Below, one piece after another: positions 1 to 64,000 of a stretch of DNA of 64,000 bases. How positions within the stretch are numbered: the first letter of the stretch is position 1; the number at the start of each line of letters is the position of its first letter. The position numbers and the translations under genes were made by a program. The notes under the pieces are model-generated. The model was not told the DNA's origin. It saw only the letters and a program-made list of their open reading frames with translations, and ran no database searches. Origin of the DNA: Ceratodon purpureus (taxonomy: Eukaryota; Streptophyta; Bryopsida; Pseudoditrichales; Ditrichaceae); contig CM026431.1 in assembly GCA_014871385.1 (NCBI GenBank), forward strand, positions 9,526,739 through 9,590,738. Direction: 5' to 3'.

Positions 1-1177
1 TCTTGTGTTATGAAATGCATTACATCATATCTAAGAAGGAAACCATGCCAAGCCTGAGTCGATGATCACTTGCACATTGGGAGATCCTCCACATGTAAAA
101 TTGATGAATTTTTACAGACAACAGAATTAGTACATTGACATGCTTCAAATAGAACTTATGCTTACATAATTTTCCAACATAAAAGTATAGATTGTTATCA
201 GAAATTGTTTCTAAAATGTTGAACAACAGAAAATCGTGTTAAATTACTCTCTAGCCAACAATACATTTATCATAGATTCACTTTTCTACACGATAATGCT
301 CGTTTAAATAATCAACAAACTTGTCTCTCCGAGCGTTTGTTTCCGATTGACAACAACAATCCGCAACATACAGGTCCTACTTGAAGATGCAACCATGCGC
401 ATTCTCTACTATATACTTCTACTTTAAGGTTTTGAATTTTGTGTTCCTACCAGTGAATGAAGTTCAACAACTTCCCAAGAAAATGAAAGAAAAAAGATTT
501 AGGAGAAAAAGAATTTTACAAATTTAGTGTATATGTATTCAAAGTAAGTGATTTAAAACAAGTCTTTAGGTTGTTTAACATCTACAGAAATGACTTTAGT
601 TTTGTATGTATTCATATGGATTATGGTATGGTGTAGGTTAATATGAGTTATAATGTATTAAAGTGTGAGTTCTTGAAGACCATAAAGTTTTACAGAGTGG
701 ATTTAGTAATACTTTATTGAAATCGAAAGTAGTAAAGGTGAAATGCAACTTAATGTATACTTGTTTCATATAACATATTGTAGATCATAATTATTTATAG
801 ATTTTTATATTAATTAGAATTATATTATGTGATGACCAAATTAATTATGTATTTTCTACTTTTTAGAAAATATTTTAATTTAAATATCATCAATTCAATA
901 GATCTGGTAAATTCAAATTTAATATGAAATTTCTTTTTGACATTCTTTATAAACAACTTTCGATTCTATTTTTTTTTTACGTTATACCTAATGCTTAAAT
1001 ATAAATATATATAATACAATTCATTCAATTGAAAATAATTATTTACTTATTTTTATTATATTAAAATTTTTAGTTCATTTTTTTAATTTAAAATTATTAC
1101 TTGAAAGAATTAAATTAAACATATATTTTTATATAAATTTGGTTCAAATATAAAAAATCTTGTATTCTTTTAAATAA

Positions 1178-1252
<75 letters not shown>

Positions 1253-1544
1253 TTAAATTTAGAATGCTAAAATTTTTAATTCAAGTTTGAATTTCAACTA
1301 TAATTTAAGATTATTTGTCATTAAAAATCTATAATTTGATAAGAATTCCTTTTAAATGAGGTTTTGGTTTTTAAAATCATTCAAGGTTTGTTTTTTTTTA
1401 AATGAAAATAAATATTTTAATTTAATAAAAAGAAATTAAATTTATAATATCAAATAATTTTTTCTTCAAGCAATACCTTTGAAGAATCAAAGATCAAAAA
1501 TAGGTTGATAAGAAAATTATCATAAATTGAAATTGCAAAGGAAG
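1..1544 (+). repeat. Left arm of long imperfect palindrome
   Basis: Position 1 pairs with 4436 and the pairing runs inward: base i on the left is the complement of base 4437-i on the right until the AT microsatellite. The outer 200 bases are identical between arms. The arm is extremely AT-rich and holds an (AT)n tract near 1181-1250. Close to its inner end it carries about 80 extra bases (roughly 1312-1385) that the right arm lacks. The match ends at the AAGGAAG at 1538-1544. Because it begins at the first base of the window, the arm may continue outside it. The short identical frames in both arms (20-226 minus, 4211-4417 plus) follow from the symmetry and are not evidence of a gene. Confidence 0.95.
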
Positions 1545-1545
1545 A

Positions 1546-1979
1546 TCATTTAGGTTCAGATGTATCTGGCTTCTTTGCATGATATGCAACTACCAAAGAG
1601 ATGCAACCATTTTTGCATGCGGCAAGCACCCTCTTTCGGAAGTCGACATGTTGCTTGGTCTTGTACATGCGTTTTGGATCTGTAGTAGCCTCTGCTTCAA
1701 CCCAATTAAACTTTTCTTGCAGCTTCAGTTGACAGAAGACGGGAATCTTCAAATTCCCAAGTCTCACAACAAAAAGCACATCAGCTCCGGATGAGTCCTC
1801 AAAAATAAGGCTTTCTCAATGTGAATGTAGGTGCTTTCTGTTGCTGACATCATCTTTAAGAATGTGCCTGCATACCAGCGCTCCTCCAATCGAGACTTAG
1901 TGAATCCGACTGGGACCCTCCTGGCGTTCGAGATCATCTCCCGCCATTGTGCGGACACAGACACAATCACTTCTCCGTC
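1546..1979 (-). pseudogene. Broken fragment resembling a CRN/RHS-type PD-(D/E)XK nuclease domain
   Basis: Two adjacent minus-strand reading stretches (about 1979-1764 and 1805-1546) read as one polypeptide interrupted by a single-base frameshift near 1795-1812. An in-frame stop at 1980-1982 closes the upstream side and no ATG-initiated full gene is visible. The downstream stretch has a G-A-D triad (1788-1780) followed about 20 residues later by a P-V-F-x-Q-x-K motif (QLK at 1731-1723), and ends in a hydrophobic strand before the stop at 1546. A GxD...QxK pattern in this order is typical of the restriction-endonuclease-like core in Crinkler and RHS proteins. The family call is inference from that motif only; the base composition is clearly richer in GC than the surrounding arms. 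Confidence 0.4.
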
Positions 1980-2019
1980 CTATCCAGACTCGAAAATCCC
2001 AGCTTCCTTCCTGTTTGGT

Positions 2020-2330
2020 GAAAAAAAATTCACAAAATGTATTGCAGAAGTGACCCTCTAAAAAAACATCCTTGCGGTACTTTTGGAACCCTAAACCAAT
2101 TAATAAGTATATGAATTGACTATTTTAGAATACCTCTTTAACATATAGAGGGCACCACTTCCTCAAAAGTGATTTTAAGATAATTTTCATTATTTTCTAG
2201 CCACTTTTCCAAATGACGGTGTTCACTTTGCTTGGATTTAAAGTATCTATTTTGTAGGAAAATTTACCAAGTTGTACAAAAACAAGTTGAGAATCTATAT
2301 TAACAAAAACATTTGACTTCATAGATTGGT
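2020..2330 (+). repeat. Dispersed repeat, copy A
   Basis: About 300 bases align in direct orientation with 5337-5655. Shared landmarks are GCAGAAGTGACC, CATCCTTGCGGTACTTTT, TATAGAGGGCACCACT, TCAAAAGTGATTTT and GAGAATCTATATTA. Identity by eye is high but imperfect with several small indels. It lies in the palindrome spacer just upstream (on the minus strand) of the nuclease-like fragment, so it may be flanking or promoter-side DNA of the same element. Confidence 0.85.
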
Positions 2331-2630
2331 TTATTGTTGATTAAGTCTAAAAAAAAATGTCATATATTAGTTAAGAACATGTTTGGTTCCAAATTGATAT
2401 TAATTTAATTGTTTTCACAAAAATAACAAATTTATAATTTCAAAAGATTAAGAAGTTATACAATGAGGATAAAGATGGTATATTTTGACATCTTTTGATC
2501 TTTAATATGTGGAAACATTTTAATTTATTAATATATATTCCATATATTTTTATTTTTTTGAGAAGATCAATATGGCCTATCATTAAGCCATATATTATCA
2601 TGCTTCAATTATATGACTCTACCAATTCTT

Positions 2631-2748
2631 TTACTGGACCACATGCAACCTTAGGTAATTGTCATTATGACCATTTCAAATCATGTGCCATAGAAATATA
2701 AATATATATATGTTTAACAATTACCTAAGGTTGCATGTGGTCCAGTAA
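2631..2748. repeat. Perfect 31-bp inverted repeat with 56-bp loop
   Basis: Bases 2631-2661 are the exact reverse complement of 2718-2748; the core is CTGGACCACATGCAACC in the left copy. The hairpin sits inside the palindrome spacer. It looks like a small foldback or MITE-like insertion, or the ends of a separate element. I cannot identify a family or confirm target-site duplications. Confidence 0.9.
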
Positions 2749-2996
2749 GCATTAAACAAAAATTCACCTTCACATTTGGAACAACTTCAACTAAATTCAT
2801 TTAATCCATTGGATTGTGCTTTGACTTTATTTTAAAACTTTCAATTGATATCATCAACCTTTTTTAATTCAAAACATTTTTTCCCACATTTTAAATAAAT
2901 TTTTTTTGTATATCAATTATAATGGAAATACATTATCTAATTCAAATAAAATTACTACGCAGGTATATACATTAACAATGCAGTCCTTAAGTTGTA

Positions 2997-3216
2997 CTTC
3001 CTTTGCAATTTCAATTTATGATAATTTTCTTATCAACCTATTTTTGATCTTTGATTCTTCAAAGGTATCGCTTGAAGAAAAAATTATTTGATATTATAAA
3101 TTTAATTTCTTTTTATTAAATTAAAATATTTATTTTCATTTAAAAAAAACAAACCTTGAATGAAATTATCGTTGAAATTCAAACTTCAATTAAAAATTTT
3201 AGCATTCTAAATTTAA

Positions 3217-3259
<43 letters not shown>

Positions 3260-4436
3260 TTATTTAAAAGACTACAAGATTTTTTATATTTGAACCAAAT
3301 TTATATAAAAATATATGTTTAATTTAATTCTTTCAAGTAATAATTTTAAATTAAAAAAATGAACTAAAAATTTTAATATAATAAAAATAAGTAAATAATT
3401 ATTTTCAATTGAATGAATTGTATTATATATATTTATATTTAAGCATTAGGTATAACGTAAAAAAAAAATAGAATCGAAAGTTGTTTATAAAGAATGTCAA
3501 AAAGAAATTTCATATTAAATTTGAATTTACCAGATCTATTGAATTGATGATATTTAAATTAAAATATTTTCTAAAAAGTAGAAAATACATAATTAATTTG
3601 GTCATCACATAATATAATTCTAATTAATATAAAAATCTATAAATAATTATGATCTACAATATGTTATATGAAACAAGTATACATTAAGTTGCATTTCACC
3701 TTTACTACTTTCGATTTCAATAAAGTATTACTAAATCCACTCTGTAAAACTTTATGGTCTTCAAGAACTCACACTTTAATACATTATAACTCATATTAAC
3801 CTACACCATACCATAATCCATATGAATACATACAAAACTAAAGTCATTTCTGTAGATGTTAAACAACCTAAAGACTTGTTTTAAATCACTTACTTTGAAT
3901 ACATATACACTAAATTTGTAAAATTCTTTTTCTCCTAAATCTTTTTTCTTTCATTTTCTTGGGAAGTTGTTGAACTTCATTCACTGGTAGGAACACAAAA
4001 TTCAAAACCTTAAAGTAGAAGTATATAGTAGAGAATGCGCATGGTTGCATCTTCAAGTAGGACCTGTATGTTGCGGATTGTTGTTGTCAATCGGAAACAA
4101 ACGCTCGGAGAGACAAGTTTGTTGATTATTTAAACGAGCATTATCGTGTAGAAAAGTGAATCTATGATAAATGTATTGTTGGCTAGAGAGTAATTTAACA
4201 CGATTTTCTGTTGTTCAACATTTTAGAAACAATTTCTGATAACAATCTATACTTTTATGTTGGAAAATTATGTAAGCATAAGTTCTATTTGAAGCATGTC
4301 AATGTACTAATTCTGTTGTCTGTAAAAATTCATCAATTTTACATGTGGAGGATCTCCCAATGTGCAAGTGATCATCGACTCAGGCTTGGCATGGTTTCCT
4401 TCTTAGATATGATGTAATGCATTTCATAACACAAGA
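2997..4436 (-). repeat. Right arm of long imperfect palindrome
   Basis: Reverse complement of 1-1544, starting at the CTTCCTTTGC at 2997. Its (AT)n tract (about 3220-3256) is about half as long as in the left arm, and it lacks about 80 bases present in the left arm near 1312-1385. Scattered single-base differences occur (for example within the TCTTTTAAAT stretch), but most stretches are identical, so the arms separated recently or are homogenised. After 4436 the sequence continues GAGAGGTC, with no partner inside the window. Confidence 0.95.
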
Positions 4437-5336
4437 GAGAGGTCACATTAATTTTAATTATAAACAAATGTCACACACTAATCAATAAAATAAATTTTGC
4501 ATATTATTTCTTTGGATAAACTAGTAAACAACTCATAATGTATTCTATTTTTAAAAAACACTTGATGATTGTTATTAAATATATTATAATTATTTTTTGA
4601 TATTAAATATTTTCTTGCATATTCATGATAATAATTATCTAATTTTAGATGTTTTAAGTACTCACAAAAAATCAAAGGTTAGTTTATGCATCAAGATCTA
4701 AACTTTTTATATTAAATTCATAAAATATTATATGATTTGAAAAATGGAATGTGTGCTAAAAATTACTTATCGTTTATTAAATTTAGAAATAATCTTAAGA
4801 TTCTAGACTAAAATTATTAAATTGAAATTGTCATATTTTTATTTAAGTGCAAAACAAACTATCTTTAATATTATAATTTTAAATAAATTGAATAGATTTT
4901 CATATATGAATAAAAGACATGTAAAATAAGAATAAAATTATCTCATATACTCTATATTTTAATTTTTCTTATGTTTTTTTCAAATATAAATGGATGGAAT
5001 CATATTTAATTAAATTTTTTCAAATTCAACATTCAAATAATCTAGAATTCAAAGATTATAAAAATCTAAAAGATATAATAGTATACAAACATGTATAAAC
5101 AAATGTAAGGTAAAATATAAATTTACATCAAATGTAAATATTTAATAATTTACAACACTATTTAATATGAATTGAATTTTTTTTATAATTTTAAATATAA
5201 TGCATACAATATTCCTGCCTCTAGCGGATGGCTCATTTTTGATACTTCATTTATGTTCCTCATAGGCTTGAATATGTTTGAAACATTACAATATTATATT
5301 TTAGAGATGCTTTTAAATATTCATTGACAATTCCAG
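4437..5336. other. AT-rich intergenic DNA, no gene seen
   Basis: Very AT-rich DNA with only short, stop-riddled frames on both strands. I see no repeat partner, RNA gene or splice-linked coding exon here. Confidence 0.7.
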
Positions 5337-5907
5337 TGGAAAAAAACTCACAAAAAATATCGCAGAAGTGACCATCTAAAAGAACATCCTTGCGGTACTT
5401 TTAAAACCCTTAACCAATTATTGAGTATATGAAATGACTACTTCAGAATAACTCTAAAACGTATAGAGGGCACCACTCCTTCAAAAGTGATTTTCAGATA
5501 TTTTTTTGTTCTTTTTAGGCCACTTTATCAAATGATTGCATTCACTTATCTTAGATTTGAAGCCTTTATACAATAACTTTAAAGTGTATGCTTTGCACGA
5601 AATTTTTCTTAGTTGTAGAAAAACAAGTCGAGAATCTATATTAGCAAAAAGAATTGACTTCAATAACATCTTTCCATCACTTTTGTGCAATTTTTGCAAA
5701 AGGGATGAAACTGACAAATAGCTAAGCACTTTTTTAGTCAACTTTATTGTGCTCCTCCTAGTGGTTGAAGATAATTATGTAGTAAAAAATGGCTTTGAAG
5801 TTGAAAATGATCTTATAGTTGAAGATGATTTGGAAGATGATTTAGTGATTGAAGTTGATATGGAGATTGATGAAAACAAGGCGGAGGAGTTCTTCAATGA
5901 AGAGTGA
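5337..5907 (+). repeat. Dispersed repeat, copy B, followed by a short acidic reading frame
   Basis: Bases 5337-5655 match the palindrome-spacer copy at 2020-2330 in the same orientation. Downstream, 5722-5907 is an open frame of about 61 codons without an ATG start. It becomes strongly acidic, with repeating V-E-x-D units rich in Asp and Glu, and ends E-E-stop at 5907. The acidic tail looks like the C-terminus of a decayed gene of the element that carried the repeat, but no domain is recognisable and no upstream exon can be joined with confidence. Confidence 0.6.
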
Positions 5908-6379
5908 TGAAGGCCCACATCACTATTTGGCCTAAATTTGCACATATTAGAGGATGTTCATGTTTAGAAGGGATAGATGTTGTAATATGTGCTAATTATA
6001 AGGAGCTGAGTCATATGAATTAGTTGCAACCTTTTTATTGTCCCATAGGTTGCATTGGTCAAGGTTGATTGAATGTTGGACATGGAATCTCAAATGCCAC
6101 TTGAATAATTTCTTGTTTGAGTTACTACTTCACAGCTAAAGAATCACACCTAATTTCATGGAATATATATATATCCAATTCTTTTTGCTTGAGTTTGTTG
6201 AACAAGTTATATTTCATTTTTATGTGAAAAGAATTTCAATAAAGCCCAAGACTAGAATGGGTTTTTGAGCCTCGCATTCATAAGCATGAGAATTTGCAAA
6301 CTTTTGGTCCATTATACCATGATTTTTTAAGTAAAATAATTAATTTAAAAAGGATGTACTACAGTAAGCGAAGCAGCCA
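5908..6379. other. Intergenic DNA, no gene seen
   Basis: AT-rich sequence between the dispersed repeat and the tRNA gene. I see no coding exon or repeat. The sequence directly before the tRNA (CAGCCA) gives no clear upstream promoter; plant tRNA transcription would rely on the internal A and B boxes. Confidence 0.6.
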
Positions 6380-6451
6380 ATCAGAGTGGCGCACCGGAAG
6401 CGTGGTGGGCCCATAACCCACAGGTCCGAGGATCGAAACCTCGCTCTGATA
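6380..6451 (+). tRNA. Initiator tRNA-Met (CAT)
   Basis: A 72-base cloverleaf. The acceptor stem ATCAGAG (6380-6386) pairs with CTCTGAT (6444-6450), with discriminator A at 6451. The anticodon stem GTGGG/CCCAC encloses the loop CCCATAA with anticodon CAT at 6412-6414. The T loop is ATCGAAA instead of the usual TTC-containing loop, and the anticodon stem has three G-C pairs; both mark the eukaryotic initiator form. There is no intron, whereas plant elongator tRNA-Met genes have one. The T stem is CGAGG/CCTCG, a compensated variant of the usual plant CCAGG/CCTGG. The first strong T-run is TTTTTT at 6484-6489, about 33 bases downstream. Confidence 0.97.
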
Positions 6452-9400
6452 AAACAGAGACAAGAGCCTCCGGAGAGACATTCTTTTTTCCTCATCGCCA
6501 GTATTACTGGCATTTGCGGTTGCAGCACTCTTTTCGACAAAGGGAGAGTCGATTCACGCTGAGACAACATCCATCGCATTCTGCTGCTTCATTCCCTGCT
6601 CATCGGAAGGGAGCCGTCACGCCGTGGAGCTGCAGCTTGCACATCTGCCGAATCTCAGATAATTCGATCATGGAACAGCGGAGTGGGGGCTAGCTTCGGA
6701 GCTGCCGGAGAATAATTATTCAAGTTCTCAACACGATGTCAATACGAACTCTTCGTGAGTTGAATTAATCTGGTTTGGTCATACATATATATATTGATGG
6801 AATTCCAGTAAATTATATTATATATCTAACTTATATATCTTTTGGTTAATTCCAGTGATGCTCTCGAGAGCAGCCATCGTTGGAGGTAGCCCGGGGAACA
6901 GCTTCTGCTAGTGGTCATCAGTTTTAGAAGTATTAATTGCTTGGTTTGGGTATGGAGAAGTAGTTCCATCTTACTGTACCCTGTATTATATCTCTCGTTC
7001 TTATTACATTTTCCTTCAGCTTGACGATGCAAGGACCTTAGATTGCAACCCTGTGAGATTCTGTGAAAAACTGAAATAGGATGATATTAGTTGTACACAA
7101 GATCATCAACCGAGTAAGAGCATGATCGAGAGCAGAAGTAGATACGGTATTGAGCCTGGAGGTTTTGATCGGATCCTTGAAAGTGCTCTGGAGCGAACGG
7201 GTACTGGATTTGACATCTGTGACAGAGCAGCGTTGGGAAGAGATGAACCGGCTATACTAATTTGAAGAGCTGAAATTTATGCAAACATCAGACTACGACA
7301 GTGAAATATTCTAATGCGTGCAAGACTTGTGTTGGTATTTTTCGATGAAACGGGGGATTGGTAGTCGGTGAAGGAGATGGAGGAGGTGCATAGGCGGAGA
7401 TTATGAAGCTGGTGAGCAGTTCGTTGTTATGAGGGTGTTCCCTCATGCTTTTGGCTTGCGACATCGGTCTTAGGATCAAGCAGTGGCCTTTAATAATGTA
7501 GATTTAGAAGTTGTACCTGGTACGCGGTGTAATTGTGGTGAAGATGTCTGAACATATTTGCAGTTAATATGCTGACTCGGCAGTCAGGCAGATCTGCACA
7601 TGATAAACGATCTTCGGATTATTGAACGTAGAAAGAAAGGCCCTCCCTTCACTGGGAACCTAGTCAAGTGATTGATGTATAGTATCACAATCTAGACATG
7701 ACTCTTTTACATGCACTTTAATCTGGACTTATCCTGCACATGGACCTTAAAGCGGCATATGCACATTTAATAATGTCATACACAGGCCTCCGCTTCAATC
7801 AGCATTCTTGTCTCTCAGTGAGCGGGAATTTTTGGATTCTTGCCCTTTGAATCTCGTTATAGCAATGGTGTTACCACCATGTGGAAGTACGGAATCTGGA
7901 GAAAATTTGGACCATACGAGTTGGACCGAGTTTACTTGAATCACGAGAATCTGTAATGTGTGAAAGTAAAAATCATCTCAGAGTCGATTCTAAAATTGCT
8001 TGATAGAACTGAAAAGAGTTTCAGAGCTGATTTTGAGGATGGAGCACATACGAGTAGACATTGCATTCATGATGATTCATTTTGAAGATGGAGCCTATAT
8101 CATCTTTCGGGATTGCGGGCATGAGCACTGCCGGGTGTTGGAAAATCGCAGGCCCTTGGCCATAGTCAAGAAAGAAATTCAGGAAGAAAAGAATGAAGTC
8201 ATTTTTGAGCAGCAAGCATACCGTGCTTCTAACAGGTGTACGTTTTGAGCCCACTTGCGTCCTCGGATTGTTTCCGTGCGTCTACCTCAAAGCGCCGATT
8301 ATAACATTTTCTGCTAGAAAGTGGAATTGATTATTGTACTCACATTTCTCACCGACTCCTCTTTCTCAGGAGCTTCATTCAGTATAACATAACAGAATAT
8401 ACCACATTTAATCTGATACGGCGACAATAATAGTGTCAGAAATTCAGCAAGATAATATGGCGGGGACTGAGGCCTTCAAGTTAGCTGGACATATTTTGGC
8501 ACATGATTCTATTCAAAATTGGGCGTACTATTTCAGATGAAGCGAATATGGTACGAAATGCAAAAAAATACAATTTCGTGAAACAAACAAGTGCTTCTGG
8601 GGGAGCTTTCACCTGCAGATGTACCACGGTAGACATTTTCCTTTTGTACGTGGATTCTAAACGTGGTTGTAAAGATGGAATACATCATTTAATAAGTTAA
8701 ATTATTTCAGAAAGATGCTAGTGAGGTACATTTGTTGTGTGGGCCAGAGTTGTCTCTACAGTGTTTTATTGGAGCATTCGAATCATTCAATGTTCGTGAC
8801 TGTATTTGACAGCATCATTCCTAAAGTTGCCCACAAGTTAGAGCGTCCTCTTTATCAGTATGCTAAAATTGTCGTGCAACTGTAATTGAGTCATAAAACA
8901 AGACTAGGAAAGAAGGAAGAGAAGAAGGTGGGAGGAGTCTATGTCGGCGTTGATGCAAAGTCAAGGACTCAAGTCTCAAGCTGTGGTGCTATTCATCAGT
9001 TGCACCTGCTCTTTCTCTGCAGTTATAGCCTGCCTCCGTTACACTCGTCGGCCTTGATGATGCATTCCTTGCAGCTGCTACATGGTCATCTTTTTGCACT
9101 AATACGGTTCCGGGCAAATCTGAGATCATTCCGAGTGTATTCGGCTCGCGTGGGGTGCAGTGCTCCCCGATATGTTGAGTCTTCAGGTGCTTGCTTCACA
9201 CCTCAGGCTCGGTTTCCTCTTTGGGTAGTACTGGTGCTGCTTTTCTGTGTCGGAGTTGAAGGTGTCGCCGTTTCTTTGGAGTATTTACATGGACCAGGCG
9301 AGATATCGATCTGAGGTGCAGGGTGTATGAAGGTGATGAACATGCGAGCCTCTCTTATGGTGGCACTGTTATGACGCGTTTAATTCGCGATTGGTTTTTG

Positions 9401-10062
9401 TGACGCCAATGCAGGTCAGTGGAGTTGTTCTTCGTGTTATTGTGCACAGATTTCTTGGCATTTTTGGTCTTACTGCTTGTTTTGATTCTGCCGCATCAAG
9501 AGCGGGCTTCACCTCCAGCATGTAAACTAGGGTTAGATTCGCTGAAAAGCTAGAAGTGCTGATCCTCAGTTGGGTTTTGCTGGTTACAAGAGGAAATACG
9601 ACTGATTGATAGCAAGCATCCTCGATAGGTCGAGTGAAATCGCTCCAAAAAATCAGTCGGGAGCACATTCCTTCTCCCTCATAACCTTACTTCGCGGCGG
9701 CGTTTGCGGACGTCAGGCACAGTTAACCTCGTCTTAACAAATTGTGCATATGGGTTCAGGATCTACAGGCTACAATGCAGCATTGCAGCACAAGCTTGAG
9801 ATTTGCACCCTCATTTTCAGAGGCTGCAGCATTTGGCAGGTATTTCTCGAAATCAACCCTGAAGATTACGACGCGAATATTATGGACAACTCCTTTTCAT
9901 GCTACTGTTGTAGTTCCAATTCAAATCTTTCTGCAAACAGTTCTTCTCGTTTTTTGTACACTGTGAAGTCACACAGGTCGATGATTAGTGAGCGACTTGG
10001 CAGGTATATCTGAATCTCAAGGCGACGTGACGCTCGCTCAAGGCGGGCATTGTTTTTCAACA
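6452..10062. other. 3.6 kb without a supported gene; may include 5' leader of the glycosyltransferase
   Basis: Base composition here is moderately GC (unlike the palindrome) but open frames are short, mostly lack an ATG, and show no recognisable protein motifs. The longest, 8886-9314, opens without ATG. The last few hundred bases probably include the transcribed leader of the downstream gene: GGCAG/GTATATC at 10001 and TTGCAG at 10077 could be the borders of a short leader intron. Part of the region may be a noncoding transcript or a decayed gene; the sequence alone does not show which. Confidence 0.5.
6484..6489 (+). terminator. Candidate RNA polymerase III terminator of the tRNA
   Basis: First run of six Ts after the tRNA 3' end. 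The distance is longer than usual for a tRNA gene, so this could be a backup or the actual stop; no shorter T-run of four or more lies between. Confidence 0.5.
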
Positions 10063-11169
10063 ATGTCATCATTGCAGATGGGAAAAAATATGGGAATCTC
10101 GACGCAGATCGTTGTGTTGGTAATGCTCCTCACCTCCACGGCCATCATCACGCGTATGGTCGTCCTCAGCAACATCGATCCAGATTCCTTCACCTCACCC
10201 GAGTTTCAGATTGCAGACTGTACCTCATCTCACGACTCTCTGACCGCCACTTACGCCTCACAGCCCGCCAAGTACACCAACTCCAGATACCACGACGAGG
10301 AGGCCGACCCCGCCAAGTACAGGCCCTACCGGGACGCGCTGGACACGGCGTTTGAGCTCCACGGCTACATCATCAGCATGAAGAAGGAGAGGTATGATTA
10401 TGCCTCAAGCGTCCTCGCCAAGCTCCAGATCACGCCACACCACTACGTACCATACTCCTACAATTCCCAGCTGGTTTGGGACGAAATGCAAAAGTTCAAC
10501 AACGGGTCGTTGCAGTACCACAAAGACTCACACAACTTGAAGATGTTCTCGCACCGAATGGCGCACACAGGCATGTTGTTCGACTTCGTCAACGACCAAA
10601 CGGCAAAGATGAACTCGTGGCGGTTCTTCTTCGAGGACGACATCGAAATCCACCCGGACGTAACAATCGAAGACGCCAGAATAGCTCTCGCCAAGGGAAT
10701 GGAAATCGGCGCCGCTGACGGCATCATCTACCTCGGCATCTGCGGGCCCGGCAAACAGGACCTTGAGCCAGCGGTGAAACTGGTCCGGGGCGTGACTGCC
10801 AGGAGGTCTCACGGCACTTGCACTCACGCTTACGGCGTCACGAAGTGGAGAGCTGCAGGACTGCTTTCGTATCTCGACAAAGTGAAGGTGCCAGAGCATT
10901 ATCCAAGCCTAGCGTACATGTATTTCGATATCCTCACTCGGGCTTATGGTATGACGGTGACCAGGGCTTACATTCTGGGCTTCAATCTGAAATCTCCAGT
11001 TCCGCAGACGTTTCGTGCTAAACAGTCTCATGTTGGTCTCATTTTCCAAGACAGGGCCAAGTACCCTTCGTTTATTACTCCCAAGAAGAACGCCACCAGT
11101 GCTGATCCGAAGAAATACGCCACCACTGCTGACCCACCTCACGTCGATAGTGCTGATCCGCCTCACTAA
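10063..11169 (+). CDS. Type II membrane glycosyltransferase, GT25-like
   Basis: About 368 residues from the first in-frame ATG at 10063, which has A at -3; a second ATG at 10078 follows a good 3' splice sequence and is a credible alternative start. Residues 13-36 form a hydrophobic signal anchor (QIVVLVMLL), so the enzyme probably sits in the Golgi or ER with a lumenal catalytic domain. The order of motifs resembles GT25 (procollagen galactosyltransferase and LPS glycosyltransferase) proteins: an early M-K-x-E-R-x-x-Y segment, SHRMAH near 163, FFFEDDIEIHPD near 189 as the metal- and nucleotide-binding acidic motif, and HAYG-x-T-K-W near 255. The C-terminus has a degenerate ADP-rich repeat after residue 340. 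The gene has no introns, unlike most neighbours. Family membership is by motif order only; donor and acceptor are unknown. Confidence 0.6.
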   Translation: MSSLQMGKNMGISTQIVVLVMLLTSTAIITRMVVLSNIDPDSFTSPEFQIADCTSSHDSLTATYASQPAKYTNSRYHDEEADPAKYRPYRDALDTAFELHGYIISMKKERYDYASSVLAKLQITPHHYVPYSYNSQLVWDEMQKFNNGSLQYHKDSHNLKMFSHRMAHTGMLFDFVNDQTAKMNSWRFFFEDDIEIHPDVTIEDARIALAKGMEIGAADGIIYLGICGPGKQDLEPAVKLVRGVTARRSHGTCTHAYGVTKWRAAGLLSYLDKVKVPEHYPSLAYMYFDILTRAYGMTVTRAYILGFNLKSPVPQTFRAKQSHVGLIFQDRAKYPSFITPKKNATSADPKKYATTADPPHVDSADPPH

Positions 11170-12306
11170 TCTTGCGGGATCTGAGTTCAAGGGTTAGGTC
11201 AATTTACAGGTTCATGATTCATTTTCATTTGGGCAGCTTAGCAATCGTGCCTGGCAGGTGTGGTGTGACCACAGATTCTCTAGATGGAGAAAAACTTGGC
11301 AGAAGAACCGATTTCCAACTGCTCCCATCGGAGCGGTAGTACTTCCGAAGCTTCTGTATATTTTAGTTTAGGGCTAGGATTACGGCGTCTTACATTGAAT
11401 GGATGTGAAGTGTCCCTTCGGGATTCCATCTCTTCGACATTGGCTTTCAGTTTTATAGTGTAATTATCCACTCAGTTGAAAACTCTACTTGAGAATTACT
11501 CGACTCAGTCTCTGCCCTTTCTATGGCTGCATTATGCCTGCTTCGAGAAATTGGAGTGCAACCAGTGGAATTGTGTTTTGCAGATCGGTTGTGTTTCCAA
11601 GGGACATCTGTGAAGAGAACACTGGACACTACGCCATTTCCATGTGAAGCCTTCAACCAGAAACGCTGAATGAGAAGTTATGCATTTATTCTTGTTTAGA
11701 TTGAAAATTGAATTCTTTGTACTAGAGTTACAACTTGGTTTAAGGACAACCCTTCTGAAATGACCACAGTAATCAACCTAAAACATCGCTTGCAAGTTTT
11801 CTTAGTCTTCGTTGAATCCTAGAATGCATCCCTATGCGGCCATGCCTTGCCATTGCAGACAATAGTATCAGATGGAAATAAGGCTCGACTCGGTTGATGG
11901 CCATGAAGGTCAACAAAGCCTAGATCTAATTCTACTGAAAATAATGCACTCATCCTGTAAATACGCAGAAGAAGTAGTGTACTGTACCAATCTACAGTTA
12001 CATTGACTTTGCTGGACACTACTGTCGGTAACTTAACCTCATGTCAACCCGGAGATCTGGAATAAAGCTTCCAACAAGGGATTTCATCTGAAATTAGAAA
12101 ATCCTCCAAAAATTTCTTGACGCTATGAATCCACTTCGTCGGCGACCCAGCTGAGCAGAGAGGAAACGACGATGTTTACATAATCTGAAGAACATTGAGA
12201 GTGGTACCAATCATCCGAAACGCTAGACAGATCATGGAGTGGCGCATAACCGAAGGATGAATCTGCATACACTTGATGTTCAAGCTTGATAGAAATTGCT
12301 ACAGCG
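11170..12306. other. Intergenic; relic 3' flank of the tandem membrane-gene unit
   Basis: No gene is visible. Bases 11646-11676 (GAAGCCTTC...CGCTGAATGAGAAGTTAT) closely match the DNA directly after the second membrane-protein gene (14706-14744). This suggests that an older copy of that tandem unit once lay here and has decayed. No homologous coding sequence could be recognised upstream of it. Confidence 0.5.
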
Positions 12307-12969
12307 ATGGAGTGTACCCGTGAGAAGTATGCAATTGTAAATGAGAGCTACGAGATCCATGTGTGCTTCACCGATCCTGACTCCAAAATCACAACCTACG
12401 GACGTGTTCGGTTCGCCCTGCAAACCAGCTCCTGGTTTCCAACTCTCTTCGGCGTTCTTTTGTGGAGTGTGCTTCATGTACTGCTCCTCGTTGGCGTTGC
12501 CCCTCTCCTGGTTCTGCTGACGCCTATAGCGCTTGTATTCCTTGTAGTACTAGAGATCTACCTCGTCGTTGTGATTATCCTCGTCGGTCTGCCATTGTCT
12601 TTATTCCTCTGTTTCGTCGTATATATATGCATGATAATTAATTTGGGTTGGTCATTGGCGAGGTTTTTTTGGTCGTTGATCTTTGAAAGCAGGCGGTTGA
12701 ATAGAATAAGAGGTGCAAGCACGAGGTTTGTTTCGTGGTGGGCTCATGCTTCCTGGTCCTCGTTTTTTCCTCTTGGGCCTTGGAAGGAAATAAGAGATTC
12801 AGTGTTGTATTCGCCTGAGGAAGGTTTTTGGCATGGTATTCGGCGATTAACGATGTTTACTCCAGATCGCATTAAGTACGTGATGCATGATGGATTCCTT
12901 GCGTACTTAAAAATGGTGAGAAGGTGGTGTGAAGAGGTTGCGCACATCCACGTCGCCATTGCCGTTTGA
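12307..12969 (+). CDS. Unknown small membrane protein, tandem family copy 1
   Basis: A single-exon frame of 220 residues from the first ATG (12307), the same M-E-C start as the two relatives downstream. Residues 1-45 are soluble and include a conserved I-H-V-x-F then I-T-T-Y segment. Residues 47-126 are almost continuously hydrophobic, enough for three membrane spans beginning in LWSVLHVLLLV. After these come the conserved L-N-R-I-R-G, WW-x-H-A-S-W and, near the end, R-W-C-E-E-V-x-H-x-H. It is paralogous to 14102-14707 and to the broken copy at 15331-15903. I do not recognise the family; the conserved Trp, Cys and His residues after the membrane region are its most distinctive feature. Confidence 0.65.
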   Translation: MECTREKYAIVNESYEIHVCFTDPDSKITTYGRVRFALQTSSWFPTLFGVLLWSVLHVLLLVGVAPLLVLLTPIALVFLVVLEIYLVVVIILVGLPLSLFLCFVVYICMIINLGWSLARFFWSLIFESRRLNRIRGASTRFVSWWAHASWSSFFPLGPWKEIRDSVLYSPEEGFWHGIRRLTMFTPDRIKYVMHDGFLAYLKMVRRWCEEVAHIHVAIAV

Positions 12970-14101
12970 AGCCTTCTTGCATTGGTGTTGAATTTACCAG
13001 CAATTCTTCTCAGACTGAGTATAAAAATTGCATCATAGTTTTTGGACAGGAACCAAACGTTGTTTCTAGATGAATTGAATCAGCATTCTAGCAGAAGACG
13101 AGATGTGTTGGGGGAAAGAGAGGCTATTGTAGAGCTATCAAGCCTGTAAAATTATGTACAAATACGTGGTCAGATTATATTTTCTCTAGCTTTGCAACCA
13201 ATACACAGTGCAGCTAATTCCAAGGTTACTTGGACTCTTGTTTTTCTGCTTAGCAAAGATTATTAAATTTATCTATGTTCAACATCGTTTTATTTCTTTG
13301 AACACATTGAGTCTAATGTGCTGTTCTTTGGAAAGAAATTCTTCATCAGTACCAAAATGAGTAAAATAATCATAAGAAAATACTGTCTGATGAAGTGGAG
13401 CACGGAACACAACAGCATACACCGCAACTAAACGCTAGCTGAACACACTTCCTACAAAGAATAACCGCCGCAATAACGCTTCACTTCTTTTCTGTAGGAA
13501 GTGTTGCAAGACCCTTGTGTTAACCAGTGCACATTCTAATCGATTCCTTTTTGATTTGAAGTGGTATGATAGATTTTTAGAACAAAGAATTACTCACTGA
13601 TATGAACAAACCAGTGAACCTAAACATATGCATTCGAATCACTTAGTCGGCGGATCTGAACGCAATCATCATGTCCGCAGCAGACAGTATTCTCGAAGCC
13701 TGAGTATTACATAACATTTTCGAAAATGATACATCGAATTCTGTCGAAACATTGCGGCAGAAGTGAAAACTTTGGAACTGGAATCCAAATCTATTTGTGC
13801 CCAGACACTGAATCCAACACTCATTCTTATCAATGTTCGGGATACGAAACGTACGTTTCGAAAACGTTTCATAGCAATGTTGGATCTGAAGCAGACTGAT
13901 TGAGGCAACAAACTGTAGTACCTTCACGATCAAACCGGGACCAACAGACACTTGATTCACGCAGGTCTTCAGGCCATATTCCCGGAGTCTCTCCTCTTCT
14001 CCCCGACTTGATAGACTCCACATGCGAGCCGCAAAGGAGATTAACCCAGCGCATTTACTTGACGAATCTAGTGTCGAGCGGGTTCGACAGAGTTTGATAG
14101 A
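12970..14101. other. Spacer between tandem copies 1 and 2
   Basis: No supported gene. It contains a 12-bp perfect inverted repeat (ACACTTCCTACA at 13445-13456 with its complement at 13492-13503). The last 230 bases are the presumed promoter and leader of copy 2. The frame at 13643-14023 on the minus strand has no recognisable domain and I treat it as noncoding. Confidence 0.55.
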
Positions 14102-14707
14102 ATGGGTACGATGGAGTGCACCCGCAAGGAGTTAGCGAACAAGACCTGCGAGATTCATGTGGGCTTTACTGGCACCGAGATCATCACAACCTACACACGG
14201 CTCCGCTTCGCCCTTCATGCAAGCTCCTGGTTTCCAAGGCCTCTGGGGATTGTTTTGTGGAGTGTGCTCCATGTGCTACTCCTAGTAACTCTTCCTCCTT
14301 TCCTCGTTCTGCTGATGCTTGCGATGCTCGTATTGTCGGTCTTGGGGGATACCTTATTTCTCGTTGGCTGCTGGCTGCCAGCGGTTGTCGCCTTCGTTTT
14401 TTTTATCTACCTTTTCAAACTTGTAGGTTTGTTGATTGTGTTTAGTTTGTTGTTGATAACTGAAGGCGAGCGGTTGAATCGGATCAGGGGTGTGATTAGA
14501 AGCTTTGTAGAGTGGTGGACTCATGCTTCCTGGCACTCATTTGTCCCAGGGGATTTTTGGGATTTCGTTGAGATGTTGAAGTACCCACCACCGGTGATGT
14601 CTCCAAGGTGTGTTGTGTATCTTGTGCGGGTGGGGTTACCTTGGTATCGTAGAGCGTTGAGGTGGTGTGAAGAGGTTGTGCACATGCACGACGCCGTTGT
14701 CATTTGA
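14102..14707 (+). CDS. Unknown small membrane protein, tandem family copy 2
   Basis: A single-exon frame of 201 residues. The ATG at 14102 lies three codons before the ATG at 14111 that aligns with the M-E-C start of copies 1 and 3; either could be used. It shares with copy 1 the I-H-V-x-F segment, LWSVLHVLLLV at the start of the hydrophobic region, LNRIRG, WW-x-HASW and the terminal RWCEEV-x-H-x-H, and it is about 20 residues shorter in the region before the C-terminal motif. Three membrane spans are likely between residues 50 and 120. The paralogues are clearly diverged across the membrane segments, so the duplication is not recent. Function unknown; no domain recognised. Confidence 0.65.
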   Translation: MGTMECTRKELANKTCEIHVGFTGTEIITTYTRLRFALHASSWFPRPLGIVLWSVLHVLLLVTLPPFLVLLMLAMLVLSVLGDTLFLVGCWLPAVVAFVFFIYLFKLVGLLIVFSLLLITEGERLNRIRGVIRSFVEWWTHASWHSFVPGDFWDFVEMLKYPPPVMSPRCVVYLVRVGLPWYRRALRWCEEVVHMHDAVVI

Positions 14708-15330
14708 AGCCTTCCAGTGCCAGAAATGCTGAATGAGAAGTTATAAGATAATTTTCACTCAGACATAAACTTGAATCCAGTGCATGAGAGTGGCAATCTG
14801 TGTCATTGCGCTTATTCGTTTCGGTTCAAAGATTCTGATTCTAGACGGAGTGTATGACCAACACACTTGCGTGAGGTTGTTTGGCTTCGCTCCAATATGT
14901 ATGCCAATCAATGACTTCAGTGAACTTTACAAAGGTGGAAGAGACCCATACAAACCATTCCAACGAGACCCATACAAGTGGGAAACAGAGGTCTTAATCT
15001 CTCATTCACAGACCATCTTCCTACTTTGGAACAGGGTGATGGAGCTTTTCTCTGGTTGTTAGGGAGGTGATGCAACCTATTGGTTCTTTTTCTTCATTAG
15101 CCAGTGAAAGGATTAGTTCTTTGACACCCACCAGTGTGAGATGCACTTACGGACTGGACATGACGACGTGTTTACGATCTGAAGAAGACGCGCGACACAG
15201 GCAGAGAAAGATTGAGGACATCAAACTCGAGGCTAGGGTTGGGAGATTTATGGAGCGTCTCTTTCATTTGACACAGCGAGGACAAAGCTTGTAGATAGAT
15301 TGTGGATAGCCTGGTGGAAAGAGCTGTTAG
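14708..15330. other. Spacer between tandem copies 2 and 3
   Basis: Starts with the 3' flank shared with 11646-11676. The last 200 bases share a stretch with the leader of copy 1 (TGTTTAC...ATCTGAAGAA at about 15169-15186 and 12172-12192), so the leaders duplicated together with the genes. The 92-codon ATG frame at 14784-15062 has no recognisable motif. Confidence 0.5.
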
Positions 15331-15903
15331 ATGGAGTGCAAGCGAGAAGAGTTACCAGTGAATCAGACCTACTTGATTCATGTGTGCTAAGTTAGTAATC
15401 CTGATGCCCATATCACAACCTCCAGAGGACTTCGCTCTCCCTTCAAACAAGTAAATGGATTCCGAGGCCCATAGGGAATTGTGGTCTGGAGTGTGCTCCA
15501 TGTCCTGCTCCTTGTGAGCATACCTCCGCTCCTAGCCCTTTGTGCAGCTACAATGCTAGTACTGGTCGTGGTTTTAGATATCTTGATTCGTGTTATTCTT
15601 GGTTCTGTGTGGATGCTGATTTTTTTTTTGAGATTGTTTGTTCTTGAATTACCTACCCATGTTAATGTGTTTTGGTTAATCACTGGCGTGAATACTTTGT
15701 AGCTCATGTTTAAAAGCGGGTGGTTGCATTGGATTAGAGTTGCGAGCAGTAGTTTTCATCATCCATCATGGGAGTTGTTTTCCCCTTGGACGTCTTGGGA
15801 GGATTATAAGACAAGTTGGTGTTCAGCCGTTGAGCGACTGTCGGTGGCGATATATCGAGGGTGGATTATGACTTTCATGCGGGTATTTCTCAGCAGCTGT
15901 TGA
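15331..15903 (+). pseudogene. Tandem membrane-protein family copy 3, with three in-frame stops
   Basis: Aligns with copies 1 and 2 from the M-E-C start (15331) through the conserved VWSVLHVLLLV segment to a stop at 15901-15903, 190 codons later. Stops interrupt the frame at 15388-15390 (TAA), 15472-15474 (TAG) and 15700-15702 (TAG). No net frameshift is needed across the 570 bases, so inactivation came from point mutations and is fairly recent or under mild constraint. The C-terminal R-W-C-E-E-V motif of the intact copies is missing and a stop comes earlier. Confidence 0.75.
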
Positions 15904-16630
15904 AATTGCTACTCCAATTTTGAGCACGAGAAGTCGTCTGGTGTGTAGTGTCCTACGATGCAGGAAGAAAGTGGCCATTGACAAGAGTTTCGTTCTTTCT
16001 CACCACCAAATTACGGTAAGGTTGAGGTTCCAACCCTTGAAAGGTTGTGATTCTGTTTCTTTCATACATGTAAATGACATTGTAAACAAATGATTCCGTG
16101 ACCTTCTGCCACGACCTTGACAATCTGCTCATAATCCCTTGATGCAAGACCTATGGTAACAATCAGAATCCTGTCTAAGAAACTGTACCAACGCCCTTGA
16201 AAATAATATAGAAAAGAAAATCTTCTGAACTCTCATCTCCCAAAGCAAGCTCTCACAACTCAGAGCTGATCTGAGCTCCAAACCATGAATCAGGTGCCTG
16301 ATGTCACTTTCAACCAACAGAAGCAACAATTCTATAATAGTACCCACGATTCCAGATGATTTTTTTCATAATTTCAAAGCCAGTCAGCTTGAACAGGTTA
16401 ATCTACACAAAAGAATCATTGGTTGGAGAGAAGCCCTCCAGCTACACAACAGCTAGAGACCGCAACCAGGTAATCAACATCCTAAACTACAGAACAGGTG
16501 GAGTTGTGCACAATCATGCTGACCACCTACTTCTTATTCAAGCAATGCTTTGACAACTCTCAAAACTGTTTCCTATACACAAATCGAATCGTCTAATTCA
16601 TCCAAAGAATCACCTTAAACTAAAATGGAG
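15904..16630. other. Intergenic, no gene seen
   Basis: Contains the 3' flank of the broken copy 3 and, on the other strand, the 3' untranslated region of the F-box gene. Nothing else can be supported. Confidence 0.6.
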
Positions 16631-17818
16631 CTACACGGAGACCAACAAGCTTGGCTCGAATGCAAACTGCACAATACACCGTTCAACAAGCAGGGTATCA
16701 GCAGAGAAGTAGGAATGAAGAGGAAATTCTTGCCAGGCCGTGACGACACCGCCGGAGATGAAACACGCCACGGCCTTGAACGTGCTCTTGTTGAGGATGC
16801 ACAAGCGGTTGTTGAGTGGGACGCAATCGAGGTCATCCAGATTCACAAGGTACTCCCGTGACGCCGTCGGCATCAATCCTGCAAGGCGCCATTGCAAGGA
16901 GGCAGTCTCCAGCTTCCATAGAGTGAGGCTCTTGGTCCGAGGGCCGATGTCATCCTCACTGATCTCGTTCTCTATCAGCGCAAAGATCTCGCCCCCGAAC
17001 TGGAACACCTTGGCCTTCAAGACGCTTTCACCGGCGCGTTGTGGGAAGAAGACCACGTTGCTCCATGTCCTGGCGCCTTCGACATGGTACTGCACCACGC
17101 CCCACCTGCCGCTCCGCTCCTCCCTCGCAACGCAGTACAGGACGCCATCGTGGTACGCGCCAATGTGCTTCTCCAACGCAAGATTAGGAGTCGGTCTGCC
17201 GCGTTTGCTCCACAGCCCTGTCTTCGAGTCGTAGATCTTCGTCCTCTTCCGCGACGCCGCACAGATGATCTTGAACGACTTCTGCTCCGTGTCTACCACG
17301 AACTGCACCACATTCTCCTTCAGAGGGACCTCTCGTTGTGCGCCCGTCATGGGGTTCAACACCAGGAAGGAACTTTCACTTCGCAAGCACAAGAGGCCCT
17401 TGGAGCCTGTGATGACATTCTTGACATCAATGGGAGTTGTAAAGGGCTTCAATGTCTGCCATCTTCGCCTTGACGAGTCATATCCCAACCATGACCATGT
17501 CGCGCGTTCATTCTCGGCATGTCCGGGGTCTACAGTGGCTGGATCAGGGGCAGTTGGATAAATAGGCTCAAGGTCGGCGATTGACTCCAGTTTGCTGCCC
17601 GTGCGGGAGATTCGCAGAGTTGCTTTGCCGTCATTCCAGAACACTATGGGGAAAAACGATGCCTCCTGCGGCCCTAGGATCTCACTTCGGAGGCTCAGGA
17701 AAGGAGGGTGTGTGAGGAGCGAGTACCAGCGCTTGCAGACTGGTCGAGCTTTGTAGAGAACCGAAATTGGGGCACGGGCGAGCACCAGGTCTTCTAAATC
17801 CGGCGGCAACCCTAGCAT
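16631..17818 (-). CDS. F-box protein with F-box-associated/kelch-type C-terminal domain
   Basis: 395 residues from the ATG at 17818-17816. The open frame extends 15 codons further upstream but without an ATG. The F-box occupies residues 4-42 (L-P-P-D-L-E-D-L-V-L-A-R, then P-V-C-K-R-W-Y-S-L-L). It is followed by a beta-rich domain with G-S-K-G-L-L-C-L and N-P-M-T-G near residues 141-159, the usual first blade of plant F-box/kelch or FBA domains. Such proteins are substrate receptors of SCF ubiquitin ligases, binding SKP1 through the F-box; the substrate cannot be predicted. The coding region has no introns. TTGAAGCAG just upstream of the ATG could be the end of a leader intron. A 9-codon upstream ORF overlaps the start codon (see findings). 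Confidence 0.88.
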   Translation of the reverse strand: MLGLPPDLEDLVLARAPISVLYKARPVCKRWYSLLTHPPFLSLRSEILGPQEASFFPIVFWNDGKATLRISRTGSKLESIADLEPIYPTAPDPATVDPGHAENERATWSWLGYDSSRRRWQTLKPFTTPIDVKNVITGSKGLLCLRSESSFLVLNPMTGAQREVPLKENVVQFVVDTEQKSFKIICAASRKRTKIYDSKTGLWSKRGRPTPNLALEKHIGAYHDGVLYCVAREERSGRWGVVQYHVEGARTWSNVVFFPQRAGESVLKAKVFQFGGEIFALIENEISEDDIGPRTKSLTLWKLETASLQWRLAGLMPTASREYLVNLDDLDCVPLNNRLCILNKSTFKAVACFISGGVVTAWQEFPLHSYFSADTLLVERCIVQFAFEPSLLVSV

Positions 17819-17841
17819 TGCACGCTCGCTAATGCTGCCAT
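17812..17841 (-). promoter_or_regulatory. Upstream ORF overlapping the F-box start codon
   Basis: On the minus strand an ATG at 17841 opens a 9-codon frame ending with TAG at 17814-17812. The main ATG (17818-17816) lies inside the last two codons of this upstream ORF, in another frame, as CAATGCTAG. If it is in the mature leader, ribosomes that translate it would stop 4-6 bases past the main start, which permits termination-reinitiation or represses the main frame. Confidence 0.55.
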
Positions 17842-19285
17842 CCTGACTCAGAACCTGCTTCAAGACACCAAATAACCTCTTACAACAATCATTCTACGAA
17901 TCGGAAAACTCTGGATCTTCAAACAACATTCGGAGTACAGAGTGGGACGAAGCTCACATGCTAAAACTGCAGGAGTTAAGCTCATATGAGCTCAGGTGGC
18001 ACAAAATTGTGAGATTAACGAGCTTCAACATGCTATCTAAAATGAAATTCATGGTCAAATGGTGTAATATTCTGAGGCATTCTGATCAAAGCGAATACCG
18101 TTCTCTCGGCCTCCTTGGAATCGTCATGGCCCATCGGAGACGCTTCAATTAAATTCATTCCCAGCGTTACACCAGATGTCTGACGAATTATGACTTGAAT
18201 CATGACGACCTTTAGTTGTAATTCTGCCACGACAATGTTCCGGAAACCCACAACGTGAAAACGAACCCACCCTAGTCCCACCACTATCGAGCAAACTCAC
18301 AGAAGCTAGACCAAAACTAAACAGATCACCGCACTCATACTTAACCCAGAACCAACAAAGGAAACCACTCTCAAAGCGACCACCATTGCAGAAAAACAAG
18401 AGTAATCTGAAGACAAGGAGCGACACAATGCGAAACCCTGCAACACTTGGGAAAAACTCTCACCTGCCAAAACTGAACCGGCTACAGCTGAACAACACAC
18501 GACTGCAGCGAACCCAGCTTGAGTTAGCTTCGTAGAAGAGTTGTAAGTTCAGCAAGGAAGTGTTCTGTACAAGAAAAGCCCAAGTTAGAGAACTGAAACA
18601 ACCTAAAGACTAGGAAGGCTGCAAGTGGACTCTAACGATCCAAAGTAATCGGCACCTACTACAGTAGTCCCCAGAGGAGAGAAAATCTAACTGGTGAGGC
18701 GCTAGCCTGCTGCGAAGCGAGAGAGAGAAGCAAGGAGCTCGCAAGTGGCAGGGGCCGGGCCCATTTCCGGCCAGATTTCGCCACACACGCATCTGCGTGG
18801 ACGACATCGTAACGAAAGTCATCAAATAGAAAGGATATTTCAATATTTGCGACCGGGCCAGAGCTCCGGCTATCATGTTTACCATCACCGACCGCAGCGC
18901 GCGCCGCCTGGACAAGTTGCCTCCCGGTCCTATGTCCGGCCCACTTTTACTGTTCTATCCACAGTCGCATTTCCTCTTTCATATGCAACATTCCACGCTA
19001 TGTCACTGTATCATTCCGTCATAAGAATCTCATGCTCAAGCTCCCCGCATGCAGCCCCCGGTGGGGTCTGAGGAGCTTGTTTTACTGTTGAATTTCTTAA
19101 GATTTTTACTTGATTAGGTTCCAGGAAGCAAGCTGATGAACTCGTGCAACCAACAATCAATTGAAGCTGTGCAAAAGGCAACTCAGAGAGAGTTGGGTTT
19201 AGATTTCGAAGGGAGAAAGTTACAAAAGAGGCAAAGGACCGAGATAGTCCGATCAAAATGCAAACTATGGTAGTAGGAGTGATTT
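17842..19285. other. Upstream region of the F-box gene, no other gene seen
   Basis: Likely leader and promoter of the F-box gene and, at its right end, the 3' flank of the next minus-strand gene. The frames seen here lack ATG starts or recognisable motifs. A short GC-rich stretch lies around 18741-18775 (GGGGCCGGGCCC), compatible with a promoter. Confidence 0.5.
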
Positions 19286-19771
19286 CTAAGCATCTCGGAG
19301 ATCTCTGGTGAGGAGGCATCGATCGAGAGCGCCCTTGACGGCCTCGGCAACGAGCTTCGCCATGGCGAGCTGCGTGTCCATGATGCACTTGTAGCGCTGC
19401 GTCTCCACGTCCATGATGGACCTGTAGCGCTGGGTCTCCATGTCCAGGGTCAATTTCGCCACCTGAGTGTCGTGCTCCACGGCCGCCTTCCTCGACTCGA
19501 CCTTCATGGTCTCAATCCTGATGTACGCCTCCGTGAACTTGTTGATCGCGTCTGCAACTTCGGAGGATTCGTATTCTCCTTCCTCATCACTGGCCCCAAC
19601 TCGGCGCCTCTTCCTCCTCCCCCCCTCCCCGCCCTCCCTTCGCTGCTCGCAAGCTGACGTCTCGGTTGAAGGCTCCCCGCTTGAGGAAGACGAACCTCCC
19701 GGCGCTGGAGCTCCACCATTTGCGACATTCACCACATCCCGTTGCGCATCTGCTGGAACATTATCACCCAT
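19286..19771 (-). CDS. Trihelix-tail-like coiled-coil protein lacking the DNA-binding domain
   Basis: 161 residues from the ATG at 19771-19769. The N-terminal half is low-complexity (Gly, Ser, Pro, Glu) with a basic cluster RRKRRR that could be a nuclear localisation signal, followed by an acidic D-E-E-G-E-Y-E-S-S-E patch. The C-terminal half is a long amphipathic helix with I-N-K-F-T-E-A-Y-I-R-I-E-T-M-K and an 11-residue tandem repeat (ETQRYRSIMD, then ETQRYKCIMD). Plant trihelix proteins of the ASIL type end in a very similar helix after an acidic linker, but the Myb/SANT-like domain that should precede it is absent. A TATA-like element lies about 110 bases upstream, so this looks like a complete small gene and not a 3' exon. 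Role unknown; it could bind trihelix partners by coiled-coil pairing. Confidence 0.6.
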   Translation of the reverse strand: MGDNVPADAQRDVVNVANGGAPAPGGSSSSSGEPSTETSACEQRREGGEGGRRKRRRVGASDEEGEYESSEVADAINKFTEAYIRIETMKVESRKAAVEHDTQVAKLTLDMETQRYRSIMDVETQRYKCIMDTQLAMAKLVAEAVKGALDRCLLTRDLRDA

Positions 19772-19879
19772 GGCTCCAGGATTTCCAATCTCAGGCAAAA
19801 CCAAACTTCTCAAAAAAAGCAAAGACCATAAGAAACTCTCGAACCCTGGAACAAAGATGGGCTATGGCCGGAGCCTGAG

Positions 19880-19888
19880 CTACTTATA
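19880..19888 (-). promoter_or_regulatory. TATA-like box of the coiled-coil gene
   Basis: Minus strand reads TATAAGTAG here, 109-117 bases before the ATG at 19771, a suitable distance for a TATA box plus an unspliced leader of about 80 bases. Confidence 0.45.
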
Positions 19889-20656
19889 CTAACGTATGGT
19901 GCACGGATTTGGCTCCTAAAACTAGTCGACATGGCAAACGATCCGGACAGAACTCAAGTCATCTGGCCGATCCATCATTCCGCAGGCAAACGTACAGTCC
20001 TCAATTGTGCAGGCGCATGTCATGAAGGCCTATGAGTTCGCATATGAATTGACACTCCATCTGCCCTACATGGGCCCGAGGCTCAGCGTGGCTTCGGCCA
20101 TAAGCGGATCGTTTCTTCGCTTAGCCTGACTATAGTCCAAATCACTACACTATTCACTACCCATACCGGTTGTTTTCAGCTCCTAATTTAGAGAATTGAT
20201 AGTTTTTCCGGTAAGGCTTGTTGAATTCCAGATTAGCAGCCAAGAGACAACATGGGGTGGAAAGGATTGCGAATACTTGCTGCCATGCCTTCGTTGGGAG
20301 TTCGATTTTCTAGCAAGGAAGTGAGAATGGCCTCTCAGGTGCAATCATGTGAGGTCGATGTTGGGATGGATCATTCGAGGATGATTAATGTGGGTAGAAT
20401 GTTGAAATCATGCAGAGAATTGTTGCTGCACTTTTGCAGTGATGGCTAATTCTCGTCCGCCGTTATGTTGATTGCCCAGCGGATAATGGACAGAAGCAGT
20501 CGCAGAGTTGTCCGAGAAAGGATTTCTAACTGCAGATCATTTGCAAATATAGAAGGTTATGGCGTGGAATCATTAATTGAGTCTTCGTGAGTAGTGACCT
20601 TGGTTGGAAGCCAATCTGCTGCTGATTGTGGGGAATTATTCGGCATTTGAGCTGGC
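19889..20656. other. Divergent intergenic region
   Basis: Lies between the minus-strand coiled-coil gene and the plus-strand reductase, so it carries both promoters. The 65-codon ATG frame at 20252-20449 has no recognisable motif and may be a leader ORF or chance. Confidence 0.5.
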
Positions 20657-22586
20657 ATGGGGGCAGATATGGCGAGTGGGAAAACAGTATGCGTGACAGG
20701 GGCGAACGGTTTCATTGCGTCGTGGCTGGTCAAGCTGTTGCTGGAGAGAGGGTACACTGTGAAGGGCACAATCCGGAACGCAGGTATGCTTGTGTGATGG
20801 CAGGTTCTTCGTTTTCCAGTTTAGGGTTTTGGTTCTGTCGGGTGAAGGATGCAGTTGAATTCTGTTGGGTTTGGCTCCGAGAAATTTATGTGCAGGCACT
20901 TCGGATGAGTTGATTTCCATTGTTTTGACTGCTCAGAGAAATCTAAGCATTTGCTGAATCTTCCTGGCGCAAGTGAGCGTCTCCAGCTCATCGAAGCCGA
21001 TCTTCTTAAGCCTGGTGCCTTTGACTCCGCTGTGCAGGGCTGTGATGGCGTCTTCCACACCGCATCGCCGTTCTTTTACAACGTCACTGACCCTGATGTT
21101 CGTCACTTGTCTCCTCTTTCATTGAGAGCGTCTTCCTGTTCAACATGTTCAGCCATTCCATGACCTACATTACAATTTGATTACCTGGATGGGGTATTCT
21201 TTCTTGCAGGCCGAGCTTCTGGATCCTGCTGTGAAGGGAACACTGAATGTGTTAGAATCGTGCGCCAAAGCACGAACGAAAAAGATTGTGTTAACTTCCT
21301 CTGTAGCAGCTGTTGCCTATACTCCCAAACGGATAGGTGCAAGCGTTGTGGACGAGAGCTTCTTCAGTGACATTGACTTGTGCCGAAAGGAGCAGGTAAT
21401 CTAAGTTGTTCCCTGATATAATCCGTTTAAACCATCACTGGCTGAGTATGGTTGTACTTCTACAAAAATTCGTCATGTTAGCAATTTAGAGGGGATTCCA
21501 ACGCACCTAAATACACAATATTCAGATATGGTATGAAGTTGTGAGGATTCAGATTCTTGTAGGTGCACCATCTGCTATCAAGAGCAGGCTCTATTGTACA
21601 GTACAGTACAGTGGCTGCACATTTTGTAAAGATCTCTAAATCAATTCGTAAATCAGTTCTCTAAATCGGCTGGTTGTTGATTCGGGTTCCTCAATCTTAG
21701 TAACCGTATCCTCCCTCACTAGAGAACGACACTAAATCACAAGTTTTGTATGATGTTGCAGAGATGGTATGTGTTGTCAAAGACACTAGCGGAGTTGGCA
21801 GCGTGGGACTTCGTGAAAGAGCACAACCTGAATATGGTAGCAGTCAATCCGACTATGGTTTTAGGCCCCTTGCTGCAAGCCTGCATGAACTCCAGCAATG
21901 AGTTACTTCTAGAATATCTGAACGGTAAGTATTCAAATCTATTGTTCTTGTGGTTCTTTTTCTGTGTGGGTAGCATTGAATTTATCTTCTGCTCCTTCAG
22001 TTTTGATTCATAAAGCTCCTGATCTGGGAGCATTCCAGTATCAAGTTGAAACACGGATAGTTATGACTTGTTGAATGACATGTATGGCAGGCACTAGCAA
22101 GTCGTTCCCCAACCTTGCTGTGGGATGGGTTGGCGTGGAGGACGTAGCCCTGGCTCATCTTTTGGTGTATGAGAACCCGAAATCAGAGGGTCGGTACATC
22201 TGCAACGAGCGCGTACTTCATTATGGCGACTTTGTGTCTCTGCTATCAAAGCTTTACCCTCAGTACCCTGTTGTGGCCAAGTAAGACCTTCACTATTTCC
22301 TTCCTCTTCATTGCATCACAAAATGGTAAGAATGTGAAAGTTCACTTCTATGTTTTTGCTTGCACCCTCTATTTTCAGCCAGACAAGCAGTACATGAGCT
22401 GGTGAAGATCATCAACCTGTTAGTAAAACGTTTCTGTTTCACAGGGACGCAGATGACTCTCCGAGGATTCCTGCACATGAGCTGTCCAACGAGAAACTGA
22501 AAAACCTTGGGCTCACTTTTCGTTCTTTGGAGGAGGTTGTTCACGAGACTGTTGCGTGTTTGAAAGAGCTCAAGTATCTGGAATGA
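20657..22586 (+). CDS. Cinnamoyl-CoA reductase-like / DFR-family SDR
   Basis: Six exons: 20657-20783, 20937-21097, 21210-21395, 21762-21924, 22091-22280, 22445-22586. All borders are GT-AG, phases agree, and the product has 322 residues, the usual CCR length. Residues 13-23 ([11 protein letters not shown]) form the glycine-rich NADP site; Arg40 in G-T-I-R-N fits NADPH preference. Ser126/127 (VLTSS), Tyr161 and Lys165 (WYVLSK) are the catalytic set of extended short-chain dehydrogenases. True CCRs usually carry N-W-Y-C-Y-G-K; here it is R-W-Y-V-L-S-K, so this is better called CCR-like. Such enzymes reduce hydroxycinnamoyl-CoA esters or related carbonyls in the cytosol, in phenylpropanoid metabolism. 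The ATG at 20657 (G at -3 and +4) is preferred over the in-frame ATG at 20669. Confidence 0.9.
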
Positions 22587-23318
22587 ATTCATGTTTTTGC
22601 ACAAAGAAAAGAGCGTGCTGCGAGTTCCCAATACTTGGGATTTTAGTTGAATGCTGTGAGTAGTAGGTGATTGCGGGTATCATGTCATAAATTATGTAAC
22701 TAAAGAACTATTTAAGTATCTGGTAAAAAAATTCAGCTCATTGTAAGGTCAGTGTTTCAGAAAATGCTAGTTTCTACGATTTCTGTTATTTTATTGTTTG
22801 AAGGCAAGTCAATTGTTTTGGTAGTGGTTGATAGTGGCAACTTCAATGTCAAATGCTGTTGGTGAGTTGCATCCACATTTACAATACGTTTCTTTATTGA
22901 TCTAGAACTCCCATTGATCACTAAGTGCCAGGGCTACAAAATATAACTGTTCTTTTGACCCACCAACAAATGTACTCAATTTGGCAGTATAAACAGTGAA
23001 ACCAGTTTTCTGGTCTTGTAAGATGTAATCTTTATTGGCAAAGAATCAAAAGGACGCATAAACAATTGGAACTTATTGATTGAGATCTGAAAATCTCCAA
23101 CTCATTAGCTTCTGTAAAATGGACATGTGAATCATTTTGCTACTAAGACGCTGACCCTGAGTGTGATTTGCAGTACTGTATACACAAATCACAGTTGACA
23201 AACCTGAAACAGATTATTCGGTTCTTATTTCAAAAAATTGGGTCCTCGACTCCTCAGAAGACGATTGAAAAATGTTGAATAAGCCTATACACAGGTCTGG
23301 TAAAAACCTAAGAATACT
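22587..23318. other. Convergent 3' flanks
   Basis: The reductase (plus) and the VPS13 gene (minus) converge here; the 730 bases hold both 3' untranslated regions. No other gene is seen. Confidence 0.7.
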
Positions 23319-24839
23319 TTAACTGATTACTGTGAAAGCAAGACTAGGAGAGGGTGGCTGGTGGTCCCGTTGAGCAAGGAAAGTTGAACCATTGTTCTGT
23401 ACTTTCCAGAGACTGCACGGCCATAAAGCAGCTGTAGAGGTGTACTCTGCGATTGGTGTTCGTTGCAAAGCAGATAGGGCAACACAATCCTTTCGCACAC
23501 AACTTACGACTCCTGGATCTGGTTCATAGTAATCAGGCACCACTACGCAACCTAAGGATACGTAACCCAGAGGAGGTCGCGGCTTCCAAATTGCTAGTGG
23601 CTCCCTCGTACCGTCGTGATCTCCATCTCGCCAAACCTGAAATCAAAATTTGATACATCTCTGTTAAAATAGCGTATTCTCATCGTCATTGCTGTCATTT
23701 TTGTTTGTCGTCCCTTACACAGATGCAAGTAAGGTACAATGTTAGATGAAGACAGTTTTGAATCGAATAATAGCACTATCCAAACCACCCATTCTCAGAA
23801 TACAAAATGGAAGCAAAATATTCGATTTTTCTCTGTGCAAGATTATCAGAACGAGGAGCTTCCCGTACCAAGTCAAAACCCACTGGAGGGATAAATTTCC
23901 CGTCGTGGTCATCGTGATACACCATAGCAAGTTCTGGTGAACTATAGGAAGTCTGCACGATATCCCCCACTGACACGTACCTGAATGCATCAAAGACAAT
24001 CTATTCAGTAATTTCGCAAAAGTGCTGATTAGTCTACTGATACAGCCCTTCCCTATCCTATACCGTTCTCAATTGGCACGTTGATATTCCCAAAGCTCTC
24101 AAACTAAGTTTATGAAACAAACTTCTAGAGTAGTTCATGATCGAGCAATCCACTCACCCCGACGGAGGAATTGGACGCCAGATAGAAATTTGAGAATTCT
24201 CGTTCCAAGGAGCTGCCTGCAAGACCAAAAACATCATCTTAAAACACATGTTGTATATCGAGGAGTTGATGGAGAGACCACTCCAACACTCAGGCAAATG
24301 GATGAGAAGACCTTCCCGTGCTCAATAGCATACAATGTGATGGTATGGAAAAACCACTCCATTTTTGAAAATTACCATCAATTCCAAAGTCTGAATTTAA
24401 TAAAAATGACTGCAGTTGGGTATTCAGCCTCATATTCTTAAAAACGTTATTTCTAAACTTCTCTACTTGCAGGCAGTAATAGCCCAAGGAAATCAACGTT
24501 CGTCAGAAGTACCTTATCCCACCACAATAGTTCAAAATCACTTATAAGCCTCCCTATATGTACAGATTCCGTAGAAGTCCCTGCATGTTGGGATGTCCCA
24601 AGCAGCTCCTGTGTCTTTGATGGAACTTGAGAAACTTGCGGCATATCAAGCATTGCTTGACTGGCAGATCCAATCAAAGCTCCGAAAGTTGCCATGACAG
24701 GCACAGCTATGGGAGCAGCTGGTCCCGCCAATAGTCCTAGCGCTGCTCCAGATGCAGCCCCTGCTCCTGCACCTGCATAAGGCTTTCTTGCTGAGGATTT
24801 CTTCAGTAATCCCTGTTCCCCCACAAGTTCATACACGTA
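23319..24839 (-). other. VPS13: VPS13 exons 64-67: Gly/Ala helix and final VPS62-like repeats
   Basis: Exons 24513-24839, 24158-24216, 23869-23980 and 23319-23636 (residues 4348-4618). Exon 64 encodes a Gly/Ala-rich hydrophobic stretch (GAGAGAASGAALGLLAG) that could insert into a membrane. The last exons restore two W-x-P-x-x-P-x-G-Y-x-x-x-G-[D/C] repeats, the D form (SIWRPIPPSGYVSVGD across the 65/66 junction) and then the C form (WKPRPPLGYVSLGC), followed by S-L-W-K-V-Q-N-N and the stop. Confidence 0.9.
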
Positions 24840-27800
24840 CTGCATGATACATACTCTATGCAAGAACACGCATCAAATACACATCCTACTAAATAATTAA
24901 TATATTGTAATAAAAGAAAGCCGTTTCTCATTAGTCGGAGACATTGGAGAATTTACCAAGAATTCCCATCTTTCTGTAATGTGTTTTTGTGAGTCACAAA
25001 TGACTGAGCTGTTCACAAAGACGTTCTTTACAATTAGATAAGGTAATGGACCATGACAAAACTAAATCATAAATACAGATAAAGTGAAGTAATGATTCAT
25101 TAACTTAAAACAGTGCCACCATCAGAATCATCAACCATTCAGAGACAGAAGGCCAAGATGGTTGTTCCTGGGTACCTGAGTTGCGTTGGACGATCGGCCT
25201 GGACCGTAAGTATTGTAAGCCTGCTGTATAGCATTGCGGATCTCGATTGCTTGTTTCGTGCCTGGATGGCACTTCACAACAAAAGCGGTATCCTTGTTGC
25301 GGGGTTCATTACCTTTGACACGAATTATGAGTCGAGAGGGCGGCATTTGCCGTGATTCTTCATTGCCGTAAGCTAATTCCATAGTCCGCAAGTCATCCCA
25401 CGTCACATCCCATGTGATAGTACATGGTTCTTTGAGAAGGTCGGGCTTCTTTTGCTGGATCAGACTTGTTGGGTGCTGCATACAATATAAACACAAACGT
25501 TACTAACGTAAAAACAGAGAAAAGATAGTATCATGGACATCCCTTGGCTCGCAGATGAGTAACGAAATAAAACCGTACCCAACGAATTCACACTAGCCAA
25601 GAAATAACTGTACTTTTACTTGCCTAAATTTGTAACACGACACTGGCCGTGCAGCAAAATAAAGGAAATCGGTTCTAAACACTGCTACATTCTAAAATCA
25701 GGAACAACTTACTTGTAGTAAAATCACTCTACGATGTGTGATGGTGAGGGTACGCCCTTTTGGCAAATTGAAGTGATCTTCGTAGGCATCGGACATCGCA
25801 AACTTCCCTCTTACTCTAAAGAAGTCAACGGGTCCAAACATAGTCCCTCTTTCAGCTAACTGCATCAAGACCTGATGGAAAAATTCGTAAAACATGTCAG
25901 ATTGATGTTGATTAGGTGAACGACATAAACAATGACGGAAAGAAACAAATTTGACAACTGTAGGTAGAGAAGAACTGTCTCACCTGTCCTCGTGCCTTAT
26001 ACTCGTCATAAAGACGCAACACCTTGTCACCTCCAATTACACGAGGCAGCCGCCGTCTTAAAGCCTGCTGTTCGAAAGTGATGGCAGCAGTAAGCTTCAT
26101 CCGAGTTGCGTTGGCGCCCTCGGTAGTTTTGGAGAGTAAATCTAGCGCCCCACTCAAGGGCTGGATACCCACTCCAATCACTCCTTTTCCTACACCTTGA
26201 AGGAATCCTTCCACTCCAGACTTCTGAGCACCTTCGAAAGGTTTTGTAACAATGCCTGTTAAACCGCGAAACAAGCCTTTCGCAAACGCTTCTCCTCCCT
26301 CGCGAATACCTTCACCTAGATCTTCAACATTCGCCTGTTCCATGGATTTAAATTTAGGGCACATTGGATTGAAACAGCAGATTAATTTCAGCAATCTCGT
26401 ATCCAGTTAACTACAACCTTTGGACCAGTTCAGAGCACCCAGGCAAAAGGATAAAGTTTGAAGTGATCTAAATTGTCCTAGTATGTACCACATTCCAATT
26501 GCATACGAAACTTAAGACATAATAGTAACAATAGCGTTTTGAATTTAGTGTTGGATGTTTAAACTTGGTTAGAGAATCTGTAACAATGGATTTCAACAAA
26601 CCTGTTTCTGACGGCCGCGTATGAACTTCTTGTCCATTGAAAGCGCAGCCACTCCCTTGCTCATGTTCCCAAGGGCGCTACTTGTGTTTCCAAGTATATC
26701 AACGCCAGACAGCAGTTGCAAAGGTTGACTCATTAAATCATTTCTCAAACTGCCAAAAGCAGCAGCCCACATTGCACTTTGCCGCATCGAAACGTCTTCG
26801 TGAACGCGTGGAGTAATACGTATCTGATAGTGACAATTGCAAAATGACGAAATCAGAATAATCTTTAAATTTCATTCCTGTGGGATTAGACATATTAAAC
26901 AAATAATTGAGAATTTCGAACTAATTTATGTCCGACACTTTACGCAACAGATATGCAACATCTTACAAATCCAACATCAAAAGATCAAGTTCGTGCCACT
27001 GTGAAAACAGCTCTCGTAACTTAGACCAACAAAACAATCATTATCCCCAGCTCCAACTTAACAAGTAGAATGCGAATGAACGTTTGCATGCACATACCGG
27101 CATTTCATGAGTGTTCCCTAATGATGTTATCAGTGTTCCCCAGAATCCAAGCATGCCTCGAGGCCTCTGTGCAGGAGCCATTGCTAGTGTGACCTTCAAA
27201 CGTATCTCCGTTGTATGAAGAAGCCTGCGAACAAAGAATGCAATCATTATATCCATTACAATCCTAAGGATAATAAACGAAGATCTAACAAAGCCTTGAA
27301 ATTTCCAAAAGAGAATTAACCAATCATCTAACGCCTAAACCGACTTGTCACTTCATTGACTCAGCAACCAACAAGAATCTTCACCACTAGATGGATAAAT
27401 ATCTTACCCTACTCTTATAATGGGGTCAATTGCAACAGCAGTTGTCTTGCTGCTACTCAAGCGCCCTAAGTCAACATGTTGAAACATCTCATGCAAACGC
27501 CAAATTATTGGTTCGTGAATGTTCACCAAAAACGACACATTTGGAACGTTCGGACCCTGCAAAACAATTACCCACCTCATCCTTAAGTGACTCATGCGGA
27601 AGGAAGTTGATATCTAAAGAGTAATTTGCACTTTCAAGATGATTATTACACGAGCATTCAATGGAAGCAAATCCCACCAGGAGTCATCATGAAGCCTGCG
27701 ACTAGGTGCTTAAATCGACCAAAAGAATTACGATTCCATGCCAAATGGGGGACGAAAATAAAATTAAATAGCATGTAAGAATTGGGTGAAAGAAGTAACT

Positions 27801-30800
27801 TTATGCAAGTACGTAAGAATGAGAAAATTAGAACCTGTATGCCAATGTAAGGGTAGAAAAAATAGTCCAAGACTCCATTGTCTTGCGTGGTAATGGTGCA
27901 CTTGAGGAGAAAATCAGGATGCGCCTGAGACTCTTGAAGCATGAAAAGGACAGGATATGGTGTCAGAGGTAACTGGTTGTCAATCTGAAGACTGTCTACC
28001 CGAATTTTCAACCTGCATCAGTACCACTCAAAAAATGTCAGGAAAAGGTAAACATTTAAGAGCTTACATTAAGTTCCTTCAGTTTCGTACAAGAGATAAG
28101 AGTACTTCATTATGCGACGACAGAAATCATTAGAGCAATTGCGAATTTCTGGAATATCTTAGAAACAAATTCACAATGCACTGACAACTACTAACTCGGA
28201 ACGGGACATTTCAGCTCACTGTCAGCTTCTTCTAATAATATAAAAAGAAACAACAACAATTTCTAGACTGAGCACTCGGCCAACCCTCCCAGCCTCGCTA
28301 AACAATAGTTTGACTAACCTGTTAGTTCCTGATCCCAATCCAGTTGCATAAGAAAGGACAAGGTTCTGAATGGACACATAGAGTAACTCTTCAGGAGTGT
28401 GATCGACAATCGAAAGTCCGAACTCTGCCAATTCAATGCTTGTATGGAACTGATTCTCTAAGTTGTGGAATTCAGGTGCTAGAGACCGAGGAGTTGTCGG
28501 GACTCCAGCAACCACCATGGACGTGTTATCAGTATTAGAGGTATAGTCCGCGACTCTGAAAACCTTTGTAAACCCCTCTGACATCACTGTTGCTCGAAGT
28601 GGAGCAGCAACCCCTCCACGAATAGAAGGGAAAGGCTGGTAATCAAACAGCTCGTCTAGGCGATATTCTATAGCAATCTGGGAATCGTATCCCTCTGGTA
28701 AGACTTCAAGTAGGTGGTCGCGGAGAAGATCCTCCCATGCAAAGGAAGCAGATGAACCAGGAAGTAACACCTTCCACGAACTATGATCACTGCCAGCTTG
28801 GCGGAACTTGATAGGTAAAACTGTAGATCGATTCTCCAATCTGCAATAGTGCACAAAGTCAGCGAAAGACCCTAAAACTTTAAATTCAAGTTGAACAAAT
28901 CAAATATCCTATACTTGCGATGAGACAAGACGATAGGAGAACATCAAGCGTAAAATTATCCCACGTTAAAATTCTCGCATGAACCAACACAAACTGACAG
29001 TTCAAAATTGAAGTAAAAGAACTTTACCGATATGGACTCTGACGAGCAGCAAGACGAAAAACTACAAAATATCTCGAGTCCTTGACCCCGTTGCGAACTT
29101 CGCCACGAATCACGAGACCTGGTCCACTTTGTTCAGCCTCAAGTTCAATATGAAAAATTCCTTCCGAATCAACGCTGAATGGGTGGCTCCACTTATAGCC
29201 GTCGACATTGACCTGTGGAATGCAGCAATGCACATATTTATAATATTCGAAACTATCCAAGAATGCGCAAATTGATGAAGGGCAGTAAAATGGTATCATA
29301 AATCTGAATCTCTTCTTCTAGTATTGAGAAATGAGGTTCTTGGATTACCTCCAAAAGCTCTAGCTCCTCTGTAGACTGCCAGAGAATGGGTTTAGGTGGA
29401 TCATTTGGATAGAATAACTCTTCATGCCTCGTATGACACTGACGTAAAGAGAGCCTTCTCCCCAGACGATTGACAAACAATGTGTGAGGTTGCACATGTA
29501 TGACCTGGAAAAGAATATTCAATCCGGAGAATATGAGTGGAAAAAGTCACTACAGCAACTTCACTAAAATGATCAACGGGACAAGAATGGAGAATGACGA
29601 AAGAGCACACCAGTCCCACTTAGCTATGTTTTACATCAGTATCATAAGATAGCATGATAACAAACTGAAGACACACACGTCTTTTGTAAAGTATAATTTA
29701 CAACGGTCACACATCAGAATCTCTACACTTCATGCTGCTTGCCTACATTCACAAATCAGATCAGTAAAAGATAAACACACCTTAGTGCGATCTGATGACA
29801 TGTCCAAAAATGCAGACAGTTTATGATAGGAACCGCCATCATCCTCAGCATTAAGATTGACTCTTTCCATCTGTAGCCAGGATCAGAGTGAAAAGTACAG
29901 AACAAAATTTATTAGTTACCTTTTACTGGAAAGATATTGCCAGAGGAATTCATCGAAGCACAAATGAAACAGAAACGAGAAAAAAATCCAAAATTAATTC
30001 CAGCAACAGACTAAATGAGAAAGTAAAACTCAAAGCGGAACAGTCAACATGCAAATGACCAAAATTAAAGGGTCCAGATTTACAGAAGCGGACAAACACA
30101 CTCAAGAGTACAATTGCATAGCCTATTGTTAGACATTAAGAATCTTACATTGCTTTCAAAGTCCCGAAATGAAAGAGCACGCTTAAAAATATTGCTGTTT
30201 GCAATAGCGATTGAAAGGCCTAGACGAGGCGACAGCAATCCATCCTCAGAGCGAGAGGACAATGACAGCCCTCCTATGCGATCAGAGTAGGCCTGGAGAG
30301 AGAGCATCACAGGAGTGCCAGTCATATCCTCCACTTTTTCAAAATAACCAACCACTCTGTGCAACTGTGAAGCATGCTTTGCTCCAGAATGATTGGGTCG
30401 ACGAGCAGCCTGCTTTGCAGCTTTGGCTGCCCTCGATAACCATGTCAGATCCCCCGTTGAGTCATTGTTGGGTTCAATCTCAACAAGCCGATATGCTAGT
30501 GGGAGGCAAGCGTCGTTCCGTAGCCAATACGGAACAAACAAGCGCACAATCTTGGCAGCCGCACTGCTTCCTCCAAAATCATGTTCCAGACTGACTCTCA
30601 ACCGCCTGCACAATAGAGTTGTTGACGTGTGAGATCTCTGATCTAAAAGTGACTTTCAACCTTCTTCTTAAGAACACAAGCAGCAGCATTTGTGATTAAC
30701 AGTAATCACCAAGTGAGAGAATTTTCCTCACTGATAAACAGCTTTCAAATTACAGATGACAAAAAGGGATAGAACTGAACTGATTACATGAAGAACATAT

Positions 30801-33800
30801 CATCTCTATAATTAATGAGCCAGCATAAAGGTAGACATAAATTACAAATTTACCTGCCACTACCCTGGTGAGCCATCCAAAAGCCAGTAGGAATGTCCTC
30901 CATTGAAGGGTCTGAGATAGGAATAATTTCTTTTTCTGATCTCCAACCCCCTTGAGCGAGCCAGGTAAGGTACACGGGTCTCCGCACATCAACTGAGTAG
31001 ATGTAAACACTACCCCCAGCCGAAACAATGCCATCCTGTTGCTTAATGAGGTCTCCGGTCGCTCTTGGTTTTTCCCAGATAATGTAAGCAGCAGAACAAG
31101 GAAGCCGATTCTCCAGCTTCACAGGGGCATTAACTGTGATTCGCCAATCGGGAATAGGATTATTGACTTCATTGTACAGGAGTGTGGCATCTACATCCAC
31201 ATTCAACCAGCATAGACTGTTGTTTCTGCCACCTTCCAGAACCCTGGACAATAGAATTTCCTCCGTTTTTTCCAGCTCTTTCAATGGTAGAGCAGAAACA
31301 GGCAGATTACTTTTAGTTTGTCGTGCAGGAATGGTAGAACCCCCTTCATTACTACTCTGCGTCCTGCTTTGAGATATCAGGTCACTAATAGCTCGGCCCC
31401 AACTGTATAAAGAGGAATCAGAGTGCGGGCGGAATTGAACACACATATCAGTCTTGCTGTCACTGCCAGCCAGTGGTAAAGGAATTGAATCCCCAGGTTG
31501 GACCACTCCCACCATTTGTCTACTGTGCATGTGTTGAGTTTCAGGGATGCATTTTCGTTGCTTAACAAATCGACGTCGCCTGGCAAAATCGAACATAGAC
31601 TTCCTACTAGCCTTTGAGGACGACGGGAGACCTTTCAAAGATTGAAAGTCGGGTCCATAAAACCACCCCTCTTCATCAACATAGCTATTTCGGTCGACTG
31701 ACCAATCCGTGCTCCAAACCCAGCCGGGTGGCAGCGGTGGTTCAGTAAATTCCTGTTAAAAGAACCCTTATTGTCAAACAGTAATAATAAAGAGACTAAC
31801 ACAGCTAAATTTCAATCACAACATGATTCTGCAGCACAACGGCGTAATCACACGTTTTGAAGCGAATGAGATGTCTTACCGGAGAAGTGTTCGAGTAGTC
31901 TCGATTACTCCAACGATTAGGATCACCAGGCAGCATATGACCCGGCCATTTGCTGCCCCAACCTCCCAAAGGCTGATACCGTTGGTTTTCGAAAATCTCC
32001 TCATCCACTGTAGAGAGCTTACTCTCCAAGGTTTTAGTAGATCCATCTGGAGTGTTGAGAAGACGAAAAGGACATTGGCATACATCCAGTGCCATATCTG
32101 TATTATTCGAAATCGTTATGAGACTTCGCACTTTCAAGCATTTCTGATTCTGTTGCACACTTACTTCCACAGCCAAAGGCCTTCTACCAATCTCCTTCGG
32201 AACTGTAGTAGCTGGTAGAATTGATCGAAGTCCTGTCCATGGACCTTGTGGACCCACAGCTAACCATAAACCAATATCTGCACCTTTGAAGTCATCTTTG
32301 GAATCAGAGTCCGCCATTTTCTCTTGTTTATCGGTCTTCGTAGAAAAGAAGTACATGCTCACAGTTATCAGACCCCAGCTCTTCTTCCGCGCTAGGTGAT
32401 CATCAGGTCCATTCTGCAATTTAAAAATAGGAATTTGAATAAATCGTGATTACCCATAATCATAGTACTAAGAAATACGTATGCTATACCTTCCTAGATC
32501 CAAAGCCAAATAGACAAAGGTGAAAACTAAAATCCACAGATGACTTTTCTCTCGAATAGCTGCAGTATGAAATGCACTTATGACAATGAGACTGATAAAA
32601 CCTAAAACGTTAATCCACCACAGCTAGTACCGGCAGGTCTGGCCAAGTTACACAAATGTCTGCAGTGACATCAGTATGAGTAAAATTACATGCTCTGATC
32701 ATTATGAAATGAAACAAAACGAACCATTTTTCTGGGCTGTAATAGAGAATAAACTTTATTCTCTATAGCAGGCGAAGAAGCCACAGGACCCTGCTTCAGG
32801 GACCGTCGGACCACATTCCATAACCTTGATGGCTGTGATGCATTTCCCTCAGTATTTTTATCGATTGGAATAGAGACCACACCCACAGCCTCTCCTGCAA
32901 ACACAAAATGTTATTCTTAGTGCGTAGCCCATAATGATCAAAACATTTCACTATTGTCCAAGGGTGCCTGACAAATGTAAAATATACTAGCAGTAGCGAA
33001 GAGTTTAAGGCGCCTACCCTTTCCACCTCTTGCAGCTTGATTGGTTATCAAAACTTCCAGAGCCGCAGTGCCCTGCAATTAAGAATCGCAATTAGGTGAT
33101 ATAGACCTCTTGCTAGGGCAAAGAAGATGCTACAATTAAGATTCTTCTCAACAATGAGAAATAAAAGGAGCAGTAGTATAGGTATAGGCAATATGGCCTA
33201 GCTAAGATAGAAGAAAAATTAGAGGACTGTCATTCTCAAGCTACTAAAACAGACAATCAATTCACTTTTACAGATACTTAGAGATGCGTTGTTCGATGGA
33301 AATAACCTGCAAATCTAAACAAAGTCCGAGAGAAGATGTCTATGAGGAAAAAAGAACGCCCAATTACAGATCATTCAGAAATTGATCGACATCAGTGTTA
33401 AGCTGAAAAAAATCTACATGAATGGATTATGGATACGGTTGATGAACGATGTACCTTTTGAGGTAGCTCAAAAATAAACACTTCATTCCACTTGGCCTCA
33501 GCTAGTAAACATTCCGAACCCTGGATAACGGCGGTGGGTCTAACACAACGAGACCTCGCACTTTGAGGAATTGTCCTTAGCTCGTCAGTTGACTTTGTGG
33601 TCGCCAGTTTTAAAGCACACATGAAGTCTTGATCATTCCCATCACCATTAACATGCAATTCCTACACAACGAAAATTTAGGTTCTGTGAGATGATCCTGA
33701 ATACACTGCTACTGCCGAATACGATGAGCAAACGAAAAAGTCAAGACACAAACGGAAGACCACGTAGAGATTGATATTTGGATTCCAGTTGCATGCTCTG

Positions 33801-36800
33801 GACTGTAGCGATCAAAGATTCAGTAAGATAAAGAAAGTTAACCCTGTTAATCAACTGCAAAGATCAGCAAAGCATTCCCAAAATAATTAAAATTTAGGAA
33901 AATGTTATTACACAAGCACATGATTACAGAAGGAAAATGAAAAACAAACGAGTCAGTATATATGTACCCTTGCTTCGGAGACATGGATGGCGGCAAAGTG
34001 GCGTGGTAGTCGAGAATCGGTGGCATCAACGAAAATGTCAGGGAATCGTGCTGGCGGCAAGTGAACCAAATGGTTGCTATTCTTGGATAAACACTCTACT
34101 TGCTCAAAATTATCCACAAACCTCCTCACGTACAAGTCACATCCGAGTGTGTTTTGAACTAGGATTTTCTCCAACTCGTCTTCTTCTAATGCGCAGTTCA
34201 ACGTGTCATGATCTGGTTCTCTGTAGTCACTGCCCTCCTGCAAAAAAATACATGCGTTTCCAATAACCTTAGTTTCACCTTGCCAAATCGATTAGACCCT
34301 TAATCTCGAGAGGCGAGTTGGGAAATGACAGCAACCCTTGCACAGACTGAATCCTGATACAAGAGTTTGTACTAAAAAACAGAGTGCCTTACACCTAAAA
34401 GGGACATGCCTACATACTATATGAATCACAATGATAGCACTTTGTGTTCCAATAAAATTAATAGTCTTTTAAGAACCTTATTCTATATTCATTACAGATT
34501 GAAGCTTACGGTCCAGAAGCTCTAAGGCAATTGAGTAATCATGACAAAAAAAGGCTCTAAACATCTGATGACAGAAATTATACCATTTCAAGCGACATAC
34601 GAGCTTGCTCTTCTGATTCAGTCTGTTTCCGCCATGACATGACAGACTCCACGAGAGTTTCCAAGCCCGCGGAAGTAACATTCACATTTACAGCGTTTGC
34701 AGCAGTTATACGTATTCGCTTGCCAACCTTGAATGGAGCTTCTGAATCCACATCGTATGATTCATATCTGTCAAGAACACAGACAAGCGAGGTATGAGAT
34801 ATAGTTTCAATGAGCGCGAAGAATAACATGTGCAAAGGCTAGGTCCGAGAGGAATTGTATAGTGCAAAATATAGCAAAGGCGAGAGCCCAAAAAGCAAAC
34901 AAATTCTGATTTACCACAAGACCTCTAAAATACAGCTTGAGTACGGGAGACCTAATAACCGTGACACGCTCCAGGATAAGTTGTAACGAGTTTGGTTAAG
35001 ACGACTTACTTGAAGATCCCTTCAAATGGTTCAATAAAGGGTTCCCAGCATTCTAGCTGCGTGTTGAAAGTTGAGGCAGCCATGTTTGTAAGAATCACGG
35101 CACTCATTGCTTCTAACCGTCCATGAGCAGCAAGGTTTATGTTTGTTATTGTCGTATTGACAAGTGGTGTCATCTGAAAAAGAAAAGAATAAGAATGCAA
35201 CAAATTAGACTTGACTAACCACCTTATCAAATAGGTTTTCTAAATGAAAGAAACGCTTGAGAGAGATTCCGACAAAAGAAATACATACCAAGCCACCCAC
35301 GTCATCGAAAACAGTGGCAGAGATTCGCCCAATTTTAATCTCTGCTGATAATTTATCCCGTGCTCTCTTCTTCCCATCAGCTAAAGCATATGCCATCCTC
35401 GCTGGCGGGCACTTCAAGTCTGGCCTTGCAAAGAAGGTGTTGGCCTGAATCATAGCAAGAAGAATAACACGAGCTGAGTTTCTATTAGCAGCAGCCAAGA
35501 ATGAGCGAGAAAGTACATTAGAGCACATCGCATCATGTAGTCACGGTCTAAAGAGCATATCTCATCAACTTACAAAAGTTGTAATTGATACCTATTCTGA
35601 AAACACAACAATCACAATAAACTCAACAACTTGTGAGTAGAATAGTAAATCAACCTGATTTTCAACTCTCCACATGCTGCAGCTGTAGCCCCCACGAGCT
35701 CCAGACATGCTCCACACTGAAGTAGGACTTCGTTCAGAAGCCAGAGACCACACTGCCGGCTTGGAAAGACGCGATTGGGTGACCAGATCAATACGCAAAC
35801 AACGAACTAGATCAAGTGAAGGCATCTGCTGTGTTTTCGAAACTACGCACCCAACTGCAACATAGCCAGTTGGGGCCACTGGAAACCAAACAACAACGTC
35901 CTCAAGCCCTCTCCCTGTAGTGTGCATACGTTGTAGATAACGCAGTGGCTTTGCGAGGCGACCGGTATCGTCATCACGCAAGGCAACACCAACACCAGGC
36001 GGTTCCAAGCTACATTCAAAATAACAAAACATCTTGTCAGACAAAATTCATTCTCAGAACCTTGGAGTGCTTCAGGATACTCTAGTTCGAGATGCATCGT
36101 TTACGTACAAACAATCAAAAGATGTATCAACTCACGACGACACATCAAACGGCATACCGGATCTAAGATTTTTAGCAGATAAGATAATAAACAATTGAAG
36201 GGAGAGTGCATGAGTGAAAAGAAACTTTAATATCTTGCCCAAGACATGAGATTATGAAGTAGAATGGAGAATCCATTAAAATCCTTGGGGAAGCATTTTG
36301 AGACTCTAAAAGATAAAGCAACCTCATCATATGATTGGAGCTCCTCGTCCAAGTTGTATCAATTGAGCCCTTAAATACACAAACAAAAGGGGAAGTGAAA
36401 TACCCTCGAACAAGGCAATCCCCAACAATGGCATAACCAGCGGGAGCAACAGGCCGCCAAATGGACGCTGGAGGGCGAACTTCTGAACCTCTATCCCACC
36501 ACATCCGCTCGAACTGTGGAGTTGTAATCAGATAGCGGCCCGTTGTGTGCCTCCCACTAGCCATGGAATCAACGCGAGAGTTGACACTTGGCAACCTTCT
36601 CAATGAACCTTGACTAGGTGACGAATCTGCATTTGTTTCAGGTCTATCCATACCCGTGACGATGTGAGATACTGTCCTTAAGAGGGTTTCACTGAGGTCA
36701 CGTGTTAATGGCCTTGATGGAGGGGTTGTGGAAGAATGTGCATAAAAAGACCCTGCAGCATTCTCCATGCGCCAAATGCTGCAACCATTTTTATATCTGC

Positions 36801-39800
36801 CCCTGTGGTCAACCAAACCATATATTTAGAAAGAACTATATACACTTTACAAATCACCGACAGTACAACAAAGGCATGACTACTGCTCTATGAAGCAGAC
36901 TAGAAGAAAAACAAATAGCTGAGGCGAATTAAGAACCTACAAACATATCACCCGCTTCAACAAGCTCTTAGTGAGAGGAATATAGCCTACTCTTCATGGA
37001 CACAATCTCAAAGCTCTACAGTGGTAAGAGTATGCAGTATCCAATCTGCAACTTACCCATCATCAGGTGGACAATAGTAAATGCAGTCACTTAGAGCTCC
37101 TGAAGTCACCATATCAGATCGAATGCATCTGACAGAGCTTAAAGATGGCGGTGATAGTCCCCTCTCAGCAACGCAGCCTAGTGAGATATAACCTTCAGGG
37201 GCAACTGGCATCCAAACGCAACAATGCTCAGAGTCAATGTCGTCTCGGTCTGCATCAGCTCTAACTCCGGGTTCAGTATCACCCCTGGTTGACCAGAGAA
37301 GATCAAATCTGACGGGTTTCTGAGCAAATTTAGAAGTGCTGCTGATGGCCATGACTGCCTGTGTGGGTGGGGCCATTCTGCCATACACAAACCATTCGAC
37401 GAAATGACTATTAGTTTCATGTATATTGATGTGCTGCATTATCGTATAAAGACCTCCCATCGGAAACAAATCCCCAAAAAGGACATGTGAATGTGGCGAA
37501 TTCAATTACCCAGAGGTTGCACAGTCACCCATGATCAGGTAACCTGAAGGAGCTCTTGGGCGCCATATAGCAACTTGCTGAGTTATGTTGTCACCTAAGA
37601 TGAAAGCAACATAACCACGACATAAAAAATTTGATCACTCGGAATAAATTTAACTGGGAAAGAAAGGGAAAGAACGGGTGAAGTGATGCGCTAATTCATA
37701 ACGTCTTCTCTTGAGGTTGTCAAGTTGTCGTTGAAAAGGTCAAGATGTAATGAACTGGAAGGATCACAACTAGTGCCTTCAAAGCAGAACTGTATGCAAG
37801 CTAATATCTTGAACTCACAAGGATCCCGGACTACGTATTCCTTCCAGCAAAGGGGATCATTGAATCATTATGTTGTGAAAAAATACATATTTTCAATCAA
37901 AATTTCAGCACGTACCAGTAGCGTTCACCCATATTCTGTCAAAATGAGTACACCGAGCAAGAGCCGGAGCCCCACCAAGTTTGAAAGTCGAAAGCGCATC
38001 CTCTTGGAAGCGCAAAATGAGAGAAAGGACATTAAACGTAAGACGCGTTGATATATCAGATACTCCTGCTGCCAATGTGATCTTCTCTTGAACACATGAG
38101 TACTCTGCAGAAGCATCTAATGGATCAACAACCACTAACCCAGAACCACCTTCCACGGTAAGCCCCTTCACTACACCCTTGATCCACTTGTCATTTCCCT
38201 TGGATGCTATCCTGAAATGCCACATGCAAAGACAGTAAGAACCCAGTTTGTATCCCAACTAAATTTGACTCTATCAACAGTCCTAACTGCCAAAGAAACA
38301 GTATCATCAGGAATCTAGTCCGAACACCCAAGCCCAAAGGCTTCGATCATTAAAATAAAAAACATACAGGTACTATTTTTGGTTCTAGAGGTTAAAGAAA
38401 ACCACAAGGTGAGGCACCGAGACACCAAAACTATCAAGTTCAAATCAGAGATCAAAAGAAAGCATGGAAAAACACGTTAAGGAATGTGCGTAACTCCACA
38501 CGCCACTCTATAACTCAGCACCTGAGTCTTTGAGTAAGTCTTTCCCTAGGTCTAAAATAGAAAATCATTTGCTCCAATATATCTTAGAGGCAAACTAATC
38601 CAATCAATTACTTTCAGCAGGGTCAGGGCTGTTGAAATAAAGTAACTCGCCAAGCCTTCTCCACAGATGTTAAATATGAGAAACCCCAAAAATACCACAA
38701 TTCACTTCAATTCACTCTGTTCCACGGTAGTCGTAAAACTCCTGACTGAAACAGTACATTAATAACTTACATGATGTAGCAGTCCAAATTGGCCCTCAGC
38801 ACTCTTTCCCGTCGTGGACTTCCAGCAGGCCACTTGGAGCTGTCATAGAAGGTAAGCTCTGGTGCAACCGCCTGCAACTTGTCGTGATGTAAACAGCTAA
38901 ATTAACAATCGTTTCATCGCAAATATACAACGAATGTCCAGGTTCATCAAGCAAAATACACAACAGCATATTGCATGTCTAGCGAGCTTACTAAGTCATG
39001 ATCAGGACAAATACAGTACATCCGCCACTAGACTACAACAGATCACAGCCAGTCTACCCTTATCAGAAACGTCACCTGAATATCAAGAACGTAATTGCTG
39101 CCTGTGGCCTTCTGTTCCTCGCTAGATTTCTTGATCGAACTTCCACCAGCTGATAGTAGTGAATCTTTATGCGGTGCTGCTTGTATAGAGATTCTACCTG
39201 AGGAATTTCCATCCATGCCTTCCAAAATAACACCATCGTCGAGAGAAGCAGTGTAGGCACTGTCTGAGCTAAGGTGGACACATTCACTTAACCAAAATCC
39301 GTTCTGCAATACCGAAGAGCAAAAGATCACATGAAACAAACTCAAGTCAAATGAAGCAACTCAAAAGAAAATCGCACATGACTCAATCTGCAAACTAAAG
39401 TTCCAATTCTACATTGCTAACCATAGTTGACAGATGACAAGGAATGTAATATCAACGGACAAAAGAATATTCATTTCTGCATCCCAAAACAAATGTAGGT
39501 TGGGAACATGAAGTATGCCAATATCCATTAAACAACTGCTGTAAATGTGGTTAAGGATATGAAACTGGAAATATTGTCCGTGTATAGTAGCAGCTTAAAT
39601 GGTCAAATAATACAAAAAATGGATCCCTTGAGCTTGGCATTGACCAGAAGGCCAAATGAAACTCTTAATAAATTTTGAGAAATTAACATCCTACATTCAA
39701 GGAAGTACAGGCTCACCTCGATGCGAATATTCCTGAATCGTAACTTCTTTCCGGGCCCAATCACAATTAGCGGCTCCAAAGATGTTGGACCATTCTCGTC

Positions 39801-42800
39801 GTCCTTTACATCAAGGAGGAGTGTCTTCCCACAGCCATCATAGATAAATTCATCCACATCGTATGCCTCTGCAATAAGCTGTCGCTCACAAGAAAGAACA
39901 ATAGTATCTTCTTCCTGCTGATGCAACGGAGTGGCAAGCCGGACATGTTCATCCAAAATTTCTGTACCATTCTGTGAGTTCTCAGAGTCATTCTCTGATG
40001 AATCCTTCCCCAAGGAAGGGACAAAAAACTCTCCAACAGCAAGGAGGAAATCCACAACCACTAGCAGCCGAGGGCGTTGCACACGAATTACGAAAGCCTG
40101 TGAATCTGGTTTAAAGCGTAGATCCAAAACCAGCATTGTCAGCTCTGGAGAAGAGTCATTAGCACTCTCATCTTCTACACTTGTTCTCACAGGAAATGAT
40201 GGTCCACCCGATCTCTCAACGTCAGCCAATGATCCCAACATCAACCGCATTTCTGGCCTTGTGTCAAAGCGTTGATCCAGCACTGACAGCTTTGATAGAG
40301 TTATCAAGATATCCATGTTATTTGCAGACGAGTTACAGTAACTGAGCCAAAACTTCTGGATCTGCAATAGGACCATTCATACCAAATTTGGTGAAATAGG
40401 ATTCCTAACTTCAGCGAGCCACACAAGTCACATGCATAACAAATACAATAAATGTAAGCACTCCAAACTAAACCACATTGACCTGATTGCAGCCCACACG
40501 AGAACTTTTCTTAAACAGCAAGTCCACAGAGCTCTAATAGAAGCGTGTTCTAAAGGACGAATTAATGTCTTACCTCCAAACGAGCCAAAGGCGTCTCTGA
40601 TTCTAGCCCAACGTACAAGTCCAATTCAACCTGCCGAACGTCCACATTCACTCGAATTTTCGTATAGACGAGAGCATCTGTATCTGAATCAAAATTACTG
40701 GAAATGGTAGTAGCCTTATCATCCTCAGATTCACCTGCCGTTTCCAAGGACATCTTCTCTTCATCACTAATCTCACTCATTTTTGCAGTTTCCCGAAAAG
40801 TTGGCGGAAGATTAGGTACTTCTGACATGTTGGTAGACGCACAATCAGTGATGACTAAATACTCTTTGTGCGTCATAACTCCACTCAACAATGGTACCTG
40901 AAAAATGCAGAAAGAATTCTTATTAATCATACAGTCCATCACTCTGAATAGTTTATACTGTGCTCCAAAGATGAACTCCTGTACTTGGACGGTGACGCAC
41001 CATACCTGAACATCAATACCAATTTCTGGGACCTTCTTAAACAGATCCCTCAATGCTCGCTGAACTGTCACATGCAGACCTTTGGTCTCTCGAAGCATGG
41101 GTTTGCCAGGCTGGCCACTTATGCCAACAACCATGTTGATTCCTGTGAGCTGAAAATGTATCCTTCGTGTATTAGAAAAAGCACCACCAACATAATCATG
41201 TGATGCTAACAGTAATTCAAAATGATAACTTTATATTCTCATGTTGTTTAGAAAGCACAAGCTTGTTTGGGTGATTCTGCACATTGATTTAATGTTTCAT
41301 GACCTGCTAAAATCTGATTATCAAGTGACAATAAAGCCAAATGGGTATAAACCTCAGCATGAAGAACGTCCAGGTGTACAGCAGATGCAACATCTTTATC
41401 TCCGCCGTGCCATTCGAAGCTATTATGCACCTCAAGGTGTCCCAAGTCCAACTGCATAAACCTGATGAACCCAAAATAGTTCTCATTAATAACGCAATAG
41501 ACCACAAAGTTGTGATACATTTCTGCTAGAGGAACGAATTCAAATATTAACACTGGAAACTCCTAAGGTAAGGTAATTTCAACGCAAAAGTAGCCCAAAC
41601 AGACGGAAATAAAGGTCAACTCTCAATAGAGCGAATGACTCTAGAGTAGAACAAGACAGATCAAAAAGAATTCCACGAATTATTTACGAGCACTCATCGT
41701 GAAAACTCTCGCAGGTCATGGGTCAAGAGGATAGAACATAAGTAATTCCATTGATCCTCTCGCTTGCAACCATGTAAGAAAGGACCTCAAGCTAGTCATA
41801 ACCTGATGCTTGGGTATACATCTATCTTCAGCACTATGAAAAGAATTTGACCACTCTTGACAAGCCAAAAGCGATTGCGCAATTCAAAATTCATACAGCA
41901 CAACCGATCTGAATAACGAACGAGCTTAACATCACAGTACACACTTCAAGACAACTTCCAAAGGGCACTTACTCTTGGCTGTCGGAGCAACGGGGCATGA
42001 TAATGGTTGGAGTGTCAAGTGAAAAGTCTAATTTTACAGCCGTCGAACCCCCAATATCAGATTGTTGAATAAGTTTCTCAGTTCCTCCCACTTTGTCCAC
42101 AACTGAAACAACTTGTGAGGTTTGTGGGGTAGCAAGAGCGACAAAGTATGCTGTAATCTGCAAGTCACACCATACATCGTGAAAATGTGCATCCTGTCAG
42201 TTAATCAGGATCAAAAATCTAATATGAATAAAACATATTTCAAAAGTCACAAATGTCTAGAACAGTGTCGATTAAAAAAAAAAATGAGACAATAACTCCA
42301 GCACTGAATGGAACTCTAACATAATTGGCATGAGAATGACGTGAGAGCACAGTAAGGAGAACTTCATCTAATTACACGGGAGAACAACTATGTGCAAGTT
42401 TAAACACTCACAAACCAGGGAGAAGTGTACCTCCCTAAACAGAGAACACTTAAAAGCAATACGAAGAGCCAATAACAAACCTCTTGAATGAAACGATACA
42501 GGAACACAATTCGCACAGCTGAAAGTTTCCCAGAAAGAGAATAGTCATATCCTTGATAGTCATCTTCGTCCTTGTTATAGGATTGAAACTCCAGCTGAAA
42601 CACCCAACAGTCCAGACTCCACATATCAAAAACGAGAGCAGAAGACTTGGTAACTTTTGTTGTAGCGAGAACGACATCAACCTATATAGAAATTTAAGCT
42701 CTAATACACAAAATGTATTTGCAGGGTAATGGACAGACTGAATAAACAACCAACCTTACTACTCATTAAACTGAAGGTGGAACCAGGAACATAAGCATTT

Positions 42801-45800
42801 CGGATTAAATATCAATTCATGACAGCTGTACAAAAGCTCAGAAAGGTATGAAAACAGACTTGGTATCAAAAGAAACCTAGGAAAATAGTGAAATACGCTG
42901 ATTTATATTAAGTAACATTCCGGATGTTCAGCTACCTCAACAAGTGATCCCGCACCAGGGTCTCGAATATCACAGAGCCAACCCCACTGATGATCGGCCC
43001 CAAGTAGCATGTCGCACACTCGTAGGTTTCCAAGCGTTCCGGATATGGTAAGAGAACCTGGATAAACCTGGATGCAAAGATAGATTCCGCATCTTCAGTA
43101 TGCCTTAATCACAGCGTTAATCTACTCAAAAAGGACCTACATTTTACACCTTGTAATATAAATATGTAGCAACACCGAAGGAATCAAGTTGGCATCTACC
43201 CTGATAGGATTCCACCTCAGCACTTGGTGCACATCTTCACAGCATAACACCCCAAAAGGAAAAGCGATTGCCCTGGCTTTATTTCAACTCCTCTAACTTA
43301 GTTCCTAGCACAAGCCAACAACTAGAATGTTGAAAAAACAGAAGAAAATGATAAGGAGCTTAACAAACCGTACCTTCAATTCAAATCGAAAATCGTCTTG
43401 GGCAAGCATCCCAAGTTGAGATCCATCTTCCTTGTTTATAGATATTCGAGCACTTTCCATGTCCAACTTTAATCTGAATACAACTCGAGATTTACCCCGG
43501 CCTAATAGACCTTTCACTACATCACGTGCTACAGCAGCTTCGGGATTTTCTTTCGTGTCACTCTCCTCAAGGACCTTGGCTGGCGGCGTAGGCGGATTTT
43601 CAGAAGAGTCACTTAATTGTGAACCAAACTCAATAAGCGCTACAACAGTGGGGCGATTGCAGAAAAAGTCCAAGGTGGCCATTCTTATGGTCATCTGTAG
43701 AGGTCAAAACGCAATCACGTCATTAATCACAGGACACAACATGCAGAAGCTTACTAGCTCAAAACAACGAAGTAAGTACATAACATAAGTGCATAACGTG
43801 ATGGCCAGACGCACAGTGACCAAACACGACTTGCCCACCCGTTTAAATTCATGATAATGAATGATACTAATATGCGACTCTATAAGCATTTCACTTTCTT
43901 ATCCACTTCTCATGTGCACTCTGCTAAGGCTCCAGTTTTACTAAACCAGAACTAAGAAGAGAGATTGAAATGTGAGAATACCTGTACATCGGTATCATCA
44001 TAATCCGGTGAATCCGTTTGTCTGATTATCAGCCGCATATTTGCAAAATCGGACACTTCTTCATCCGCACCATCTACCCACAAATCCTGCACAGTGCCTT
44101 CTTTGCCAAGATTCATCAGCTCCAGCTCCCAGTGTCGCAGGGACTTCTCCTGGCTTGGTGTCAGATCACTTCTACCTAATGAGAAGAGGCGGTGAAAAGA
44201 CCCCTGCTCACTGGATGATGGAGAACTTGGAACACCAAATTCCGCCAAGGCATCATCGAAGACTTCCTGTTCTTCTTCCTCCTCCATTCCTTTAGGAGAT
44301 GACTTCTCTGCCGGACTAGTTTCCATATCATCCACTCCTGCATCAGCAGAAAGTGATGATCGAAGTAGGTAACGGCATGACGGAGCGACATGCCCTTGCA
44401 ACTTGTCCTCGATTCGCAGAGAGTGCACCTTCATAGTGATTGACGTGTCATACTGACGTTGCAGCACATCCACCTACAATTGTTGAATGCCCAAATATAG
44501 ACAATTTAGCACGCTGGTTCATATCATTTATTACTAACAATAATCGTTGCTCAATATATCTTAATAATATTATGTACTAGCACCAAAATCCAAATCAAAG
44601 GACAACCCTTAGTGAAACAGATGGAAGCAAAGAAACCATAATCCTGAGAACTAAGCAATTTTGGCGCTGGCATCACAAACATCTTTAAGGCCTTCTTGAT
44701 TAAGAAAATCACATACTATGTCAAAATGAATGCAAGATTAATCGGGCTCTTGGTCAGGTTTGCAAAAAATAACTTCCTCTTATGATAAAAGCATGGATTA
44801 CTTATGTCTAGATTACGACCTGCTAAAACGGTAAAGTTATCTCCAGACGAAACCAAGTGAAGTTACTAGGAATAGTGGATATTTAAAATATTTAAACAAA
44901 CCCAACAGTCATCCAACGATCTTACCTTGCCACCATGAGCTTGCAACTCGAGAATAAGCCTCTCATCACCCAAAGTGGAAGCACCCGTATTTGTCTGTAC
45001 ATTGGAATTCAAAACATGAGATTCAGAGTCTCATACTACTCAGTATAAGCAGACAAAAAGTTAAAAGGAGTTATCACCAGGAACTAAAGCAAGCCCGTAT
45101 GCTCGGAATTACTGATCGTAAGAGTTCAACTCCTCAACATCCGTAAAACCTACCGTGTTGCTCAGGGAAATTTGCAACTCCTGAAGGAAGCCCATCACAA
45201 AAAGTTGGGGTTGTTTAGCGGGCTCAATTGATTGCAACTCTTCTTTCCCTTTGCCCACCTCCTTCTCATCATCATGGTCATCTTCATCTTCATCACTTGA
45301 TTCCGAGGGCATTGACAAAAGTGGTGCCTTCACAGAAAATAAATTTGTTAATGGAAGAAAAATATTAATAACCTAATAGAACCAGTTTATACTTGTTGAG
45401 CAGCAACAGACTAAGAGATGCTAGATACCTTACACAACAAATGCACAAGCAGACATAAAATAAACTGCTGCCTACAATATCTACGCCTATGAACAAGATA
45501 TGAAGGATTTTAGAACTTACAGGAGCCTTATATGTAGCAAGAGCCAGGTAGTATTGCCATGCAGCCTTAAGCTCTTCATTTTTTAATTGCAAGATCAGAG
45601 CACTTGACGACTCAACAACCTGAACACCATTGCCATGTCAAGTTCCACAACTTAAAATCGACGAACAAATGCATATTTCATCCGTGCGTTGATAATTGTA
45701 TAATGAAAATGGAAGCAGGACAGTATCACAGGGGATCTTAGAGGAAAACAAAACTGTAGTTTGCAATGGTAAACACAACCTTATGTAAACAGAAAACATG

Positions 45801-48800
45801 CGCGTCATTACTGCAGATGAGTGTGAAAGACAGTTAGTCTAGCTTGGAATATTTTTACCTTCTGAATTTCAACACCTCGATGACAAATAGCTACTACATT
45901 CTCAAAATTGCCAATGCTTTCGCTGGGCACTTCCACTACCTGCTTTCCAGTCACACTGAGCAATTTCAAGGGATGAGCATTAGCCTACATCAAGAGTAGA
46001 TGTTAAGTCAAACTAGGAAGTTTAAAACTCTAAGACGACCTCACACTTGTTCTGCGTAATGAGTGATACTTAACAGAGAAATACCCAATCGCTGCGATTA
46101 CACCTCGACATAGACCAGAGCATTCGTGACTGGTAGAGGAGGATCATATTACCTGATGCACCTTTGATAAGTATGCGCACTATCCGACTCCAATATGTAC
46201 AAGTATGTCCCAGCAAGAATAGCTCTACAGGTTTGCCACTCTGCTACTGTACTCCCTATACCCTGCATAGCTCACAGAAGAAAACGAGATGTTAATCACA
46301 GCGTTTATTAATACAAGCCACGAACTACAAAATAACGCTTACAATGCTGTACAGGGTCCCAGAATGTTAAAACTGCGAGTTAAACAAAACTAACATCCCA
46401 AAAGCTCCGGTCCTAAGCATTAATTCGTATATGAACATTTTGGGCGTAGATATATTGTGTGCTTCTAGAATCTGATTTGTCGATAATATTCTCAAGCTCA
46501 CCCCCCAAACCAAGAGCCGTGCATCCGATGAATAATCTGCAAGCTGCCATGGCACCGCTACTTCTGTCTCTGGAGAGTCGTCTGCAACGTTGTCACCACC
46601 TTCAAGTGCACTTAGAACAGACATTAATCTGTGGTACCTCGCAGGTGAAAAATGTATGCCAAGGCGTGGAACCTTAATAGCTAGCCTAGTGGATGGGTAA
46701 TTTGGATGCTGTACACGTATCTGCACAATTTGAATGGTTTTCTTTGCATTAGAATTCTCTTGCAAAGATTCTCACTCTCTGTAATTCTGGTAGAACTCCA
46801 TCTGTTGCTTAAACTCAATTGGTTATCTACGTTAACTTTGAATACATTCAGTCATGGACTAGGTCGGATCCCTCATCAAAGGACCAACGTCCTCAGTAAA
46901 TCAGAGAGTCGGAAGTCCATAAAATTATGCGAAGGCACATCAATCATATAAAATGTGTCAACAGTACCTGATCAAGAACAAGCGACATTCCACATGGATC
47001 CAGTACTGGAAGAATTCCGCTATGCCTTGACTTATACACATCAGTTTCTGCGTCTTGAGACATGTCACCAGATAGCGGCGATGCAGAAGACAAGGAAGCG
47101 ACCTCAGACCACTCGAAGTCTCTGTCAACCACAAATGCTGATATCTCCTTTCCAGAGATTGAGAAACGAGAGTACATATCCGATTTTGCGACATCCACGT
47201 CCCGATTATTATCCTGCGTGGACACAGAACTAAACGGTGAGATACTTTACTCACATTCCCGACACAGCAAAGCTGAATTACACAAACGTTCAAGATAAGA
47301 TAAACATATTGATATGAAGCTTAAAATATCACAAAAGTATCACAATATGATATCACAAGTACTAGGACACCCTGTGCCGTTAAGAAAATATCCCATAGCC
47401 ATTGCGACAAATCCCACTTTTTTTGCAAGGTGATTGCTAAATTTTTTGACAAAACCAACAGTCAATTCAAATTCATGAGCCCCGATTAATCTAAGATCAT
47501 CTTGTCAACACGTTTGCTTGAAGCGCCGAAAACCACTTCCCAAAACTTCGTTCACAAAAATACTCAATCGTCTAAATTTAAGTGATTTCAAGTGATGAAA
47601 ATCACATACACTAACTTCAAGGTCAGAACAGTACGGAACAACACGTCATAAGCTTATCAAAGATCAAGTCCGTAGCCATAGGGTTCACAGTTTGACATCG
47701 TCACACGGATTTTACGAAAGAGACATGCATCAAAATTCATGTACAGATGTGCATGACCACGACATCAATTTAGGATGAAATACGATCTTACAGTTGCAGT
47801 GTGCAGAGTGAAATGTCCCAAATCTAGGAGAAGCTGTGTATCATCTTCATCACTTTTGCTCGTTTTAGCTGGAATTGAAATCTTCGGAGCATCCAAATCC
47901 AGGTATATAGAAAACCTACACCAAGACGTACAGATACTTGTTAATTATGTATGGCCGTGGCTGAGGACATTCTATATTGCCGACAAGAAACCAACCACCA
48001 ACCCTGTCCGTCTAGAACCAGCTGTAGAACAGTTCTCAATGCGTATCCAACACTTTCCATAACGGTGAACCATAAAGATATCTACGAACTTTCAAGGGAT
48101 TCCCTAAAGCATTGACTTATTAAAATCCTACGGAAACAATCTACTGACGTGCAAAAAATTCAAGTATTGCATGTTTCTATCAGAAACTTATTATTGTCTA
48201 CCTGAAGATTAGAAGCACTGCCAATTTTCACAAAGAAGTAGCATGTACTACATAGCCTAGTACCACAACACAAGGACACAGAGTAGGATAAACAATAAGA
48301 CCCTTCCCACCTGCTCTGCTGTTCGAGCGCTTGCTGCAATTGTTCCTGAGCTCGACGTGTGACTTCCTCCAGCTTATTCTAAAAATAAAATTACATACAC
48401 ACAAAAGATTGTTTAGTAAATACTTCAAAGTGAGAATAAAAATACGAACCCAGTACTGATTATATAATATTCAATTCCAAATTCATTTCGTCAATTGCAT
48501 AAAAGTACAAGAGTGCTAATCTGTTTCTCTTAATGGTTCAGATCATGAAAGCCCAGTCCAAACCATCAAACTGTTAACCATTAAGAACTTTGACAAGAGA
48601 AGCCTGTGGCCTGAAGTAGGGAAAAGAACCTGCAAGACTGCTGCAGTCTCTAGTGCTACACCAGGACTAAGAGCTTGACTGCTCTTCAGAAAATGAAGAA
48701 ACCTCTCAAAACTTATCTTCCACACCTGCAGCAACTCAAGGAAGAATAGTATGAGAAAAATATCAATTTACCATGAGAAAAAACCAATGAGAACCCTTGA

Positions 48801-51800
48801 AGTACTTGCATCGCTAGCAAGGATACATCTGATATGAAATGGGTAACTAGCAGCTCCTAAACACATGCATTCTCAAGCGAGTCACCCGGAAAATCTGAAA
48901 TGATAAAGGACCTAGAATACATAAATCAGAAATAATGGTTACGGTAGCAGACAAATGAGCTTTCCATAATGTAGATACCTTAACGTGGCAAGGTGACATG
49001 GTGGCAGCTAATTTCCAGTCAAGATTCTCGTCAAAAGGAGCCTGAACATAAGTTGCGGACATTGCATAGTCCCGTCCTTCTCGGCTCACACTCTGTACGT
49101 CAAGAATGAGTATTAAATGTGAACGTAACATAATCCAACTGATAATCCTTTACGCTTCTATATCATACCAATTAAAATTTCGAGAAGCTTCTTTCTTTAT
49201 GAAGCATGTAAGCAGTGGTTACTCGGTAAGAGTTGATGCAAGAAAAAATCGTTCCATATGACAAAGAAATTATTCATAACAGGTGCAAAAGATAGTGATA
49301 TATATTCTTAAACACTGCTCGATTGAAAGAGTAAACAATCAGAAAACTGCCAACAATCGTGTATAAAAATGACTTTACCTCAATCAACATTCCCTCGGGT
49401 GCAGAAAGGCCATAAAACTGAAGTTTTCCTTCACAAGCCAACGTCTTTGGATATACTCGTATTCCAACTTGCAAATTTTCAAAAGTTCCACATAGTATCT
49501 CCTTGTTCTCACAGTCCAAAATACGAGCTGAGCCCTGTCGAATGTTGACATCAAGGGATATTTGCATCATGTTGGGACCATCAGATTTTGAGACATTTAG
49601 CACATCTTCTCCTGGTTGGAAACTCAACAACTGATTAATTTTGCTCCATTCCTCTTTAGTAAGTTGTCCAGGAGCGTCTGTAGAAGGCGTAGGAGATATA
49701 GGAGTTGGGGAATCGTCGGGAGCTGTTGATGGGGTACTAGCTTCAGCAGAATTTGCAGATCCCCTGAGGATTGTACCCACCCACAAACAACGTTACAGAC
49801 CAAATTGCCAGAGAACTAAAGAAATTCGATCCTTAAATCATGATGGGAAACTGCAAATGTAAGTATCCTACATACACTAACCAGAATCTCTCGCTAAATG
49901 TGTTAACGTCCACCGTTTTACAACATCATGGGATGTTAGGCAAATCTAGTACTACTCTAGAGACTATAAACACAAGAGTCATATGCGTTATGTACCAGCC
50001 AAACGACCACCAAGAGCTTTTCCGTATTCGTTCTCGTTCTACTGCAGCTTCTTTCGATTTCACGCTTTCAGCTCTTGCATGAGCTAATAACCTACAGAAG
50101 AGGAGATTGGCATCGTCATTAAGTACTTCATAAAAGTCAGCATCTACAAAATGTTCAAGGATGTGCCGATCCTTTGACTTCTCCAGAAAGTATAAATAGC
50201 AGCTTCGCCTGGAATCTAAACGTTTGGTAACGCAAGAGATGTCTAAGACTCTAAACGCATGACATTGACTCTTCAGCAGCCATATCAAGACCATCCATAT
50301 CCACTAATACAAAGTATATATGCAGCTGGTCAAACGGTACAGCATCTGAAAGACACATTTCACAGCTTCAAAAAGGAGATTGAGAATTCTAACCTCCAAA
50401 GCAGGATCACTTCAATATCAAGATCCTTTTCTATGTCTTTGATTTCTTGGTTATTAACTTTGAAACCTTGATTCAAGCAACTTGCATAGAGTTGCACATA
50501 CTTTCGCCTCTTGCGACATGCATCAGCTATACTTGACCATTGCAACCGGTACCTGCAGCAATGTTGCTGATGATCAAAATAACAGCTACTCGCAATGTCC
50601 AGCAACAAAGGATCCACACTAGCAGCTAATACGGCCTGAAAAGTGAACAGGGCTCGGAAAAAGCAGAAAGTTTCCCCCAGAAAGAAATATCTACAATTCT
50701 TGCACCCATTACTTGTTTCAAGAACAAAGTCCACTAATGAGGATGACTCACCAGACTCTGGAATGTTGCTGCAACACAGCTTGGCAAGCATAAAGCCACC
50801 AAGCCCGCGAATCTTCCGAAACAGACGCTTGAGGACGGAAGTGACTGTATTGCAATCTAGTGCGATAAGTGGACACTCCTTCCAAAAGCTTCATGCCATC
50901 ACAATACTGGGCCTGTGGAATGACGAAAACGCAAAATATTTATTCGTATCAATGTAATTATAATGAATCTGAACTCAGAATAGCACCAAAATTAAGCAAA
51001 GGAGAGAGAATAAATGAATCCTAACGAATGTTCAGAAAAGAGTCAGCTATCACTTAAACCGTGAGAAAAAACATACCTCTGAGACTGTCAATGACACGGG
51101 CTCCAGTACAAGCGTGGCTTCCTGAAAAGGGACCTCGGGTTTCCGCTTCTCACGTTTTCCACGACGATTGTATGTCATGAGGCCCCCGACAGGGTGCAGC
51201 AAGTATTGGCGACCAGTTGCCCATTTAGACAAGGACTTGTCAGGTGATGGATCGGTTTTTATGCCCTCCATGAAGACCTGTTGAAGATTTGAATGCAAGG
51301 ATCTCAGATAGCAACTCTAGAAAACGAATATCAGAGTTTTCCTCTAGTCTATGATTAAACAGAAATGCTCAAGCCTTTAGTCTAGAAAGCGGACAGAAGT
51401 GGTGATAAAGAAGTAGTACCTCCTCCCATTCATCAGGGGTCATTTCCTCCCATGCTTTTTCCAAATACCAAGGTGTGCTACCTGAGTCATGATAGACAGC
51501 CAGACGCTCCAAACGCACGGACTGCAGGAACACAGCTCCTCTCATAAGTAAATTAATTCATAGTCAACAGTTGAATGCAGGTTCAAATCGCACATGCCAA
51601 TGCATGTTCAAGGTCATCAAAGAAAGTCACTACAGCATAAAAGAAGTAAGATCAATTTAACATCTAACACAATTGAAGAGCTGGAGAACACCGCCATCGA
51701 GCTAACAATCAGAGATTGACAAGGAGCAAAGGCATAAGTGAATAAAATCACTCCAATATATATTTCAATTCCCTTAAACGAGACAAAGCAATACATGCGG

Positions 51801-54800
51801 GAGATGCAAACCTTGCGGAGTCTTTCTAAGGCCCCACTAGTGACAAATGTTTCATGTCCAGACTCATCGATGGTCACGGCTGCTAGCGTTGCCAACGTAA
51901 CTCCAGAAACAAATGGGCGACCTGGATTACTGCAAAAAATCAACAGATTTTTATGAAATCGATTCCCAAAAAAACAAAAGCAAAAAAACAATTGGCAAAT
52001 CTACTGGTTCTGATTGCATCATAAATTTCTCCTCCCACCCTAACGGACACGGTTTGCTATTAGATGAAGGCCATTGACAACAAGACCATATAGTTCAACT
52101 AGATCAAGCCTAAAATGCAGGACAAATCTCAATAAAAGAAAAGAAATTGCTTGAAAAGTAGCCCAGCTTTTTGTAACTTAAACGAACATAGATGGACATA
52201 TCAATTCCAACCGAAAAATATCTAAATTTGCAGTACGTTAATTGCAACAGGATGTGGTATTGTAGAATTAGACCAGGAAGACTAGGTCACTTTGCAGGTT
52301 ATTTGCGGCTAACTTGAATTTAAATCATATCAAGATCAAAAATAAAAATGTATACCTCACGGTATCCTCATAACGGATGTGCAAATTGGTGATTGAAATT
52401 TTCAAGTTCCCAACAATAGTCGCTATCAGGGAGCTAAACCAAGTATTAGAGGTGGTATCCTGCAAGAGGTTTGTCACAAACAGCAATTCACACGGTCACA
52501 ATACTTCATTTGGCAAGTTTGGAAGTGAAATCAAGACCGAAACAAATTAGAGATGTTGGATACAGTACAGCATCTCAGCAACTTTAGTGAGGTTTTCCAC
52601 TACAGATCTGCACCATCAAAGTTCATTATTAATTCCCGGTTCTTGTAAAATGACTCCAGGTTGTGAATTCACATTCATCAAGAGAACGATGTCAACTTAC
52701 AGATTCTTGGGGTCCAGCCGTCTTGTGGTCCTTAGCCTCAAACATAGCCAATTCAGCCTCCTATCAAAACAAAGAACAGCTCAGATTCAAGCTCAATTCG
52801 AGCCCAGCCTTTTTGACACTTGACCAAGAACAAAACATCTATAGACCTCGTCGTTTTCAGCCTGGTCTGATGGTCTGAAATTTGGTCCATAAAACTGGTC
52901 TGCTCCATATATGACAGTATTTTCAGCGTCATAATTACGAAGGTCGCCCAGGTTCTAGTTGACAATGGGGAGCCATGTAAAAAACGTTCATGATAATAAG
53001 TTAAAAAATCAGAAGAAGAATCTAACCTCACACTTCCTTCTTTTCGCCTCATACCACCTCTCTTTATCTTCTTTCTGCATAATCAAGTACGCACCACCCC
53101 TCATCAGAATTTGCACAATTTAACACAAGAACGATGAAAGAGTAGCAGCTAACCCTTGAATTAGTAATGCGGTAAAAAAAAATGTTCTCTAATTGATAGT
53201 GCTTGAGCATTTCCCAAACATTCAGGTTTATCAAACATCGCAAAGGCACAAGAGTTAAACACATGCAAATGCTTACCGTGAAGGTCCTATCATCTTTGAG
53301 AGGCTCAGCAAGTATGAAGATGCGGTCTAGAAGCACAATTACAGGATCTTTCCCTAGTCGATTCCATGGAACCTGCTTAGACCAAAACATCAATATTAAT
53401 CCGTTTACAACATCGCGAAATCATGAAGCACACAAGTACTACATGTGAAACCATGGTATTAAAGCAAGTCCGAAGTTTGAATTCATTCAGATTAACGAAT
53501 CATATAAGCGCAGTGCAGTGTACCTTTAAAGTAACTGAGCCAAGGAAACCAGCTTTTACTGTGATAGGAAGGTTCAGTGCATTCAAGGCCTCCGCCTTGA
53601 GCTGCAAATCTCTCAATACGACATCGCCTGTATCATCCACGTTGCTCACTCAGCACAACAAGCGCACAAACAGATAGCATGTTCCAGCCAGCCAGTGAAA
53701 AATGCACACAATAGAGGACTATCATCCAAATCGCCCAACTCCTATTACTAACGATGTTCAAGTTTTTAATCAGCTACGATGTTGTTCAAGAAAAACAAAT
53801 TAATAATTTTCTGTCCATGGACGACCCAAACGCCCCGTAAGTGAGAGGTCCAGGCAAATAGAAAATCAAAAGTTCCATCAATGTTGAAGTAAATGGAATC
53901 CAAGTCCATGATCACGAAGAGTCAAGTCACACATTGAGCATTGACTACCAAAATGCAAAAATTTGCACTTCCATTGGTCCGTTTATCATGCCCGCCAAGT
54001 CACAGGATTGACATGCCCCTTCTTATCCCAATTACGCCCTACGAATTCAAAGCAAATGGGTCAGGAATCAAACCTTGCCAGACACTAATCTTCAAAGCTT
54101 CAACGGAGAGTCCACGAACGTACTCTCCGAGATAGAGCCGAAGAAGATGCAGAACCTGTCAACGAAGAGATGTGCAAGAATTTAGAACACTCACATTTGA
54201 TGTTAGACAGTAACAAGTTGCGCAGGTTCAGTGCATTTAACGCAATCCCAAGTCTGTATCATCTGAGTTATCCATGATCCCGAGTTGCATACTTTTCTTT
54301 TCCGGAAGGCCGTCATTAACTAGGGTAGTTTTCTGCTAAACCCATCATAAACCCTACGGCAGTAAAAACACACTACGTCTACAATCAGATGCTATGCCCC
54401 CCGGAATCCTTGCTGTTTCCAAAACAAGAATATATAACCACGGAAAAGATCACCAAAAAATTTAATAGGTGTCCTTCTCAATCGATTGGCAATTATACAA
54501 GGAATGGAAATTTCCATTCTACCCCTTTCAAAATACATCTAATCTTCTAATGATCACGGACAGCAAAAAGATGTTCTCCAAGTTCAATGAGAACTCAAAA
54601 AAGGAACTACAACGAGACCGTAAACCTTAACAGCCCTATTCAATCCCTTCTCTAAGATTTAAGAGTCTTTTCAGCTGCTAAACTGGATAAACTTCGACAA
54701 AAGCTGTGCCCGATTACCAATCTCTTCTCATTTCATATTTCGTTTGAAATTGCATTCAGATTTCTTTCCCGGGCACTTCATACTACTTTCCTGTCATTCA

Positions 54801-55455
54801 TCGTAGGAATCAATGCTACAGAATTCGCCACAGTATACAAACACGTTGTATACCAAATCAAGCAGAACTTGAATAAAACTAGACGATCTTGAACTCGATG
54901 CCATTTTCATGATACAACTACAACCGTCGTACCATTCTACTGAATTGGCAGGAACTTTCTGTGCAGAAAGCTTCCGCAAACATACAGCGTACACAGCGAA
55001 GTCTGAATCCCCAAAGTAGAATCTCTACGGTACTGGCGACACATCAGCTACAAAAGAGCCACTACCCTACACCTGCCAATATTTTGAACGCACGCTTCGT
55101 GTGATAGGTCAAAGCAATAACAACAGTGTCGGCCTCTCAAAATCCAATCAGATCTACAACCTAGAAATTCATTTATGGCACTCAAATCTATTCGAGAAAA
55201 AGTGCCGAAACTGAATTCAAGGCACTATGCGTGAATTCAATATCGCCATAAGGCAACAGAATGATATGAATTCCAGGGTGAGTGATCAGAACCAGCAATG
55301 TGAGCTCTATGAGGAAAAAAGAGGAAAACAACGAGCGCTTGTCACCAGGATAAATCTCACAAAAATTCCACAACCTGAGGAGTGACAAACACAGCGGCGA
55401 ATTGCATAAACGAAAACTGTAAGAAAAAAAGGAGAATTACATGAGCCTCGAACAT
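23319..55455 (-). CDS. VPS13: VPS13-family bridge-like lipid transfer protein (plant PH/C2/DysF type)
   Basis: One gene of 67 coding exons over 32 kb. Start ATG at 55455-55453, stop TAA at 23321-23319. Summing the exons listed in the following entries gives 13,857 coding bases, divisible by three, about 4,618 residues; every junction I placed is GT-AG with matching phase. The N-terminus is the chorein domain, the C-terminus the VPS13_C/ATG_C-type region, and between them lie plant-specific PH, VPS62-like, C2, DysF and SHR-binding parts, as in the plant VPS13M proteins (Arabidopsis At4g17140 type, recalled and not searched). Family knowledge: VPS13 proteins form a long hydrophobic groove that moves phospholipids at membrane contact sites. 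Exon 6 is the least certain exon, and tiny exons could have been missed. Confidence 0.95.
25176..28012 (-). other. VPS13: VPS13 exons 57-63: VPS13_C/ATG_C-type region and C-terminal PH-like fold
   Basis: Exons 27835-28012, 27408-27556, 27098-27224, 26602-26823, 25984-26334, 25713-25871 and 25176-25475 (residues 3852-4347). Exon 61 carries L-T-G-I-V-T-K-P-F-E-G-A then G-V-G-K-G-V-I-G-V-G, the amphipathic-helix motif shared with ATG2 that touches lipid droplets and other membranes. Exons 62-63 have R-T-L-T-I-T-H-R-R-V-I-L-L and strands that match a C-terminal PH-like domain. Confidence 0.9.
28319..32413 (-). other. VPS13: VPS13 exons 50-56: DysF-like motif and SHR-binding region
   Basis: Exons 31880-32413, 30854-31752, 30149-30605, 29781-29870, 29349-29504, 29028-29212 and 28319-28840 (residues 2905-3851). 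Exon 51 starts with PPGWVWSTDW, then D-E-E-G-W-F-Y-G-P-D-F and a basic RRRRF motif, the DysF pattern seen in dysferlin and peroxins. Exon 52 has V-R-L-F-V-P-Y-W-L-R-N-D-A, the signature of the SHR-binding (VPS13 adaptor-binding) domain, followed by long beta-rich stretches. In yeast and animals this region binds adaptors that place VPS13 on particular organelles. Confidence 0.85.
32725..35444 (-). other. VPS13: VPS13 exons 43-49: groove segment and C2-like domain
   Basis: Exons 35289-35444, 35010-35173, 34584-34767, 33968-34237, 33455-33661, 33018-33072 and 32725-32894 (residues 2503-2904). Exons 44-45 have TITNINLAAHGRLEAM and GKRIRITAANAVNVNVT, typical lipid-groove strands. Exons 47-49 have C-A-L-K-L, then W-N-E-V-F-I-F-E-L-P, A-L-E-V-L-I-T-N and G-V-V-S-I-P-I, the strand order of a C2 domain with a short S/T-rich loop. 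I see few of the aspartates expected for calcium binding, so lipid binding may be calcium-independent. Confidence 0.82.
35655..38871 (-). other. VPS13: VPS13 exons 37-42: four VPS62-like (DUF946-type) repeats
   Basis: Exons 38771-38871, 37916-38211, 37510-37594, 37057-37377, 36404-36802 and 35655-36009 (residues 1984-2502). The motif W-x-P-x-x-P-x-G-Y-x-x-x-G-[D/C] occurs once in each of exons 39 to 42, with the last residue alternating D, C, D, C. Each copy sits in a beta-rich segment with a following S-x-W-x-x-x-N strand (SIWRMEN, SMWRVEN). This is the pattern of plant VPS62/DUF946 proteins, probably two domains of two repeats. Confidence 0.85.
39076..45327 (-). other. VPS13: VPS13 exons 25-36: central lipid groove with acidic linkers
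   Basis: Exons 45154-45327, 44926-44994, 43982-44473, 43374-43694, 42936-43067, 42481-42594, 41973-42157, 41353-41461, 41006-41149, 40574-40897, 39717-40361 and 39076-39303 (residues 1005-1983). Exon 25 opens with a Glu/Asp-rich stretch (DEDEDDHDDE) and exon 27 carries a second acidic stretch, likely flexible loops outside the groove. Beta-rich segments such as LKLDMESARISIN, KLSAVRIVFLYRFIQE, HLDVLHAE and IRVNVDVRQVELDLY are repeating-beta-groove elements. Confidence 0.88.
45521..46720 (-). other. VPS13: VPS13 exons 21-24: inserted PH domain
   Basis: Exons 46502-46720, 46153-46262, 45859-45955 and 45521-45619 (residues 830-1004). From the end of exon 21 the frame reads L-L-V-W-G-G-I-G, A-E-W-Q-T-C, L-Y-I-L-E-S, Y-Q-R-C-I-S, G-K-Q-V-V-E-V and ends in a helix A-A-W-Q-Y-Y-L, the strand order and C-terminal tryptophan helix of a PH fold. 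For exon 23 the phase requires the acceptor at 45956 (CTCAG/TGTG) and not the more obvious AG 29 bases upstream, which leads to a stop. PH insertion here is a feature of plant VPS13M proteins and probably binds phosphoinositides. Confidence 0.85.
46968..53074 (-). other. VPS13: VPS13 exons 5-20: N-terminal part of the lipid groove
   Basis: Exons 53027-53074, 52847-52954, 52701-52760, 52356-52459, 51812-51929, 51420-51521, 51077-51277, 50752-50912, 50394-50552, 49996-50091, 49379-49763, 48979-49092, 48630-48725, 48311-48378, 47792-47915 and 46968-47213 (residues 100-829). Recognisable family segments are LKISITNLHIRYED, RPFVSGVTL, W-x-x-E-E-M-T-P-x-E-W, SRAWWLYA and the R-K-R-R-K-Y-V-x-L-Y helix. 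Exon 15 begins with a Ser/Thr/Pro-rich insert. Intron sizes are mostly 80-500 bases and contain nothing recognisable. Confidence 0.9.
53277..55455 (-). other. VPS13: VPS13 exons 1-4: chorein N-terminal domain
   Basis: Exons 55441-55455, 54074-54155, 53524-53627 and 53277-53372 (residues 1-99). Exon 1 codes only MFEAH, then a 1,285-base intron follows. The protein reads ...RLYLGEYVRGL, then LKISVWQGDVVL, then LNLPITVKAGFLGSVTLK and VPWNRLGKDPV. These are the hallmark amphipathic helix, lysine-valine-glycine and P-W segments of the chorein domain that opens the lipid-transfer groove and docks at the donor membrane. Confidence 0.95.
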
Positions 55456-56832
55456 ATTGCCAGACTCTTTCGCCGCTGCACGCAGCTTCACAGATGGTAT
55501 TCCTTTAAGCCACCTCCGTGGGCTTCATCCACCATCTCACGCATGTCCTCGCCTCACTGCTTCAATCCGCAGCCACCTCAAAATACACCCAATTCCTCCT
55601 CAATTCACCCAGATCCTCCTCCCCCCACCTGCCTCCCCATGCAAGCCCATTCCTCCCACTCAACCCAAAATCCCTAAAACCCAAACCACTCTCCTCTCAA
55701 TTCTCCGCCAATTCACACCCACCCATCAAACCTAGCCGATCTCCAAACGCCTAACCCTGCACCCACTTCCAATTCCGTCACCAAATCACCAACATAACCA
55801 AACAAACTCACCACCAAAGCTCCACACGCGATTACGACGCTCCACTGGAACGAAAACGTCCCACGCTTCCGGTTCGAATTCCCAAACCGAGCTCCCCTGG
55901 ATCCGATTCAGCTCCACAGAGGACGAAATTTTGCACAGAAAAAGCTCCCAGACAATCTGCTCCGGTGCGCGATGCAGGTAGCGAGGTCGTGCAGCGCGAA
56001 TCGGCGGCAGTGCCGCTCCCTCCCCTCTCACAATCGGAGATCAGCACGCAACTCTTCTGTCTGTGAACGTGTCGCCCGCTTCCGTCTCCCTCTCTCTCTC
56101 TCTCTCTCTCTCCGAAGCCGCAATATCACCCAAACTCGTCACAGTCTCCCAAATCCACCATCATAGATCTCAAACTCTCCAAATGTAAACCCTCAGTAGA
56201 CTTGTTAAAATTTACGTACAGTGACGCATTTCGAAGGTGATGTGCAAACTCGTTGTCGGAAACAGAAACCCGTCAAAGTCGTAGAATCTGTGTCGCTAGT
56301 TTGTAGATTTCTCATCAGTTTCCGCTGCAGTGACGGGACTGGGTGTGGGTGAGGGTTTTGGGCACTGGCGTTTCATAGTTCTGTTCACACCGGCCCTGTT
56401 CCTTTTAGTGGTGACGTGGTTACTTTTTTGTGTATTCGGGTACGGCCGAAGGTTGATTTCAGCGCTCCTCGCCCACAATCTCTCACTTTTCCTTTATTTT
56501 TTTGCGCCTGGCGGTCTCGTGACTCGGAAATCTTCGTCTCTGCTGTTGCCTTTTCTCTCCTCCTCGTCGCCGTATCTAAGTTTTCGGGTAAGTTTTCCGG
56601 ATTCGCGACCACCAGACTCTCCTCGCCTCAACTGCCAGTTGAAGTGCCGAGGTTTTGTTGTGTGTGTTTTGGTTATGTTTCGTGTTGAGCTCAAGGTTTT
56701 GTCTGCATTGTTGAGGAGAAGGATGGTTTCGGAGGGGGAGGGTTTGGGGAGGGGAGGAGGAGGGGGGAAGGTTGGCGATGCTGATGGTTGGACTGGTTTA
56801 TGGTCTGCGTCGTTTTGGGGGCAGGGGAGATC
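55456..56832. promoter_or_regulatory. Head-to-head promoter region between VPS13 and the CRN-type gene
   Basis: The two genes start in opposite directions with 1,377 bases between their ATGs. 55456-56170 is likely VPS13 leader and promoter and contains a (CT)n run at about 56088-56110, which reads (GA)n in the VPS13 sense. For the plus gene, GTAAGT at 56588 and GGGGCAG ending at 56824 could border a leader intron that ends 8 bases before the ATG. Long frames here (for example 56330-56848) lack support. Confidence 0.55.
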
Positions 56833-59800
56833 ATGGCGGCGAAGATAATCTTTGTGAACCAGGATGACAAGGCGCAGTCGTTCAAGGCGAACCTGTTTGG
56901 GCCGGAGAAGAACCGCGTGAGAGTGGCCAACGTGCTGGCGGCGTTCAAGTCCTCGGTGGCTATCATGGAGGACGGGAGTACCATGGAGGCCGACGACGAC
57001 GGCTTGAGCATGAATACCTTCGTCGCGGGCGGCACCTACAATCTCTCTCTCGTGCCGCAAGGTATTCTTAAGGGTTTTCAACTATGTCGACTATGTTATG
57101 TTTTCGTTAAATTTATTCCTTCGAACCTGGTGGTCAGAGTCAGTTTACATGTGCTGAGGCGGTGCAGTATTTGTGCAAGTGTTAAATTTTCTAGTAGAAT
57201 GAAATCAACCAAACTTTTCAAAAACTTTGCAGTCCACCTTCGATGACATCAACCATGTCCTCTCCTGCCGATGGTTTCTAGGCTGAAGCATAGTACTGTG
57301 AGGCTTAAATAAGGGTTTTTGAAGCTAGTGTGTTGTGGACTGCATACACTGTGAAATCTGGATAGAGAACTGGAAAGAGTGTGAAAGCTATGTAGAAGGT
57401 ATGTTGAGTGTTCCCTTATTCTTTAGGTTTTTGATCCTTGTGCTGGTCTGAGTTTCTGGATTGCTTGGTGCCTGTTTTTTCCTGCTGCAGTTATTGATGT
57501 GTTTTCTTTGTTGAAAAGTGGTCAAGAAGTAGGGTATCATCGTGCCGCATCGTGATTCAATGGAAGCATGCTAAGGATATCCTTCCTTCTACTGGTTGGA
57601 TTTTGATTAATTGCCTTATAACTTTTTGCAATTAGAATTGGTAATCCTACTGGTTTCCTTACGAGAATCGGTATAGGGTGCAGGGCTTCTTGGCTTCATG
57701 AATAAGCATGGTTGAAGATAATTTAGGCTTTCTTGGGGGATGTAATTTTCGTGGGCAGCTTCGAAAGAAGACTGTTAGTTCTCATCCGGTTGCTTAGAAT
57801 TCTACTGCGTCTCAGGTGTTCTTGTCTACTTTAGAATTTCAAGGTTATTGAAAGCTTTGCAAACTTTGTTATGGAAGGCAGACGCAAGGCATTTGTAGCA
57901 AGGTTTGTGAGGGTATGTCTTCATCTTTGGGGCTGTAATTATGGGTATTTGTGACTTCCGTGTGTGATCGTTACAATTGGGGCGTTTGCTATAGGAGCGG
58001 GCCTTGTTCTTGTGACTTTGTTGCATCCGTAACTTGATGCGGGGATTTGTTCAGTTCTTGATACTTAGGGTTTATTTCTGGACTTCGCGTGCTTTTCTTT
58101 TGCTTTTCAAGGGGACTTGAGCCGAGTCGGCATTTCCTTGAGCTTGCTGCATTGCACTGTTTCAATAGGGTATCATGGACAGTGTGAGTAGGGTTTCCAT
58201 AGACTTTCAGGCTTGCAACCTGGAGGCTTTTTCTAGTGATGTATGGGCAGCTGATTGGTTAGGTCGCACATCTCCTAGGGTCATTTAATCTCTGTGGTTC
58301 TCTGTTCTTGCACTGAGCGTCTTTCACCAAGGTTTTACGAGCTGGTGCTAGATAAATCAGATGAGTATCGATTTGTGACTGAAGTGTTTCCTATCGTTTG
58401 CGTTTGACGCGACCTGCTGATTTAACGTACTTGTGGTGTATCCACTCGGCCGATCCACTTTGTTTGGGACGCATATATGCTATCCTTGCATACTCTTGTA
58501 GAGCCATAGCGGGCTGAGAGCAGTGTCCAGGTCTAGGGTTTGTCTGGTTTGCAGCAAAGTGTTAGCAGGTGTTAGCTCCCTGTTTTGGCTATGGTGCATG
58601 TGTCATATAGATATGGTCATGGTGTTTGATAGATATTATAGACTTGGCAACGGTGTGTGGACTCTGACTGTGCGGTGTGAGTGCAGAGGAAGGTCCACCT
58701 TCGAAGAGGAGACGAGTTGAAACTCCAGAACATTGGCAGGCCTTTGTCCAATCAGCAGCAAAAAATTACAAAGAATGGGAAGCGGCCATGAAGAATGGGA
58801 AGAATGGGAAGACTGATGCTGAAAAGGATAGTGATGCTGAAAAGGATAGTGCCATGAAGTTCTTGACTGTGAGTGGTGATCCGTCCCTCAATTTTATGAA
58901 AGGATATCTTCTTGGTATTCGGGAATGCTACATAGGTTTGAAGAAGATCTTGGAGAAACCGAAGCGGCCGGGCGATTGTTTCCTTGTATTGGGTACATCG
59001 GGCATCGGGAAATCTTGTTTTTCTGTTTTTTGGATCTGTCATCTGGCGGCAAGAAAGAAGAAAGTTGTTTGGAAATTGCACTCGAATTTCTATCTCCTGG
59101 ACTTCAGTGACGAAGCTGTGAAGTTCGATGCTCAGCTAGAAGAATCGGACCCTAAAATTCAGGAAGTGTTTCGGGATCGTGATGCTTGGCTTATTATTGA
59201 TGGGGGGCAGGAAGGTAGTATTGATTGTGCATGCCATATTCTGGTACCATGTTCAGATCAAAAAAAGAACTATGCGAAGTTTCTCAAGATTCAGCGTTTC
59301 TCAGTACTGTATCTTCCTGTTTGGGAAGAGGAGGAGATCAGCCAGTTTGTGGACGCCTTTGAACAGCATAGGCTCGAGTATCAACATATGGATGTACCTT
59401 CCAAAGAAGAGGCAATTGAAAAGTATGCGCTGCTAGGAGGTGTGGCAAGGTATGTCCTATGTTCTAAGAAAACTGCATATCGCTTGGAGGAACAAGAACA
59501 AGCACTCCGTCAACTTGATGCTGCCAACTGTTTGAAAATGTTAAAGGATGATTTTACTGCTCTCGAGTCGACAAGAGATATGCTTGTCCACATGACCCTT
59601 GGACCAATTACTGATGACTCGAAGAAGTATCGTCAACGAGATTTTAAACTTGCATCAGGTCGAGTGAAGTCGCAGGTCATAGCTGCTCTTGATATGGAAT
59701 ACAAGGCTGATACGGTCAAGATACTCAAGGCGCTTCTGAGTTGCACTGGCGCAGGGAGTTATTTTGGGTACATATATGAGCTTGTGGGACATTACATTTT

Positions 59801-60254
59801 CATCGGAGGTGGGGAATTTCGCAGGAAAAGGGTTCACGATGGCCGTGATGCTGAGGAGTTGAACAGTTTGAAGTTACCCAAATTGACGTGCCATAGGTTT
59901 GAATCGTTGGATACCCTTCCGAAATTGGAGGCTGATACCTATTACTATCCGAAGGCAGGGAATTTTGCAAGTATCGATGCCATCATGCATCCCAACCGTT
60001 TGCTTCAGTTCTTCAATTACAGCCGTGGTGACCATGGGTATTTGGTGACGGGTCTGGAGAAAGTTCATGCTCGGTTAGGGTGTGACGAGTACGAAGTTTG
60101 GTTTTGTGTACCCAAAGAGAAGTACGAGGTGACGGGCTTCCAATCATGGTTAACTTCGAAAGGGGTGAAATATAAAACAAACTTACTACCTACGTTCCTT
60201 GAAAAGTCAGATCAGTACGTGATTGAGGTCGATTTCGAGAAGCTCGGAACTTAG
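56833..60254 (+). CDS. Crinkler (CRN)-type protein: ubiquitin-like header, P-loop NTPase, REase-like C-terminus
   Basis: Exons 56833-57061 and 58687-60254; the 1,625-base intron is GT-AG and joins in frame, giving 598 residues. Residues 1-76 form a compact beta-rich header starting A-K-I-I-F-V-N with a conserved V-A-N-V-L-A-A-F, like the ubiquitin-like header of CRN proteins. A basic P-P-S-K-R-R-R follows (possible nuclear localisation signal). The P-loop G-T-S-G-I-G-K-S is at 179-186 and a Walker-B-like W-L-I-I-D-G-G at 244-250. Residues 495-535 hold a F-x-S-I-D-A-I (Asp507) followed by L-L-Q-F (Gln517), which match the D...Q part of the restriction-endonuclease-like CRN C-terminus; the expected K after Q is not seen. 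CRN proteins are known as pathogen effectors but also occur in free-living eukaryotes, including mosses, where their role is unknown. Codon use looks like that of the neighbours. Confidence 0.8.
58815..58850 (+). repeat. 18-bp tandem repeat in the CRN linker
   Basis: Two perfect copies of an 18-base unit (GATGCTGAAAAGGATAGT) encode D-A-E-K-D-S twice, just after repeated N-G-K units. They lengthen the charged linker between the header and the NTPase domain and are a likely site of length variation. Confidence 0.9.
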
Positions 60255-61749
60255 CCCAGCGGCAGTACATTTCATGAAAGTCTCCAACGTCTGCAACGGT
60301 ATATCACTCCCTCTCCTACTCTCTGTGAACTCGACTGCACAGTTTTTCTGAACTATGTTTAATCTAATGCTGTTGTTTTTGGTCATGATATGGTGCAGGT
60401 ATGGTGGTTCCCGGAGGTCACGCTTAGGATGTTGACGTCGAAGGACTCGTATCGATACTTTATGTAGTCCGAGGTCCAGAGAGTTTACTGTTGAACTAGC
60501 TTGTTTATATATCGACCAAGCTACTCTAAAAAAATAGAATAAGTAGTTCAGTTTTCAAGCAGATGTCGTTTGGCTTTGGTCATCGAAGGCATTTTTGTGA
60601 GTTCATCGTCATAGACATGAAACGAGTGTGGAACTTAATACTTATAGCTGCAAGGATGTTTATGTATTTCTGTTGGTGGGCTCTTTTGATGTCCAGGCTG
60701 ACAAAGCATTAATATATCCTGTGTCTTCTTTCCTAGCAAGAGAAACGAAACTGGTTCGGTGCATACATCTGGCATGTCTGTATTACATGAGCTAGCCTGC
60801 TGATTATTTATGATGATTTCGTGGAGTTCTTGGTTTGGACTGCTGATTTATCGTGAATTAGTGCAAGTTGTTCCATGGCTGTACTATTCAAGGTTGTGAC
60901 GACACTCTCTGATTACTTTGAACCCAAGTGGAAAACTTGGATCATGCACAAGATGCCTTGAGATATCTGAATTAGTATTAAGTTTTTAATTCAACATTCC
61001 TTAACATCAGAACTTGACTCTGTGTGTCTATGTCTCCGTTTAAACAAGAAGAAAACCAAATTAGAGTGAACTGCACAAGAAAACACTACTTCTGTGTAGT
61101 ACTTCGATAATACAACCTGGCCAATTAGTGCTGTCAGTAAACGAGAATGCCATAGGAACTACACTAGATCGAAATACATGGATAGTGCATCTGTACCATA
61201 ACAGAAATAACCATCCGGGGAAGAGGGGACTCCTTGTCTCGCTTGTGCATTTACAGAAAGAAAAAGAAAAAACCCTTAAACCGCCACTGTAGTTATATTT
61301 CGACACGTTTTCTAGATTTAGACAAATAATGTTCCACCGGTGTAGATAGCAGCGGTTTTAGCTGCAGTAACGATTTTGGGAATTGAGGGTCTCAGTTTCT
61401 CGCGCATTTTGGTTCTCCATTTGCAAAATGGTTTAAGAACCTTAAACGGTCACCGTCCTAAAAGAGACAACATGTCCGTATTGTTAGATTTCACGAGTTA
61501 AACGTAGATCAACGGTAGATGATGGTGTTATTAGATGGTGTGACGGGTTTTGGTTACCGGCTTCGATGTCAGGCTGAAAGTGGAGAGACTCTGTTTTTTC
61601 TCAGCGCATCCTGATTGATATGTCGCCGAGGAATTGCGAGAGATTGAGTTTCGAGGAGGCCTCGTGGTGAGGTTGAGGATTGATTGAAGTGATAGAAGCG
61701 ATTGGGTTGCGTTGCTGGAGGATTCAGAGCTGGTGAGAAGTGAGTGAGG
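60255..61749. other. 3' flank of the CRN gene and promoter of ESF2
   Basis: No further gene. GGTATATC at about 60299 and GTGCAGGT at about 60395 could be borders of an intron in the CRN 3' untranslated region. The last 200-300 bases are the presumed ESF2 promoter and leader. Confidence 0.5.
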
Positions 61750-63912
61750 ATGGAGGAAGAGGAGGCGAGTAGCAGCGGGGGGGATGAGTTCGAGAGCAAG
61801 AAGGAAGCGAGGAGTCGGAAGCGGAGGGAGAGTCACGCCGAGGCGTTGCAGGAGGGCGGAGAGGGGCAGGTTCAGGGCGAGGGCGAGGGCGGCGCGGGTG
61901 AGAAGAAACGGAGGAAAAAATCGTTGCAGGATGGGCGGTCTAGTGTACCCGGGAAGCGAGGAGTGGTGTATTTGAGCCGGATTCCTCCGCACATGAAACC
62001 TTTGAAGCTGCGGCATCTGCTTGAGTCCTTTGGGGAAGTGCTGCGCATCTACCTTGCTCCCGAAGGTCGGGATTGACCAATTTCAGCTGAATTAGGGTTT
62101 TAGGGTTTAGGGTTGTTCAAGGCATCAGGTCTGGTGTCATGATGTGCTTAGGGTTTCTGATGCGTTTTCGTATGTGAGAATCAGGAACTCAGCAATGATC
62201 AGGAATTGCACAGTTTTGAAAGATATATACCCGAGACTGTCGCCGCTGGGTTAGTATGTTCCGGTTCTAGAGGATGCACTTTCTGTGGAAATAATCTCAT
62301 TTCTGGAGCACTGGAGGGTTAAGTTTCTTTGGCCTTGAAGGAGATATAGGTTGGCTGGAATATGGAACAGAGAAACGCGTAGTTCTTGAAGAGCTCGTCT
62401 GTGGTTCGGGTTTGAGTTCGAACTGACAACATACAGTGGGAGTGGATGGTTTAGTGAGATGTTCTAATGTGTTCTGTGTTTCTACAGATGCTGCTGCAAG
62501 GATGCGCCGAAAACGAGCAGGTGGAAATACTGGCAAGAATTTTACTGAAGGGTAAGGTTTTTTCTACTTTCTCGTGATCTGAAATTCTGATCAGTGGTCT
62601 GGGTGTCTCATGCATTCAGGGTCTGACTTCTAGGGTTGATTTTCGGTGAGCCGTGTTTTTTCTTCTTGTTCATGTTCATGATTTATAAACTGCAAGCTCG
62701 AACTGGTTACTCTTGTAGATTTCCTGGCTTCTGATGGTGTGATGTACAGGTGGGTAGAGTTTGCTCATAAAAGTGATGCAAAACGCATTGCCATCATGCT
62801 TAATGGGGAGCCGATGGGTACGTTCTTAGTTCTATAGAGTCTGTTTACTGTGATCTAGAATTCGTACCTGCTGTGAAATGCGCTGTTTGTTCATCGCGGC
62901 ATATTGGAGAGGGTTTAAATGTTGCGGTCATTGTCGAGCATTATAAAGTTTTGTATGCATCGAACCCGGGTTAGTTGATGGTTGAGTAAGTTAATCAGAA
63001 ATAGAGAAACGTTGATTAACATGATTTTCCTTTGTGGCTTAAACAGAAGCTTCGAAACGCTCTGCATATCACTATGATCTTTGGAACATGAAATACTTGA
63101 AGAGGTTCAAGTGGGACAATCTTACTGAAGAAATTGGTATGTATTATTGGACGCCGTCTTGTGTATGGGGGATTCAGCCATATTCTGCAAGAGTTCTTTA
63201 CTGTCGATTATTGGATCTTTTGAGGAAAGGATTTTTTTCTCCACCAGGAAGACATATTAGCATCAGACTAACAGTGAGTTTTGTCTTCAGCTTATAAGAA
63301 TGCTGTTAGGGAACAAAGACTGGCTGCTGAAATTTCTGCTGCCAAGAAAGAGCGCGATTTCTACCTTTCGAAGGTTGATCAATCTCGAGCCATCGCTTCT
63401 ATGGAGGAGCGGAAGAAAAAGGTATGTCATTTCTTGATGCCTAAAGTTCGTGTCATGAAATTTCTGCAACAATTTCTACTCTATTTGTTCATCAAGTATT
63501 TATCGTATGAAAGTCAAATGTATCAGAATAGTTGTGTACTTGTTCTCTGCTGTCCATCCCGTTCTGATTCCTCCCATTCTGATTACTTAGCAATGTTGTA
63601 AATGACCTTGCAGAAGAAAGAGCTGGAATTACCTGAATCTGAGAAGACTGCCAGGGAGAAGAAGCCTTCTAGTGAGAAGCCGAGGGTGGTACGAAACTTC
63701 AATCAAAAGAAACCTGTTGCTGATGGCATGAGAAGCAAGGTCGCCACACTTTCGCATGACGTCCTAGCAGGGGTGAGCCTATCATGTCTTTCCATTCTTC
63801 ATGAATGCACAAGCAAGTGAACTGCATTCTGTAGGTTGCTTTACTTTTTGCATCTCAGATGACCTAATATTGCACTCCGCGTATATCTGGGCAGGTTTTT
63901 GGCAAGAAATGA
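61750..63912 (+). CDS. ESF2: ESF2/ABT1-type ribosome-biogenesis RRM protein
   Basis: Seven exons: 61750-62065, 62488-62551, 62750-62817, 63047-63136, 63291-63421, 63614-63772 and 63895-63912; all GT-AG and in phase, 281 residues. Residues 1-70 are low-complexity and basic (E-K-K-R-R-K-K). An RRM-like domain starts at G-V-V-Y-L-S-R-I-P-P (71-80) and continues through F-G-E-V-L-R-I-Y-L and G-W-V-E-F-A-H. Next come Y-H-Y-D-L-W-N-M-K-Y-L, a basic helical tail and the end L-A-G-V-F-G-K-K. The first RRM loop and the Y-x-D-L-W-N segment are characteristic of ESF2/ABT1. Family role: a nucleolar factor that binds the small-subunit processome and helps early 18S pre-rRNA cleavage, working with the helicase DBP8 in yeast. 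The ATG at 61750 starts an acidic M-E-E-E-E. Confidence 0.93.
62092..62114 (+). promoter_or_regulatory. Telo-box cluster in ESF2 intron 1
   Basis: Overlapping TTAGGGTTT units (TTAGGGTTTTAGGGTTTAGG and on) lie 27 bases inside the first intron. Telo-boxes (AAACCCTA) near the 5' end are a known cis-element of plant translation and ribosome-biogenesis genes in dividing cells. Confidence 0.7.
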
Positions 63913-64000
63913 ACGGACCGACGAGGAAAGCATGTATTATTTAGGGAGAGAAGATTACGACACTAAACGAGGACGCAATGATCTGTCACTGATTCGGTTA

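What the first reader, a model, noticed from the sequence alone, without database searches (positions are those of the whole stretch)
1546..1979. Decayed CRN/RHS-like nuclease domain trapped between the arms of a giant palindrome
The minus-strand fragment shows a GAD triad and a QxK motif in the order of the restriction-endonuclease-like core of Crinkler and RHS proteins, broken by one frameshift and an in-frame stop. It abuts the inner boundary of the left palindrome arm. Comparative work has linked CRN/RHS nucleases to transposable elements; a copy inside an inverted-repeat structure in a plant would be direct physical support and possibly a new element type.
Basis: partly seen in the sequence, partly recalled or inferred. 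Interest (0 to 1): 0.75.

Follow-up and report, generated by a model that had tools for sequence, protein, structure and literature searches.

The report
Nuclease gene scrap in moss palindrome
A broken-off piece of a plant gene for a predicted DNA-cutting enzyme sits inside a long mirror-image stretch of chromosome; the mirror does not look like a jumping gene but like one of several near-identical inverted duplications in this genome, some of which carry transfer-RNA genes.

Summary
Partly right. Window 1546-1815 (-) is an 89-codon open piece of a paralogous gene family; an open 718-aa relative lies on contig C9 (51 of 79 residues identical). Its order, P-loop ATPase then G[A/P]D...QLK, resembles Crinkler/RHS-type (CR) proteins, but no library profile confirms that name.

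The palindrome exceeds the window: arms -3642..1544 and 2997..8089, 4,596 bp identical, edges diverged. Element features tested were not met: whole arms were found only here, no target-site duplication.

Each arm carries a tRNA-Met gene. Five other tRNA-Met pairs are inverted and identical over all 474-510 bp fetched. Without this locus, 29 of 91 tRNA matches lie in equal-score inverted pairs within 20 kb, against 2 of 76 copies of two repeats and 6 of 45 U2 matches. The inverted-over-direct bias holds for equal-score pairs (15:5), not for neighbours of any score (15:9, p 0.31). The nuclease scrap is probably a passenger; the recurrent near-identical inverted pairs, probably kept alike by gene conversion, are the interesting part.

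The parts
1546..1815 (-). 89-codon open piece of a paralogous ATPase/nuclease-like gene (C-terminal part, G-A-D...Q-L-K), truncated at both ends
1..1544 (+). inner part of the left palindrome arm; the arm begins about 3.6 kb upstream of the window (position -3642)
1545..2996 (.). spacer of the palindrome
2997..8089 (-). right palindrome arm; 3273-7868 identical base for base to -3431..1164
6380..6451 (+). tRNA-Met (CAT) in the right arm; mirror copy at -2014..-1943, both pointing outward
5336..5758 (.). another truncated copy of the same repeat, inside the arm
2631..2748 (.). hairpin in the spacer: 32-bp perfect arms, 54-nt loop; only the self-match was reported in the genome search (40 of 1499 candidates scored)
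58668..60251 (+). 528-aa open frame of a second P-loop family (CR-like by recalled motifs), with a 97% identical 256-bp piece 89 kb away on the same contig

Best explanation
The fragment is a small relic of a plant gene family encoding a P-loop ATPase joined to a restriction-endonuclease-like domain (CR-type by architecture). It lies in the spacer of a chromosomal inverted duplication as a passenger. The palindrome does not look like a mobile element: a local segment carrying a tRNA-Met gene was duplicated in inverted orientation, perhaps by template switching at a stalled replication fork, and arm-to-arm gene conversion has since kept the 4.6-kb middle identical while the edges diverged. It belongs to a recurrent class of near-identical inverted pairs in this genome, among which tRNA-bearing ones are frequent. 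Shown: homology of the fragment, arm anatomy, the tRNA genes, five further tRNA-Met pairs with identical flanks. Inferred: gene conversion, the template-switch origin, passenger status, enzymatic nature of the family.
For: Homology; open 718-aa relative with GSGKTR and VVLDEAQ (motif reading recalled); AAA_22 and AAA_16 matches below cut-off. Arms; outer edge 21 substitutions in 211 aligned bases, inner edge 4 in 276, against 0 in 4,596. No second copy of whole arms. Five tRNA-Met inverted pairs identical over all 474-510 bp fetched, the one direct pair 431 of 483; flanks differ between most pairs (C4:1342 and C4:19820 share 90% over 390 bp). One pair resolved: 653-bp arms, one mismatch, abrupt ends, spacer 2.75 kb. 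Without this locus 29 of 91 tRNA matches in equal-score inverted pairs within 20 kb, against 2 of 76 repeat copies, Fisher p 5e-7. Two non-tRNA inverted pairs seen in sequence: C7 at least 2,800 bp at 99.93%, C8 at least 2,821 bp at 99.79%.
Against: The fragment's homology ends 8-29 bases from the arm's inner edge, which chance position does not predict; the breakpoint may have cut the gene. U2 matches also form three inverted equal-score pairs (6 of 45; all among the weaker matches, none among the 24 of 90 bits or more), and tRNA against U2 is only p 0.02. Orientation: equal-score pairs 15 inverted to 5 direct (p 0.04), but neighbours of any score 15 to 9 (p 0.31). Equal score is a laxer test for tRNA, whose scores repeat, than for diverged repeats. 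Pairs include trios and are not independent. dN/dS of the fragment is 0.43 and 0.70 against two relatives on 79 codons, so neutral decay is not shown.
Confidence: 0.7

Rival explanations
1. The palindrome is a transposable element with very long terminal inverted repeats that carries a CR-type nuclease gene.
For: A nuclease-like fragment lies between the arms; CR proteins have been linked to mobile elements (PMC5289972, section 11 read).
Against: No second copy of whole arms reported; no target-site duplication: the longest shared direct word near the outer edges is 7 bases, reached by 161 of 500 shuffles; arms hold a tRNA gene and a common repeat; paralog loci L069-L072 have no such arms.
Confidence: 0.04
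2. The palindrome is an assembly artefact, or its arm identity was created by consensus polishing.
For: 4,596 bp without one difference is suspicious; parts of small contigs C98 and C25 repeat C7 and C9 at 99.97-100%, so the assembly holds some redundancy.
Against: Arm edges differ (21 in 211, 4 in 276, plus indels), which a simple read chimera would not give; no N in the stretches checked; 653-bp arms inside contiguous sequence; more pairs at tRNA genes than at two repeats.
Confidence: 0.13
3. The fragment and palindrome share a cause: the break that truncated the gene was the one at which the inverted copy was joined, so the family's loci are rearrangement-prone.
For: Fragment homology stops 8-29 bases from the inner edge of the arm. 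A C7 palindrome has second-family pieces in arms and spacer. A 256-bp piece of the second family lies between pieces of a common repeat, with a 71-bp duplicated scrap.
Against: By the equal-score measure only 2 of 31 rows of the two families are in inverted pairs, no more than repeats or U2. Four paralog loci with 8-9 kb of sequence have no inverted arms of note.
Confidence: 0.2

Closest known systems
CR (Crinkler-RHS-type) proteins with NTPase plus REase domains
   Same: P-loop-like motifs followed by a domain with G-[PA]-D and Q-x-K in the 718-aa relative; CR proteins are reported from land plants (PMC5289972, section 11 read).
   Different: No curated profile match over cut-off; header domain not tested; the window piece is only 89 codons.
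Long palindromes with gene-converted arms, as on primate sex chromosomes (recalled)
   Same: Near-perfect arms, identity highest in the middle of the arm.
   Different: The pairs found here lie on contigs other than the very large C6; one resolved pair is short (653 bp) and tRNA-bearing.
Local tRNA gene pairs in eukaryote genomes (PMC2888827, passages only)
   Same: tRNA genes duplicated locally beyond chance.
   Different: There most adjacent pairs are parallel, in Arabidopsis and Selaginella nearly all, in clusters set by a distance of about 1000 nt as I read the passage; here the five sequenced inverted pairs are 3.3-5.2 kb apart and identical beyond the gene.
Fission-yeast centromere cores flanked by inverted repeats (PMC10085805, passages only; the role of tRNA genes there is recalled)
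   Same: AT-rich inner part, inverted arms, a tRNA gene where composition changes.
   Different: No evidence of a centromere; one locus compared.

Membership tests
CR (Crinkler-RHS-type) NTPase-REase proteins | P-loop NTPase domain | tested here: inconclusive
   718-aa relative: AAA_22 E 0.0015 and AAA_16 E 0.002, both below Pfam's cut-offs; Walker-type motifs by eye (recalled). Absent from the window piece.
CR (Crinkler-RHS-type) NTPase-REase proteins | REase-superfamily nuclease core | tested here: inconclusive
   D and Q-x-K kept in all five members of A1 and in the window piece; no Pfam or NCBIfam match over cut-off, PADLOC E 0.018, best PDB sequence match E 0.75 to an unrelated chain; single-sequence fold of the 89 aa had pLDDT 57.5.
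CR (Crinkler-RHS-type) NTPase-REase proteins | Crinkler N-terminal header (Pfam PF20147, accession recalled) | not tested
   Genome search not answered. The Pfam scan of the 718-aa frame did not list it, but a header could lie in an exon outside that frame.
Trypanosome RHS proteins (Pfam PF07999) | Match over the curated cut-off | tested here: not met
   Best match in the genome 16.8 bits against a cut-off of 25.
DNA transposon with terminal inverted repeats | Arms present at several sites | tested here: not met
   Other matches are a common repeat, the tRNA region (28) and three short pieces; one search scored 40 of 1836 candidates.
DNA transposon with terminal inverted repeats | Target-site duplication | tested here: not met
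   Longest shared direct word 7 bases, 161 of 500 shuffles as long; a decayed duplication cannot be excluded.
Gene-converted palindrome | Arms far more alike in the middle than at the edges | tested here: met
   0 differences in 4,596 bp; 21 in 211 at the outer and 4 in 276 at the inner edge. Reads were not available to exclude polishing.

The most novel reading that the evidence does not exclude
In this plant genome tRNA genes act as seeds of palindromes: stalled forks at tRNA genes repeatedly produce inverted local duplications, and hairpin-driven gene conversion keeps the arms identical, so that a large share of tRNA genes is maintained as mirror pairs and neighbouring genes are cut and trapped in the spacers.
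Probability: 0.18. Interest if true: 0.72.

Novelty: new variant of a known kind. Interest (0 to 1): 0.4.

Why it matters
The trapped nuclease scrap itself looks like ordinary gene decay. If the inverted tRNA pairs hold up, they show a plant nucleus in which many tRNA genes are kept as near-identical mirror copies, unlike the parallel clusters reported for Arabidopsis and Selaginella (PMC2888827, passages), and would link fork stalling at tRNA genes, palindrome formation and gene conversion in a testable way.

Tried and rejected

Prokaryote or viral relatives of the family: pattern scans of viral contigs (31 stretches matched, none confirmed) and genome contigs (137, none confirmed); weak as absence, since two short patterns were used in each.

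Structure: single-sequence AlphaFold of the 89-aa piece (pLDDT 57.5) and of the 528-aa frame (33.6) are not usable; no fold search was run.

The inverted repeat at L017 as a second palindrome of this kind: rejected; it is a full and a partial copy of a ~938-bp abundant repeat in opposite orientation with a 256-bp gene piece between.

Controls. Instead 61 held loci (228,773 bases, overlaps not removed; loci of this locus, the tRNA pairs, L008 and L059-L062 left out) were scanned: one inverted repeat with arms of 200 bp or more at 95% identity, the L017 one; arms reaching beyond a locus cannot be seen that way. Rows dropped before the pair counts: 6 of 44 (this locus), leaving 38, 3 of 41 (the L017 locus), leaving 38, 3 of 33 (short non-tRNA pieces), leaving 30, of which 2 are this locus. 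One search kept this locus for tRNA (31 of 93) but not for the repeat; one search mends that (29 of 91; or 31 of 93 against 4 of 78, p 3e-6).

Literature: searches (9 of 9 papers listed; 15 of 92; 10 of 204; 8 of 12; 6 of 6) listed none whose title or abstract start is about palindromic nuclear tRNA genes in mosses; I saw listings, plus passages of four papers. This is no proof of absence. Zhang et al. 2016, the CR survey, is not held; it is cited through PMC5289972.

Species: C6 is over 103 Mb and the other contigs seen with a length are 16-29 Mb or small; this fits the moss Ceratodon purpureus as recalled, but is not shown.

Full report
Place. The window is contig C11:9526739-9590738 of a 362-Mb, 151-contig genome. 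A plant F-box-type protein match (E 4.5e-05, just below Pfam's cut-off) and the contig sizes, one over 103 Mb, suggest a moss, perhaps Ceratodon purpureus; that name is recalled and not shown.

The fragment. On the minus strand 1546-1815 is open for 89 codons. DNA search of 1546-1979 in the genome gave 7 matches, itself included; protein search of the 89 aa gave 8 at E up to 10, six of them at 2.4e-9 or better, itself included. The best relative is a 718-aa open frame at C9:7887868-7890021, 51 of 79 residues identical. tblastn with six protein stretches places the homology at 1552-1827 at most. Against two relatives, dN/dS over 79 codons is 0.43 and 0.70.

The family. A genome search with the 718-aa frame gave 10 matches at 8 places, this one included; some open, some with stops. 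The frame has P-loop-like motifs followed by G-P-D...Q-L-K. Pfam AAA_22 and AAA_16 match it at E 0.0015 and 0.002, below cut-off; NCBIfam gives nothing and PADLOC only E 0.017-0.018; RHSP has nothing over its cut-off in the genome. The order is that described for CR proteins, with REase as the presumed active part and land plants among the carriers (PMC5289972, section 11 read); catalytic residues of CR-REase5 are mentioned, not listed, in the passages seen of PMC6131194. I call it CR-type by architecture, not by profile.

A second family in the window. The 528-aa open frame at 58668-60251 has 21 matches at 16 places in the genome, itself included (two of the places are on small contigs that repeat C7 and C9), and no significant similarity to the 718-aa frame (best stretch P-loop-like, E 0.22). 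Its CR-like C-terminus is recalled, not tested.

The palindrome. With the upstream 10 kb (L029) the arms run -3642..1544 and 2997..8089, 97.0% over 5,198 columns. From -3431 to 1164 there is not one difference to 3273-7868 (4,596 bp). The outer edge has 21 substitutions and 4 gap runs in 211 aligned bases, the inner edge 4 substitutions and 3 gap runs in 276. By the filters (dust on, 120 bp or more) it is the only inverted repeat in these 74 kb apart from a match between copies of a common repeat. Within the arms, composition changes at the tRNA gene: 24.5-24.9% G+C on the inner side, 42.6-42.7% on the outer.

Not an element, as far as tested. Searches with right-arm pieces 2997-5999 and 6000-8089 found both arms here; elsewhere only a ~424-bp piece of a common repeat (40 of 1836 candidates scored), 28 matches at the tRNA gene, and three short pieces. 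No target-site duplication is apparent. Four paralog loci with 8-9 kb of sequence have no such arms.

tRNA genes in mirror pairs. Ten of the 28 tRNA-Met matches form five inverted pairs 3.3-5.2 kb apart; all five are 100% identical over the whole 474-510 bp fetched, flanks included, and each stretch holds a tRNA-Met. Between pairs the likeness is mostly limited to the gene and its edges, though C4:1342 and C4:19820 share 90% over 390 bp and some others share short extra stretches. The single direct pair has 431 of 483 identical. One pair, on C4, was read through: arms of 653 bp with one mismatch, spacer about 2.75 kb, no match to the CR-type proteins. In a partial census by Rfam tRNA (63 of 18,830 candidates scored) there are 10 equal-score inverted and 4 direct pairs within 20 kb; with tRNA-Met 16 and 5, or 14 and 3 within 10 kb. 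Without this locus it is 15 and 5 (binomial p 0.04), but counting neighbours of any score 15 and 9 (p 0.31), because unlike tRNA genes also lie side by side in parallel. So the orientation bias is modest and rests on equal-score pairs.

Controls. Copies in equal-score inverted pairs, this locus left out: tRNA 29 of 91; two dispersed repeats 2 of 38 and 0 of 38 (Fisher p 5e-7); U2 6 of 45 (p 0.02), all among its weaker matches. Equal score is a laxer test for tRNA than for diverged repeats, and flank identity was not checked for the ten pairs. Inverted pairs are thus a more general feature of this genome, most frequent here at tRNA genes. Two non-tRNA pairs were checked in sequence: C7 at least 2,800 bp at 99.93%, C8 at least 2,821 bp at 99.79%.

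Links between CR-type genes and palindromes. The C7 palindrome has second-family pieces in both arms and one in its spacer. A 256-bp piece, 97.3% identical to the window's 528-aa gene, lies between pieces of a common repeat. Against this, only 2 of 31 rows of the two families lie in equal-score inverted pairs (by reading), and by coordinates no place or 89 falls inside the other five tRNA-Met pairs. I read the fragment as a passenger, with a shared break as the main alternative.

Mechanism. Inverted duplication by template switching near a stalled fork, then conversion between arms, would account for inverted orientation, arm lengths from 653 bp to 5.1 kb, and identity highest in the middle. 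The fork-stalling step is from general knowledge of tRNA genes and was not tested. Assembly artefact is not excluded without reads, but diverged edges and the absence of N in the stretches checked speak against it.

Noticed in passing
window 2631-2748: Hairpin with 32-bp perfect arms and a 54-nt loop in the spacer (DNA fold z -10.4); only the self-match was reported (40 of 1499 candidates scored). Possibly a young small-RNA precursor or miniature element.
   Followed up: partly
window 6380-6451 and -2014..-1943: G+C drops from about 43% to 25% at the two outward-pointing tRNA-Met genes, which bracket a largely AT-rich block of about 8 kb (the nuclease piece inside it is richer).
   Followed up: partly
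L017 (C11:9496201-9496456): 256-bp piece 97.3% identical to the 528-aa gene of the window, set between a 71-bp and a 509-bp piece of an abundant ~938-bp repeat: looks like filler from break repair.
   Followed up: partly
L027/L028 (C7:5072321-5092887): Inverted repeat with arms of at least 2.8 kb at 99.93%, about 15 kb apart, with second-family pieces in arms and spacer.
   Followed up: partly
L006 (C2:7436181-7439228): Two inverted 44-48 bp matches to window 1718-1765 inside a 314-column imperfect palindrome.
   Followed up: no
window 12283-12523, 14091-14318, 15330-15533: Three related segments, about 70% alike, two of them within open frames of over 200 aa that look membrane-like by eye.
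   Followed up: no
contigs C98 and C25: Small contigs that repeat the compared parts of C7 and C9 at 99.97-100%: assembly redundancy.
   Followed up: no
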